The notes under the pieces are model-generated. The model worked only from the letters and a program-made list of their open reading frames with translations, did not search any database and had not been told where the DNA came from. 49,954 bases of DNA from Streptomycetaceae bacterium (lineage in GTDB: Bacteria > Actinomycetota > Actinomycetes > Streptomycetales > Streptomycetaceae): positions 1 to 49,954 of the forward strand of contig JAFAUH010000071.1 in assembly GCA_019243445.1 (NCBI GenBank), given 5' to 3'. Below are positions 1 to 49,954 of this stretch, one piece after another (position 1 is the stretch's first letter; each line of letters starts with the position of its first letter). The translations under genes were made by a program, and so were the position numbers.

Positions 1-1343
1 CGCTGAAGGCGGCACAAGCCGAGACCGAGCGGCCGTCGATCATCGCCGCTCGTACGATCATCGCCTGGCCGGCGCCGAACGCGCAGAACACCGAGGCTGC
101 GCACGGCTCGGCGCTCGGTGAGACCGAGGTCGCCGCCACCAAGGAGGTGCTCGGCTTCGACCCCGACCGGCACTTCCAGGTTGAAGGCGAAGTGCTCGCG
201 CACGCCCGCAAGGTCGCCGACCGTGGCCGCGAGGCCCACGCCACCTGGGAGAAGCGGTTCGAGCAGTGGCGCACCGCCAATCCGGCCCGCGCCGCCGAGT
301 TCGACCGCATCGCCGAAGGCGAACTGCCCGACGGTTGGGAGAAAGCACTGCCGGTCTTCGAGCCCGGCAAGGACGTGGCGACCCGCAAGGCCTCCGGTCA
401 GGTGCTGGGGGCGCTCGGTGCGGTGGTGCCCGAGCTGTGGGGCGGCTCCGCCGACCTCGCCGGCTCCAACAACACCACCATCGACAAGAACTCGTCGTTC
501 CTCCCCGAGGGCAACCCGCTGCCTTCAGCCTCGCCGTACGGCCGCACCATTCACTTCGGCATCCGCGAGCACGCCATGGGCTCGACGATGAACGGCATTG
601 CCCTGCACGGCAACACCCGGGTCTACGGTGGCACCTTCCTCGTCTTCTCCGATTACATGCGCCCGGCTGTGCGACTTGCCGCTCTGATGAAGCTGCCCGT
701 CACTTACGTGTGGACGCATGACTCAATCGGCCTCGGCGAGGACGGCCCGACCCACCAGCCGATCGAGCACCTTTCCGCGCTGCGGGCCATCCCGGGCCTG
801 AACATCGTCCGCCCGGCCGACGCGAACGAGACGGCGATCGCCTGGCGAGAGATCCTGCGCCGTCACGCCGACAAGCCGGCCCCGCACGGCCTGGCGCTCA
901 CTCGGCAGAACGTCCCCACCTACAAGGCGAACCATGACGCGGCCAAGGGCGGGTATGTACTCTTCGAGGCCGAGGGCGGCCAGCCGCAGGTGGTTCTCAT
1001 TGCCACCGGCTCCGAGGTCCAACTGGCCGTGGCGGCCCGCGAGGAGCTGCAGGCCTCCGGCATCCCGACCCGTGTGGTCTCCATGCCGTCCGTCGAGTGG
1101 TTCGAAGAGCAGGACCAGGCCTACCGCGATCATGTACTGCCGCCGAATGTCAAGGCACGCGTCGCCGTCGAGGCCGGTGTCGGCCTGACCTGGCATCGCT
1201 ATGTGGGTGACAGCGGCCGCATCGTCTCGCTCGAGCACTTCGGTGCCTCCGCCGACTACAAAGTGCTCTACCGCGAGTTCGGCCTCACGCCCGAGGCCGT
1301 GGTCGCCGCCGCACGCGAGTCCCTCGCCGCGGCTACCCGCTGA
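1..1343 (+). CDS. tkt: Transketolase, C-terminal part (5' end outside window)
   Basis: Transketolase moves two-carbon units between sugar phosphates using thiamine diphosphate, in the cytosolic non-oxidative pentose phosphate pathway. The reading frame is open from base 3 and the start lies upstream of the window. About 446 residues are present of a family length near 690. Visible landmarks are the pyrimidine-domain stretch GPTHQPIEHLSALR, followed by NIVRPADANE, and the C-terminal domain with VLIATGSEVQLA. TGA lies at 1341-1343. The gene is first in a run tkt-tal-zwf-opcA-pgl and is separated from tal by 36 bp carrying tal's ribosome binding site. The family call is secure; only the N-terminal cofactor domain is missing. 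Confidence 0.97.
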   Translation, partial: LKAAQAETERPSIIAARTIIAWPAPNAQNTEAAHGSALGETEVAATKEVLGFDPDRHFQVEGEVLAHARKVADRGREAHATWEKRFEQWRTANPARAAEFDRIAEGELPDGWEKALPVFEPGKDVATRKASGQVLGALGAVVPELWGGSADLAGSNNTTIDKNSSFLPEGNPLPSASPYGRTIHFGIREHAMGSTMNGIALHGNTRVYGGTFLVFSDYMRPAVRLAALMKLPVTYVWTHDSIGLGEDGPTHQPIEHLSALRAIPGLNIVRPADANETAIAWREILRRHADKPAPHGLALTRQNVPTYKANHDAAKGGYVLFEAEGGQPQVVLIATGSEVQLAVAAREELQASGIPTRVVSMPSVEWFEEQDQAYRDHVLPPNVKARVAVEAGVGLTWHRYVGDSGRIVSLEHFGASADYKVLYREFGLTPEAVVAAARESLAAATR

Positions 1344-1379
1344 ACGCCCTGCACCAACTCCGAGGAGACACAAGTACTC

Positions 1380-2498
1380 ATGACCGACGCACTCCAGCGC
1401 CTCTCCGACGAAGGCGTGGCGATCTGGCTCGACGACCTGAGCAGGCACCGGATCACCTCCGGCAACCTCGCTGAACTCATCGATGAATGCCACGTCGTCG
1501 GTGTCACCACCAACCCGACGATCTTCCAGAAGGCAATCTCTGACGGCAACGGCTACCAGCAGCAACTCGCCGACCTGGCCGCCCGCAAGGTCACCGTCGA
1601 AGAGGCGCTCCGCATGATCACCACGGCGGACGTGCGCGACGCCGCCGACATCCTGCGCCCCGTCTACGAGGCCACCGACGGCCAGGACGGCCGGGTCTCC
1701 ATCGAGGTCGACCCGCGCCTGGCCCACAACACCGCCGCCACCACCGCCGAGGCGAAGCAACTGGCGTGGCTGGTGGACCGGCCGAACACCTTCATCAAGA
1801 TCCCGGCAACCAAGGCAGGCCTGCCGGCCATCTCGGAGGTGATCGGCAAGGGCATCAGCGTCAACGTCACACTGATCTTCTCCCTGGAGCGCTACCGCGC
1901 CGTCATGGATGCCTACATGACCGGCTTGGAGAAGGCCAAGGCGGCCGGGCTCGAGCTGTCGAAGATCCGCTCTGTCGCCTCGTTCTTCGTCTCCCGTGTC
2001 GATACCGAGATCGACAAGCGCCTCGACAAGATCGACGGCGATGAGGCCAAGGCCCTGCGCGGCAAGGCGGCAGTGGCCAACGCCCGGCTCGCCTACCAGG
2101 CGTACGAGGAGGTCTTCGGCTCCGACCGCTGGGCCGCACTGGAGCGGGAGGGCGCACACAGGCAGCGTCCGCTGTGGGCCTCGACCGGCGTGAAGGATCC
2201 CGCCTACCCGGACACGCTTTACGTGACCGAGCTGGTCGCGCCCAACACCGTCAACACCATGCCGGAGGCCACCCTCCAGGCAACCGGCGACCACGGCGAG
2301 ATCACCGGCGACACCATCCGCGGTACCTACGAGCAGGCCAAGGCCGAAATCGACGCACTGGCCTCAGTCGGCATCTCGTACGACGATGTCGTTCAGGTAC
2401 TGGAAGACGAGGGCGTCGAGAAGTTCGCAACGTCGTGGAACGACCTGCTCCAGTCCACCGAGGCGGAGTTGAGGCGCCTCGCTCCCACGGAGGCATGA
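1380..2498 (+). CDS. tal: Transaldolase
   Basis: Transaldolase transfers a dihydroxyacetone unit between sedoheptulose 7-phosphate and glyceraldehyde 3-phosphate through a Schiff-base lysine. The protein has 372 residues, the length typical of the actinobacterial long form. Seen motifs are [12 protein letters not shown] near residue 40 and the segment [14 protein letters not shown] around residues 136-149. The ATG at 1380 follows a GAGGAG ribosome binding site at a good distance. Its stop overlaps the zwf start (ATGA, 2495-2498), so the two are probably translationally coupled. Confidence 0.97.
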
Positions 2499-4030
2499 CA
2501 GAAGTGACCACCAGCAGCAATCCGCTGCGTGACGCCCTGGACCGGCGGCTCCCACGCATCGCGGGACCGTCCGGCCTGGTCATCTTCGGCGTCACGGGCG
2601 ACCTGTCACGCAAGAAGCTGATGCCTGCGATTTACGATCTCGCCAATCGCGGATTGCTGCCACCGGGCTTTTCGCTCGTCGGCTTCGCGCGCCGCGACTG
2701 GGAGCACGAGGACTTTGCGCAAGTCGTGCACGACGCGGTGAAGGAACACGCGCGAACCCCCTTCCGTGAGGAGGTCTGGGCGCAGCTCGCGGAGGGCTTC
2801 CGTTTCATCCCGGGTGACTTTGGTGACGACGATGCCTTCGACACGCTCCGGACCACCATCAACGAGCTGGACAAGGCACGCGGTACGGGCGGCAACTTCG
2901 CCTTCTACCTCTCGGTGCCGCCGAAGTTCTTCCCCCTCGTCGTTGAGCAGCTGAAGAAGCACGGACTCTCCAAGGGCCCCGGCGATTCCTGGCGCCGCGC
3001 GGTCATCGAAAAGCCCTTCGGACACGACCTGAAGAGCGCCCAGGAGCTCAACCGGGTCGTGCACGAGGTCTTCTCGCCGGACCAGGTCTTCCGGATCGAC
3101 CACTACCTGGGCAAGGAGACGGTCCAAAACATCCTGGCGCTCCGCTTCGCCAACACCATGTTCGAGCCGCTGTGGAACCGCTCCTACGTCGACCATGTGC
3201 AGATCACCATGGCCGAGGACATCGGCATCGGCGGCCGGGCCGGCTATTACGACGGCATTGGCGCGGCCCGCGACGTCATCCAGAACCACCTGCTGCAACT
3301 GCTCGCGCTCACCGCTATGGAGGAGCCCGGCTCCTTCCACCCCAAGGCGCTGGTGGCCGAGAAGCTGAAAGTGCTCGGCGCGGTCCAGCTGCCCGACGAC
3401 CTCGGGGCCTACACCGTACGCGGGCAATACGCGCACGCGTGGCAGGGCGGTGAGGAGGTGCTCGGCTACCTCGAGGAGGAGGGCATCAACCCCGACTCCA
3501 AGACCGACACCTACGCGGCGATCAAGCTGACCATCAACAACCGCCGCTGGGCCGGAGTGCCGTTCTACCTGCGCACCGGCAAGCGGCTCGGCCGCCGTGT
3601 CACTGAGATCGCAGTGGTCTTCAAACGCGCCCCCTACCTGCCGTTCGAATCCGGAGCCACGGAGGAGCTCGGGCAGAACGCCCTGGTCATCCGGGTGCAG
3701 CCGGACGAGGGCGTCACCGTGAGGTTCGGCTCGAAGGTGCCAGGCACCTCGATGGAAGTTCGGGACGTCACGATGGACTTCGCCTACGGCGAGTCCTTCA
3801 CCGAGTCCAGCCCTGAGGCGTATGAGCGCCTCATCCTCGATGTCCTGCTCGGCGACGCCAACCTCTTCCCGCGTCACCAGGAGGTCGAACTCTCCTGGAA
3901 CATCCTCGACCCGATCGAGGCCTACTGGGCGGCCCATGGCAAGCCGGCCCAGTACTCGGCCGGGACTTGGGGGCCCGCGGAGGCGGACGAGATGCTTGCA
4001 CGAGACGGTAGGAGCTGGCGCCGACCATGA
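2495..4030 (+). CDS. zwf: Glucose-6-phosphate 1-dehydrogenase
   Basis: This enzyme oxidises glucose 6-phosphate to 6-phosphogluconolactone with NADP+, the entry to the oxidative pentose phosphate pathway. The protein has 511 residues, normal for the family. The nucleotide-binding loop reads [18 protein letters not shown] near residue 30, and the active-site signature [13 protein letters not shown] lies near residue 198. The ATG at 2495 overlaps the tal stop. A GTG at 2504 is a possible alternative start, but the coupled ATG fits the operon better. Its stop overlaps the opcA start by 4 nt, which matches the known dependence of actinobacterial Zwf on OpcA. Confidence 0.97.
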
Positions 4031-5094
4031 AAATCGACCTGACGGACACCACCTCATCGCGCATCAACTCCGCCCTCGTCGAGGGACGGCGCGTCATAGG
4101 CGCCCCGGCGATCGGCATGGTGCTCACCCTCGTCATCGTCACCGACGAGGGCAGCGCCTACGACGCCATGCGGGCCGCAAGCGACGCGTCACGGGAGCAT
4201 CCCTCCCGCATCCTCGCCGTCATCAAGCGACCCGGCCGCACCCCTCGCGACCGCGCCAGGACCCGGCTCGACGCCGAAGTGCTGGTCGGCTCCGACGCCG
4301 GCGCCGGCGAGACGGTGCTGCTACGGCTCCACGGCGAGCTGGTCAACCACGCCGAGTCGGTGGTGCTGCCGCTGCTGCTGCCGGACGCCCCCGTGGTCGT
4401 CTGGTGGCCGGCCGATGCGCCCGACAACCCCGCTGGGCACCCGTTGGGCTGCCTCGGGCAGCGCAGGATCACGGACGCAGCGGCGGCCGAGGACCCGGTC
4501 GCGGCGCTCGGCTTGCGGGCTGCCTCATATACCCCCGGCGACACCGACCTGGCGTGGACCCGTATCACTCCGTGGCGCTCCACACTGGCGGCAGCGCTCG
4601 ACCAGAAACACTCGGCGATCACCAGTGCGGTGGTCGAAGGCGAGGAGTACAACCCGAGCGCGGAGCTGCTCGCGCTGTGGCTCGCCGACCGGCTGCGTGT
4701 CCCCGTGGAACGCACCGTTTCAGACGGCCCCGGGCTCACCGCCGTACGGCTTCGCACCGCCGACGGCGTCATCTGCCTGGATCGGCCGGACGGCGCCCTC
4801 GCCGAGCTGGCCATGCCCGGCCAACCGGACCGGCATGTGGCGCTCAAACGGCGGGAGACCGCCGAGCTCATCGCCGAGGAGCTGCGGCGTCTGGACCCGG
4901 ATGAAATCTACAAGTCGGCGGTGCAGTTCGGCGTCGAACGCATCACGGCGGGGGCGCGCTCCGCGACCGAACAACAGCCGTCACAGCCGCAGCCGGAGCT
5001 GGAGCCGGAGTCGGAGCCTGTCAGGAAACGTGCGGCGCCGGCGAAGAAGAGCTCCGGGAGTGCAGCACAGAGTAAGGCGGAGAACACGAAATGA
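4027..5094 (+). CDS. opcA: Glucose-6-phosphate dehydrogenase assembly protein OpcA
   Basis: OpcA is an accessory protein for assembly and activity of glucose-6-phosphate dehydrogenase in cyanobacteria and actinobacteria. The protein has 355 residues. The N-terminal part resembles the family in the segments RVIGAPAIGMVLTLVIVTDE and VVVWWPADAPDNPA. The last 40 residues are a low-complexity tail rich in Glu, Pro, Lys and Ala that probably is disordered. It overlaps zwf at its start and pgl at its end by 4 nt each, which supports co-expression with its client. Confidence 0.95.
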   Translation: MKIDLTDTTSSRINSALVEGRRVIGAPAIGMVLTLVIVTDEGSAYDAMRAASDASREHPSRILAVIKRPGRTPRDRARTRLDAEVLVGSDAGAGETVLLRLHGELVNHAESVVLPLLLPDAPVVVWWPADAPDNPAGHPLGCLGQRRITDAAAAEDPVAALGLRAASYTPGDTDLAWTRITPWRSTLAAALDQKHSAITSAVVEGEEYNPSAELLALWLADRLRVPVERTVSDGPGLTAVRLRTADGVICLDRPDGALAELAMPGQPDRHVALKRRETAELIAEELRRLDPDEIYKSAVQFGVERITAGARSATEQQPSQPQPELEPESEPVRKRAAPAKKSSGSAAQSKAENTK

Positions 5095-5873
5095 CGACAC
5101 CTCAGATCGTGGTGCACCGCGACAAGGAGCTGATGGCGAAGGCCGCGGCTGCCCGACTGATCACCAAGATCGTCGACGCTCAGTCGGCCCGAGGCTCGGC
5201 CTCGGTGGTGCTCACCGGCGGGCGCAACGGCAACGCCCTGCTCGCAGCGCTCAACGAGGCCTCGGCACGCGATGCGGTGGACTGGTCACGGCTCGACTTG
5301 TGGTGGGGCGACGAAAGGTTCCTCCCGGAGGGCGACCCGGAGCGCAACGTCACACAAGCCCGCGAGGCGCTGCTGGACACCGTGCCGCTCGACCCCTCCA
5401 GGGTGCACGCCATGCCGGCCTACGACGGGCCGTACGGCGGCGACGCCGACGCGGCGGCTGCAGGGTATGCGGCCGAACTCGCCAAGGCGGCCGGCCCCCA
5501 GGACCATGGGCCGGTGCCGACGTTCGATGTGCTGCTGCTTGGCCTCGGCCCGGACACCCATGTTGCCTCGCTCTTCCCGGAGCACCCAGCTGTACGGGAG
5601 ACGGAACGCACCGTGGTCGGCGTGCACGGCTCCCCCAAGCCGCCGCCCACCCGCATCTCGCTCACTTTGCCCGCGATCCGGGCGGCGGGTGAGGTGTGGC
5701 TGTTGGCTGCTGGCGAGGACAAGGCAAGCGCAGCCGCGATAGCGCTCTCCGGCGCGGGCGCACTCCAGGCCCCGGCGGCCGGTGCGTACGGCCGCAGCCG
5801 CACCCTGTGGTTGCTGGACCGGGCGGCGGCAGCCCAGTTGCCCAAGCAGCTATATCCTCCCGCTTTGGCCTGA
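5091..5873 (+). CDS. pgl: 6-phosphogluconolactonase
   Basis: This enzyme hydrolyses 6-phosphogluconolactone to 6-phosphogluconate, the second step of the oxidative pentose phosphate pathway. The protein has 260 residues and belongs to the NagB/SugAR-fold DevB-type family. Seen motifs are VVLTGGRNGNALL, the WWGDERFLP segment, and LLLGLGPDTHVASLFPEHP near residue 145. It is the last gene of the operon, coupled to opcA by an ATGA overlap. A strong hairpin lies 26 bp after its stop. Confidence 0.96.
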   Translation: MTTPQIVVHRDKELMAKAAAARLITKIVDAQSARGSASVVLTGGRNGNALLAALNEASARDAVDWSRLDLWWGDERFLPEGDPERNVTQAREALLDTVPLDPSRVHAMPAYDGPYGGDADAAAAGYAAELAKAAGPQDHGPVPTFDVLLLGLGPDTHVASLFPEHPAVRETERTVVGVHGSPKPPPTRISLTLPAIRAAGEVWLLAAGEDKASAAAIALSGAGALQAPAAGAYGRSRTLWLLDRAAAAQLPKQLYPPALA

Positions 5874-5898
5874 TCCGGCCCGTTCAGTCTGAAAGGCA

Positions 5899-5936
5899 GT
5901 CAAGGGTTCGGAGGTCGCAGCCCCCGAACCCTTGAC
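5899..5936. terminator. Bidirectional hairpin terminator between pgl and rbpA
   Basis: A perfect 13-bp inverted repeat (GTCAAGGGTTCGG at 5899-5911 and its complement at 5924-5936) encloses a 12-nt loop. It lies between the convergent pgl and rbpA-type genes, so it can end transcription from both sides. No long T-tract follows, as is usual for Streptomyces terminators. Confidence 0.8.
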
Positions 5937-5939
5937 GCT

Positions 5940-6275
5940 TCAGATCTCGCCGCGAAGCTTGGCGAGCGCCTCGGCGAGGATCGCCTCGCCGTCCGCGTCA
6001 CTGCGCCGCTCCCGCACATACGCCAGATGCGTCTTGTAGGGTTCAGTGCGCGGCGGGCCCGGCGGGTTGTTTTCGTCCTGCCCGGCCGGGAAGCCGCAGC
6101 GGGTGCAGTCCCAGGTGTCCGGGACCTGCGCGTCACTGGCGAAACTCGGCTGGGTCTCGTGCCCGTTCGAGCACCAGAAGGAGATGCGAAGGCGCGGTGC
6201 CGACTCGCCCCGCTCTGCCTCCCCCATCGGCCCCGCTCCGACCCGACTGCCACGGATCGCGTTGCCACTTGCCAC
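5940..6275 (-). CDS. rbpA: RNA polymerase-binding protein, RbpA family
   Basis: RbpA proteins bind RNA polymerase and the principal sigma factor and stimulate transcription initiation in actinobacteria. The protein has 111 residues and starts with GTG at 6275. Candidate zinc-site residues are visible in FWCSNGHE and WDCTRCGFPAGQ, and the C-terminal stretch THLAYVRERRSDADGEAILAEALAKLR corresponds to the sigma-interacting region. The sequence is of the divergent RbpA type found next to secG, not the better-studied one with the THWDMLMERR tail, so it may be the paralogue sometimes called RbpB. A sigma70-like promoter lies upstream at 6326-6354. Confidence 0.87.
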   Translation of the reverse strand: MASGNAIRGSRVGAGPMGEAERGESAPRLRISFWCSNGHETQPSFASDAQVPDTWDCTRCGFPAGQDENNPPGPPRTEPYKTHLAYVRERRSDADGEAILAEALAKLRGEI

Positions 6276-6325
6276 GGTCGTAACTCCCTGCGTGATGGTG
6301 CTGCGAGGTCGTCCAGTTTACGAGG

Positions 6326-6354
6326 ACCTTATGCCTCGTCCGGTGACAGGCCAA
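6326..6354 (-). promoter_or_regulatory. Probable promoter of the rbpA-type gene
   Basis: Read on the minus strand, TTGGCC (6349-6354) and TAAGGT (6326-6331) are separated by 17 bp, a good fit to a housekeeping -35/-10 pair. The -35 sits in an interrupted palindrome GGCCAATGGCC. The distance to the GTG start is about 50 bp. Inferred from sequence only. Confidence 0.45.
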
Positions 6355-6479
6355 TGGCCTGATTTCCGGGGGCGACATTCCATGATAGGGACATCAGTCG
6401 ACTGAAGTCGGCGGGGCCGCGGAGGAGCAGGAAACGGGCCGTCAGTTACGCCTGGAATAAGGGAGAGGGAATGGGAAGC

Positions 6480-6716
6480 TCAACCCTTGAACTTCAGTAC
6501 GAGCCCGAGCGCGACAATACAAGCGAACCACAACAAACCGACAACAATGGTAATCCGGTCCAGATTGCGCTCCGCGACAGACGAGCCGCCGACCGACGAC
6601 TGCATGCCGCCGCCGAACATGTCGGACAGGCCACCGCCCTTCCCCTTGTGCATCAGCACCAGCAGCATCAGCATCAGGCTGAGGATGATGAGGGCGATGG
6701 AGAATCCGATGACCAC
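6480..6716 (-). CDS. secG: Preprotein translocase subunit SecG
   Basis: SecG is a small membrane subunit of the SecYEG protein-conducting channel. The protein has 78 residues with two hydrophobic helices (about residues 2-22 and 54-74) joined by a Gly/Ser-rich loop, GGGLSDMFGGGMQSS, the hallmark of the family. The start is GTG at 6716. It lies downstream of the tpiA terminator and upstream of the rbpA-type gene. The order tpiA, secG, rbpA on one strand matches Streptomyces. Confidence 0.95.
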   Translation of the reverse strand: MVIGFSIALIILSLMLMLLVLMHKGKGGGLSDMFGGGMQSSVGGSSVAERNLDRITIVVGLLWFACIVALGLVLKFKG

Positions 6717-6750
6717 GGCTGGACCAACTCTCTAGGTGACCTGGGACGAC

Positions 6751-6789
6751 GCGAGGGCCGGGAGCCGGCGTCACCGCCCCGGCCCTCGC
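6751..6789 (-). terminator. Terminator after tpiA
   Basis: A perfect 12-bp stem, GCGAGGGCCGGG (6751-6762) with its complement (6778-6789), encloses a 15-nt loop. It lies 62 bp after the tpiA stop and before secG, closing the gap-pgk-tpiA transcript. It implies that secG needs its own promoter or read-through. Confidence 0.75.
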
Positions 6790-6850
6790 AAGGGTACTTC
6801 GTCGATTCTGGGTTCGCTTCTCCGCCCGCTCCCAGGAGGACCGAGGAACC

Positions 6851-7636
6851 TCAGCCTACTGCCTGGTCGCCGAAGCGGACGATCTTGACGAACTCGTCCG
6901 CGTCCAGCGAGGCCCCGCCGACCAGGGCGCCGTCCACATCGGGCTGCGCCATGATCGCCGCGACGTTCCCAGCCTTCACCGAGCCGCCGTACTGGATCCG
7001 GACCGCATCGGCCAGCTCCTGGCTGTAGAGCTCGGCGAGCCGCCCGCGGATCGCCCCGCAGACCTCCTGGGCATCCGCGGGGGTCGCCACCTCGCCGGTG
7101 CCAATGGCCCACACCGGCTCATAGGCGATCACGATGGACTGGGCCTGGTCGGCGGGGATGTCCTCCAGCGCGCCATCGAGCTGGGCAAGGGTGTAGGGGA
7201 CTTGGCGGCCTTCCTTGCGGATCTCCAGCGCCTCGCCGATGCACAGGATCGGGGTGAGGCCGTGCCGGTAGGCGGCCTTGATCTTGTGGTTGACGATCTC
7301 GTCGGTCTCTGCGTGGTACTGGCGCCGCTCACTGTGCCCAATCACGACGAACGTGCACTTCAGCTTGGCCAGCATCGACCCGGAGATCTCACCGGTGTAC
7401 GCACCGGAGTCGAACGGCGAGATGTCCTGAGCGCCGTACTTGATCTTCAGCTTATCGCCTTCGATCAAGGTCTGCGCCGAGCGCAGGTCGGTGAAAGGCG
7501 GCAAGACGGCGACCTCGACGGCCTGGTAATCCTTGTCGGTGAGGGCGAAGGCGAGTTTTTGGACGTGGGCGATGGCCTCGAGGTGGTTGAGGTTCATCTT
7601 CCAGTTGCCCGCCATGAACGGGGTGCGGTTACTCAT
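6851..7636 (-). CDS. tpiA: Triosephosphate isomerase
   Basis: This enzyme interconverts dihydroxyacetone phosphate and glyceraldehyde 3-phosphate in glycolysis. The protein has 261 residues. Seen are MAGNWKMN with the active-site Asn and Lys, the GHSERR segment with the catalytic His, and [10 protein letters not shown] with the catalytic Glu. The ATG at 7636 is chosen because it begins the conserved N-terminus; upstream in-frame codons overlap pgk. Only 7 bp separate it from the pgk stop. It is the third gene of gap-pgk-tpiA. Confidence 0.97.
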
Positions 7637-7643
7637 ATGAGAG

Positions 7644-8864
7644 TCAGTCCTCCAAAGCAGCGAGGCCGGGCAACGTCTTGCCTTCGAGGTACTCGAGGCT
7701 GGCGCCGCCGCCGGTCGAGATATGGCCGAAGGCGTTCTCGTCAAAGCCCAGGATGCGCACGGCCGCGGCTGAGTCGCCGCCACCCACGACGGTGAAGGCA
7801 GGGGTGTCGACGAGAGCCTGGGCGACCGCGCGGGTGCCCTCGGCGTAGTCGGGGTGCTCGAAAACGCCCATGGGGCCGTTCCAAAAGACAGTGGCGGCGT
7901 CGGCGAGCTTGGACGCGAAGAGCTTGCGGGTCTCAGGACCGATGTCCAAGCCCTCCAGGTCGGCCGAGATGGCGTCCGCAGCGACGGTGACCGGGTGGGC
8001 CGGGGCCTTCGTCTTCAGGTCGGGGAAGTCGGTGGCGGCCACCACGTCGACGGGCAGCACGAACTCCACACCCTTGGCCTGCGCGCGGGCCAGATACTCC
8101 GTGACCGCCGGGATCTGGTCTTCCTGCAGCAGGCTCTTGCCGACCTCGCTGCCCTTGGCTTTCAAGAAGGTGTAGGCCATACCGCCGCCGATGAGGATCC
8201 GATCAGCCTTCTCCAGCAGGTGGTCGATCACGCCGAGTTTGTCGGAGACCTTGGCGCCACCGAGCACCACCGCGTACGGGCGCTTCACGTCCTCAGTGAG
8301 CTTCTTCAATACCCTCACTTCGGCGGCGATCAAGCCGCCCGCGGCGTGCGGCAGCCGGGCCGGCAGGTCGTAGACGGAGGCGTGTTTGCGGTGCACGGCA
8401 CCGAAGCCGTCGCCCACGTACGCGTCGGCGAGCGAGGCCAACTCGGCTGCGAACGCGCCGCGTTCGACATCGTCCTTGGCCGTCTCACCGGCGTTGAACC
8501 GCAGATTCTCCAGCAACATGACCTCGCCGTCGCCGAGTGCCGCGACGGTGGCCTTTGCGCTGTCGCCCACGGTGTCGGTCGCGAACGCGACCGGCTTGCC
8601 GAGCAGTTCACCGAGCCGTTTGGCGACCGGTGCCAGCGAGAACTGCGGGTCCGGCGCGCCCTTGGGACGTCCGAGATGGGAGGCGACAATCACCTTGGCG
8701 CCGCGCTCGGCAAGCTTGGTGATGGTCGGGACGGCGGCACGGATCCGTCCGTCGTCGGTGATACGCCTTTCCGTTGTGTTGTGGGCTCCGTCAAGCGGAA
8801 CGTTGAGGTCGGCGCGGACGAATACCCGCTTGCCCGCGACTTCCAGCTCGTCGATGGTCTTCAT
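7644..8864 (-). CDS. pgk: Phosphoglycerate kinase
   Basis: This enzyme transfers the phosphate of 1,3-bisphosphoglycerate to ADP, an ATP-forming step of glycolysis. The protein has 406 residues. Seen are the N-terminal [10 protein letters not shown] motif, the GGAKVSDK segment, and the C-terminal GGGDSAAAV phosphate-binding loop. The ATG at 8864 follows a GAGGAG ribosome binding site. In-frame start codons farther upstream would run into the intercistronic hairpin. It lies 113 bp after gap and just before tpiA. Confidence 0.97.
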
Positions 8865-8902
8865 GGTGAGGGGCTCCTCGTGGACTTTTCTCATCAGCTC
8901 AC

Positions 8903-8946
8903 GGGACAGGGCCCGCACGACTGCTGTGTCGTCCGGACCCTGTCCC
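8903..8946 (-). promoter_or_regulatory. Intercistronic hairpin between gap and pgk
   Basis: A 9-bp outer stem (GGGACAGGG at 8903-8911, complement at 8938-8946) continues into a shorter, imperfect inner stem. It sits in the 113-bp gap between gap and pgk. It could act as a partial terminator or an RNA stabiliser that sets different gap and pgk mRNA levels. Function inferred. Confidence 0.5.
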
Positions 8947-8977
8947 CGCGCATCACAGTGCTGGTGTCAACGGAGCG

Positions 8978-10086
<1,109 letters not shown>

Positions 10087-10098
10087 AGGCACTCCGCG

Positions 10099-11076
10099 TC
10101 AGCCCACCATCTCCTCCGTCAGGTTGGACTCGGTGCCGGGAATGCCGAGATCGGCGGCGCGCTTGTCGGCCATGGCCAGCAATCGCCGGATCCGTCCCGC
10201 CACCGCGTCCTTGGTGAGTGGCGGATCGGCGAGCGAGCCCAGTTCCTCCAGCGATGCCTGCTTGTGATCCATGCGCAGCCGACCCGCGGCGGCGAGGTGC
10301 TCGGGTACCTCGTCCCCGAGGATCTCCAGGGCGCGCTGCACGCGGGCACCCGCGGCGACCGCGGCGCGCGCCGAGCGGCGCAGGTTGGCATCGTCGAAGT
10401 TGGCGAGGCGGTTGGCGGTGGCCCGCACCTCGCGACGCATCCTGCGCTCCTCCCAGGCGAGGACGGACTCGTGTGCGCCGAGCCGGGTGAGCAGTGCCCC
10501 GATGGCGTCACCGTCGCGCACGACGACACGGTCCACGCCGCGCACCTCGCGGGCCTTGGAGGAGATACCGAGCCTACGGGCTGCGCCGACGAGCGCGAGC
10601 GCGGCCTCGGGCCCGGGGCAGGTGACCTCCAGGGACGAGGAGCGGCCCGGTTCGGTGAGCGAACCGTGGGCGAGGAAGGCGCCGCGCCAGGCGGCCTCGG
10701 CGTCGCAGGTCGCCCCCGAGACGACCTGCGGGGGCAGGCCGCGGATCGGGCGGCCACGGCCGTCGACGAGTCCGGTCTGCCGGGCCAGCTGGTCGCCCCC
10801 GCCCACTACGCGTACGACGTAGCGACTGCCCCTGCGCAGCCCGCCGGGTGCCATGACCACCAGGTCGGAGGGGTGGCCGAAGATCTCCAGGATGTCCTTG
10901 CGCAGCCGCCGGGCCGCAGCTCCGGTATCCAGCTCCGCCTCGATCACGATCCGGCCGCTCACGAGGTGCAGGCCGCCCGCGAACCGCAGGATCGACGACA
11001 CCTCCGCCTTGCGGCAGCAGGTTCGGGTGACGGGGAGCCGGGAGATCTCGTCCTTCACCGCTGCCGTCATCGCCAT
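10099..11076 (-). CDS. whiA: Sporulation regulator / DNA-binding protein WhiA
   Basis: WhiA is a transcription factor that with WhiB drives sporulation septation in Streptomyces and is conserved across Gram-positive bacteria. The protein has 325 residues: a LAGLIDADG-like N-terminal domain (seen around [23 protein letters not shown] and [20 protein letters not shown]) and a C-terminal helix-turn-helix ([28 protein letters not shown]). The ATG at 11076 overlaps the yvcK stop region by 10 nt. The C-terminus ([10 protein letters not shown]) is a little shorter than I remember for S. coelicolor WhiA. Confidence 0.97.
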
Positions 11077-12077
11077 GGGCCGATCCTTCCATGCATCCGA
11101 AAAATCCGGTCGTACGCGGCGGCCAGCAGCTCTGGGTCGTGCCGCGGCCCGTCGGGGGCGGCGACCTTGGCGAGCGCGACCGATGCCTCCAGCCGCTCGG
11201 CGGCCTCGGCGAGGCTCACACGATCGGGCACGGCGGCTTCGTCGGCCAGCACCGCGTCGATGGTGAGTTTAGGGGCGTGTCGGGCCAAAACCTCCAAGTG
11301 ACGCTGCGGAGAAAAACCCTCGGTCTCTCCGGGTTGCGGGGCAAGGTTGAGAGTGAGCACGCGCCGGGCGCGGGTCTCGGTGAGCGCCTCGGCCAACTCC
11401 GGGACGAGCAGATGCGGGATGACGGAGGAGAACCATGAGCCCGGACCGAGGACGACCCAGTCGGCGTCGAGGACGGCTTGGACAGCCTCGGGCACGGCGG
11501 GCGGGTCGTGGGGCACCAGCCGGACTTCCTGCACTTCACCGGGGGTAAGCGCCACCGTGGCCTGGCCGCGGACTGTGCCCGTCTCATCGGGGTGCGCCGG
11601 GTCGTGCCCGCGTACCGTTGCCTCGAGCTCCAGCGGCACCGCCGACATCGGGAGCACCCGGCCGTGCGCGCCGAGCAGTCTGCCAACCCACTCCAGCGCG
11701 GCGACCGGGTCACCGAGTTGTTCCCACAGCGAGACGATCAGCAAATTGCCGACGGCGTGCCCGTGCATCTCACCCTTACTGGTGAATCTGTGCTGGATGA
11801 CACGTGACCACGTCTGACCCCACTCGTCGTCCCCGCACAGCGCCGCGAGCGCCTTGCGCAGATCACCGGGCGGCAACACGCCTAGCTCGTTGCGGAGTCG
11901 GCCGCTGGAGCCACCGTCGTCGGCGACGGTCACCACGGCTGTCAGGTCCTGGGTGATCCGGCGCAGCGCCGCGAGCGAGGCGGACAGGCCGTGGCCGCCG
12001 CCGAGGGCCACGACTTTGGGTGTCGGGCCGGATCCGCTGGAGCGGCGGAGCCGCCGTATCGTTCTTGTCCTGATCAC
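11067..12077 (-). CDS. yvcK: YvcK-type gluconeogenesis factor (GNDPRKP family)
   Basis: YvcK proteins resemble the 2-phospho-L-lactate transferase CofD, bind UDP-sugars and influence carbon flux and cell-wall synthesis; the biochemical reaction in actinobacteria is not settled. The protein has 336 residues. Seen are [18 protein letters not shown] near residue 22 and [12 protein letters not shown] near residue 50, both family signatures. The start is GTG at 12077, overlapping the rapZ stop as GTGA. The rapZ-yvcK-whiA order is conserved in many Gram-positive bacteria. Confidence 0.95.
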
Positions 12078-12967
12078 TCGCGCCCCATGTCACGGTGGAC
12101 GACGACGGTCTCCACGCCATCGGAGGAGAGTCGACGGGCGAGCCGCTCCGACATCGCGACGCTGCGGTGCTTGCCGCCGGTGCAGCCGACCGCGATCGTC
12201 ACATAGCGCTTGCCCTCGCGCCGGTATCCGGCGGCGATGATGTTCAGGATCTCGGCGTAGCGGTCGAGGAATTCCTTGGCACCCGGCTGGTTGAAGACGT
12301 AGGTGGCGACCTGGTCGTTGAGCCCGGTGTACGGACGCAGTTCAGGTACCCAGTGCGGGTTGGGCAGGAAGCGGCAGTCGACGACGAGGTCGGCATCGAC
12401 GGGAAGTCCGTACTTGAAGCCGAACGACATCACGGTGGCCCGCAGCTCGGGCTCCTCCTCGTCGGCGAACTGGGCGTCCATCTTGGCGCGCAGTTCGTGC
12501 ACGTTCAGGCTGGAGGTGTCGATCACCAAATCGGCTTCGCCGCGCAGCTCGCGCAGCAGATCACGCTCCTGGACGATGCCGTCGACGATACGGCCGTCGC
12601 CCTGCAGCGGGTGCGGCCGGCGCACTGACTCGAAGCGGCGCACCAGCGCGTCGTCCGACGCCTCGAGGAAGAGCACGCGGCGCTTGACGCCCGTGGCGTC
12701 GAGGTCGGCGAGGGATTCGCGCAGGTTGTCGAAGAAACGACGGCCTCGCACATCTACGACGACCGCGATGCGCGCGACGTTTCCCTGCGAACGGGCGCCC
12801 AAATCAACCATGGTGGGGATCAGCGCGGGCGGCAGGTTGTCGACGACGAACCAGCCAAGGTCTTCAAGGCACTTGGCCGCGGTGCTGCGGCCGGCCCCGG
12901 ACATGCCCGAGATGATCACTAGTTCCGGGATGGCTTCCGCCGCTTCACCCGCTCCGCCCGTACTCAC
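12074..12967 (-). CDS. rapZ: RapZ-type nucleotide-binding protein
   Basis: RapZ family proteins (YvcJ in Bacillus) are P-loop ATP/GTP-binding proteins; in Escherichia coli RapZ is an RNA-binding adaptor controlling glmS, but an equivalent role in actinobacteria is not shown. The protein has 297 residues. A Walker A loop reads [15 protein letters not shown] near residue 17, and FVVDNLPP follows. The C-terminal half carries [20 protein letters not shown] near residue 272, another family signature. The GTG start at 12967 lies 41 bp after uvrC, so the genes probably share a transcript. Confidence 0.95.
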
Positions 12968-13008
12968 CTGTGCTCCGCCTCCGTCGATCTCGCTCGTGGC
13001 CCTGCCGT

Positions 13009-15162
13009 TCAGCCGACTGAAGTCGGCGGGCCATCTCCGTTCTGCAGCAACATCGGCCGCTGCGCGGCGGGCGCCGCCTCTTTTTCCTCAATAATCTCTC
13101 CAGTGGCGGTGTTCACCACGGGAGCAGTGGATGAAGCCTGTGCGAGGGCGGTGGCCACCGCCTCGGCTGTCCTGCGACCTATGCCCTGTACCTCGCAGAT
13201 CTGTTCGACAGTAGCGGAACGCAGCCGTTTGACGGAGCCGAAGTGCTTGAGCAGCGCCTGCTTGCGGATCTCGCCGAGACCGGGGACGGAGTCGAGCGCC
13301 CCGGCCTTCATGGACTTCGCGCGCTTGCTGCGCTGGTAGGAGAGGGCAAAGCGGTGTGCTTCATCCCGTACCCGCTGCAGCAGGTACAGGCCTTCGCTGG
13401 TACGTGGCAGGATCACCGGATCCTCGGTCTTCGGAAGCCACACCTCCTCCAGCCGCTTGGCAAGACCGCAGACCGCCACATCCTCCACGCCGAGCTCCTC
13501 CAGCGCCCGCTGAGCTGCGGCGACCTGCGGTCGGCCGCCATCAACGACTACGAGCTGCGGGGGGTAGGCGAATTTGCGCGGACGTCCGGTCTCCGGATCG
13601 ACCGGGCCACTCGCCACTTCGTCGGCATAAGCAGTTGCACCAAAGGCAGCGACACCGGCAGGGGAAGCTTCGCCCACGCCGCCCTCCGCCTCTTCCCACT
13701 CGCCCGTTTTCTGCTTCTCCCGCAGATAACGCCGGAACCGCCGGGAGACCACCTCGTACATGGAGCGCACATCGTCCTGGCCCGCGCTGTGTTTGTCCTG
13801 TGCGTCTGTGACACGACCTTTGACCTGGAACCGCCGGTATTCACTCTTGCGGGCCAGACCGTCCTCGAAGACGACCATGGAGGCCACTACGTCCTCGCCA
13901 TGCAGATGCGAGATGTCGAAACACTCGATGCGCAGCGGCGCGGAGTCGAGGTCCAGCGCCTCGGCGAGCTCCTCCAGGGCGCGGGAGCGGGTGGTCAGGT
14001 CGGAGGCGCGCTTGGTCTTGTGCAGCGCAAGCGCCTGCTGCGCATTACGCTGCACCGTCGCCATCAGGTCCTTTTTGTCGCCGCGCTGCGGCACCCGCAG
14101 GCTGACGTTCGTACCGCGCCGCTGCCCCAGCCAGGCGGCTATCGGCTCGACGGGCTCCGGAAGCGCGGGGACGAGAACCTCCTTCGGTACGCCCCCGCTG
14201 CCGCCCGCCCCTTCGGTGTCTCCGGTCTCCTCGCCGTACAACTGCTGCAGCGCGTGCTCGATAAGCCCCGCGGTGTTGACCGCCTCGACCTTGTCGGTGA
14301 CCCAGCCGCGCTGGCCGCGCACCCGGCCGCCGCGCACATGGAAGATCTGAACGGCCGCCTCCAGTTCGTCCTCGGCGACCGCGATCAAGTCGGCGTCGGT
14401 GGCATCGGTGAGGACGACGGCGTTCTTCTCCATGGCCCGCTTGAGCGCCCCGATGTCGTCACGTAGCCTCGCGGCCCGCTCGTACTCCATCCCAGCCGCT
14501 GCGTCCTGCATCTGCTTTTCCAGACGCCGCAGATAAGTACCCGTACGTCCGGCCATGAAGTCGCAGAATTCCTCAGCGAGTTCGCGGTGCTCCTCGGCGC
14601 TGAGGCGACCGACGCACGGCGCGGAGCACTTGTCGATGTAACCGAGCAGGCAGGGGCGGCCGATCTGGTGCGAGCGCTTGAACACGCCCGCAGAGCAAGT
14701 GCGTACAGGGAAGACACGCAGCAGCAGATCGACGGTCTCGCGGATCGCCCACGCGTGCGCATACGGCCCGAAGTAGCGCACACCCTTGCGCTTCGGGCCG
14801 CGCATCACCTGCACTCGGGGAAATTCCTCGTTCATGGTGAGGGCGAGCGAAGGATAGCTCTTGTCATCACGGTACTTGACGTTGAATCGGGGGTCGAACT
14901 CCTTGATCCAGGAGTACTCCAGCTGCAGTGCCTCGACCTCGGTGGTCACCACCGTCCATTCGACGGAGGCAGCTGTGGTGACCATCGTGCGGGTGCGCGG
15001 GTGCAGACGGGCAAGATCCTGGAAGTATGAGGACAGCCGCTGCCGCAGGCTCTTGGCCTTGCCGACATAGATCACACGGCCGTGCTCGTCCCGGAACTTG
15101 TATACCCCGGGTGAGTCCGGGATCTGTCCGGGTTTCGGGCGGTAGCTGGACGGGTCGGCCAT
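13009..15162 (-). CDS. uvrC: Excinuclease ABC subunit C
   Basis: UvrC makes both incisions around DNA lesions during nucleotide excision repair. The protein has 717 residues. Domains in order: GIY-YIG nuclease ([19 protein letters not shown], residues about 19-37), a cysteine cluster with CSAPCVG, a UVR helix pair, the RNase H-like nuclease ([21 protein letters not shown]), and two helix-hairpin-helix motifs ([18 protein letters not shown] and [13 protein letters not shown]). The ATG at 15162 lies 6 nt after a TAGGGT -10-like box (15169-15174), so the transcript may be leaderless. It is the first gene of uvrC-rapZ-yvcK-whiA. Confidence 0.97.
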
Positions 15163-15191
15163 GACTTCACCCTACTTGCGGGCACTGACAA

Positions 15192-15229
15192 ACCGATCCG
15201 ACGGCGCGTGGGATCGCCGTCGGACCGGT
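15192..15229 (-). terminator. Terminator after the conservon
   Basis: A perfect 10-bp stem (TCCGACGGCG at 15197-15206, complement at 15215-15224) extends outward to 15 bp with one mismatch (15192-15229). It lies just downstream of cvnD and upstream of uvrC on the same strand, so it should insulate the two units. Confidence 0.7.
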
Positions 15230-15250
15230 GGCGGGAATCACGCGCACAAG

Positions 15251-15820
15251 CTAGGCAGAGGCGGTGATAGTTGCGATGACGTGTTCGACGAGGGTGAGCA
15301 GGATGTCGCGGCAGGAGGAACGGTCGCGGGCGTCGAAGATGGTGACGTGGATACCGGGGCCGAGGCTGAGGGCGCTGCGGATCTGTTCGGCCGAGTAGAA
15401 CTGGCGTCCGTCGAAGGAGTTGGCGCCGACGACGAAGGGGATGCCGCGCTGCTCGAAGAAGTCGATCGCAGCGAAGCTGGACTCCAGACGACGTGTGTCG
15501 ACCATCACCACACCACCGAGGGCGCCCTGCGCCAGGTCGTTCCACATGAACCAGAAGCGCTGCTGGCCAGGGGTACCGAACAGGTACAAGACCAGGTCGG
15601 GTGTGAGGGTGATGCGGCCGAAGTCGAGGGCCACCGTGGTGGTGGCCTTCTTCTCGACTCCGGTCAGGTCGTCTACGCCCGCACTGGCTTCGGTGAGCGT
15701 CTCCTCAGTACGCAGCGGCGCGATCTCGCTGATGGACGAGACCATGGTGGTTTTGCCGACTCCAAATCCCCCGGAGATGAGGATCTTGACGGCGTCGGGC
15801 GCGGTGTCAGAGGCGTGCAA
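15251..15820 (-). CDS. cvnD: Conservon GTPase-like protein CvnD
   Basis: CvnD proteins are small Ras/MglA-like GTP-binding proteins encoded at the end of conservons, where they form a membrane-associated signalling complex with CvnA-C. The protein has 189 residues. A P-loop reads SGGFGVGKTTMVSS near residue 16, and LFGTPGQQRFWFMWNDL resembles the switch II region with its conserved Gly. The usual NKxD is replaced by GANSFDG, as in the MglA-like group. It overlaps cvnC by 14 nt. The target process of this conservon cannot be read from sequence. Confidence 0.93.
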   Translation of the reverse strand: MHASDTAPDAVKILISGGFGVGKTTMVSSISEIAPLRTEETLTEASAGVDDLTGVEKKATTTVALDFGRITLTPDLVLYLFGTPGQQRFWFMWNDLAQGALGGVVMVDTRRLESSFAAIDFFEQRGIPFVVGANSFDGRQFYSAEQIRSALSLGPGIHVTIFDARDRSSCRDILLTLVEHVIATITASA

Positions 15821-16223
15821 GGCCGTCCCTCACTTTCTGCAGCAATGCGATCTCCGGTCCGTTGTACGACTGGCCTTTGTGCGACTGACCGCTGTACGCC
15901 TGGATCGGCGGCCGGGCGCTGATCCTTCCCGCATCCAGCAGGTCGGAGAGCATGATCGTGGTCACCGATACCGGAATGTCCAGGTGTGCCGCGATCTCGG
16001 CCACGGCGATGGGCCGGGGACAAAGGCGCAGGATGCGGTGATGTTCCGGTTGCAGCGAACGGTTATCCGGGCCGTCCGACACTTCGACCGCCGTAATCAG
16101 GGTTATCAGGCTGAAGACATTCCGGACGGGTTGGGTGCGCCCACCGGTGAGAGTGAACGGGCGCACCAGCCGCCCGTATCCACTGCTCGCGGAGAAGCCC
16201 TGCAGCTCCTCGGGCCTGCTCAT
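15807..16223 (-). CDS. cvnC: Conservon protein CvnC (DUF742)
   Basis: DUF742 proteins are the third conservon component and contain a winged-helix-like fold of uncertain molecular role. The protein has 138 residues. The N-terminal segment GRLVRPFTLTGGRTQP and the later CPRPIAVAEIAAHLDIPVSVTTIMLSDLLDAG are typical of the family. The ATG at 16223 is chosen because it overlaps the cvnB stop by 4 nt; a longer upstream extension would be read from cvnB DNA in another frame. The insert SGQSHKGQSYNGPE near the C-terminus looks like linker. Confidence 0.93.
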   Translation of the reverse strand: MSRPEELQGFSASSGYGRLVRPFTLTGGRTQPVRNVFSLITLITAVEVSDGPDNRSLQPEHHRILRLCPRPIAVAEIAAHLDIPVSVTTIMLSDLLDAGRISARPPIQAYSGQSHKGQSYNGPEIALLQKVRDGLARL

Positions 16224-16666
16224 CCGTTGTCTCCTCCGCCCGCGATGGCGCGGAAGGCGCGTTCGGTACGCGGTGCGGCACTGAGATGTTCGCCGATCTT
16301 CCTGACGAGCAGGTTCATCTCGTACGCCACCACACCGATGTCGGCTTGCGCATTGGTGAGGACGGCCAGGTGGGCGCCGACGCCGGCGGAGGTGAGGATG
16401 AGGAAGCCCTGCTGCATCTCGATCAGCGCCTGGAGCACTGCCCCGCCACGGAAGTCGGCGCAGATGCCCCGGCCGAGGCTCATCAGGCCGGACGCGGTTG
16501 CGGCCAGGCGTTCGGCCTCGGGGCGGGGAAATGAGGTGGACTTGCTGACGACCAGGCCGTCCTCGGATACGACAACGGCATGGCGCACATCGGCGACCTG
16601 CTGAACCAGGGCAGTGAGCAGATGGTCGAGCTGGAGGTGGGTGGCTGGTGCGCGGAAGGCGGTCAT
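16220..16666 (-). CDS. cvnB: Conservon protein CvnB (roadblock/LC7 domain)
   Basis: CvnB proteins have the roadblock/LC7 fold and act as the likely partner and regulator of the CvnD GTPase, as MglB does for MglA. The protein has 148 residues. The domain spans about residues 12-125, with VRHAVVVSEDGLVVSKSTSF near residue 27 and ERLAATASGLMSLGRGICADF after it. It overlaps cvnA and cvnC by 4 nt each. The C-terminal tail is short and Gly-rich. Confidence 0.93.
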   Translation of the reverse strand: MTAFRAPATHLQLDHLLTALVQQVADVRHAVVVSEDGLVVSKSTSFPRPEAERLAATASGLMSLGRGICADFRGGAVLQALIEMQQGFLILTSAGVGAHLAVLTNAQADIGVVAYEMNLLVRKIGEHLSAAPRTERAFRAIAGGGDNG

Positions 16667-19086
16667 CTTGGGAAGTCCTTCTTCGATGCGTCGGCGGTTG
16701 GGGCAGTGGAGCGGGGCGTCTCGTTCGGCCTCGCGTGCCGGGCATGCCTGGTGCCGCGCTGGAAAGCAGCTATGGCGGACGCGGTCGGCCGCGCCGAGGA
16801 ACGCGGTTCTTCCTCCTCCGGGACCGGCTCGGCAGCGGGTTCGTGCCTCAGTTCCTGGACCAGGTTGGTCTGAGGGACGCGCTGCGGCAGTGGCGGTGGG
16901 GAAGCCTGCGGTCCCTCGCCGCCCGGCACGGCGGCGGAGGTGTCGACAGCCCGAGGCAGTGCTGCAACGGGTGCTATCAGCGGCGCCACGCGAGGCGTCG
17001 GAGCAGCGGAGGTGATGGCGGCCGGCACCGGGGTGGAGGAGAGCTTCTTCGGTAGGGGTTTGGGCATTGAGGCGTCGGGCATCAGCGACTCCGATCCGAG
17101 GTCCTCCGCTGAGACGTCGCGGACGATCAATTCTTCGGGGATGAGCACGATGGCCGATGTGCCGCCGAAGGCCGACGGCCGCAAAGTGACCGATATGCCG
17201 TGGTGGGCGGCAAGCAGGGCGACCACGAAGGTACCCAAGCGGGGGTCCTCGGAGAGGGCCAGGACGTCGAACTCCGGTGGTTCCACCAGGCGCTGGTTGA
17301 CGGCGGCGTACTCCTCAGAGCTCATACCTATGCCGCGGTCCTCGATCTCCACCGCTATGCCCTTGCCCACCGAGTCGGCCCGGACCCAGACCGGGCAGGA
17401 TGTCGGTGAGTAGGCCGTGGCGTTCTCCATCAGCTCGGCCAGCAGATGGACGACATCGCTGACTGCGTGGCCCACGATCCCGGGACCTTCGTCGAGGCGC
17501 ACCGTGATGCGCTGGTAGTCGGCGACCTCGCCGGTCGCGCTGCGCAAAATGTCTGCCAGGGCGACTGGTTCGTTCCACCGGCGACGGGGGCGACCGCCTG
17601 CGATGATCACCAGATTCTCTTCGTAGCGGCGCATACGAGTGGTCTGGGAGTCAAGCTGGTAGAGGCCCTCCAGAACCTCCGGTTCCTGGTGCTTGCGCTC
17701 CAGGTCGTCCAGGAGGCTGAGCTGGCGGTTGACGAGGTTCTGGGTGTGGCGGGCCGCGCCGAGGATCACCTTCTGGAAACCCCGTCGGGAATCCGCCAGC
17801 GCCACCGCACTGCCGATGCCGGTGCGTTGCGCGGCGTTGAACGCCTTGGCGACCTGGCCGAGTTCGTCGGTCCCGTAGTCCAACTCCGGAGCGACAGTCC
17901 TGATGTCCACCTGCTCACCGCGGTTGAGCCGGGCCACCACCTCCGGCAGTCGGACCTCGGCCAACTCCAGCGTGGCTTCACGCAGTCCGGACAGACGGCG
18001 CAGCAGGGAGCTGGTGACGCGCCAGGAGAGCACCGCGGAGGTGATCAGCGCGAGGAGACCGGCGAGACTGGCCGCGCCCTGGTCGAGCAGCAGGCTGTTG
18101 GCGGTGCTCCCCTGGAGGCTGACCAGGTTGGCAGTGTCGACCTGGATCTGGTGGATCAGCTGGGTTTCCACCCAGTCGAGCGCGGGGCGCCACTGTTTGG
18201 TCGACGACGGCAGGGCCATGCTGGCGTGCGCACCCGGGCTCGCGTCGTTGATGATCTCGTTTTCGACGGATGCCATCGTTTGCCAGTCAGCGCTGGTGAC
18301 GATCTTTCCTATCACGGCCCGGTCGTCAGGGCCCTGCCGCCGCACCATGTCGATGAGCAGCGATCGCTGTGCGCCGACTTGGAGGACGAATTGGGCACGC
18401 TGCTCAGCAGTGAGTCGCCCGTTGGACATCGCCTGGGTGATGATCGTGTCCTCGAGTGCGATGTCCTCCGAGAGAAACATCATCATGCTGGTCGGCTCCG
18501 CAGCCGTCACCAGCTGACCTTCCTGCACCTGCCAGACGTTGCGGATCGCGGTCATCATGGCCTGGAGGACAGCGGAGTAGTCGTTGGCCGCCTCCTCGGG
18601 GCTGATGTCCCGCTGGTCGACCCGAGCGCGCAGGTTCGGAAGCTGGATCCGTTGGAACGCCTCGAAGTACGGCTGCAGGGCAGTATGGATGCGATCGGTG
18701 TAACTGTTGAGGTTGTAGCCCGTGGTGATTCGCAAGACCCCGTCGGTGTTGTTGCGCTCGGCGCTCAGCTGGGCGTGGGAGGAAGAGGAATTCGGGTGGG
18801 TCAGCCAGGTGACCGAGTACCGGCGCTCAAGCTGCATGTCGTACAGGAGGTCATTGCTTTGACGGGAGACCAGTCGACCCAACGTGTACTGCGAGCGAAT
18901 ATCCAGACCCTCGGAGAGCAGTTGGCTGGATGCGACCGCCCATACCACCGCCAGCGCCAGGCTGGGAACCAACGCCAGCAGCAGCAGCGAGGTCCGCAGG
19001 GATCCGGATCTTGACCTGCTGGTGGTCCTGCCGACGGATGGGGACTGGCGTCCGGTCCGGCCCGGGGTGTCTTTCCGAGGTGGCAT
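16663..19086 (-). CDS. cvnA: Conservon sensor kinase-like protein CvnA
   Basis: CvnA proteins are membrane sensor proteins with a nitrate/nitrite-sensing-type extracytoplasmic domain and a histidine-kinase-like ATPase domain. The protein has 807 residues. A basic N-terminus precedes a first membrane segment (LRTSLLLLALVPSLALAVVW, near residues 30-50); a second lies near residue 350 (SLAGLLALITSAVLSW) before a HAMP-like linker. The ATPase domain shows the N-box ELMENATAYSP and EDRGIGM. The last 100 residues are Pro/Ala-rich. The ATG at 19086, with AAGGA upstream, is chosen over longer in-frame extensions. It heads cvnABCD. Confidence 0.92.
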   Translation of the reverse strand: MPPRKDTPGRTGRQSPSVGRTTSRSRSGSLRTSLLLLALVPSLALAVVWAVASSQLLSEGLDIRSQYTLGRLVSRQSNDLLYDMQLERRYSVTWLTHPNSSSSHAQLSAERNNTDGVLRITTGYNLNSYTDRIHTALQPYFEAFQRIQLPNLRARVDQRDISPEEAANDYSAVLQAMMTAIRNVWQVQEGQLVTAAEPTSMMMFLSEDIALEDTIITQAMSNGRLTAEQRAQFVLQVGAQRSLLIDMVRRQGPDDRAVIGKIVTSADWQTMASVENEIINDASPGAHASMALPSSTKQWRPALDWVETQLIHQIQVDTANLVSLQGSTANSLLLDQGAASLAGLLALITSAVLSWRVTSSLLRRLSGLREATLELAEVRLPEVVARLNRGEQVDIRTVAPELDYGTDELGQVAKAFNAAQRTGIGSAVALADSRRGFQKVILGAARHTQNLVNRQLSLLDDLERKHQEPEVLEGLYQLDSQTTRMRRYEENLVIIAGGRPRRRWNEPVALADILRSATGEVADYQRITVRLDEGPGIVGHAVSDVVHLLAELMENATAYSPTSCPVWVRADSVGKGIAVEIEDRGIGMSSEEYAAVNQRLVEPPEFDVLALSEDPRLGTFVVALLAAHHGISVTLRPSAFGGTSAIVLIPEELIVRDVSAEDLGSESLMPDASMPKPLPKKLSSTPVPAAITSAAPTPRVAPLIAPVAALPRAVDTSAAVPGGEGPQASPPPLPQRVPQTNLVQELRHEPAAEPVPEEEEPRSSARPTASAIAAFQRGTRHARHARPNETPRSTAPTADASKKDFPR

Positions 19087-19475
19087 CGGCGTCCTTGTGC
19101 GAAGGGGTGCGGAGCAGCGTTCGACGTGCCGCCACGCACCACGGCGTGACGGTAGTCCGGGGAGAATACTTATAAGAATTACTTTGGAAAAGGCAGTCAC
19201 ACCGGTGTTCCCGCCTGCGCCACCGGGGCCCTGCCGAGGTAAATGATTTGAACGCAGGGAACAAGGCGGGGACACCTGGAACGCGTCATGTGGTTGAGAT
19301 CACGAATGCTCTGCGTTGGTTCGAGACGGCCTGCCCAAGAACTTTTCGAGGGGCACTCAAGGGGATTGCCGCTCAAAGAGCCTATTGATATCCAGCCTTG
19401 TGATCGATTTTCTGAAAACCGAGGTTGGGGGAAACCGCCAAGATGATCGAGGTTCAGACAGGGAGGTCGACACCC
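19087..19475. other. 389-bp intergenic region upstream of cvnA
   Basis: No convincing gene is seen between the Rieske gene and cvnA. The stretch is clearly richer in A and T than its surroundings in two places: 19160-19200, which reads TTCTTATAAGTATTCTCC on the minus strand about 80-100 bp before cvnA, and 19370-19425. The first is the best candidate for the cvnA promoter, but no clean -35/-10 pair can be named. Confidence 0.4.
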
Positions 19476-19952
19476 CTACGAACTGGGCTTGGCAAACAGC
19501 TTGCCGCCCTGCACGTCAAGGCCGATGGAGGGCAGCGCCGAAGGCGCCGGACCGCCGAGGACGGCACCGGTCTCGACGTTGTACAAGCTGCCATGGCACG
19601 GGCAGAAGATGGCGCCGTTCGCCACGCCGCCCACAGTGCAGCCCGCGTGGGTGCAGATCGCGGTGAACGCCTTGAAGGTGCCCGCCTTTGGCTGGGTGAC
19701 GATGATCTGGACCTCCCGGAAGATCTTTGCACCGCCGACCGGGACCTCCGATGTCATGCCAAGCTCGACCTCCCCGCTGGAGGCCGAAGAGCCCGTAGAA
19801 TCCGTCGTGCTCGCGGAGGCTGTGGAGCCGCCGCCCGACGAGCCCGAAGAGCAGGCGGTGAGGGCGAGACCAGCGGTCCCGGTGAGCGCCGCGCACTGCA
19901 GCACGGTGCGGCGGGTCGCGGGGCTGGCGGGGCAGGCGGACTGATCGTTCAT
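19476..19952 (-). CDS. Rieske [2Fe-2S] lipoprotein
   Basis: The protein has 158 residues and is a small exported Rieske iron-sulfur protein of unknown electron partner. The N-terminus has a twin-arginine-like start (ATRRTVLQC) and a lipobox LTAC with Cys34, followed by a Ser/Thr/Gly linker to about residue 60. The Rieske ligands are visible as CTHAGC (residues 100-105) and CPCHGS (117-122), including the extra Cys pair for the stabilising disulfide. The ATG at 19952 has CGGAG upstream. It lies 97 bp after uvrA on the same strand. The family call is firm; its redox pathway is not known. Confidence 0.9.
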   Translation of the reverse strand: MNDQSACPASPATRRTVLQCAALTGTAGLALTACSSGSSGGGSTASASTTDSTGSSASSGEVELGMTSEVPVGGAKIFREVQIIVTQPKAGTFKAFTAICTHAGCTVGGVANGAIFCPCHGSLYNVETGAVLGGPAPSALPSIGLDVQGGKLFAKPSS

Positions 19953-20049
19953 GGTGCGCACTCCGGGCTCAAAACCAGGTCGGGGCGGAACGCCTCGTTT
20001 CGCCCGCACCCTACGTCCCAAAGCTCTGAGCGCCTAGGGGTTCCGTCAC

Positions 20050-23043
20050 TCACGTCGAGCCGGCCGCCCGCTTCCGCGCCGCCGCACTCCTTTTCGCCGG
20101 CGCGCTCTTCTTCGCCGGCGCCTTCTGCGCGCTTTCTGTGTGCGCAGCGTTTCCGGAGTTCCCCGGAGCCTTCCTCGGGGACGGGACAGCCGCGTCGCTC
20201 ACCCGATCCCCCAGGATCTCTCGCAAGAACTTGCCGGTGTGGCTGGCCGGCACGGCAGCCACCTGTTCCGGTGTGCCCTCCGCTACCACCAGGCCACCGC
20301 CGTGGCCACCTTCGGGACCCATGTCGATGACCCAGTCCGCAGTCTTGATCACATCGAGATTGTGCTCGATGACGATCACCGTATTGCCCTTGTCGACCAG
20401 TCCGGAAAGCACCGTGATCAGCTTGCTGATGTCCTCGAAGTGCAGACCGGTGGTCGGCTCGTCGAGCACGTAGACCGTCCGTCCAGTGGATCGCTTCTGC
20501 AGCTCACTCGCGAGCTTGACGCGCTGTGCCTCTCCTCCCGAGAGCGTCGGCGCGCTCTGCCCAAGACGTACGTACCCCAGACCCACATCATGGAGGGTGC
20601 GCAGATGGCGGGCGATTGCGGGAACCGCCTCGAAGAACTCCAGCGCCTCCTCGATCGGCATGTCCAGCACTTCGGAGATGGACTTGCCCTTGTAGTGCAC
20701 TTCGAGCGTCTCGCGGTTGTAGCGGGCGCCGTGGCAGACCTCGCACGGGACGTAGACGTCCGGCAGGAAATTCATCTCGATTTTGATCGTGCCGTCGCCT
20801 GAGCAGTTCTCGCAGCGCCCGCCCTTGACGTTGAAGGAGAAGCGGCCCGGCAGATAGCCGCGCACCTTCGCCTCCATCGTCTCGGCGAACAGCTTGCGAA
20901 TGTGGTCGAAGACACCGGTGTACGTCGCCGGGTTGGAGCGAGGGGTGCGGCCGATCGGAGACTGGTCGACGTGGACGACCTTCTCGACGAGGTCGTCGCC
21001 CTCCACGCGGGTATGCCGTCCTGGTACGGCGCGCGCACCATTCAGCTCCCGCGCCAGATGGGTGTAGAGGATGTCGTTGACGAGGGTGGACTTACCCGAT
21101 CCGGACACGCCCGTCACCGCGGTGAAGACGCCGAGCGGGAACGACACCGAGATGTCCTGCAAGTTGTGCTCGCGCGCGCCATGCACCGTCAACTGCCGTC
21201 CCGGCTCGACCGAGCGTCGCATCGCCGGAGTCGGGATCTCCCGCTTGCCGGAGAGATACTGCCCGGTCAGCGACTGCTTGTTGGTGAGCAGTTTGTCGAG
21301 CGAACCCGAGTGCACGACCTTGCCGCCGTGCTCGCCGGCGCCCGGCCCGATGTCGACGACCCAGTCGGAGGTGCGGATGGTGTCCTCGTCGTGCTCGACG
21401 ACGATCAAGGTGTTGCCCAGGTCGCGCAGCCGGACCAGGGTTTCGATGAGCCGGTGGTTGTCACGTTGGTGCAGGCCGATCGATGGCTCGTCCAGTACAT
21501 ACAGCACGCCGACGAGGCCGGAGCCGATCTGGGTGGCGAGCCGGATGCGCTGCGCCTCGCCGCCGGAGAGGGTGCCGGCCGCGCGGCCCAGCGAGAGATA
21601 GTCGAGGCCGACGTCGACGAGGAACCTCAGCCGTTCGTTGACCTCCTTCAATACCCGCTCGGCAATGGTCTTCTCACGGGACGTCAGCTTCAGTGCACGC
21701 AGGAACTCGGCACAGTCGCTGATGGACATCGCCGCGACGTCGGCGATGGACTTCTCGGCGATGGTGACGGCGAGCACGAGCGGCTTGAGCCGGGCGCCCT
21801 TGCAGGCCGGGCACGGCACCTCGCGCATATAACCCTCGAAGCGCTCGCGGCTGGAGTCCGTCTCTGCCTCTGAGTGACGCCGCCGGACGAAGGGGATCGC
21901 CCCCTCGAAGGAGGTGGTGTATGCACGCTCGCGCCCGTACCGGTTGCGGTAGCGGACCTCGATCTGCGTCTTGTGGCCATGCAGCAGAGCTTTCCTGACA
22001 CGCTGCGGCAGACCGGCCCAGGGGATGTCGGTACGAAAGCCGAGTTCCTCGGAGAGCGCGTCGACGAGCCGTGTGAAGTACTCGCGGGTGTGGCCGAGCG
22101 ACCAGGGCGCGATCGCTCCGTCGTCCAGCGACTTCTCCGGGTCCGGGACGATCAGCTCAGGGTCGACCTCCCTGCGGGTGCCGATGCCCGTGCAGTCGGA
22201 GCAGGCCCCGAAGGGCGAGTTGAAGGAGAACGAGCGCGGCTCGAGCTCCTCGAAGGACAAGTCGTCGTAGGGGCAGTAGAGGTGCTCGGAGAACATCCGC
22301 TCGCGCTGCGGATCCTCCTCGGGGAGATCGACGAAATCCAAGATCACCATGCCGCCGGAGAGGCCGAGAGCCGTCTCGACCGAGTCGGTGAGCCGCCGCT
22401 TGGCACTCTCCTTGACTGTGAGGCGGTCGACGACGACCTCGATGGTGTGCTTTTCCTGCTTCTTCAGCTTCGGCGGCTCCGAGAGGTGGATGATTGCCCC
22501 GTCCACCCGGGCCCTGCTGTATCCCTTGGCCTGCAGATCGGCGAAGAGGTCGACATACTCGCCCTTGCGCTCGCGCACCAGCGGCGAGAGCACCTGGAAG
22601 CGGCTGCCCTCCTCCAACTCCAGCACCCGGTCGACGATGGCCTGCGGCGACTGCCGCGCGATCGGGCGACCGCACCCGGGACAGTGCGGCTTGCCGATAC
22701 GGGCGAAGAGCAGCCGCAAATAATCGTAGACCTCGGTGATCGTGCCGACCGTCGAGCGCGGGTTGCGTGAAGTCGACTTCTGGTCGATGGAGACGGCCGG
22801 CGAGAGCCCTTCAATGAAGTCCACATCCGGCTTGTCCATCTGGCCGAGGAACTGCCGGGCGTAGGAGGAGAGCGACTCGACGTAACGGCGCTGCCCTTCG
22901 GCGAAGATCGTGTCGAACGCCAGCGACGACTTACCGGACCCCGAGAGCCCGGTGAAGACGATGAGCGAGTTACGCGGAAGGTCCAGCGAGACATTCTTGA
23001 GGTTGTGCTCACGAGCGCCGCGGACGGTGAGTCGATCGGCCAC
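20050..23043 (-). CDS. uvrA: Excinuclease ABC subunit A
   Basis: UvrA is the ATP-dependent damage-recognition subunit of nucleotide excision repair. The protein has 997 residues. Two ABC modules are visible: Walker [16 protein letters not shown] near residue 33 and [15 protein letters not shown] near residue 640, each with an LSGGEAQR signature. Zinc modules show [11 protein letters not shown] and [18 protein letters not shown] with [13 protein letters not shown]. The tail from about residue 950 is a Lys/Ala-rich low-complexity stretch, as in other Streptomyces. The GTG at 23043 begins the conserved [15 protein letters not shown] start. The leader contains an inverted pair of a motif also found by uvrB (23119-23158). 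Confidence 0.97.
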
Positions 23044-23118
23044 GCCGGTTCCGTACCTTTCGTAGAAACGAAGGGGCAGCACCCCGCGTTCAGCGTAGTC
23101 GGGGCGCCTTCCGCTCTT

Positions 23119-23158
23119 ACAACCTGGGGAGTGATAGGGAGCAGGCTCCCCAGTTCGT
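23119..23158. repeat. Inverted pair of the CTGGGGAG motif in the uvrA leader
   Basis: ACAACCTGGGGAG (23119-23131) is followed after 14 nt by CTCCCCAGTTCGT (23146-23158), an imperfect 13-bp inverted repeat. The left copy, over 23 nt (23119-23141), matches the end of the 161-bp element at 26014 in 20 positions. It lies 76-115 bp upstream of the uvrA start, so it could be a hairpin or operator in its leader, or a remnant of a mobile element. Confidence 0.65.
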
Positions 23159-23245
23159 CATTGCCGAATCCTCGGGTGTCGGCTTCGGCCTGCTCCGACG
23201 AGCCTATAGCACGCGCATTCGATTTTTGGGAAGGTCCCGTCATGT

Positions 23246-23274
23246 TCACTCGACCGAGTGAGCCGCGCTAGGGT
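23246..23274 (+). promoter_or_regulatory. Candidate promoter with palindromic operator for the isomerase-type gene
   Basis: A perfect 7+2+7 inverted repeat TCACTCG-AC-CGAGTGA lies at 23246-23261. A TAGGGT -10-like box is at 23269-23274, and TTCACT at 23245-23250 gives an 18-bp spacing, so the palindrome would cover the -35. The start codon is at 23337. Function inferred from geometry. Confidence 0.4.
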
Positions 23275-23336
23275 CGGAGATGCCCTTGTGCGACTGGAAC
23301 GTTCCGCGACCGGAGCGAGGAGAGCAAGGAGGCCCC

Positions 23337-24068
23337 ATGTCCGTTCAACGACCCGATCCCCTGAGCGATGCGGCTGCCGCGCGCGCAGCCACCGAACGGC
23401 TGATCGAGGCAGTCTCGGGGCTCGACCCGGCCACCGTCACCGAACCCTCACTGCTGCCCGGCTGGACCCGCGGGCACGTACTGACCCACCTCGCGCGCAA
23501 CGCGGACGCCCTCGTCAACCTGCTCACCTGGGCCAGAACGGGCGCGGAGACACCCATGTACGAAAGCGACGAGGCCCGCGACAAGGACATCGAGGAAGGC
23601 GCCGGACGGCCGCTCAGCGAGCAGCTGGACGACCTGCGGCTTACGGCGGAACGATTCGCCCTAGCCGTCGAAGAGATGCCGCCGCAGGCGTGGGCCGCGC
23701 AGGTCCGCACCCGTCACGGCGGGGTCTGTCCAGCGGCAGAGCTGCCCGCGAAACGACTCACCGAGGTGCTTTTGCACCGCGTCGACCTCGGTATCGGCTA
23801 CACCTGCGACGATCTACCGTCCGGCTTCGTCGACCGCGAACTGGCTTTCGTGATCGACGGGCTGAGCGGCCATGAGGGGATCGCCGCGGTACGGCTGCAG
23901 GACACCAGTAGCAGCGGGGAGTGGCTGATCGGCGCCTCCGCCGAGCCCGAGCTGACCGTCAGCGGATCCGCCCGCCAATTGCTCGCGTGGGTCACCGGGC
24001 GGGGTAAGGGCGAGGAACTGACGCGTAAACCCGATCTGCCGCTTCCCGTACTCCCACCGCTAGGGTGA
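23337..24068 (+). CDS. Maleylpyruvate isomerase family mycothiol-dependent protein
   Basis: The protein has 243 residues of the DinB-like four-helix family whose members use mycothiol as cofactor; the substrate of this one is unknown. The family segment LLPGWTRGHVLTHLARNADAL near residue 38 contains the conserved His of the metal site, and VLLHRVDLGIGY near residue 146 supplies another His. The C-terminal part forms the MDMPI-type domain. The ATG at 23337 has an AAGGAG ribosome binding site; start codons farther upstream lack this. It is followed after 4 bp by a metallo-beta-lactamase-fold gene, so the two form a pair. Confidence 0.88.
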   Translation: MSVQRPDPLSDAAAARAATERLIEAVSGLDPATVTEPSLLPGWTRGHVLTHLARNADALVNLLTWARTGAETPMYESDEARDKDIEEGAGRPLSEQLDDLRLTAERFALAVEEMPPQAWAAQVRTRHGGVCPAAELPAKRLTEVLLHRVDLGIGYTCDDLPSGFVDRELAFVIDGLSGHEGIAAVRLQDTSSSGEWLIGASAEPELTVSGSARQLLAWVTGRGKGEELTRKPDLPLPVLPPLG

Positions 24069-24072
24069 CGCC

Positions 24073-24729
24073 ATGTCATACACCGGAGCAGTCAAGGTCG
24101 GTGGCCCCCCGGACGTCCACGAACTCACCGATCTCATGATCACTAAGGTCGCGGTCGGTCCGATGGACAACAATGCGTATCTGCTGCGCTGCCGTGCCAC
24201 CGGCGAGCAACTGCTGATCGACGCAGCCAACGACGCAGGCACCCTCATCGAGCTGATCGGCTCGGACGGCTTGGCCTCCGTGGCCACCACACACCGGCAC
24301 GGGGACCACTGGCAGGCGCTGCGCGCGGTGATCGACAAGACCGGGGCATGCACGTATGCCGGGCGCTACGACGCCGAGGGCATCCCAGTGCGGACCGACG
24401 TGCTCATCGATGACGGCGACACCGTACGCGTCGGGCGTATCGAGCTCACCGCCCGCCACCTCGTGGGACACACACCGGGCAGCATCGCCCTCGTCTACGA
24501 CGACCCCCGCGGGCACGCACACGTCTTCACCGGCGACTGCCTCTTCCCGGGTGGGGTCGGCAACACCCACAACGACCCCAAGGCCTTCGCGTCATTGCTG
24601 GACGACGTGCAGGCCAAGCTCTTCGACCAGCTCTCGGACGAGACATGGGTCTACCCCGGCCACGGCAAGGACACCACCCTCGGCAGCGAACGCCCGCATC
24701 TGCAGGAGTGGCGCGAGCGCGGCTGGTGA
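24073..24729 (+). CDS. Metallo-beta-lactamase-fold hydrolase
   Basis: The protein has 218 residues and resembles the glyoxalase II-like hydrolases. The metal-binding signature is THRHGDHW near residue 75. Further ligands are visible in HLVGHTPGSIAL (His), FTGDCLFPGGVGNT (Asp) and YPGHGKDT (His). The start lies 4 bp after the mycothiol-type isomerase gene; a pair of mycothiol-dependent enzyme and thioester hydrolase is a reasonable inference, by analogy to glutathione systems. A TAGGGT box 6 nt before the ATG might also allow a leaderless transcript. Substrate unknown. Confidence 0.9.
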   Translation: MSYTGAVKVGGPPDVHELTDLMITKVAVGPMDNNAYLLRCRATGEQLLIDAANDAGTLIELIGSDGLASVATTHRHGDHWQALRAVIDKTGACTYAGRYDAEGIPVRTDVLIDDGDTVRVGRIELTARHLVGHTPGSIALVYDDPRGHAHVFTGDCLFPGGVGNTHNDPKAFASLLDDVQAKLFDQLSDETWVYPGHGKDTTLGSERPHLQEWRERGW

Positions 24730-24758
24730 GCTTCACTACGGTTGGCTAATCCAGCAGG

Positions 24759-25805
24759 TCAGCCTCCGTGGCGCTGGTGGTATCTGCGTACCCGGTCGGC
24801 GACCTCACCGTCTTCGGTCTCCCACCAGGGCCGCACCATTTCAGGTGTGGCCGCGGCCTCGGCGGCGGCACTCGCAGCACCGGCTGCAGGGGACATGCCG
24901 GCCGTCGCGGGACGAGGGGCTGCGGCCGGCACCAGCTCACGGTCGAGGCGGGCGTCGAGCTCCGCGGTCTTCGCACGCTCAGTCCGCCACCATTCCACGA
25001 AGACGGCGATCAGGAACGGCAACCCCACCAGCTCGGCGAGGGCCAGCATCAGCCCGCCACCGATCTGCTGGTCGCGCTGGAGGGTTGGCCCCCAGTTGCG
25101 TGGATGGGCGGCGTACCAGTGGCCTGCCACGAGCGTGCCGCTCAGCATCACGACGATGCCGGGGACCGAGTCGAAAAGCCCGTCGATGAAGACCAGCGCG
25201 GCCCGGACGGGGTGGGTGCACCAGCGCGGAAGCAGTTCCTGCCCGGTAAGCATGGGCAGGACGAAGAGCGCACCGGTGAAGAGCAGTTGCAGATGCATCA
25301 ACTGCCGTACACCTTCGTGTGCAAGCGCAGTCCGAAAGTACGGCGTGAAGTAGATCGACAGCTCGGAGGCGAGGACGGCGGTGGTGCTGACCAGCGGGAA
25401 GGTCAGCAGCCGGACCACACGACTGCCCATTGCCGCGTCCAGACGCTCCCCTGCTCGTTCCGACAGTGCGCGGCGAGCCAGCGTCAGCGGATCCCCGAGC
25501 GCGAGGCCGAGCGGTGCGAGCAGGTCGAGCAGGATGTTCTGCACGGCGGCGGGCCAGAACAGCACTCGGCTGTAGACGGAGAGCGCCGACATCGTCGAGA
25601 AGACGATCATTCCAAGGCCGAGGAGGATGAACGCCGCGGTGCGCGGCAGCGACCAGTGCTCGCCGCGCCGCCGTAGCCGAAGCACGGCAGCCACGTACAG
25701 CCCGCCGAGCACCAGCACGAAGAGCAATGCAAACGGGTCCAGCTCCCAGGCCCCGAAAAAGCGTGCGCCTGTCAGCTCCGGCAGATCCGCCCCCAGCGTA
25801 ATCAT
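24759..25805 (-). CDS. ctaG: Cytochrome c oxidase assembly protein (CtaG/caa3-type)
   Basis: CtaG-family membrane proteins help assemble the copper centre of the terminal oxidase. The protein has 348 residues with about seven to nine hydrophobic segments between residues 20 and 290, for example FALLFVLVLGGLYVAAVL and GALFVLPMLTGQELLP. The family residues around HWSLPRTAAFILLGLG and QLMHLQLLFTG are visible. The C-terminal 70 residues are Ala-rich and charged, ending in WWETEDGEVADRVRRYHQRHGG. The ATG at 25805 begins the membrane domain. It converges with the metallo-hydrolase gene, 29 bp apart. Confidence 0.88.
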   Translation of the reverse strand: MITLGADLPELTGARFFGAWELDPFALLFVLVLGGLYVAAVLRLRRRGEHWSLPRTAAFILLGLGMIVFSTMSALSVYSRVLFWPAAVQNILLDLLAPLGLALGDPLTLARRALSERAGERLDAAMGSRVVRLLTFPLVSTTAVLASELSIYFTPYFRTALAHEGVRQLMHLQLLFTGALFVLPMLTGQELLPRWCTHPVRAALVFIDGLFDSVPGIVVMLSGTLVAGHWYAAHPRNWGPTLQRDQQIGGGLMLALAELVGLPFLIAVFVEWWRTERAKTAELDARLDRELVPAAAPRPATAGMSPAAGAASAAAEAAATPEMVRPWWETEDGEVADRVRRYHQRHGG

Positions 25806-25927
25806 CGGTACTCCCCTGCCCTCGTCATCATGTCCGCCCCAGGCATCCACGGTAGATGCCGGCACGGGAAGTCATGGCTCAGGGGCGTCCTGCGAGACGC
25901 GCGAGTCCCGTGAGGCCACCAGACTCT

Positions 25928-25957
25928 TGACGATGACGCTGACGCTGACGCTGACGC
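25928..25957. repeat. Hexanucleotide tandem repeat (TGACGC/A)
   Basis: Five copies of TGACGM lie head to tail (first copy TGACGA, then four TGACGC). In the reconstructed minus-strand frame it would read as alternating Val-Ser. It is probably a slippage-prone microsatellite. Confidence 0.7.
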
Positions 25958-26010
25958 ATAGGGGCATCAAGCACCTGCCGTTCTCGACAACGACCATCCG
26001 GGTCCCGTGA

Positions 26011-26177
26011 TAACGACCTGGGGAGCAATAGGGAGTGGATCAGCGAGCGGCGTCATGCGGCTTCGAATCCAAGGCGGAGGAGGGAGGCGACGCGGAGCGT
26101 CGTTGACCGACGACAACGCAGGAGGCTTCAGTCGCAGGGCGTCGGGAGCCCGCTCCCTCTTGCTCCCCAGGTCGTAA
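26011..26177. mobile_element. MITE-like element with inverted ends and TAA duplication
   Basis: The element (26014-26174, 161 bp) starts CGACCTGGGGAGCAAT and ends with the complement; the arms, about 22 bp each (26014-26035 and 26153-26174), differ at one position. TAA flanks it on both sides (26011-26013 and 26175-26177), consistent with a 3-bp target duplication. It carries no transposase and has internal hairpin potential (GTCGT-TGACCG-ACGAC). It fits a non-autonomous element moved in trans; the family is not recognised. Confidence 0.6.
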
Positions 26178-26290
26178 GCGCCGGTCGAGGGGATCCACTG
26201 CTCGATGAGCTTGAGAAGCTCGTTCTCCTCGTATGCTTCTTGCCCGCCGACCCGCTCCTTGGCGCGCCTCCTGGACAAGCTTCCATGCCG

Positions 26291-28390
26291 TCAGGCCATT
26301 CCGGCCTCTCGCATCTGCCGTAGCTCCTTCTTCAGCTCGCCCACCTCGTCACGGAGCCGAGCGGCCACCTCGAACTGCAGGTCGGCCGCTGCGGCATGCA
26401 TCTGGTCGGTCAACTCGCCGATGAGCTCCGCGAGTTCTTCGGCGGGTACGCTCTTGGCAACGTCGCGTTTCTCCGCCGCCCTGCTGGAGAGGCTGGGCAC
26501 CGGCGACTTGCCACGCGACCGCTGGCGTCCAGAGCCCAGCAGTTCCTCGGTGTCGGCGTCCTCACGGGCGAAGGAGTCCAAGATCCCGGAGATCTTCTTG
26601 CGCAGCGGTTGCGGATCGATCCCGTTCTCACGGTTGAAGGCGATCTGCTTCTCACGGCGCCGATTGGTCTCGTCGATGGCGCGCTGCATGCCCGGCGTCA
26701 CCTTGTCCGCATACATGTGCACCTGACCCGACACGTTGCGCGCCGCACGGCCGATAGTCTGGATCAACGAGGTGCCCGACCTCAAGAATCCCTCCTTGTC
26801 CGCGTCGAGGATCGCAACCAGCGAGACCTCGGGCAGGTCGAGACCCTCACGAAGCAGGTTGATGCCGACAAGGACGTCGAACTCGCCGGCCCGCAGGTCG
26901 CGCAGCAGCTCAACGCGACGCAAGGTGTCGATGTCGCTGTGCAAGTAGCGCACCCGCAGGCCGAGTTCGAGCATGTAGTCGGTGAGATCCTCGGCCATCT
27001 TCTTGGTAAGGGTGGTGACCAGGACCCGCTCGTCCTTCTCCACACGCAACCGGATCTCGTGCACCAAGTCGTCGATCTGACCCTGCGTCGGCTTCACGAT
27101 GACCTCAGGGTCCACCAGGCCGGTGGGGCGGATGATCTGCTCTACAACACCGTTGCCACGGGACATCTCGTACGGGCCGGGGGTGGCCGACAGATAGACG
27201 GTCTGTCCGATCCGCTCCAAGAACTCCTCCCACTTCAGGGGCCGGTTGTCCAGCGCAGACGGCAGACGGAAGCCGTGCTCGATGAGGGTGCGCTTACGCG
27301 ACGCATCACCCTCATACATCGCACCGATCTGCGGGACTGTGACATGTGACTCGTCGATGACGAGGATGAAGTCCTCGGGGAAGTAGTCGAGCAGGGTGTT
27401 GGGCGCGGTGCCTGCCTCGCGGCCGTCGATGTGGCGTGAGTAGTTCTCGATGCCGGCGCAGCTGCCGACCTGGCGCATCATCTCGATGTCATACATCGTG
27501 CGCATGCGCAGCCGCTGCGCCTCGAGAAGCTTGCCTCGCTTTTCCAGCTTGCCGAGCGCCGCCTCCAGTTCCTCCTCGATGCCCTTGATCGCCCGCTCCA
27601 TGCGTTCCGGGCCCGCGACGTAGTGGCTGGCCGGAAAAACGTACAGCTCCTGGTCGTCGGTGACGACCTCGCCAGTGAGCGGGTGGAGGGTGGACAACGC
27701 CTCGATCTCATCGCCGAACATCTCGATGCGGACGGCGAGCTCCTCGTAGACCGGGAAGATCTCGATGGTGTCGCCGCGCACTCGGAAGGTGCCGCGAGTG
27801 AAAGCGATGTCGTTGCGCGTGTACTGGATGTCCACGAAGCGGCGCAGCAACTTGTCGCGCTCGATCTCCTCCCCCGCCCGCAGCCGGACCATCCGGTCGA
27901 CGTACTCCTGCGGTGTGCCCAGGCCGTAGATGCAGGAAACGGAGGCGACCACGATCACGTCGCGGCGGGTGAGCAGCGAATTCGTCGCCGAGTGGCGTAG
28001 CCGCTCCACCTCCTCGTTGATCGAGGAGTCCTTCTCGATATAAGTGTCCGTTTGCGGGACGTACGCCTCCGGCTGGTAGTAGTCGTAGTAGGAGACGAAG
28101 TACTCGACGGCGTTGTGCGGAAGCAATTCGCGGAATTCGTTGGCGAGCTGGGCGGCCAGCGTCTTGTTGGGCGCTATGACAAGGGCCGGGCGCTGGAGCC
28201 GCTCGATCATCCAGGCGGTGGTCGCCGACTTGCCGGTGCCGGTGGCGCCGAGCAGCACGACATCTTTCTCCCCCGCGGTGATGCGCCGTGCCAGCTCGGA
28301 GATGGCCGCTGGCTGATCGCCGCTGGGCTTGTAGGGGCTGACGACCTCGAAGGGCGCCACCTTGCGTTCGATCTCTGTTACGGGCCGCAT
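26291..28390 (-). CDS. uvrB: Excinuclease ABC subunit B
   Basis: UvrB is the helicase-like core of nucleotide excision repair; it is loaded by UvrA and recruits UvrC. The protein has 699 residues. Seen are Walker [16 protein letters not shown] near residue 47, the beta-hairpin [16 protein letters not shown], the Walker [12 protein letters not shown], the helicase motif [15 protein letters not shown], and a C-terminal UVR domain ([19 protein letters not shown]). The ATG at 28390 gives the usual Streptomyces start [20 protein letters not shown]; the ribosome binding site is weak. The 161-bp MITE-like element lies about 115 bp after its stop. Confidence 0.97.
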
Positions 28391-28496
28391 GAAAACACCG
28401 TACGACCCACCACTGACAATGAGCGGGCTTCCAGGTCAGTTCTCTGACGCTCGAGGCGTTCTGCCCGAACTGCTGTCCTGATGCGCGCCGGCTTCG

Positions 28497-28889
28497 TCAT
28501 GTGTGCCCGTCACCCGCCGTTCCGTCGTCGAAGCCGGCCGCTTCGACGTACTCCGGCTTGGGGTCCAAAGCGGCGGCGAGGCGGAAGTGGCGACGGGCTT
28601 CGTCCTTGCGGCCTGCGCGCTGCAAGGTACGCGCCAGTGCGAAGTGGGCGAAGGCATTGTCCGGTTCGCGCTCCAGGACGATCTGGAACTCCAGTTCGGC
28701 GGGGCGCAGTTGGGCGGCGGCGAAGAAGGCCCGGGCACGCAGCAGGCGGGCGGCCGTGTTCTCCGGGTGGACGGCGATGACGGCGTCGAGCAGCTTCACG
28801 GCACCGCGCGGATCGCGGGCGGCGAGCAACTGCTCGGCGGCACGGTAGTCGATGAGGTTGGTCTCGGGGCTGCGCTCGGGCACTGCCAT
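28497..28889 (-). CDS. Tetratricopeptide repeat protein
   Basis: The protein has 130 residues with about three TPR units (for example AVKLLDAVIAVHPENTAARLLRARAFF, residues 30-56, and NAFAHFALARTLQRAGRKDEARRHFRLAAALDP, 78-110), so it probably is a protein-binding scaffold in the cytosol. The ATG at 28889 abuts the AAGGAG directly. A GTG two codons later (28883) has the proper 6-nt spacing and may be the true start. It lies 106 bp upstream of uvrB on the same strand, a common arrangement in Streptomyces. Its partner is not known. Confidence 0.85.
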   Translation of the reverse strand: MAVPERSPETNLIDYRAAEQLLAARDPRGAVKLLDAVIAVHPENTAARLLRARAFFAAAQLRPAELEFQIVLEREPDNAFAHFALARTLQRAGRKDEARRHFRLAAALDPKPEYVEAAGFDDGTAGDGHT

Positions 28890-29263
28890 CTCCTTACCTT
28901 ACGTCGCGCTCCAGGGCGTGCATGCACTCCCCGTCGCGATCAACATCGCACCGTAGCAACCGCATTCCCGTCGGCCATTGCTCAACAGATCCATCGGTTT
29001 GATTAGCTGACTGCAGTGAGAATGTTGCAGAACGCAACTGCCGCGCCCGGCGCCCAAGCGCCATCGGGCACCCTCTTCAGTCAGGCGGTACCCGCCCGAC
29101 CGGCCGGCATCCGGAAAGACGCGTCTCCGCCTCGATGCTCACCAGTCAGCCCTCGACGCGCCAATCCGACGTGGTCTCATTACTCTTGATCCAATAGGGA
29201 CGCACCCCACTTCGGCGCGGATTCACTCAGTCATGCGTGATGACCACGGAACGGAGCGGACCA
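28890..29263. other. 374-bp divergent intergenic region
   Basis: The region lies between the TPR gene (minus strand) and the DMFase-like gene (plus strand) and should carry both promoters. No gene is seen. A small inverted repeat GTTGC-AGAAC-GCAAC lies near 29024-29038, and a TAGGGA box lies near 29196. Neither has a convincing -35 partner. Confidence 0.4.
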
Positions 29264-30838
29264 ATGACCAAGCCGGACTGGAACCGACGGCATTTCCTCG
29301 GCGCGGCCACCGGGATCGGAACGGGAGCATTCGTAGCGGGGTGCGGTATGCACCCCGGCCGCGCCGAAACGATCCAGGCGATCGCCTCACCACCCCCCAT
29401 ATCCACAGCTGTCACGGCCGAAAACCAGCTGCCCGGCGACGCCGACTGGCACCTGGACCACCGCGGCTCGGACCGTGCCATCGAAGGCTACGCGGACAAA
29501 ACCGGCGTCCTGCCCGGGGAATCGTTCCGCCTGCATGTCTCCACCACCACCTCAAAGGGCTTTCGAGCCGATGCCTACCGGATGGGCTGGTACGCCGGCG
29601 CACAGGCGCGCAAAGTCTGGTCGTCACAGCGCGTGGCGTCGAACGCGCAGCCTATGCCGGCGCCATCCGGTTCAACCCGTACGGTGATGGCCGACTGGCA
29701 GCCGAGCGCCGAGATATCGACGCAGGGCTGGCCAGAGGGCTCATACCTGATACGTCTGACCGCGGATTCGGGTGAGCAGCGGTATGTGCCGATAACCGTC
29801 CGTTCCCGGATCACCGAGGGCTGCCTGGTGCTGGTCAACTCGGTCGCCACCTGGCAGGCGTACAACACCTGGGGCGGGCACAGCCTGTACCAGGGCCCGG
29901 GCGGCTCGTCGGACTACGACAACCGTTCCCTTGCGGTCAGTTGCGACCGCCCGTTCGACGACAACGGCGCACTATTGTTCACCACCTACGAACAGCCCGC
30001 GATAGCCCTCGCTGAGCAGCTCGGACTACCGCTCGCGTATGTGACGAGCATGGACATCGACCATGATCCGGGGCTGCTGCGCAGCGCCCACGCCGTGATT
30101 TCACTCGGCCACGATGAGTACTGGACACCCGCGATGCGCCAGCGAGTGACAGCAGCCCGTGACGCAGGTACCAACCTGGCGTTCCTGGGTGCTAACGCGT
30201 GCTTCCGCCGCATACGCCTGGAGCCGACCCCCGCGGGCAGCCGCCGTCTCATCGTCTGTTACAAGACCGACTGGATGGAAGACCCGATGTACGGCAAGGA
30301 CGACGCCGCCGTTACCACCGACTGGCGCGAGCCGCCTGGCGCGCATCCCGAGAACTCGATGACGGGCACGCTGTACGAGTCCAATCCGACTTCCGCCGAC
30401 TATGTGGTCGCCGAGCCTGGCCACTGGCTCTTCGAAGGCACCGGCGTCAAGGCTGGGACCAGCTTCCCCAACCTCGTCGGCACCGAGTACGACCGGGTCA
30501 ACTCAGGGAAGGACACGCCGCGTCCGATCGAGATCATCGCCCACTCCAAGCTCGTCTGTCGCGGGGTGCGCACCTTCTCGGACTCGGCGTACTACACCAC
30601 CCGCAGTGGGGCCGGAGTCTTCAACACCGGGACGATGCGCTGGATCGAGTCACTCAAAGGCGACAACAGCCACCGCATCCCGCCGCACACCTCGGACTTC
30701 ACTCGCCGGGTGACATCCAACCTCTTCCGCGCCTTCGCTGAGGGACCGGCGGGGCACGCGTACCCAGCGAAAGACAATCTGGACACCTACCATCCGTACG
30801 AAGGCGATCCCACCTGGTCGAAGCAGAACTTGTGGTGA
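29264..30838 (+). CDS. Tat-type lipoprotein related to N,N-dimethylformamidase large subunit
   Basis: The protein has 524 residues and matches the family around the beta subunit of N,N-dimethylformamidase, an iron-dependent amidase. The N-terminus has a twin-arginine motif NRRHFLGAA and a lipobox VAGC with Cys27, so export as a folded, membrane-anchored protein is likely. The motif LGHDEYWTPAMRQRV sits near residue 281, with the Asp-Glu-Tyr-Trp typical of the family. The ATG at 29264, with a GGAG upstream, is chosen over an ATG 27 bp earlier. It stands alone, with no small subunit gene beside it. Substrate unknown; amidase activity is inferred by homology only. Confidence 0.8.
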   Translation: MTKPDWNRRHFLGAATGIGTGAFVAGCGMHPGRAETIQAIASPPPISTAVTAENQLPGDADWHLDHRGSDRAIEGYADKTGVLPGESFRLHVSTTTSKGFRADAYRMGWYAGAQARKVWSSQRVASNAQPMPAPSGSTRTVMADWQPSAEISTQGWPEGSYLIRLTADSGEQRYVPITVRSRITEGCLVLVNSVATWQAYNTWGGHSLYQGPGGSSDYDNRSLAVSCDRPFDDNGALLFTTYEQPAIALAEQLGLPLAYVTSMDIDHDPGLLRSAHAVISLGHDEYWTPAMRQRVTAARDAGTNLAFLGANACFRRIRLEPTPAGSRRLIVCYKTDWMEDPMYGKDDAAVTTDWREPPGAHPENSMTGTLYESNPTSADYVVAEPGHWLFEGTGVKAGTSFPNLVGTEYDRVNSGKDTPRPIEIIAHSKLVCRGVRTFSDSAYYTTRSGAGVFNTGTMRWIESLKGDNSHRIPPHTSDFTRRVTSNLFRAFAEGPAGHAYPAKDNLDTYHPYEGDPTWSKQNLW

Positions 30839-30908
30839 GCGTTTGCGCCGGGCGCTCAGCAGATCCCTGGCTTCCTCTCACAACCGGCGGGAGCGCACTT
30901 GCGGCGCA

Positions 30909-30974
30909 TCCAGCACTCCAGCACTCCAGCACTCCAGCACCGCAGCACCGCAGCACCGCAGCACCGCAGCACCG
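30909..30974. repeat. 8-bp tandem repeat array, two unit types
   Basis: Units of CCAGCACT (about four copies) pass directly into units of CGCAGCAC (about four to five copies). The array lies between the convergent DMFase-like gene and coaE, so it is probably transcribed from both ends. It is likely length-variable. Confidence 0.8.
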
Positions 30975-30983
30975 ACGACACGT

Positions 30984-31607
30984 TCAAGATCGCATGGAGC
31001 TGCCGCTGACACTCGCCCCACGTTCACGCAGTTGCTCCCAGACCTTCCTCACCTGCGGTTCGAGCGCGTCCCATGGCCCGTCATTGTCGATCACCAGGTC
31101 GGCGACGGCGAGTCGCTGCTCGCGCGTGGCCTGCGCGGTCATCCGGGAGCGGGCCTCGTCGGCGTCCATGCCGCGCCACTGCACCAATCGAGCAAGCTGA
31201 GTCTGTGGCGCGGCGTCGACAACCACCACGACGTCGTAGAGCGGCGCGAGACCGTTTTCGGTGAGGAGCGGTACATCGTGGATCACTACGTCGTCGCGCC
31301 CCGCCTCGGCCTCCAGCTCGGCGGAACGCCGGCTGACCAGCGGGTGGACGATGGCGTTGAGCGCCTGGAGCCGGTCCTGATCGCCAAAGACGATCGCGCC
31401 GAGCTTCGGGCGGTCCAGCGTCCGGTCCGGGCGCAGCACCTCCTCGCCGAATTCGGCGACAACGGCGGCGAGTCCGAGCGTGCCGGGCTCGACGACCTCG
31501 CGGGCGATCCGGTCGGCGTCGATGACCAACGCTCCGTACGACGCGAACAGCTCGGACACTGTGCTCTTGCCCGAGCCGATCCCGCCCGTCAAACCCACCG
31601 ACAGCAT
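30984..31607 (-). CDS. coaE: Dephospho-CoA kinase
   Basis: This enzyme phosphorylates the 3'-hydroxyl of dephospho-CoA, the last step of coenzyme A synthesis. The protein has 207 residues, the core length for the family without the extra domain found in some mycobacteria. The P-loop reads [17 protein letters not shown] at residues 5-21, followed by [15 protein letters not shown]. The lid-region Arg-rich motif [14 protein letters not shown] is visible. The ATG at 31607 has a GGAGG ribosome binding site 7 nt upstream. It ends 10 bp from the 8-bp tandem array. Confidence 0.95.
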
Positions 31608-31659
31608 GGTCACACCTCCGCTCACCTCGGAACGCCGCCACGCTATCCGATCACCACAC

Positions 31660-32622
31660 TCAGCCCCCGTCGCCCTCCCGTTCTGCCCATTCCGCGAGGA
31701 AACGTTCGAACTCAATGCCCAGGTCATCGGCGGTCGGCAGGTCAAGTGGCTCGGCCATCAGGTCCTCTTTGCCCACCGCTCCGACCAGCGCGTCGTACTG
31801 AGTCTCCAAGCCACGCACCAAGGTGATCAACTCAGCGTCACCCTCGGTGATCTGGCGGTCGACCTCGGCGCGTATCCGGTGCGCGTCCCTACGCAGCGCG
31901 CGCGCCGCGCCCGGCAGCACGAGCCCCGTCGCCGCTGTCACCGCTTCCAAAATCGCCAGAGCAGCGTCCGGATACGGCGAGCGGGACAAGTAATGCGGAA
32001 CGTGCGCGGCAACCCCCAGCACATCGTGTCCGGCTTCGGACAGCCGCAGTTCGATCAGTGACTCCGCACTCCCGGGCACCTCGGCCTCGTCGAACCAGTT
32101 GCGGTGGCCGGGCATCAGATCCGTCCGGTTTCCGTGCGGGGTCAGGCCCACCGGGCGCGTGTGCGGCACACCCATTGGTATCCCATGGAAGTTGATAGCC
32201 ATGCGTACGCCGAGCCGCTCAACGAGCTCTCGCATCGCCGCTGCGAACCGCTCCCACTCCACATCCGGTTCGGGGCCGGCGAGCACGAGGAAGGGTGTTC
32301 CGGTGGCGTCCTGCACCAGATACAGGGCGAGTTCAGGTACATCGTAGGAGACCCAACTGTCACGCCGGAAAGTCATCAGCGGACGGCGTGCGCGATAGTC
32401 GACGAGTCGGTCCACGTCGAACCGGGCGACTATGCGGTGCTCCTGGTCGTCGTCACGACTGTCACCGAGGAATTGTGCTACCAGTTGCTTCCCCGCGTCG
32501 CCCGCGTCGATGAACCCCTCCATGTGATACAGCAGCACCAGCCCTCCCGCCTGCGCGGTCTCCACCGCGGCCAGGCCTTCCGGCTCGAACTCGTACAACT
32601 CCCTTGGATCCTGCACGGTCAT
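31660..32622 (-). CDS. PAC2 family protein
   Basis: The protein has 320 residues and matches the PAC2 family, named after proteasome assembly chaperone 2; in actinobacteria its function is not established. Seen are [20 protein letters not shown] near residue 28 and [20 protein letters not shown] near residue 147. The C-terminal 60 residues form a charged helical region. The ATG at 32622 has GGAGGGG upstream. It precedes coaE by 52 bp on the same strand. Its leader carries a G-rich repeat (32645-32711). Confidence 0.85.
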
Positions 32623-32644
32623 CGCCCCTCCGTTTCCTTCCCGT

Positions 32645-32711
32645 CACCCGGCTTTCTTCCCACCACCCCACCCGGCTTCCTTCCCACCCCACCCGGCGTG
32701 CTTCTCACCAC
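32645..32711 (-). repeat. G-rich imperfect tandem repeat in the PAC2 gene leader
   Basis: Three imperfect copies of a 21-24 bp unit beginning CACCCGGC on the plus strand occur in a row. On the coding minus strand they give runs such as GGGTGGGGTGGG, which could form a G-quadruplex. It lies 23-90 bp before the PAC2 start. Confidence 0.6.
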
Positions 32712-32771
32712 TAACGTATGCCCGGGCACTGACATTCCCCTGGAGCCCGCAATCGCTCATGCTGGAGGCAC

Positions 32772-32816
32772 AACGCTGAGGCCCGTCCCCCACATGAGGG
32801 GACGGGCCTCAGCGTT
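32772..32816 (-). terminator. rpsA terminator
   Basis: A perfect 19-bp stem (32772-32790 and 32798-32816) with the 7-nt loop CACATGA lies about 30 bp after the rpsA stop. It is the strongest hairpin in the window, consistent with a highly transcribed ribosomal protein gene. Confidence 0.9.
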
Positions 32817-32845
32817 CTTACAACGCTACCGTTGCGACATTGCCG

Positions 32846-34342
32846 TCAGCTCTGGCCTCCGGCCAGCTTCTCGCGGAGCGCGGCGAGCGCCTCGTCCGAC
32901 GCCAGAGCGCCGGAGTTGTCGTCCGACTCCGAGGAGTACGAGCCGCCACCAGCACCGCCCTGCGGGGCAGCGGCCCCGCCCACCTCGGCCGCAGCCTCGG
33001 CGTCAGCCTCACGGGACTTGATGACCTGCGCCTGGTGCGCCTCGAAGCGCTGCTGCGCCTCGGCGTACTGGCGCTCCCACTCCTCGCGCTGCTTCTCAAA
33101 GCCAGGCAGCCAGTCGTTGGCCTCCGGGTCGAAGCCCTCTGGGTAGATGTAGTTGCCCTGGTCGTCGTAGGAGGCGGCCATGCCGTACAGCGTCGGGTCG
33201 AACTCGACGGTGGTCGGCTCGGGGCCGAATGCCTCGTTGGCCTGCTTCAGCGACAGGCTGATGCGACGGCGCTCGAGATCGATGTCGATGACCTTGACGA
33301 AGATCTCGTCGTTGACCTGGACGACCTGCTCCGGGATCTCCACGTGACGCTCGGCCAGCTCGGAGATGTGCACCAGCCCCTCGATGCCCTCGTCCACGCG
33401 GACGAACGCACCGAACGGAACGAGCTTGGTGACCTTGCCCGGGACGACCTGGCCGATCTGGTGGGTGCGGGCGAACTGCTGCCACGGGTCTTCCTGGGTC
33501 GCCTTCAGGGACAAGGAGACACGCTCGCGGTCCATGTCGACGTCCAGAACCTCGACCGTGACCTCCTGGCCGACCTCGACGACCTCGGACGGGTGGTCGA
33601 TGTGCTTCCAGGACAGTTCGGAGACGTGCACCAGACCGTCGACGCCGCCGAGGTCGACGAACGCACCGAAGTTGACGATCGAGGAGACAACTCCGGAGCG
33701 GACCTGGCCCTTCTGCAAGGTGGTGAGGAAAGTCTGGCGGACCTCGCTCTGAGTCTGCTCGAGCCAGGCGCGGCGGGAAAGGACCACGTTGTTGCGGTTC
33801 TTGTCCAGCTCGATGATCTTCGCCTCGAGTTCCTTGCCGACGTACGGCTGCAGGTCGCGGACGCGGCGCATCTCCACGAGCGAGGCGGGGAGGAAGCCTC
33901 GCAAACCGATGTCGAGGATGAGACCGCCCTTGACGACCTCGATGACGGTACCGGTGACGATGCCGTCTTCTTCCTTGATCTTCTCGATCGTGCCCCAGGC
34001 ACGCTCGTACTGAGCGCGCTTCTTGGACAGGATCAGGCGCCCCTCCTTGTCCTCCTTCTGGAGAACCAGCGCCTCGATCTCGTCGCCGACCGCGACGACC
34101 TCGTTCGGGTCGACGTCGTGCTTGATCGAGAGCTCGCGGGAGGGAATAACGCCCTCGGTCTTGTAACCGATGTCGAGCAGGACCTCGTCCCGGTCGACCT
34201 TCACGATGACGCCGTCGACGATGTCGCCGTCGTTGAAGTACTTGATCGTTTCGTCGATCGCGGCGAGGAAGGCATCCTCGGAACCGATGTCGTTGACCGC
34301 CACCTGCGGGGTGGTACGGGGGGCCTCGGTGCTGCTCGTCAT
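32846..34342 (-). CDS. rpsA: 30S ribosomal protein S1
   Basis: S1 binds mRNA on the small ribosomal subunit and helps initiation. The protein has 498 residues with four S1 RNA-binding domains, visible as the repeated pattern VVSSIVNFGAFVDLGGVDGLVHVSELSW and VTKLVPFGAFVRVDEGIEGLVHISELA in the middle of the chain. The last 110 residues are charged and Glu/Gln/Ala-rich, as in other actinobacteria. The ATG at 34342 follows AAAGG. A strong promoter lies about 200 bp upstream, so the mRNA has a long leader that may take part in autoregulation. Confidence 0.97.
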   Translation of the reverse strand: MTSSTEAPRTTPQVAVNDIGSEDAFLAAIDETIKYFNDGDIVDGVIVKVDRDEVLLDIGYKTEGVIPSRELSIKHDVDPNEVVAVGDEIEALVLQKEDKEGRLILSKKRAQYERAWGTIEKIKEEDGIVTGTVIEVVKGGLILDIGLRGFLPASLVEMRRVRDLQPYVGKELEAKIIELDKNRNNVVLSRRAWLEQTQSEVRQTFLTTLQKGQVRSGVVSSIVNFGAFVDLGGVDGLVHVSELSWKHIDHPSEVVEVGQEVTVEVLDVDMDRERVSLSLKATQEDPWQQFARTHQIGQVVPGKVTKLVPFGAFVRVDEGIEGLVHISELAERHVEIPEQVVQVNDEIFVKVIDIDLERRRISLSLKQANEAFGPEPTTVEFDPTLYGMAASYDDQGNYIYPEGFDPEANDWLPGFEKQREEWERQYAEAQQRFEAHQAQVIKSREADAEAAAEVGGAAAPQGGAGGGSYSSESDDNSGALASDEALAALREKLAGGQS

Positions 34343-34546
34343 TAGGGAAAGGACTCCGGTGCGGACAATAAGTCGTAGGTACTGCTACGCCGGGAGCCCG
34401 TATCGCTTCTGCCGATTCCGGACAGCTTCGAAGCGAGAAGTCCGAGATATGGAATCTTCGGTGTCGCCTCAACAACCGAGGGGTCTGCAACAGATGCGAG
34501 CGCAGCCTGCTCGGTCCGAGGTGCGCAGGCCCGCAGCGCAACTTGT

Positions 34547-34575
34547 AGCATACGGGGACAGCCGGGCATGGTCAA
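34547..34575 (-). promoter_or_regulatory. rpsA promoter
   Basis: On the minus strand TTGACC (34570-34575) and TATGCT (34547-34552) are separated by exactly 17 bp, close to the principal-sigma consensus. Predicted start is near 34540, giving a leader of about 198 nt before the rpsA ATG. No gene is seen elsewhere between 34343 and 34681. Confidence 0.7.
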
Positions 34576-34681
34576 TGCGCGAAGGCCTCACCCTGGACGG
34601 ATCGGACATATCGCTCCATGTCCGGCATGTCAGCTGATCGCCGCTCGCCGATCCGACGAAGAGAGTACGACGACCGCCACG

Positions 34682-35530
34682 ATGATCCAAGATGCCATGT
34701 CGGACGGAGTCCACGAAGGGGCCGCCGCTGAACCGGCAGAACAGCCGCAGGCGACGCGGCGCAGCGCCGACACTACGGAAAGCAGCCGTGCAAGCCGCAG
34801 CTGGTGGGACCGGAACGCGGACGAGTACCAGTCCGAGCACGGAGCGTTCCTGGGCGACAACCGCTTCGTGTGGGGCCCGGAGGGGCTCGACGAAGAGGAC
34901 GCCAGGCTGCTGGGCCCGGCCGCACGGCTTGCCGGCCGGACAGTGCTCGAGATCGGTGCCGGGGCAGCGCAGTGTTCGCGTTGGCTGGCGGCACAGGGCG
35001 CACGACCGATCGCGCTCGACCTGTCACATCGGCAGCTGCTGCATGCGCGGCGGATCGGCGCGGGATTCCCGCTGATACAGGCCGACGCAGGAGAGCTGCC
35101 GTTCACCGATGGCTCCTTCGACCTGGCGTGCTCGGCATACGGCGGGGTGCCGTTCGTAGCGGATTCCGGGCGGGTGATGCAAGAGGTGCACCGGGTGCTA
35201 CGGCCCGGCGGGCGCTGGGTGTTCTCAGTGACGCACCCGGTGCGCTGGGCGTTCCCTGACGAGCCGGGCCCCGAAGGGCTGACGGCAATCTCCTCGTACT
35301 TCGACCGCACACCGTACGTGGAAGAAGATCGTGCGGGCTGCGCTGTATATATAGAGCACCACCGCACCCTGGGTGACCGGGTACGAGAGATCGCGGCCGC
35401 CGGGTTCCGACTGGTGGATCTCGTAGAACCGGAGTGGCCTCAGTGGAACGAGCAGGAGTGGAGTGGCTGGTCCCCGCTGCGCGGGGCGCTGCTGCCGGGC
35501 ACTGCGATCTTCGTCTGCGACCGGGAGTGA
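34682..35530 (+). CDS. SAM-dependent methyltransferase, class I
   Basis: The protein has 282 residues with a Rossmann-type methyltransferase fold. Motif I reads TVLEIGAGAAQCSRWLA near residue 90, followed by the acidic residue in PIALDLSHRQL, then GELPFTDGSFDLACSAYG and the post-motif HRVLRPGGRWVFSVTHP. Methyl acceptor unknown. The start is uncertain: the ATG at 34682 lacks a clear ribosome binding site, and another ATG at 34697 is possible. The first 45 residues look disordered. It is divergent from rpsA and convergent with polA. Confidence 0.88.
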   Translation: MIQDAMSDGVHEGAAAEPAEQPQATRRSADTTESSRASRSWWDRNADEYQSEHGAFLGDNRFVWGPEGLDEEDARLLGPAARLAGRTVLEIGAGAAQCSRWLAAQGARPIALDLSHRQLLHARRIGAGFPLIQADAGELPFTDGSFDLACSAYGGVPFVADSGRVMQEVHRVLRPGGRWVFSVTHPVRWAFPDEPGPEGLTAISSYFDRTPYVEEDRAGCAVYIEHHRTLGDRVREIAAAGFRLVDLVEPEWPQWNEQEWSGWSPLRGALLPGTAIFVCDRE

Positions 35531-35538
35531 CGGAAAGA

Positions 35539-35556
35539 GCCCAGCGGCAGCTGGGC
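35539..35556. terminator. Hairpin between methyltransferase gene and polA
   Basis: A 7-bp stem GCCCAGC-GGCA-GCTGGGC lies in the 37-bp gap between the two convergent genes and could serve both. It is short but GC-rich. Confidence 0.5.
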
Positions 35557-35567
35557 CCTGTCCGGCC

Positions 35568-38300
35568 CTAGTGCGCGGCGGACTCCCAATCCGTACCGAC
35601 GCCCACCGACACATCCAGCGGAGCACTCAGCGGATACGCACCAGCCATCTCGCGCCGCACGACCTCCTCGACCGCATCGCACTCACCCGGTGCGATCTCC
35701 AGCACGATTTCGTCGTGCACCTGAAGCAGCATGCGCGACCGCAACCCCTCCTTCGCCAAAGCAGCATCAACCCGCAGCGTCGCGATCTTGACAATATCCG
35801 CGGCCGAACCCTGGATCGGCGCGTTCAACGCCATCCGCTCGGCCATCTCACGCCGCTGCCGGTTGTCGCTGGTCAGATCCGGCAGATAGCGGCGCCGACC
35901 CAGCAAAGTCTCGGTGTAACCCCTCGCCCGGGCCTCCCCCACGACCCGGTGCAAATAATCCCGCACCCCGCCGAACCGCTCAAAGTAAATGTCCATCAAA
36001 CTCCGCGCCTCATCAGGGGTGATGCTCAGCTGCTGCGACAGACCGAACGCCGAAAGTCCGTAAGCCAAGCCATACGACATCGCCTTGATACGGCGGCGCA
36101 TCTCCGCGTCCACCGCCTCCCTGGCCACACCGAAGACCTGCGAGGCGACCGTGTCATGCAGATCCTCACCCGAGGCGAACGCCGCGATCAGCCCCTCGTC
36201 CTCCGACAGATGAGCCATCACCCGCAGCTCGATCTGGCTGTAGTCGACAGTCATCAGCGACTCGAAGCCCTCACCGACCACGAACCCCCGCCGGATCGCC
36301 CGTCCCTCATCGGTGCGCACCGGAATATTCTGCAGATTGGGATCGGTCGACGACAGTCGGCCTGTCGCCGCCACCGTCTGCTGAAACGTAGTGTGGATCC
36401 GTCCATCCGGCGCGATCGTCTTGATCAGGCCCTCCACCGTCGACCGCAGCCGAGCCTGCTCACGATGGCGCAGCATGATCACCGGCAGCTCGTGATCACT
36501 CTGCGCCGCGAGCCACGCCAAAGCGTCAGCATCCGTCGTGTAACCCGTCTTCGTCCGCTTCGTCCTCGGCAGCCCCAACTCACCGAACAGCACCTCCTGC
36601 AGTTGCTTCGGCGAACCCAAATTGAACTCGTGACCCACCGCACGGTGCGCCTCCGACACTGCCTGCTGCACCGCCCCAGCGAACTGCTGCTCCAGCCGCT
36701 CCAACCACTCACGATCCGCAGCGATCCCATGGCGCTCCATCCGCGCAAGCAGCGCCGACGTCGGCAGCTCCACATCACGCAACAGCCCCAGCGCACCGTC
36801 CTGGTCAAGACGGCCGGCAAACGCATCACTGAGGTCGAGGACCGCACGCGCCTGCAGCATCAAAGCATCCGCTTCGGCCTTTTCATCCATGCCGAACGCC
36901 AACTGACCGTCCTCACCACCGGCAGGGGCCAGCTCATTGCCGAGATACTCCACCGACAGTGTGTCCAGCGCGAAAGAACGCCGCCCCGGCTTGATCAAAT
37001 AAGCCGCCAGCGCCGTGTCCATCGACACTCCGCCCACTGACCAACCGTGCTCGGCAAACACCCGCATCACGCCCTTGGCGTTGTGCAGCACCTTGGGACG
37101 CTCCGGATCCGCGATCCACGCCGCGAACGCCTTCTCATCCTCCTCACCCAGCTCCGCCGGATCGAACCACACGGCCGGGCCCGCACCACTCGCCAGCGCA
37201 ATCTCGCTCACACTGCCCGCACCCAGACCCCACGCGTCAACAATGGCCACACCCAACACACCCACCGCATGCCGCTCCAGCCAACCCGGCAACTCCCCCA
37301 CGCCGAGCAACTGCCCATTGACCAACACCCCCTCGCCAGCAGCTGACGACTCCTCCTGCTCGTCGGCACCCGGATCAGCTGCATACAGCCGCTCCCGGAA
37401 ATTCGGATGCCGGAACTCCAGTACATCAAGCACCACATCCAGCGCCGCCCGGTCATACGGCTCACGGGCAAGAGCCTCAAGCTCCGTCGACAACTCGACA
37501 TCCCGCACCAGCTCCGTCAACCGCCGGTTCAACTTCACCGACTCCAGATGCTCACGCAGATTCTGCCCAACCTTCCCCTTGACCTCGTCAACCCGCTCTA
37601 CCAACCCTTCGAACGACCCGAACTGCATGACCCACTTCGCGGCCGTCTTCTCCCCCACGCCCGGAATCCCAGGCAAATTATCCGAAGAGTCACCACGCAG
37701 TGCTGCGAAATCCGGGTACTGGCCCGGCGAGAGCCCGTACTTCTCCTCGACCTTCGCCGGAGTGAACCGCGTCAGCTCCGAGACTCCCTTTGTCGGATAC
37801 AGCACCGTCACGTCATCCGTCACCAACTGCAGACAGTCGCGATCCCCCGTGACGATCAGCACCTCGAAACCGGCCGCAGCCGCCCGCGTCGCCAGCGTCG
37901 CGATGACATCATCCGCCTCGAACCCATCGACAGCGAAACGCCGCACCCGCATCGCGTCCAGCAGCTCACCGATCAATCCCACCTGACTGCGGAACTCATC
38001 CGGAGTCTTCGACCGCGTCCCCTTGTATTCCGGATACTCGTCGAACCGCCACGTCTTGCGAGACACATCGAACGCCACCGCAAGATGCGTCGGCTGCTCG
38101 TCACGCAACGTGTTCGCCAGCATCGAGGCGAACCCATAGACCGCATTCGTCGGCTGGCCCGTGGCCGTACTGAAGTTCTCCATCGGCAGCGCATAGAACG
38201 CCCGATACGCCAAAGAATGCCCATCCAACAGCAGCAGCCGCCCCCCCTTCCTCACCTCGGAGTCGGTCACTGCGGTCGCCTTCGATGCCTTAACTGCCAC
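35568..38300 (-). CDS. polA: DNA polymerase I
   Basis: DNA polymerase I fills repair gaps and removes RNA primers. The protein has 910 residues. Domains in order: 5'-3' nuclease (LLLDGHSLAYRAFYAL, FEADDVIATLATRA, GIPGVGEKTAAKW), a 3'-5' exonuclease-like domain, and the polymerase with motif A (TVDYSQIELRVMAHLSED), motif B (RIKAMSYGLAYGLSAFGL) and motif C (QVHDEIVLE). The usual first exonuclease motif Asp-x-Glu is not visible, so proofreading is probably absent, as in other actinobacteria. The GTG at 38300 with GGGAG upstream is preferred; an ATG at 38330 is possible. Confidence 0.97.
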   Translation of the reverse strand: MAVKASKATAVTDSEVRKGGRLLLLDGHSLAYRAFYALPMENFSTATGQPTNAVYGFASMLANTLRDEQPTHLAVAFDVSRKTWRFDEYPEYKGTRSKTPDEFRSQVGLIGELLDAMRVRRFAVDGFEADDVIATLATRAAAAGFEVLIVTGDRDCLQLVTDDVTVLYPTKGVSELTRFTPAKVEEKYGLSPGQYPDFAALRGDSSDNLPGIPGVGEKTAAKWVMQFGSFEGLVERVDEVKGKVGQNLREHLESVKLNRRLTELVRDVELSTELEALAREPYDRAALDVVLDVLEFRHPNFRERLYAADPGADEQEESSAAGEGVLVNGQLLGVGELPGWLERHAVGVLGVAIVDAWGLGAGSVSEIALASGAGPAVWFDPAELGEEDEKAFAAWIADPERPKVLHNAKGVMRVFAEHGWSVGGVSMDTALAAYLIKPGRRSFALDTLSVEYLGNELAPAGGEDGQLAFGMDEKAEADALMLQARAVLDLSDAFAGRLDQDGALGLLRDVELPTSALLARMERHGIAADREWLERLEQQFAGAVQQAVSEAHRAVGHEFNLGSPKQLQEVLFGELGLPRTKRTKTGYTTDADALAWLAAQSDHELPVIMLRHREQARLRSTVEGLIKTIAPDGRIHTTFQQTVAATGRLSSTDPNLQNIPVRTDEGRAIRRGFVVGEGFESLMTVDYSQIELRVMAHLSEDEGLIAAFASGEDLHDTVASQVFGVAREAVDAEMRRRIKAMSYGLAYGLSAFGLSQQLSITPDEARSLMDIYFERFGGVRDYLHRVVGEARARGYTETLLGRRRYLPDLTSDNRQRREMAERMALNAPIQGSAADIVKIATLRVDAALAKEGLRSRMLLQVHDEIVLEIAPGECDAVEEVVRREMAGAYPLSAPLDVSVGVGTDWESAAH

Positions 38301-38645
38301 GCTCCCGATCCTGCCATGGACCACTGACAACTACCGCCCCCATGACACACACGGGCACCGCGCAGCTGCGCTCCTTTGTCCGCCCCGCCGCGCCCGGGAG
38401 TGCCTCCCTCCCCCTGCCTGTGCCTGCGGCGGGAGGCGCCCCCTGAAGGCAGGAGGAGGCTGATGTTGCAGTCGCCCGTTCTCACGCTCCACAGCCGGCT
38501 TGTCGTGCCGGAAGCGCGCCCCTCAACCGGAGTCTCGGCCTCCTACTCCGCGTACTCACGTGCGTCGCTCACTGCCAGTGCAGCGTGGCAGGATTCAGAC
38601 ACCACGAGCACTCACACGGGCATGCGAACGCCGAAGGGGACCAAG
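38301..38645. other. 345-bp divergent region between polA and the molybdopterin oxidoreductase
   Basis: It separates polA (minus) from the FdhF-type gene (plus). It contains a strong ribosome binding site, GGAGGAGG at about 38451-38458, followed by ATG at 38463, which is in frame with the downstream oxidoreductase and open throughout. Thus either a 61-residue N-terminal extension exists or the site is a remnant. No separate gene is recognised. Confidence 0.45.
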
Positions 38646-40973
38646 ATGGCACGCAAACCCCCCACCACAGACCCAATCCAGGACGCACCCGACATCAGCC
38701 CCCCACAGCACTCAGCTGCCGGACTCCCCGCTATCGGGCACGCCCTCGACATCGCCCAACAACAAATGGGCGCGCGACGCACCGCGCTCACCCTGCTCAA
38801 AGTCAATCAGAAGAACGGCTTCGACTGCCCCGGCTGCGCCTGGCCCGAACCCGGCAAACGCCACCGCGCCGAATTCTGCGAAAACGGCGCCAAAGCCGTC
38901 GCCGAAGAAGCCACCCTCCGCCGCATCACACCCGAATTCTTCGCCACGCACTCCGTCGCCGAACTCGCCCAGCGCAGCGGCTACTGGCTCGGCCAACAAG
39001 GCCGCCTCACCCAGCCGATGTACCTCGCCGAAGGCGCCGACCACTACACCCCCGTGTCATGGAAGCAAGCCTTCGACATCATCGCCGAAGAACTCACCTC
39101 CCTCACCTCCCCCGACGAAGCCATCTTCTACACCTCTGGCCGCACCAGCAATGAAGCCGCCTTCGTCTACCAACTCTTCGCCCGCGAATTCGGCACCAAC
39201 AACCTGCCCGACTGCTCCAACATGTGCCATGAATCCTCCGGATCCGCACTCAACGAAACGATCGGCATCGGCAAAGGCAGCGTCCTCCTCGAAGACCTCT
39301 ACCACGCCGACCTGATCATCATCGCAGGACAAAACCCCGGCACCAACCACCCCCGCATGCTCACCGCCCTCGAAAAAGCCAAAACCCAGGGCGCAAAAAT
39401 CGTCAGCATCAACCCGCTCCCCGAAGCCGGCCTTCAACGCTTCAAAAACCCCCAAACCGCACGCGGACTCGCCGGCACCGGCACCCCCCTCTCCGACATC
39501 TTCCTCCAAATCCGCATCGGCGGCGACCAAGCCCTCTTCCGCGCCCTGAACCAACTACTCCTCGAAGCAGAAGAAACAACCCCCGGCAGCACACTCGACC
39601 ACACATTCATCAACGAACACACCCACAGCTTCGAAGAATTCGCCACCACAGCCCGCGCCACTGACTGGAACGACGTACTCCGCGCCACCGGCCTCACCCG
39701 CCAGGACATCAAAAAACTACACAACATGACCCTGCACGCCAACAGCATCATCGTCTGCTGGGCCATGGGCCTCACCCAACACAAACACGCCGTCGCCACC
39801 ATCAAAGAAGTCGTCAACTACCTACTACTACGCGGCAACATCGGGCGACCCGGCGCCGGCCTATGCCCCGTACGCGGACACAGCAACGTCCAAGGCGACC
39901 GCACCATGGGCATCTTCGAACGCCCCGAACCCGCCTTCCTCAACGCCCTCGAAAAAGAATTCGGCTTCACACCGCCCCGCAAACACGGACTCGACGTCGT
40001 TCGCTCCATCCGTGCACTCCGCGACGGGCAAGCCAAAATCTTCTTCGCCCTCGGCGGCAACTTCGTCGCCGCCACCCCCGACACCCACACCACCGAAAAC
40101 GCAATGCGTCGCGCCCGGCTCACCGTCCACGTCTCCACAAAACTCAACCGCTCACACATCATCACTGGAACCCGCGCCCTCATCCTCCCCACCCTCGGCC
40201 GCACCGAAAAAGACATCCAAGCCACAGGCGAACAATTCGTCACCGTCGAAGACTCCATGGGTATGGTCCACGCATCTCGCGGAAACCTCCAACCCGCCGA
40301 CCCCCAACTCCTCTCCGAAACCGCCATCATCTGCCGCCTCGCCCACGCCGTACTCGGGCCCAACAGCACCACCCCCTGGCAGCAATTCGAAACCAACTAC
40401 GACCACATCCGCGACCGCATCGCCCGCGTCGTCCCCGGCTTCGACAACTTCAACACCAAAGCCCGCCACCCCGACGGCTTCACCCTCCCCCACCCGCCCC
40501 GCGACGAACGCCGCTTCCTCACCACCACCGGCAAAGCCAACTTCACCGCCGCCCCCATCGAATACCCCCACGTCCCCGAAGGCCGTCTCCTCCTCCAAAC
40601 TCTCCGCTCACACGACCAGTTCAACACCACCATTTACGGCCTCGACGACCGCTACCGCGGCATCAAAGGCGGCCGCCGCGTCATCCTCATCCACCCCGAG
40701 GACGCCACCGCCGCCGGACTCGCCGACGGCACCTACACCGACATCATCAGCGAATGGACCGACGGCACCGAACGCCGTGCAAAAGCGTTCCGCGTCGTCC
40801 ACTACCCCACCACACGCGGCTGCACAGCCGCCTACTACCCCGAAACCAACGTCCTGGCCCCCCTCGACCACACCGCCGACACCAGCAACACCCCTGCCAC
40901 CAAATCGATCATCATCCGCCTCGAACCTACACATGACCAGACGCACTCAGTCACCACTCCCACGACCACCTGA
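38646..40973 (+). CDS. FdhF/YdeP family molybdopterin oxidoreductase
   Basis: The protein has 775 residues and is homologous to the alpha subunit of formate dehydrogenase H and to E. coli YdeP. It is expected to bind bis-MGD molybdenum cofactor. An N-terminal cysteine segment reads FDCPGCAWPEP, the pterin-binding domains contain YTSGRTSNEAAFVYQLFAREFGTNN and CHESSGSALNETIGIGKGSV, and the C-terminal domain shows HDQFNTTIYGLDDRYRGI. The ATG at 38646 is the usual family start. An in-frame ATG at 38463 has a stronger ribosome binding site. No formate channel, electron-carrier subunit or fdhD is near, so the substrate is open. Confidence 0.88.
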   Translation: MARKPPTTDPIQDAPDISPPQHSAAGLPAIGHALDIAQQQMGARRTALTLLKVNQKNGFDCPGCAWPEPGKRHRAEFCENGAKAVAEEATLRRITPEFFATHSVAELAQRSGYWLGQQGRLTQPMYLAEGADHYTPVSWKQAFDIIAEELTSLTSPDEAIFYTSGRTSNEAAFVYQLFAREFGTNNLPDCSNMCHESSGSALNETIGIGKGSVLLEDLYHADLIIIAGQNPGTNHPRMLTALEKAKTQGAKIVSINPLPEAGLQRFKNPQTARGLAGTGTPLSDIFLQIRIGGDQALFRALNQLLLEAEETTPGSTLDHTFINEHTHSFEEFATTARATDWNDVLRATGLTRQDIKKLHNMTLHANSIIVCWAMGLTQHKHAVATIKEVVNYLLLRGNIGRPGAGLCPVRGHSNVQGDRTMGIFERPEPAFLNALEKEFGFTPPRKHGLDVVRSIRALRDGQAKIFFALGGNFVAATPDTHTTENAMRRARLTVHVSTKLNRSHIITGTRALILPTLGRTEKDIQATGEQFVTVEDSMGMVHASRGNLQPADPQLLSETAIICRLAHAVLGPNSTTPWQQFETNYDHIRDRIARVVPGFDNFNTKARHPDGFTLPHPPRDERRFLTTTGKANFTAAPIEYPHVPEGRLLLQTLRSHDQFNTTIYGLDDRYRGIKGGRRVILIHPEDATAAGLADGTYTDIISEWTDGTERRAKAFRVVHYPTTRGCTAAYYPETNVLAPLDHTADTSNTPATKSIIIRLEPTHDQTHSVTTPTTT

Positions 40974-41052
40974 ACGCCTGAACGCCTGACAAGACGGCAT
41001 ACGCCTGAGACCCCAACGCAGACCGAAAACACAAGACGATCGGAGCCAACCC

Positions 41053-41556
41053 ATGGGCGAACACCACACCACCACATTCCCCCCAGAAATCATCGAAAAG
41101 TGGTCCAACCTCGGCATCGACCTCCCTACCCTCTTCTCTGCCGGACACCTCGGCTCTCGCATGGGTATCCACATCATCCAAGCCTCACCGGAACGCGTCA
41201 TCGGCACCATGCCCGTCGAAGGCAACACCCAGCCTTACGGCCTCCTCCACGGCGGAGCCTCCGCCGTACTCGCCGAAACCCTCGGCTCCATCGGCGCAAT
41301 GATGCACTGCGGCCCTCACCAAATCGCCGTCGGCGTCGACCTCAACGCCACCCACCACCGCGGCATCCGCTCCGGACTCGTCACTGGCACCGCCACCCCC
41401 CTCCACCGCGGCCGCACCAGCGCCACCTACGAAATCGTCATCACCGATGAACAAGATCGACGCATCTGCTCCGCCCGCCTCACCTGCATGCTCCGACCCG
41501 CCTCACCCACCGGTTCATCCACCACAGAAGCCAGTTCACCCACGGAAGCGAGTTGA
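41053..41556 (+). CDS. PaaI-type hotdog-fold thioesterase
   Basis: The protein has 167 residues of the hotdog thioesterase family that hydrolyses acyl- or aryl-CoA esters in the cytosol. The family motif PYGLLHGGASAVLAETLGSIGA lies near residue 58, and LNATHHRGIRSGLVTGTATPLHRGRT follows. The ATG at 41053 has CGGAG upstream. It lies 79 bp after the oxidoreductase gene and converges with pdtaR, 11 bp apart. The substrate cannot be read from the sequence. Confidence 0.9.
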   Translation: MGEHHTTTFPPEIIEKWSNLGIDLPTLFSAGHLGSRMGIHIIQASPERVIGTMPVEGNTQPYGLLHGGASAVLAETLGSIGAMMHCGPHQIAVGVDLNATHHRGIRSGLVTGTATPLHRGRTSATYEIVITDEQDRRICSARLTCMLRPASPTGSSTTEASSPTEAS

Positions 41557-41567
41557 CCAAGAACGTC

Positions 41568-42212
41568 TCAAGAACTCGCCGACTCCGGACCCACCTCATC
41601 AATAACCGCCTGCGCCACCTGCTGCATCGACATCCGCCGATCCATCGACGTCTTTTGAATCCACCGGAACGCCGCCGGCTCACTCAACCCATACTTCATC
41701 TGCAACATGCTCTTCGCACGATCCACCAGCTTGCGCGTCTCCAACCGCTGCGACAGATCCGCGATCTCCCCCTCCAACGCCCGCAGCTCGGCATAGCGCG
41801 AGACAGCCATCTCAATCGCCGGAACAAGATCACTCTTGCTGAACGGCTTGACCAAATACGCCATCGCACCCGCATCCCGCGCCCGCTCAACAAGATCACG
41901 CTGCGAAAACGCGGTGAGCATCAACACCGGCGCAATGTGCTGCTTGGCAATCCGCTCAGCAGCGGAGATTCCATCCAGCACGGGCATCTTTACATCCAAG
42001 ATCACCAAATCGGGCCGATACTCCCCAGCCAGCTCCACAGCCCGCTCCCCGTCCCCAGCCTCACCAACAACGGAGTACCCCTCCTCCTCCAGCATCTCCT
42101 TGAGGTCGAGCCGGATCAGCGCCTCATCCTCAGCGATGACCACGCGAGTGGTCTGCGGAGGTATGTGCGACTGCTCTCCGAGGGGGGCGGGGGACTCGTC
42201 GGGGGCGCTCAC
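41568..42212 (-). CDS. pdtaR: ANTAR-domain response regulator, PdtaR type
   Basis: PdtaR is a response regulator whose ANTAR domain binds RNA and prevents transcription termination. The protein has 214 residues: a receiver domain ([21 protein letters not shown], with phospho-acceptor Asp in LVILDVKMPVLDG and Lys in AYLVKPFSKSDL), then a coiled linker and the ANTAR domain (LVDRAKSMLQMKYGLSEPAAFRWIQ). The start is GTG at 42212 with GAGGAG upstream. Its partner kinase is not in the window. The tRNA lies divergently upstream. Confidence 0.94.
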   Translation of the reverse strand: MSAPDESPAPLGEQSHIPPQTTRVVIAEDEALIRLDLKEMLEEEGYSVVGEAGDGERAVELAGEYRPDLVILDVKMPVLDGISAAERIAKQHIAPVLMLTAFSQRDLVERARDAGAMAYLVKPFSKSDLVPAIEMAVSRYAELRALEGEIADLSQRLETRKLVDRAKSMLQMKYGLSEPAAFRWIQKTSMDRRMSMQQVAQAVIDEVGPESASS

Positions 42213-42270
42213 GGTGCTCCTCGCGGGTTGGGCGGACGTGCATGCACGAGCCTACCGATGTCGTGTAAGT

Positions 42271-42298
42271 TTGAGTCACGGAAGGGATCCAGTATCCT
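42271..42298 (+). promoter_or_regulatory. Promoter of the tRNA gene
   Basis: TTGAGT (42271-42276) and TATCCT (42293-42298) are 16 bp apart, and the -10 ends 11 bp before the mature tRNA 5' end. It is a good housekeeping-type promoter at the expected place. Confidence 0.6.
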
Positions 42299-42309
42299 TC
42301 ACTTCGAAG

Positions 42310-42384
42310 GCCCCGGTAGCCCAACTGGCAGCAGGCAATGGATTCAAAACCCATACAGTGTCGGTTCGAATCCGACCCGGGGCA
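42310..42384 (+). tRNA. tRNA with anticodon CAA (Leu), short variable loop
   Basis: A cloverleaf can be drawn by hand. The 7-bp acceptor pairs GCCCCGG (42310-42316) with CCGGGGC (42377-42383), with A as discriminator. The anticodon loop TTCAAAA (42343-42349) has CAA at 42345-42347. The T arm is GTCGG-TTCGAAT-CCGAC, and no CCA is encoded. The variable loop is only about 5 nt, whereas normal bacterial leucine tRNAs have a long variable arm. The anticodon stem has one A-C mismatch at its loop end, and the D stem is only 3 bp. It may be an atypical or minor leucine tRNA. Confidence 0.75.
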
Positions 42385-42459
42385 CTTCCCTTCCGTTCCA
42401 AGGTCGACTTCCACTTGGTGATCTTCATCATTGCGAGCGAACGTCCCTTCGACTCCCCC

Positions 42460-42493
42460 ATGAGATCGACTCCCCAAGCAGAGTCGATCTCAT
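42460..42493. terminator. Perfect inverted repeat after the tRNA
   Basis: A perfect 13-bp repeat, ATGAGATCGACTC and its complement, encloses the 8-nt loop CCCAAGCA. It lies 76 bp after the tRNA and may end its transcript; it could also be a mobile-element end. Confidence 0.55.
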
Positions 42494-42598
42494 GTGCGAC
42501 CTTGCAACACGCAAACGCGCACTCTCGTTTGTGAGCCAAGGACACAGCCTCCACTCAGTCAGCAGCAGACGGACATCTCGCGAGCCGTCATTCGGCTT

Positions 42599-42667
42599 GA
42601 CGCGGCGGCCGGACATGATCTCATCGTCGCTGGTGGTGGCGATGTTGACGATACCGAGGTCCACACC
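42599..42667 (-). pseudogene. Relic of IS200/IS605-family tnpB
   Basis: On the minus strand, 23 codons read GVDLGIVNIATTSD and on to EIMSGRRV, closely matching the first RuvC motif of Streptomyces TnpB proteins (catalytic Asp in VDLG). The frame beyond does not resemble TnpB, and the rest of the gene is missing. It is a decayed fragment. Confidence 0.65.
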
Positions 42668-42692
42668 CCTCCGCTCCGAGGAAGCCATTCCT

Positions 42693-42717
42693 CCCGGGGC
42701 TGAAGTGAAGCCCCGGG
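42693..42717. repeat. Palindrome typical of an IS605 end
   Basis: CCCGGGGCT-GAAGTGA-AGCCCCGGG is a perfect 9-bp stem with a 7-nt loop. Such subterminal hairpins are recognised by the TnpA of IS200/IS605 elements. It lies 25 bp from the tnpB fragment, on its 5' side, which is not the usual order. Confidence 0.6.
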
Positions 42718-42755
42718 CCTCCTGGCTGGAAACCGGTTGATGGTATGAGGACGGG

Positions 42756-44168
42756 TCATCCGTGGGGTAGGGGGACGGTGCTGGTGTTCGGGGCGTGGGG
42801 TGGGGTGCGGGGGGTGGGTGTGTGGAGACCGAAGGTGGTGAAGGCAGTGCGTTCGGGGAGGGGGTAGATGGTTTCGCCGGCGATGGAGTTGAGGATGACG
42901 GCGGAGCGCCAGGCACCGAGTCCGAGATCGGGAGTGCCGATGCCATGGGTGTGGAGTTCGGCGTTTTGGACGTGGATGGCGCCTTGGATGGAGGGGTCGA
43001 GAATGAGGCGGTGTTGGTTGTCGATGCGGGGGCGCCCTGCGGAGTCGCGGCGTAGGTAGGGGTCGAGAGGGGCGAGGAGGGGTTCAATGGGGCGTTGACG
43101 GTAGCCGGTGGCGAGGATGATTGCGTTGGTGGTGAGGCGGGATTGAGTTCCTTGTTGGGTGTGTTCGAGATGGAGTTCGACACGATTGGTTCCCATGCGT
43201 CCTGCGGTGCGGACGGAGACGCCGGGGGTGAGGGTGACGTCGGGCCAGTTGGACTCGCCGGCTTCGGTTGTCAGTGTGCGCTGGTACAACTCTTCATGGA
43301 TGGCGTTGATGGTGTTGTGGTCGATGCCTTTGTGGAGTTGCCATTGTTGGGGAAGGAGGTGATCGCGTACGGGTTCGGGGAGCGCGTGGAAGTAGCGGGT
43401 GTAGTCGGGGGTGAAGTGTTCGAGACCGAGTTTGCTGTATTCCATGGGTGCGAAGGCGGGAGTGCGGCCGATCCAGGTGATGCCTTCGTGGCCCGGGGGG
43501 CGGTGGCGGAGCAGGTCGAGGAAGATTTCGGCGCCTGATTGTCCGGTTCCGACGATGGTGATGTGGGGGGTGGTGAGGAGATGTTCGCGGTGGTGGAGAT
43601 AGTCGGCGGAGTGGAGTACGGGGACGGTGGGGGCGTCGGCGAGGGGGCGTAGGGGTTCGGGTACGTAGGGGGCGGTGCCTATGCCGATGGCGATGTTGCG
43701 GGTGTAGGTGCGGCCGAGGGCTTTTGCTTGGCCGTCCAGGTCGAGTTGGGTGAAGTCGATTTCGAAGTAGGCGTGTTCAGGATTCCAGCGGACGGCATCG
43801 ATTTGGTGGTTGAAGTGGCAGTGGGGCAGGGATTCGGCTACCCAGCGGCAGTAGGCGTCGTATTCGGTGCGGGGTATGTGGAAGCGTTCGGCGAAGTAGA
43901 AGGGGAAGAGGCGGTTGTGGTTTTTGAGGTATGCCAGGAATGACCAGGGGCTGGTGGGGTCGACAAGGGTAACGAGGTCGGCGAGGAAGGGGACTTGGAG
44001 AGTGGTGCCTTCGATGAGGATCCCTGGGTGCCAGTGGAATGTGGGGCGTTGGTCGTAGAAGGCGGTGTGTAGGTGGGAGGTGGTGTCGGCCAGGGCGGCG
44101 AGGGAGAGGTTGAAGGGGCCGATACCGATACCGAGGAGGTCGAGGGGTTGAGTGGGGGTGTTGGTCAT
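42756..44168 (-). CDS. L-lysine/diamine N6-monooxygenase (siderophore type)
   Basis: The enzyme hydroxylates the terminal amine of lysine or cadaverine with FAD, NADPH and oxygen, a first step of hydroxamate siderophore assembly (IucD/DesB family). The protein has 470 residues. Seen are the FAD loop GIGIGPFNLSLAALA near residue 13, the family segment FHWHPGILIEGTTLQVPFLADLVTL, the NADPH loop IVGTGQSGAEIFLDLL near residue 210, and ATGYRQRPIEPLL. The start overlaps the decarboxylase stop as ATGA. The C-terminal 30 residues are Thr/Pro-rich. No acyltransferase or NIS synthetase gene follows, so a complete siderophore pathway is not encoded here. Confidence 0.88.
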   Translation of the reverse strand: MTNTPTQPLDLLGIGIGPFNLSLAALADTTSHLHTAFYDQRPTFHWHPGILIEGTTLQVPFLADLVTLVDPTSPWSFLAYLKNHNRLFPFYFAERFHIPRTEYDAYCRWVAESLPHCHFNHQIDAVRWNPEHAYFEIDFTQLDLDGQAKALGRTYTRNIAIGIGTAPYVPEPLRPLADAPTVPVLHSADYLHHREHLLTTPHITIVGTGQSGAEIFLDLLRHRPPGHEGITWIGRTPAFAPMEYSKLGLEHFTPDYTRYFHALPEPVRDHLLPQQWQLHKGIDHNTINAIHEELYQRTLTTEAGESNWPDVTLTPGVSVRTAGRMGTNRVELHLEHTQQGTQSRLTTNAIILATGYRQRPIEPLLAPLDPYLRRDSAGRPRIDNQHRLILDPSIQGAIHVQNAELHTHGIGTPDLGLGAWRSAVILNSIAGETIYPLPERTAFTTFGLHTPTPRTPPHAPNTSTVPLPHG

Positions 44169-45679
44169 CGGGGAATGGTTCTTTCCAGTTGAGTTGCGGT
44201 TGCGGTTGCGGTTGCGGTTGCGGTTGCGGTTGCGGTTGCGGTTGTTGTGGTGATTGTTGCGGCTGCTGTTTCGGTGACGATTTTGAGGAGGGAGGTGAGG
44301 TCGTCGTGGTGTGTGGCGGGGTTGAGAAGGGTGGCTTTGAGCCAGAGTTGGCCGCAGGCGTAGGCACGGCCGAGTACGGCGGTGCCGTTGGTGATGAGGG
44401 TGCGCCGGATGGTGGCGACGTGGGCATCGGTGGCATGAGTGGGGCGGAAGAGGACGGTGCTGATGGTGGGGCGAGTGTGCAGAGTGAGGTCGGGGTGGTG
44501 TTCGACGAGGTCGGCAAGGTGTTGAGCGGCGGTGCAGACGCGGTCGACGATGTCGCCGAGTCCTTGTCGGCCGAGGGCGCGGAGGGTGACGGCGATTTTG
44601 AAGATGTCGGGGCGGCGGGTAGTGCGCAGGGAGCGGCCGAGGAGATCGGGGAGTCCGGCGTCGGTGTCGTCGTGGGCGTTGAGGTAGGCGGCGTGGGTGC
44701 GCAGGGGGTGGAGGGTGGTGGTGTCGGGGACGGCGAGTAGACCTGCGGCGATGGGTTGCCAGCCGAGTTTGTGCAGGTCGAGGGTGACGGATGTGGCGGA
44801 TTGGATTCCGTCGAGGAGACGGTGTCGGTGGTTGCTGAAGAGGAGAGGGCCGCCATAGGAGGCGTCGATGTGGAGTTCGGCGGCATGGGCGGTGGTGACG
44901 TCGGCGAGGTGGGGTATGGGGTCGATGGCGCCGGTGTCGGTGGTACCTGCGGTGGCGACGACGATGGTGGGACCGGGGAGTTGGCTGAGTGCGTTGTCGA
45001 GGGTGGTGGGGTCGAGGATTCCGTCGGGAGCGGGGAGGGTGAGGGGGGCGGGGAGTCCGAGGAGCCAGGCGGCGCGGTGGATGCTGTGGTGGGCGGTGTC
45101 GGCGCACACGATGTGGATGTTGGGTGTTCCGGTGGCGCGGGCGCGTTCTCTGGCGAGCAGGAGGGCGAGGTGGTTGGAGTCGGTGCCGCCTGTGGTGACC
45201 AAGGCGTCGGGGGTGGGGAGGTTGGGATAGACGAGAGCGGCGAGGGTGGCAGTGGTGTCGGTTTCGAGGATGGAGGCGGCGGGAGCTTGATCCCAGGAGT
45301 CCATGGAGGGGTTGAGGGTGCTCACGGCGAGGTCGGCGGCGACGGCGAGGGCGAGCGGGGGGCAGTGGAGGTGGGCGAGGCAGTGGGGTTCTGCGGGGTC
45401 GGCGGCGCCTTCTGCGAGGGCGCGGACGAGAGTGTTGAGGGCTTCGTCGGCTCCGCTGCCGGTTTCGGGGAGTATGGGGGCGGTGGCGTGCCGTAGGTGT
45501 GTGGTGACGTGTTGAGGTCCGCCGGGTGGGATGGGGCCGCGGCGAGTTGTGGCGCCTTCGGTGAGGGCGGTGAGCACGGTGTCGAGGAGGGGGCGTAGGT
45601 GGTTGGGGCCTGTGGCGCCTCCGGCAAGGGCAGGGGGGTCGCCGGCCGCGGGGTTTTCGGTGGTGTCCGTGGTCGGCAT
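44165..45679 (-). CDS. PLP-dependent group II decarboxylase (lysine/diaminobutyrate type)
   Basis: The enzyme is expected to decarboxylate a basic amino acid with pyridoxal phosphate. The protein has 504 residues. Seen are TTGGTDSNHLALLLARERA, ELHIDASYGGPLLFS with the PLP Asp, DLHKLGWQP with the Schiff-base Lys, and RTTRRPDIFKIAVTLRALG. It differs clearly from the S. coelicolor DesA I recall, so I give no gene symbol. The C-terminus is a Thr-Ala repeat made by a hexanucleotide tandem repeat. The ATG at 45679 follows AAGGA at a somewhat long distance. Coupling to the N-hydroxylase suggests a hydroxylated diamine product. Confidence 0.85.
   Translation of the reverse strand: MPTTDTTENPAAGDPPALAGGATGPNHLRPLLDTVLTALTEGATTRRGPIPPGGPQHVTTHLRHATAPILPETGSGADEALNTLVRALAEGAADPAEPHCLAHLHCPPLALAVAADLAVSTLNPSMDSWDQAPAASILETDTTATLAALVYPNLPTPDALVTTGGTDSNHLALLLARERARATGTPNIHIVCADTAHHSIHRAAWLLGLPAPLTLPAPDGILDPTTLDNALSQLPGPTIVVATAGTTDTGAIDPIPHLADVTTAHAAELHIDASYGGPLLFSNHRHRLLDGIQSATSVTLDLHKLGWQPIAAGLLAVPDTTTLHPLRTHAAYLNAHDDTDAGLPDLLGRSLRTTRRPDIFKIAVTLRALGRQGLGDIVDRVCTAAQHLADLVEHHPDLTLHTRPTISTVLFRPTHATDAHVATIRRTLITNGTAVLGRAYACGQLWLKATLLNPATHHDDLTSLLKIVTETAAATITTTTATATATATATATATATQLERTIPR
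44193..44244. repeat. In-frame hexanucleotide repeat (GTTGCG)n
   Basis: Eight perfect GTTGCG units plus a partial one occur, read on the minus strand as alternating ACC/GCA codons (Thr-Ala) at the end of the decarboxylase, 25 bp before the hydroxylase start. Slippage would change tail length without a frameshift. Confidence 0.9.
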
Positions 45680-45982
45680 GGGGAGGGCGTCCTTTGGATG
45701 GTGCGGTGTGTGGGGAGGAGTTGCGGGATTGGCGGGGGTGCCTCTGCTAAAGGCGGTGACGCGGTGTAGGCGTCTTCAAGTGTTGTGGGTATGTGGCTGG
45801 TGCATGCGCGAGTGGAGCGATGTCGACCCGAAAGTGGTACTGAGGTGGGCGTGTTCAGTGGATGGCGCGTACTGTAATGACCTTGTCGGCGAGGAGGTGG
45901 GGCAGCGGGCGGTGTTCTGGACTGCATGTCGGCTCCCCTGATGGGTGTTGGCCGTACCCTCGTAGGTGAGGAGGGAGGCGTC
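45680..45982. other. 303-bp divergent region between decarboxylase and zincin-like gene
   Basis: It should carry promoters for both genes. I looked for the DmdR/IdeR iron box (TTAGGTTAGGCTAACCTAA-like) and see none, and no other clear palindrome. The zincin-like gene has a strong GAGGAGGGAGG ribosome binding site at its right edge. Confidence 0.4.
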
Positions 45983-46927
45983 GTGTCCCGTCAGGTCTCG
46001 TCTGCAGAGCGTCCCGTGGAGCGGGGTTTCCCGCATCTGGAGGTGGTCCACGCTTCTTTGACTGCCTTGTACAGGCGCCTTTCGTATGACACGATCAGCG
46101 CTTTCGCGGTGAGTGTCATGCCTGATGAGGTGCGCATATTGCCGCAGGCCAATGTCTATCTCGGCACTCAGCAGGTGGCTCACACCATTGTGCAGCACAT
46201 GCGGCTTCCTGATGCCCGCGTGATCGTCGCGTTCCGCGACATGGTGCATGCGGGCAATGTGGAGTTGGCTGCGGGCCCCGAGTATTTCATTGAACTCAAT
46301 GAGCGTTTCAAGTACGACCGCCGGGACATTGGCGCGGCCCTCGCGCATGAGATCATGCACGTGTATCTGCATCGACTCGGTCTTGGTTTCTCCAGTACCC
46401 GTGACAATGAGATTCTCACTGATACTGCCGCTGCTTATCTGGGCACGGGTTGGCTGCTGCTCGACGCGTACCGTGAGGAGAGCAGTGTGCGTGGTGACAA
46501 GCTGGTGCGCTCTGCGTTCAAGCTGGGTTATCTCACCCCCGAGGAATTCGGCTATGTGCTTGCCAAGCGGGCGCTTGTCTGGGGCGATGACATCGAGGCG
46601 TGGTTCTCCAGTCCTGAGGCTCGTGACGCCTACCGGACGGGGTTGCGGCGGGCGCAAGAGGATTTGCGCCGACCGCCGTTGTTGCGGTCGAGTTGGGCGA
46701 GTCGCCGCCGTTATGCTGCCGACCGTCGCTTCGTTCAGTGGCAGTGGCGCACTGGCGCTGGGTCGCCGTTGATACGGCCTTGCGGTGATTATGCCTTTGA
46801 GGGCGGCTCTCAGTTGCGGGTGGCGTTTCCGTGCCCGACGTGTCATCAGCGCGTACGCGTACCGGTGCGGGGGAAGCTGACTGCCCGGTGCACGGTGTGC
46901 CGCACCGAATTCGAGTGCGATACATGA
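45983..46927 (+). CDS. Zincin-like putative metalloprotease with C-terminal zinc ribbon
   Basis: The protein has 314 residues; I do not recognise a named family. An HExxH zinc motif reads ALAHEIMHVYLHRLG with HEIMH at residues 122-126, and NEILTDTAAAYLG lies 17 residues further, with Glu143 as a possible third ligand, as in gluzincin-type proteases. The last 35 residues form a Cys-x2-Cys...Cys-x2-Cys zinc ribbon (CPTCHQ and CTVCRTEFEC). No signal peptide or membrane segment is seen, so it is probably cytosolic. The GTG at 45983 has a very strong ribosome binding site; an ATG at 45926 would add 19 residues. It is divergent from the decarboxylase. Confidence 0.8.
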   Translation: MSRQVSSAERPVERGFPHLEVVHASLTALYRRLSYDTISAFAVSVMPDEVRILPQANVYLGTQQVAHTIVQHMRLPDARVIVAFRDMVHAGNVELAAGPEYFIELNERFKYDRRDIGAALAHEIMHVYLHRLGLGFSSTRDNEILTDTAAAYLGTGWLLLDAYREESSVRGDKLVRSAFKLGYLTPEEFGYVLAKRALVWGDDIEAWFSSPEARDAYRTGLRRAQEDLRRPPLLRSSWASRRRYAADRRFVQWQWRTGAGSPLIRPCGDYAFEGGSQLRVAFPCPTCHQRVRVPVRGKLTARCTVCRTEFECDT

Positions 46928-46955
46928 ATGGCTGCCTTTTGATCACCGTAACGCG

Positions 46956-46992
46956 ACGGCGTCTGCTCCCGGTCGGGGATGGCAGACGCCGT
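46956..46992. terminator. Bidirectional terminator before gltD
   Basis: An 11-bp perfect stem ACGGCGTCTGC (46956-46966) with its complement (46982-46992) and a 15-nt loop lies between the convergent zincin-like gene and gltD. Confidence 0.7.
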
Positions 46993-47064
46993 TCATCCGC
47001 TCTCCACACCCGGCGAATTCAGTTGGCTGAACAGCAGGGTGTGGGCGGAGTATGTGATTGTCGG

Positions 47065-48525
47065 TCAGGCCGCAAGGGAACGGTCGGTCGGCCGGATTGG
47101 GGCGGGCAGGGCGCTTGCGCCTGTCAGGTAGCGGTCCACGGCGCGCGCAGCCGAGCGGCCTTCGGCGATCGCCCAGACGATGAGTGACTGGCCGCGGCCC
47201 GCGTCCCCAGCAACGAAGACACCCTTGACGTTGGTGGCGAAGTCGCTGTCGCGGGCGATGTTGCCGCGCACGTCGAGTTCGAGACCGAGCTGTGCGACCA
47301 GGCCGTTGTTCTGGTCGGTGCCGGTGAAGCCCATGGCGAGCGTCACCAGTTGGGCTGGGATTTTGCGTTCGGTGCCGGGCTTCGGCTCGAATTTCCCGTC
47401 CTTGAACTCGACTTCGACCAGGTGCAGGAATTGCACGTTCCCGTCCTCATCGCCTTCGAAGTGTGTGGTGTTGACTGAGTAGACGCGCTCGCCGCCCTCC
47501 TCGTGCGCGGAGGTGACCTTGTAGGTCATCGGGTAGGTCGGCCAGGGCTGGTGGCCAGGTCGCTCGTCGGATGGCCGTGGCATGATCTCCAGTTGGGTGA
47601 CGGAGGCTGCGCCTTGGCGGTGGGCGGTGCCCACGCAGTCCGCGCCGGTGTCGCCGCCGCCGATGACCACGACGTGCTTGCCCTCAGCTGAGATCGGGGG
47701 GGTGATGTAGTCACCCTCTTGGACTTTGTTGGACAGTGGCAGGTACTCCATCGCCTGGTGGATGCCGCCCAGGTCGCGGCCCGGCACCGGCAGGTCGCGG
47801 GCAGTGGTGGCACCGGCCGCAATGATGATGGCGTCGTAGCGTCTGCGCAGCGCTGCGGCCTCCAGATCCCGGCCGATCTCAATGCCGGTGCGGAACTTGG
47901 TGCCCTCTGCGCGCATCTGCTCGATGCGCCGGTTGATGTGGCGTTTTTCCATCTTGAACTCGGGGATGCCGTAGCGCAGCAGACCGCCGATGCGGTCGGC
48001 GCGTTCGTAGACGGCGACGGTGTGACCGGCGCGGGTCAGCTGTTGGGCTGCTGCGAGTCCGGCTGGCCCTGAGCCGATGATGGCGACTGTCTTGCCCGAG
48101 AGCCGTTCAGGTGGCTGCGGGGTGACATCTCCGGTCTCCCATGCTTTGTCGACGATGGTGACCTCGACGTTTTTGATGGTGACTGGCGGCTGGTTGATGC
48201 CGAGGACGCAGGCGGTTTCGCACGGGGCGGGGCACAACCGCCCGGTGAATTCCGGGAAGTTATTGGTGGCGTGCAGTCGCTCGCTCGCTGCTTTCCAGTC
48301 GTCGCGCCAGGCGTAGTCGTTCCACTCGGGGATCAAGTTTCCCAGGGGGCAGCCGTTGTGGCAGAAGGGGATGCCGCAGTCCATGCAGCGCCCTGCCTGC
48401 TTGCTGATGATCGGCAGCAGGGAACCGGGGACGTAGACTTCGTTCCAGTCCTTGACCCGTTCCTCGACGGGTCGGGACGTGGCGACCTCACGCCCGCTGG
48501 TCAGGAAGCCCTTCGGGTCAGCCAT
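47065..48525 (-). CDS. gltD: Glutamate synthase small (beta) subunit
   Basis: GltD takes electrons from NADPH and passes them to GltB for glutamate formation. The protein has 486 residues. The N-terminal iron-sulfur domain shows [20 protein letters not shown] and [14 protein letters not shown]. The FAD loop reads [17 protein letters not shown] near residue 150, and the NADPH loop reads [15 protein letters not shown] near residue 290. The ATG at 48525 has GGAGG 6 nt upstream and overlaps the gltB stop by 8 nt. It is the second gene of gltBD. Confidence 0.97.
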
Positions 48526-49954
48526 GTGCCGCCTCCATCATTTTCTGAGTGGTCTCGGACTCCGAGAGTCCGGCTCGCTCGGCGGCGTCCTTGGCGGCGA
48601 GCACTGCCTTGTAGTCGCTTGGCATGATCTTGCCGAAGCGGTCGACATTGGTGTGCCAGTCGGCGAGGAGCGCCTCGGCGACGGTGGATCCGGTCTCCTC
48701 ATGGTGGCGGTGCACCACGTCGTGCAGCCACTGCTTGTCGCTCTCTTCGAGCTCCTCGACGCCGACCATGCCGGTGTTGACGTTGTCCGAGTGGAGGTCG
48801 AGGACATAGGCGATACCGCCGGACATGCCGGCCGCGAAGTTGCGTCCGGTCTCGCCGAGCACTACCGCGCGTCCGCCGGTCATGTATTCGCAGCCGTGGT
48901 CACCGACGCCTTCGGCCACCACTGTGGCACCGGAGTTGCGGACGCAGAAGCGTTCGCCGACCCGGCCGCGCAGGAACAGCTCACCGCCGGTGGCGCCATA
49001 CGCGAGGGTGTTGCCCGCGATGGTGGAGTATTCGGCGAGGTGGTTCGCCCCGCGGTCCGGACGGACGATGATGCGACCGCCTGACAGGCCCTTTCCGACG
49101 TAGTCGTTGGCGTCGCCTTCCAGGCGCAGCGTGACGCCTTTGGGGAGGAATGCGCCGAACGATTGGCCGGCCGAGCCGGTGAAGGTGAAGTCAATGGTGT
49201 CGTCGGGCAGGCCTGCGCCGCCGTACCGCTTGGTCACCTGGTGGCCGAGCATCGTACCGACGGTGCGGTTGATGTTGCGGATCGCCAGTTGGGCGCGGAT
49301 CGGGGTACCGCTTTCCAGTGCGTCGGCGGCGAGTTTGATCAGTTCTTTGTCGAGTGCTTTGTCCAGGCTGTGGTCTTGGGTGGTGACTTGGTGGCGGACG
49401 GCGTGTTGCGGCAGGTCCGGCACATGCAGGAGCGGGGCGAGGTCGAGGCCCTGCGCTTTCCAGTGCTGCACGGCGCGGCTGGTGTCGATCAACTCGGCGT
49501 GGCCGACGGCCTCCTCGATGGAGCGGAAGCCAAGTTCGGCGAGGAGCTCGCGGACCTCTTCGGCGATGAATTCGAAGAAGTTGATGACGAATTCGGCCTT
49601 GCCGTTGAACCGCTCGCGCAGTACCGGATTTTGGGTAGCGATGCCGACTGGGCAGGTGTCCAGGTGGCATACGCGCATCATCACGCAGCCGGATACCACC
49701 AGCGGGGCGGTGGCGAAGCCGAACTCCTCGGCGCCGAGGAGTGCGGCGACGATCACGTCTCGGCCGGTCTTCAGCTGTCCGTCGGTCTGTACGACGATGC
49801 GGTCGCGCAGGCCGTTGAGGAGCAGTGTCTGTTGGGTCTCGGCGAGGCCGAGCTCCCAGGGGCCGCCTGCGTGCTTGAGGGAGGTGAGTGGGGAGGCGCC
49901 GGTACCGCCGTCGTGGCCGGAGATCAGCACGACGTCGGCATGGGCTTTGCTCAC
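48518..49954 (-). CDS. gltB: Glutamate synthase large (alpha) subunit, C-terminal part
   Basis: GltB transfers the glutamine amide to 2-oxoglutarate. Only the C-terminal 478 residues of a family length near 1500 are present; the gene continues past the window end. Seen are the FMN-domain segment [19 protein letters not shown], the 3Fe-4S segment [19 protein letters not shown], and the C-terminal right-handed beta-helix with repeated GG motifs ([33 protein letters not shown]). It overlaps gltD by 8 nt, so the two are coupled. Confidence 0.97.

Follow-up and report, generated by a model that had tools for sequence, protein, structure and literature searches.

A conserved, single-strand-folding core in mobile MITEs of Streptomycetaceae recurs with many different ends

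Introduction

The DNA considered here is a stretch of 49,954 nucleotides from a bacterium of the Streptomycetaceae (the window). Near its middle lies a short sequence with matching inverted arms, bordered by the same three bases on both sides. This locus raises the question of whether such a sequence is a mobile element and, if so, what moves it and which of its parts are maintained. The element measures 161 bp (26014–26174) and is without a transposase gene. The original prediction, drawn from the letters of the window, had described 22-bp arms with one mismatch, TAA borders and a body too short for a transposase; the coordinates are exact and the description holds. The left arm reads CGACCTGGGGAGCAATAGGGAG and the reverse complement of the right arm reads CGACCTGGGGAGCAAGAGGGAG. 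The features are as follows.

26011–26013, no strand: left target-site duplication, TAA (TNA on both flanks in 11 of 11 copies tested in this genome; single copy at empty sites)
26014–26035, plus strand: left terminal inverted repeat CGACCTGGGGAGCAATAGGGAG, which pairs with the right arm with 1 mismatch
26037–26155, plus strand: stretch matching the structured module (covariance model R1, 118 positions, 106.9 bits; compensatory changes at 24 of 29 pairs)
26070–26119, plus strand: near-invariant heart CAAGGCGGAGGAGGGAG..GGA..GACCGACGACAACGC on the folding strand (alignments A1 and A2; wobble asymmetry; greater stability of the core strand in all 48 elements folded)
26153–26174, minus strand: right terminal inverted repeat CTCCCTCTTGCTCCCCAGGTCG, which pairs with the left arm
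26175–26177, no strand: right target-site duplication, TAA, identical to the left
25966–26010, minus strand: decayed terC-type reading frame on one flank of the insertion (limits approximate; joined flanks match intact TerC)
26178–26280, minus strand: decayed terC-type frame on the opposite flank (limits approximate; joined flanks match intact TerC)

The arms stand out from their surroundings. No other 22-bp inverted repeat with one mismatch or fewer lies within a 400-bp span anywhere in the window (the pair appears in two registers), and 20 first-order Markov sequences of window length contain none. The predicted fold of the 167-nt stretch has an energy of −103 kcal/mol; shuffled versions give −65.6 ± 4.2 (z = −8.8). 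A search of Rfam with the window gives no gathering-level match at the element, and seven core loci return a single sub-threshold match, to an unrelated model.

The element is mobile

The window's genome (G000) is a draft assembly of 5.36 Mb in 414 contigs, and the relatives compared with it all come from a single family. It carries about 15–20 copies of the element. About a dozen of those outside the window are 95–99% identical to it, some of them cut at contig ends; beyond approximately 15 near-identical copies there are partial and several diverged or chimeric ones. The first 15 bases of the left arm occur 121 times in this genome at up to two mismatches, compared with 20 for a reversed control. 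Several contigs start inside element copies (C128:1, C308:1, C196:1 and C198:1). The assembly thus breaks at these repeats, and there may be more copies than were counted. Identical TNA triplets, either TAA or TTA, flank both sides of all 11 copies compared, so the TNA-type target duplication that had been proposed is correct.

Empty sites were sought by searching joined flanks against 150 genomes, with comparison by local alignment of the joined flanks. The window's own site is empty in two relatives (G067 and G035). Two further sites of the window's genome are empty in the congener G001: the C209 site, where one TAA is found (over a shorter stretch also in G007 and G063), and the C280 site, at 84% identity. 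Insertions of one element into another make empty sites available within the window's genome itself. In C96, a copy of the window type contains another core element, whose ends are GAGCTCCTCAC, and TCA is duplicated relative to the empty sequence of other copies. In C128, a window-type element is nested inside a core element with CTAG-flanked ends. The window element is a genuine mobile MITE, as first read. The two observations that had been named as counting against this reading, a lack of further copies and a site occupied in all species, are contradicted by the many copies and by the empty orthologous sites.

In both G067 and G035 the empty site lies inside an intact terC-type gene (PF03741, E = 2.8e-50 for the protein of G067). 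The joined flanks in the window read EENELLKLIEQWIPSTGAYHGTRMVVVENGRCLM, a decayed piece of the intact G067 TerC protein. The element thus sits within decayed terC-type remains (about 25966–26280) that are intact in a relative; decay may have preceded or followed the insertion. Its neighbours are uvrB (26291–28390, minus strand) and a ctaG-type gene (24759–25865, minus strand).

The strong conserved structure on one strand, described below, would also be accounted for if the sequence were a stationary host hairpin, either a structured RNA or a regulatory element, that merely resembled a MITE. This is hardly credible, given that relatives have empty sites, targets are duplicated, near-identical copies stand at unrelated places and elements are nested in one another. 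The empty sites rule out a fixed host hairpin as a complete account. Orientation relative to flanking genes, with a rough gene call, is inconsistent and without clear preference, which also speaks against a host function of this kind. A role as RNA is still conceivable for the mobile element.

One core, many ends

When the whole element is used as a BLAST query in relatives, matches fall mainly in the middle and not at the ends. Most of these middle matches are the centres of elements of about 160–170 bp that bear other ends. A covariance model of the core, about 118 nt, was built from 19 such elements. Of 101 host-family genomes sampled, 65 contain a match, and these span 11 of the 17 genera; the count in a single genome reaches at least 36, the scoring cap. 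A phylum-wide search finds the core in 8 of 246 genomes: five belong to the host family, and three other families contribute one genome each, with weaker matches. In two of these three outside actinobacterial families, the same architecture is present with still other ends. The named matches found elsewhere are Streptomyces. Plasmid records match the core alone, in 20 Streptomyces plasmids, and phage records contain no match. A collection-wide scan with the pattern TNACGACCTGGGGAGC returns mainly chance matches; true elements are found in Streptomyces colonosanans and palindromes consisting of terminal inverted repeats only in S. pinistramenti.

At least 10 different end sets surround the core. 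They include, with their targets, CGACCTGGGG (TNA), GGCCTGTC and GGCGTGTC (both CTAG) and GGGCTGTCCC (CTAA), as well as GACCGACCGG. Further ends seen around the core are CGACTTGGTACGC, GGCCTGTCGTTTGGATC, GGCGTGTCTTGTGGATC, GGTCCGTCTTCAAACC, GGGCTGTCCCGTAATCC, TGTCGTGTGAGGGAAGCGC, AGCGACCGAGGATTGG, GGAGGGTGCTGCAGG, GACCGACCGGCAA, AGACCCTCCGGCAATT and the GAGCTCCTCAC of the nested element. Targets across core elements are TNA for some and CTAG or CTNAG-type for others.

An ordinary MITE family might produce such a pattern if the core were inert filler inherited from a single ancestral insertion sequence, with ends that diverged gradually alongside their transposases; neither swapping of ends nor a core function would then be needed. 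Two observations agree with gradual divergence. Identity over all pairs is 0.79 in the core, 0.71 in the arms beside it and 0.60 at the ends, so that the arms are intermediate, and a loose CTAGGG.CTGTC pattern is common to several end types. Against it, some pairs of elements have cores 85–94% identical and ends at the level of shuffled 24-mers. The types of target also differ, TNA versus CTAG. Within a single genome (G023), two elements carry the same odd core variant (GATTGAG..TGATTGA) and differ in both ends and targets. Covariation on one strand and internal loops conserved across families are, moreover, unexpected of inert filler. Gradual divergence is therefore unlikely, while retaining some weight. 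Most likely, to judge from present-day sequences, the core has repeatedly acquired new ends.

Variants of the architecture occur. In two loci of Streptomyces colonosanans (L252:6628-6795 and L262:6731-6898) the ends are the same and an inner hairpin, CGCCGGAAGGTCCTCGTAGCGGAGCTACCAGGACCTTCCGG, replaces the GA loops, with CAAGGCG and CAACGC kept. At three further loci (L018:1501-1700, L021:1-155 and L057:1501-1648) the core hairpin carries foreign hairpins, GGTACCTCCCAGCAGCGAAGCTGCCTGGGGGAG and one of a CCCCCAC type, at its tip; its loop can thus accommodate insertions. The window's genome also holds at least 12 near-perfect palindromes with CGACCTGGGGAGCAA ends and without a core, among them C165:21794-21841, C180:9156-9203, C379:13854-13901, C125:3804-3851 and C178:462-509. 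Most are exactly 48 bp and some 55–58 bp long. Their arms covary, and they are flanked by direct TNA in some cases and inverted TNA in others.

The folding strand and its orientation

The core is one long hairpin with conserved internal loops. One way to draw these loops in the window (26070–26119) is as a series of tandem G-A mismatches (GA-G-GA-GG-GA opposite GA-CC-GA-C-GA), together with a tip of GGA and a bulged CAA. In a sequence-based alignment, 24 of 29 predicted pairs have changes on both sides. A larger alignment, made by fitting to the model, scores 0.634 for covariation, compared with 0.199 in shuffles and at most 0.170 with slid partners. Fitting to a model inflates covariation counts, and an unfitted set, found by BLAST and aligned by sequence, was therefore tested as well. 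Here G-T pairs outnumber A-C pairs 85 to 12, and the core strand has a consensus energy of −34.5, its complement one of −11.2. In the outer helix of the fitted set the ratio is 325 to 8, or 65 to 6 once the set is reduced to 21 clusters. In each of 48 elements the predicted fold of the core strand is more stable than that of the complement. Since G-T pairs lie far above A-C pairs, one particular strand is the constrained molecule. The modelled fold points to a constrained strand that may be RNA or single-stranded DNA; the wobble and orientation data fit either.

The orientation data come from three genomes (G102, G099 and G114) in which the origin was placed, near the chromosome centre, by clusters of DnaA-box-like sites (9–10 per kilobase). 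Of 81 copies, 60 have the core strand pointing 5' to 3' at the origin (23:9, 18:5 and 19:7, respectively; p = 1.7e-5); in this orientation the stable strand is the leading-strand template. Two copies in this set, near the two ends of the G099 chromosome, may be duplicates of each other in terminal repeats. The bias fits either a loss of copies with the stable hairpin on the lagging-strand template or biased insertion.

The excess of G-T over A-C could in principle reflect strand-biased mutation, such as cytosine deamination, and not selection on the folded strand: C-to-T change on the core strand turns G-C into G-T pairs without selection. However, it is mostly the complement of the core strand that serves as the lagging-strand template, so deamination of exposed DNA predicts more A-C pairs, and compensatory changes at most of the predicted pairs would be left unexplained. 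Mutational bias is thus a distinctly improbable source of the asymmetry.

A REPIN-like origin has also to be weighed, with movement of folded single-stranded DNA by a tyrosine transposase of the RAYT or IS200/IS605 type. It would suit the long hairpin, the strand asymmetry in folding, the replication bias of 60:21 and the presence in the window's genome of coreless palindromes (48–58 bp). Three-base direct duplications combined with terminal inverted repeats fit DDE chemistry instead, and versions of CTAG type resemble the ends of PF13340 elements. The stable strand in the common orientation is, furthermore, the leading-strand and not the lagging-strand template. Taken with these points, a tyrosine transposase is very unlikely.

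The transposase

A TNA target is a feature of one subgroup of the IS5 family, and assignment to this subgroup had been offered as a guess. The target agrees: TAA or TTA borders copies in the window's genome, and TCA the nested element. This duplication is common to the window's type and to IS5-family insertion sequences (TNA or CTAG targets) with their MITEs. Relatives of CTAG type provide a second likeness, as insertion sequences of PF13340 (DUF4096, IS5-type) with similar ends reside in the same genomes. In G031 the PF13340 transposon ends, CTAGGGCGTTTCTTTCGGATC, are identical to the end of the core element there at 18 of 21 positions, and in G021 and G007 PF13340 transposons have CTAGGGCCTGT in common with resident core elements.

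A counterpart with the window's own end type, CGACCTGG, was not found in the genomes examined. Searches for PF13340 and PF13359 in four genomes gave no autonomous element with such ends. Pattern scans of G021 and G078 and the matches listed for the window's genome likewise contained none, and a scan of all fetched loci detected no paired CGACCTGG ends around an autonomous element. Possible partners were also looked for at solo CGACCTGG ends and at C71, where a candidate is loosely paired; none qualified. Because no such element was found, we infer the transposase, and IS5 membership of the window's end type is plausible but unproven.

Proposed mechanism

The element is very probably a non-autonomous transposon that depends for movement on a DDE transposase acting in trans, with a conserved single-strand-folding core that has repeatedly been given new ends. 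The following steps are proposed. (i) A DDE transposase supplied in trans would recognize the outermost 8–15 bp or so of the ends. (ii) The element, a cut-and-paste transposon, inserts at TNA and duplicates the three bases, as its copies and empty sites show. (iii) Different insertion sequences, several of them of IS5 type, would have given the core new ends by capture or recombination. (iv) Less certainly, the folded strand, as RNA or as single-stranded DNA at replication, may serve the element, for instance in surviving replication or through recognition by a factor common to all versions. A further-reaching proposal is tentative and has somewhat less than an even chance of being right. The module of about 118 nt would be a selfish folding unit that outlives its transposons and spreads in actinobacteria via the ends of successive DDE transposons, its fold having a common function.

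Relation to known repeats and significance

Bacterial MITEs, including the IS-derived MITEAba12 and the QMITEs of Coxiella, are shorter than 500 bp, have terminal inverted repeats and a target duplication and are without a transposase gene; a transcript of one is predicted to form a stable long stem (PMC10969869). The window element has all of these features in common with them. Such MITEs are typically AT-rich (PMC10969869), whereas the host of the window element has a high G+C content. ERIC/IRU and Correia/NEMIS elements (PMC2229807) are, like core elements, 100–200 bp long hairpin-forming repeats, mostly intergenic, with RNA-type structure and a short target duplication. They have TA at their termini, in contrast to the TNA or CTAG of core elements, and exchange of ends is unmentioned for ERIC or NEMIS in that source. 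An ERIC-like identity, which implies TA termini and one conserved end set, was rejected on the targets and the many end types. REPINs and RAYT-associated repeats (PMC3116915) are similarly hairpin-forming, non-autonomous and present in many copies per genome, but core elements have three-base target duplications and terminal inverted repeats. In the open literature searched, no description was found of MITEs with one structured core, many unrelated ends and different target types, nor any report of a Streptomyces MITE with a shared core.

The status of the element as a MITE is ordinary. What is new, in that no description of it was found, is a conserved core, folding on one strand, that recurs with many end types. 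The core family is abundant and without an Rfam description, and its elements are a common source of repeats at which a Streptomyces assembly breaks. MITEs are usually seen as decayed copies of one parent, bound to the transposase of that parent. Here the centre is conserved and the ends are replaceable. If confirmed, this would raise the question of why a parasite that needs its ends alone should keep a folded core.
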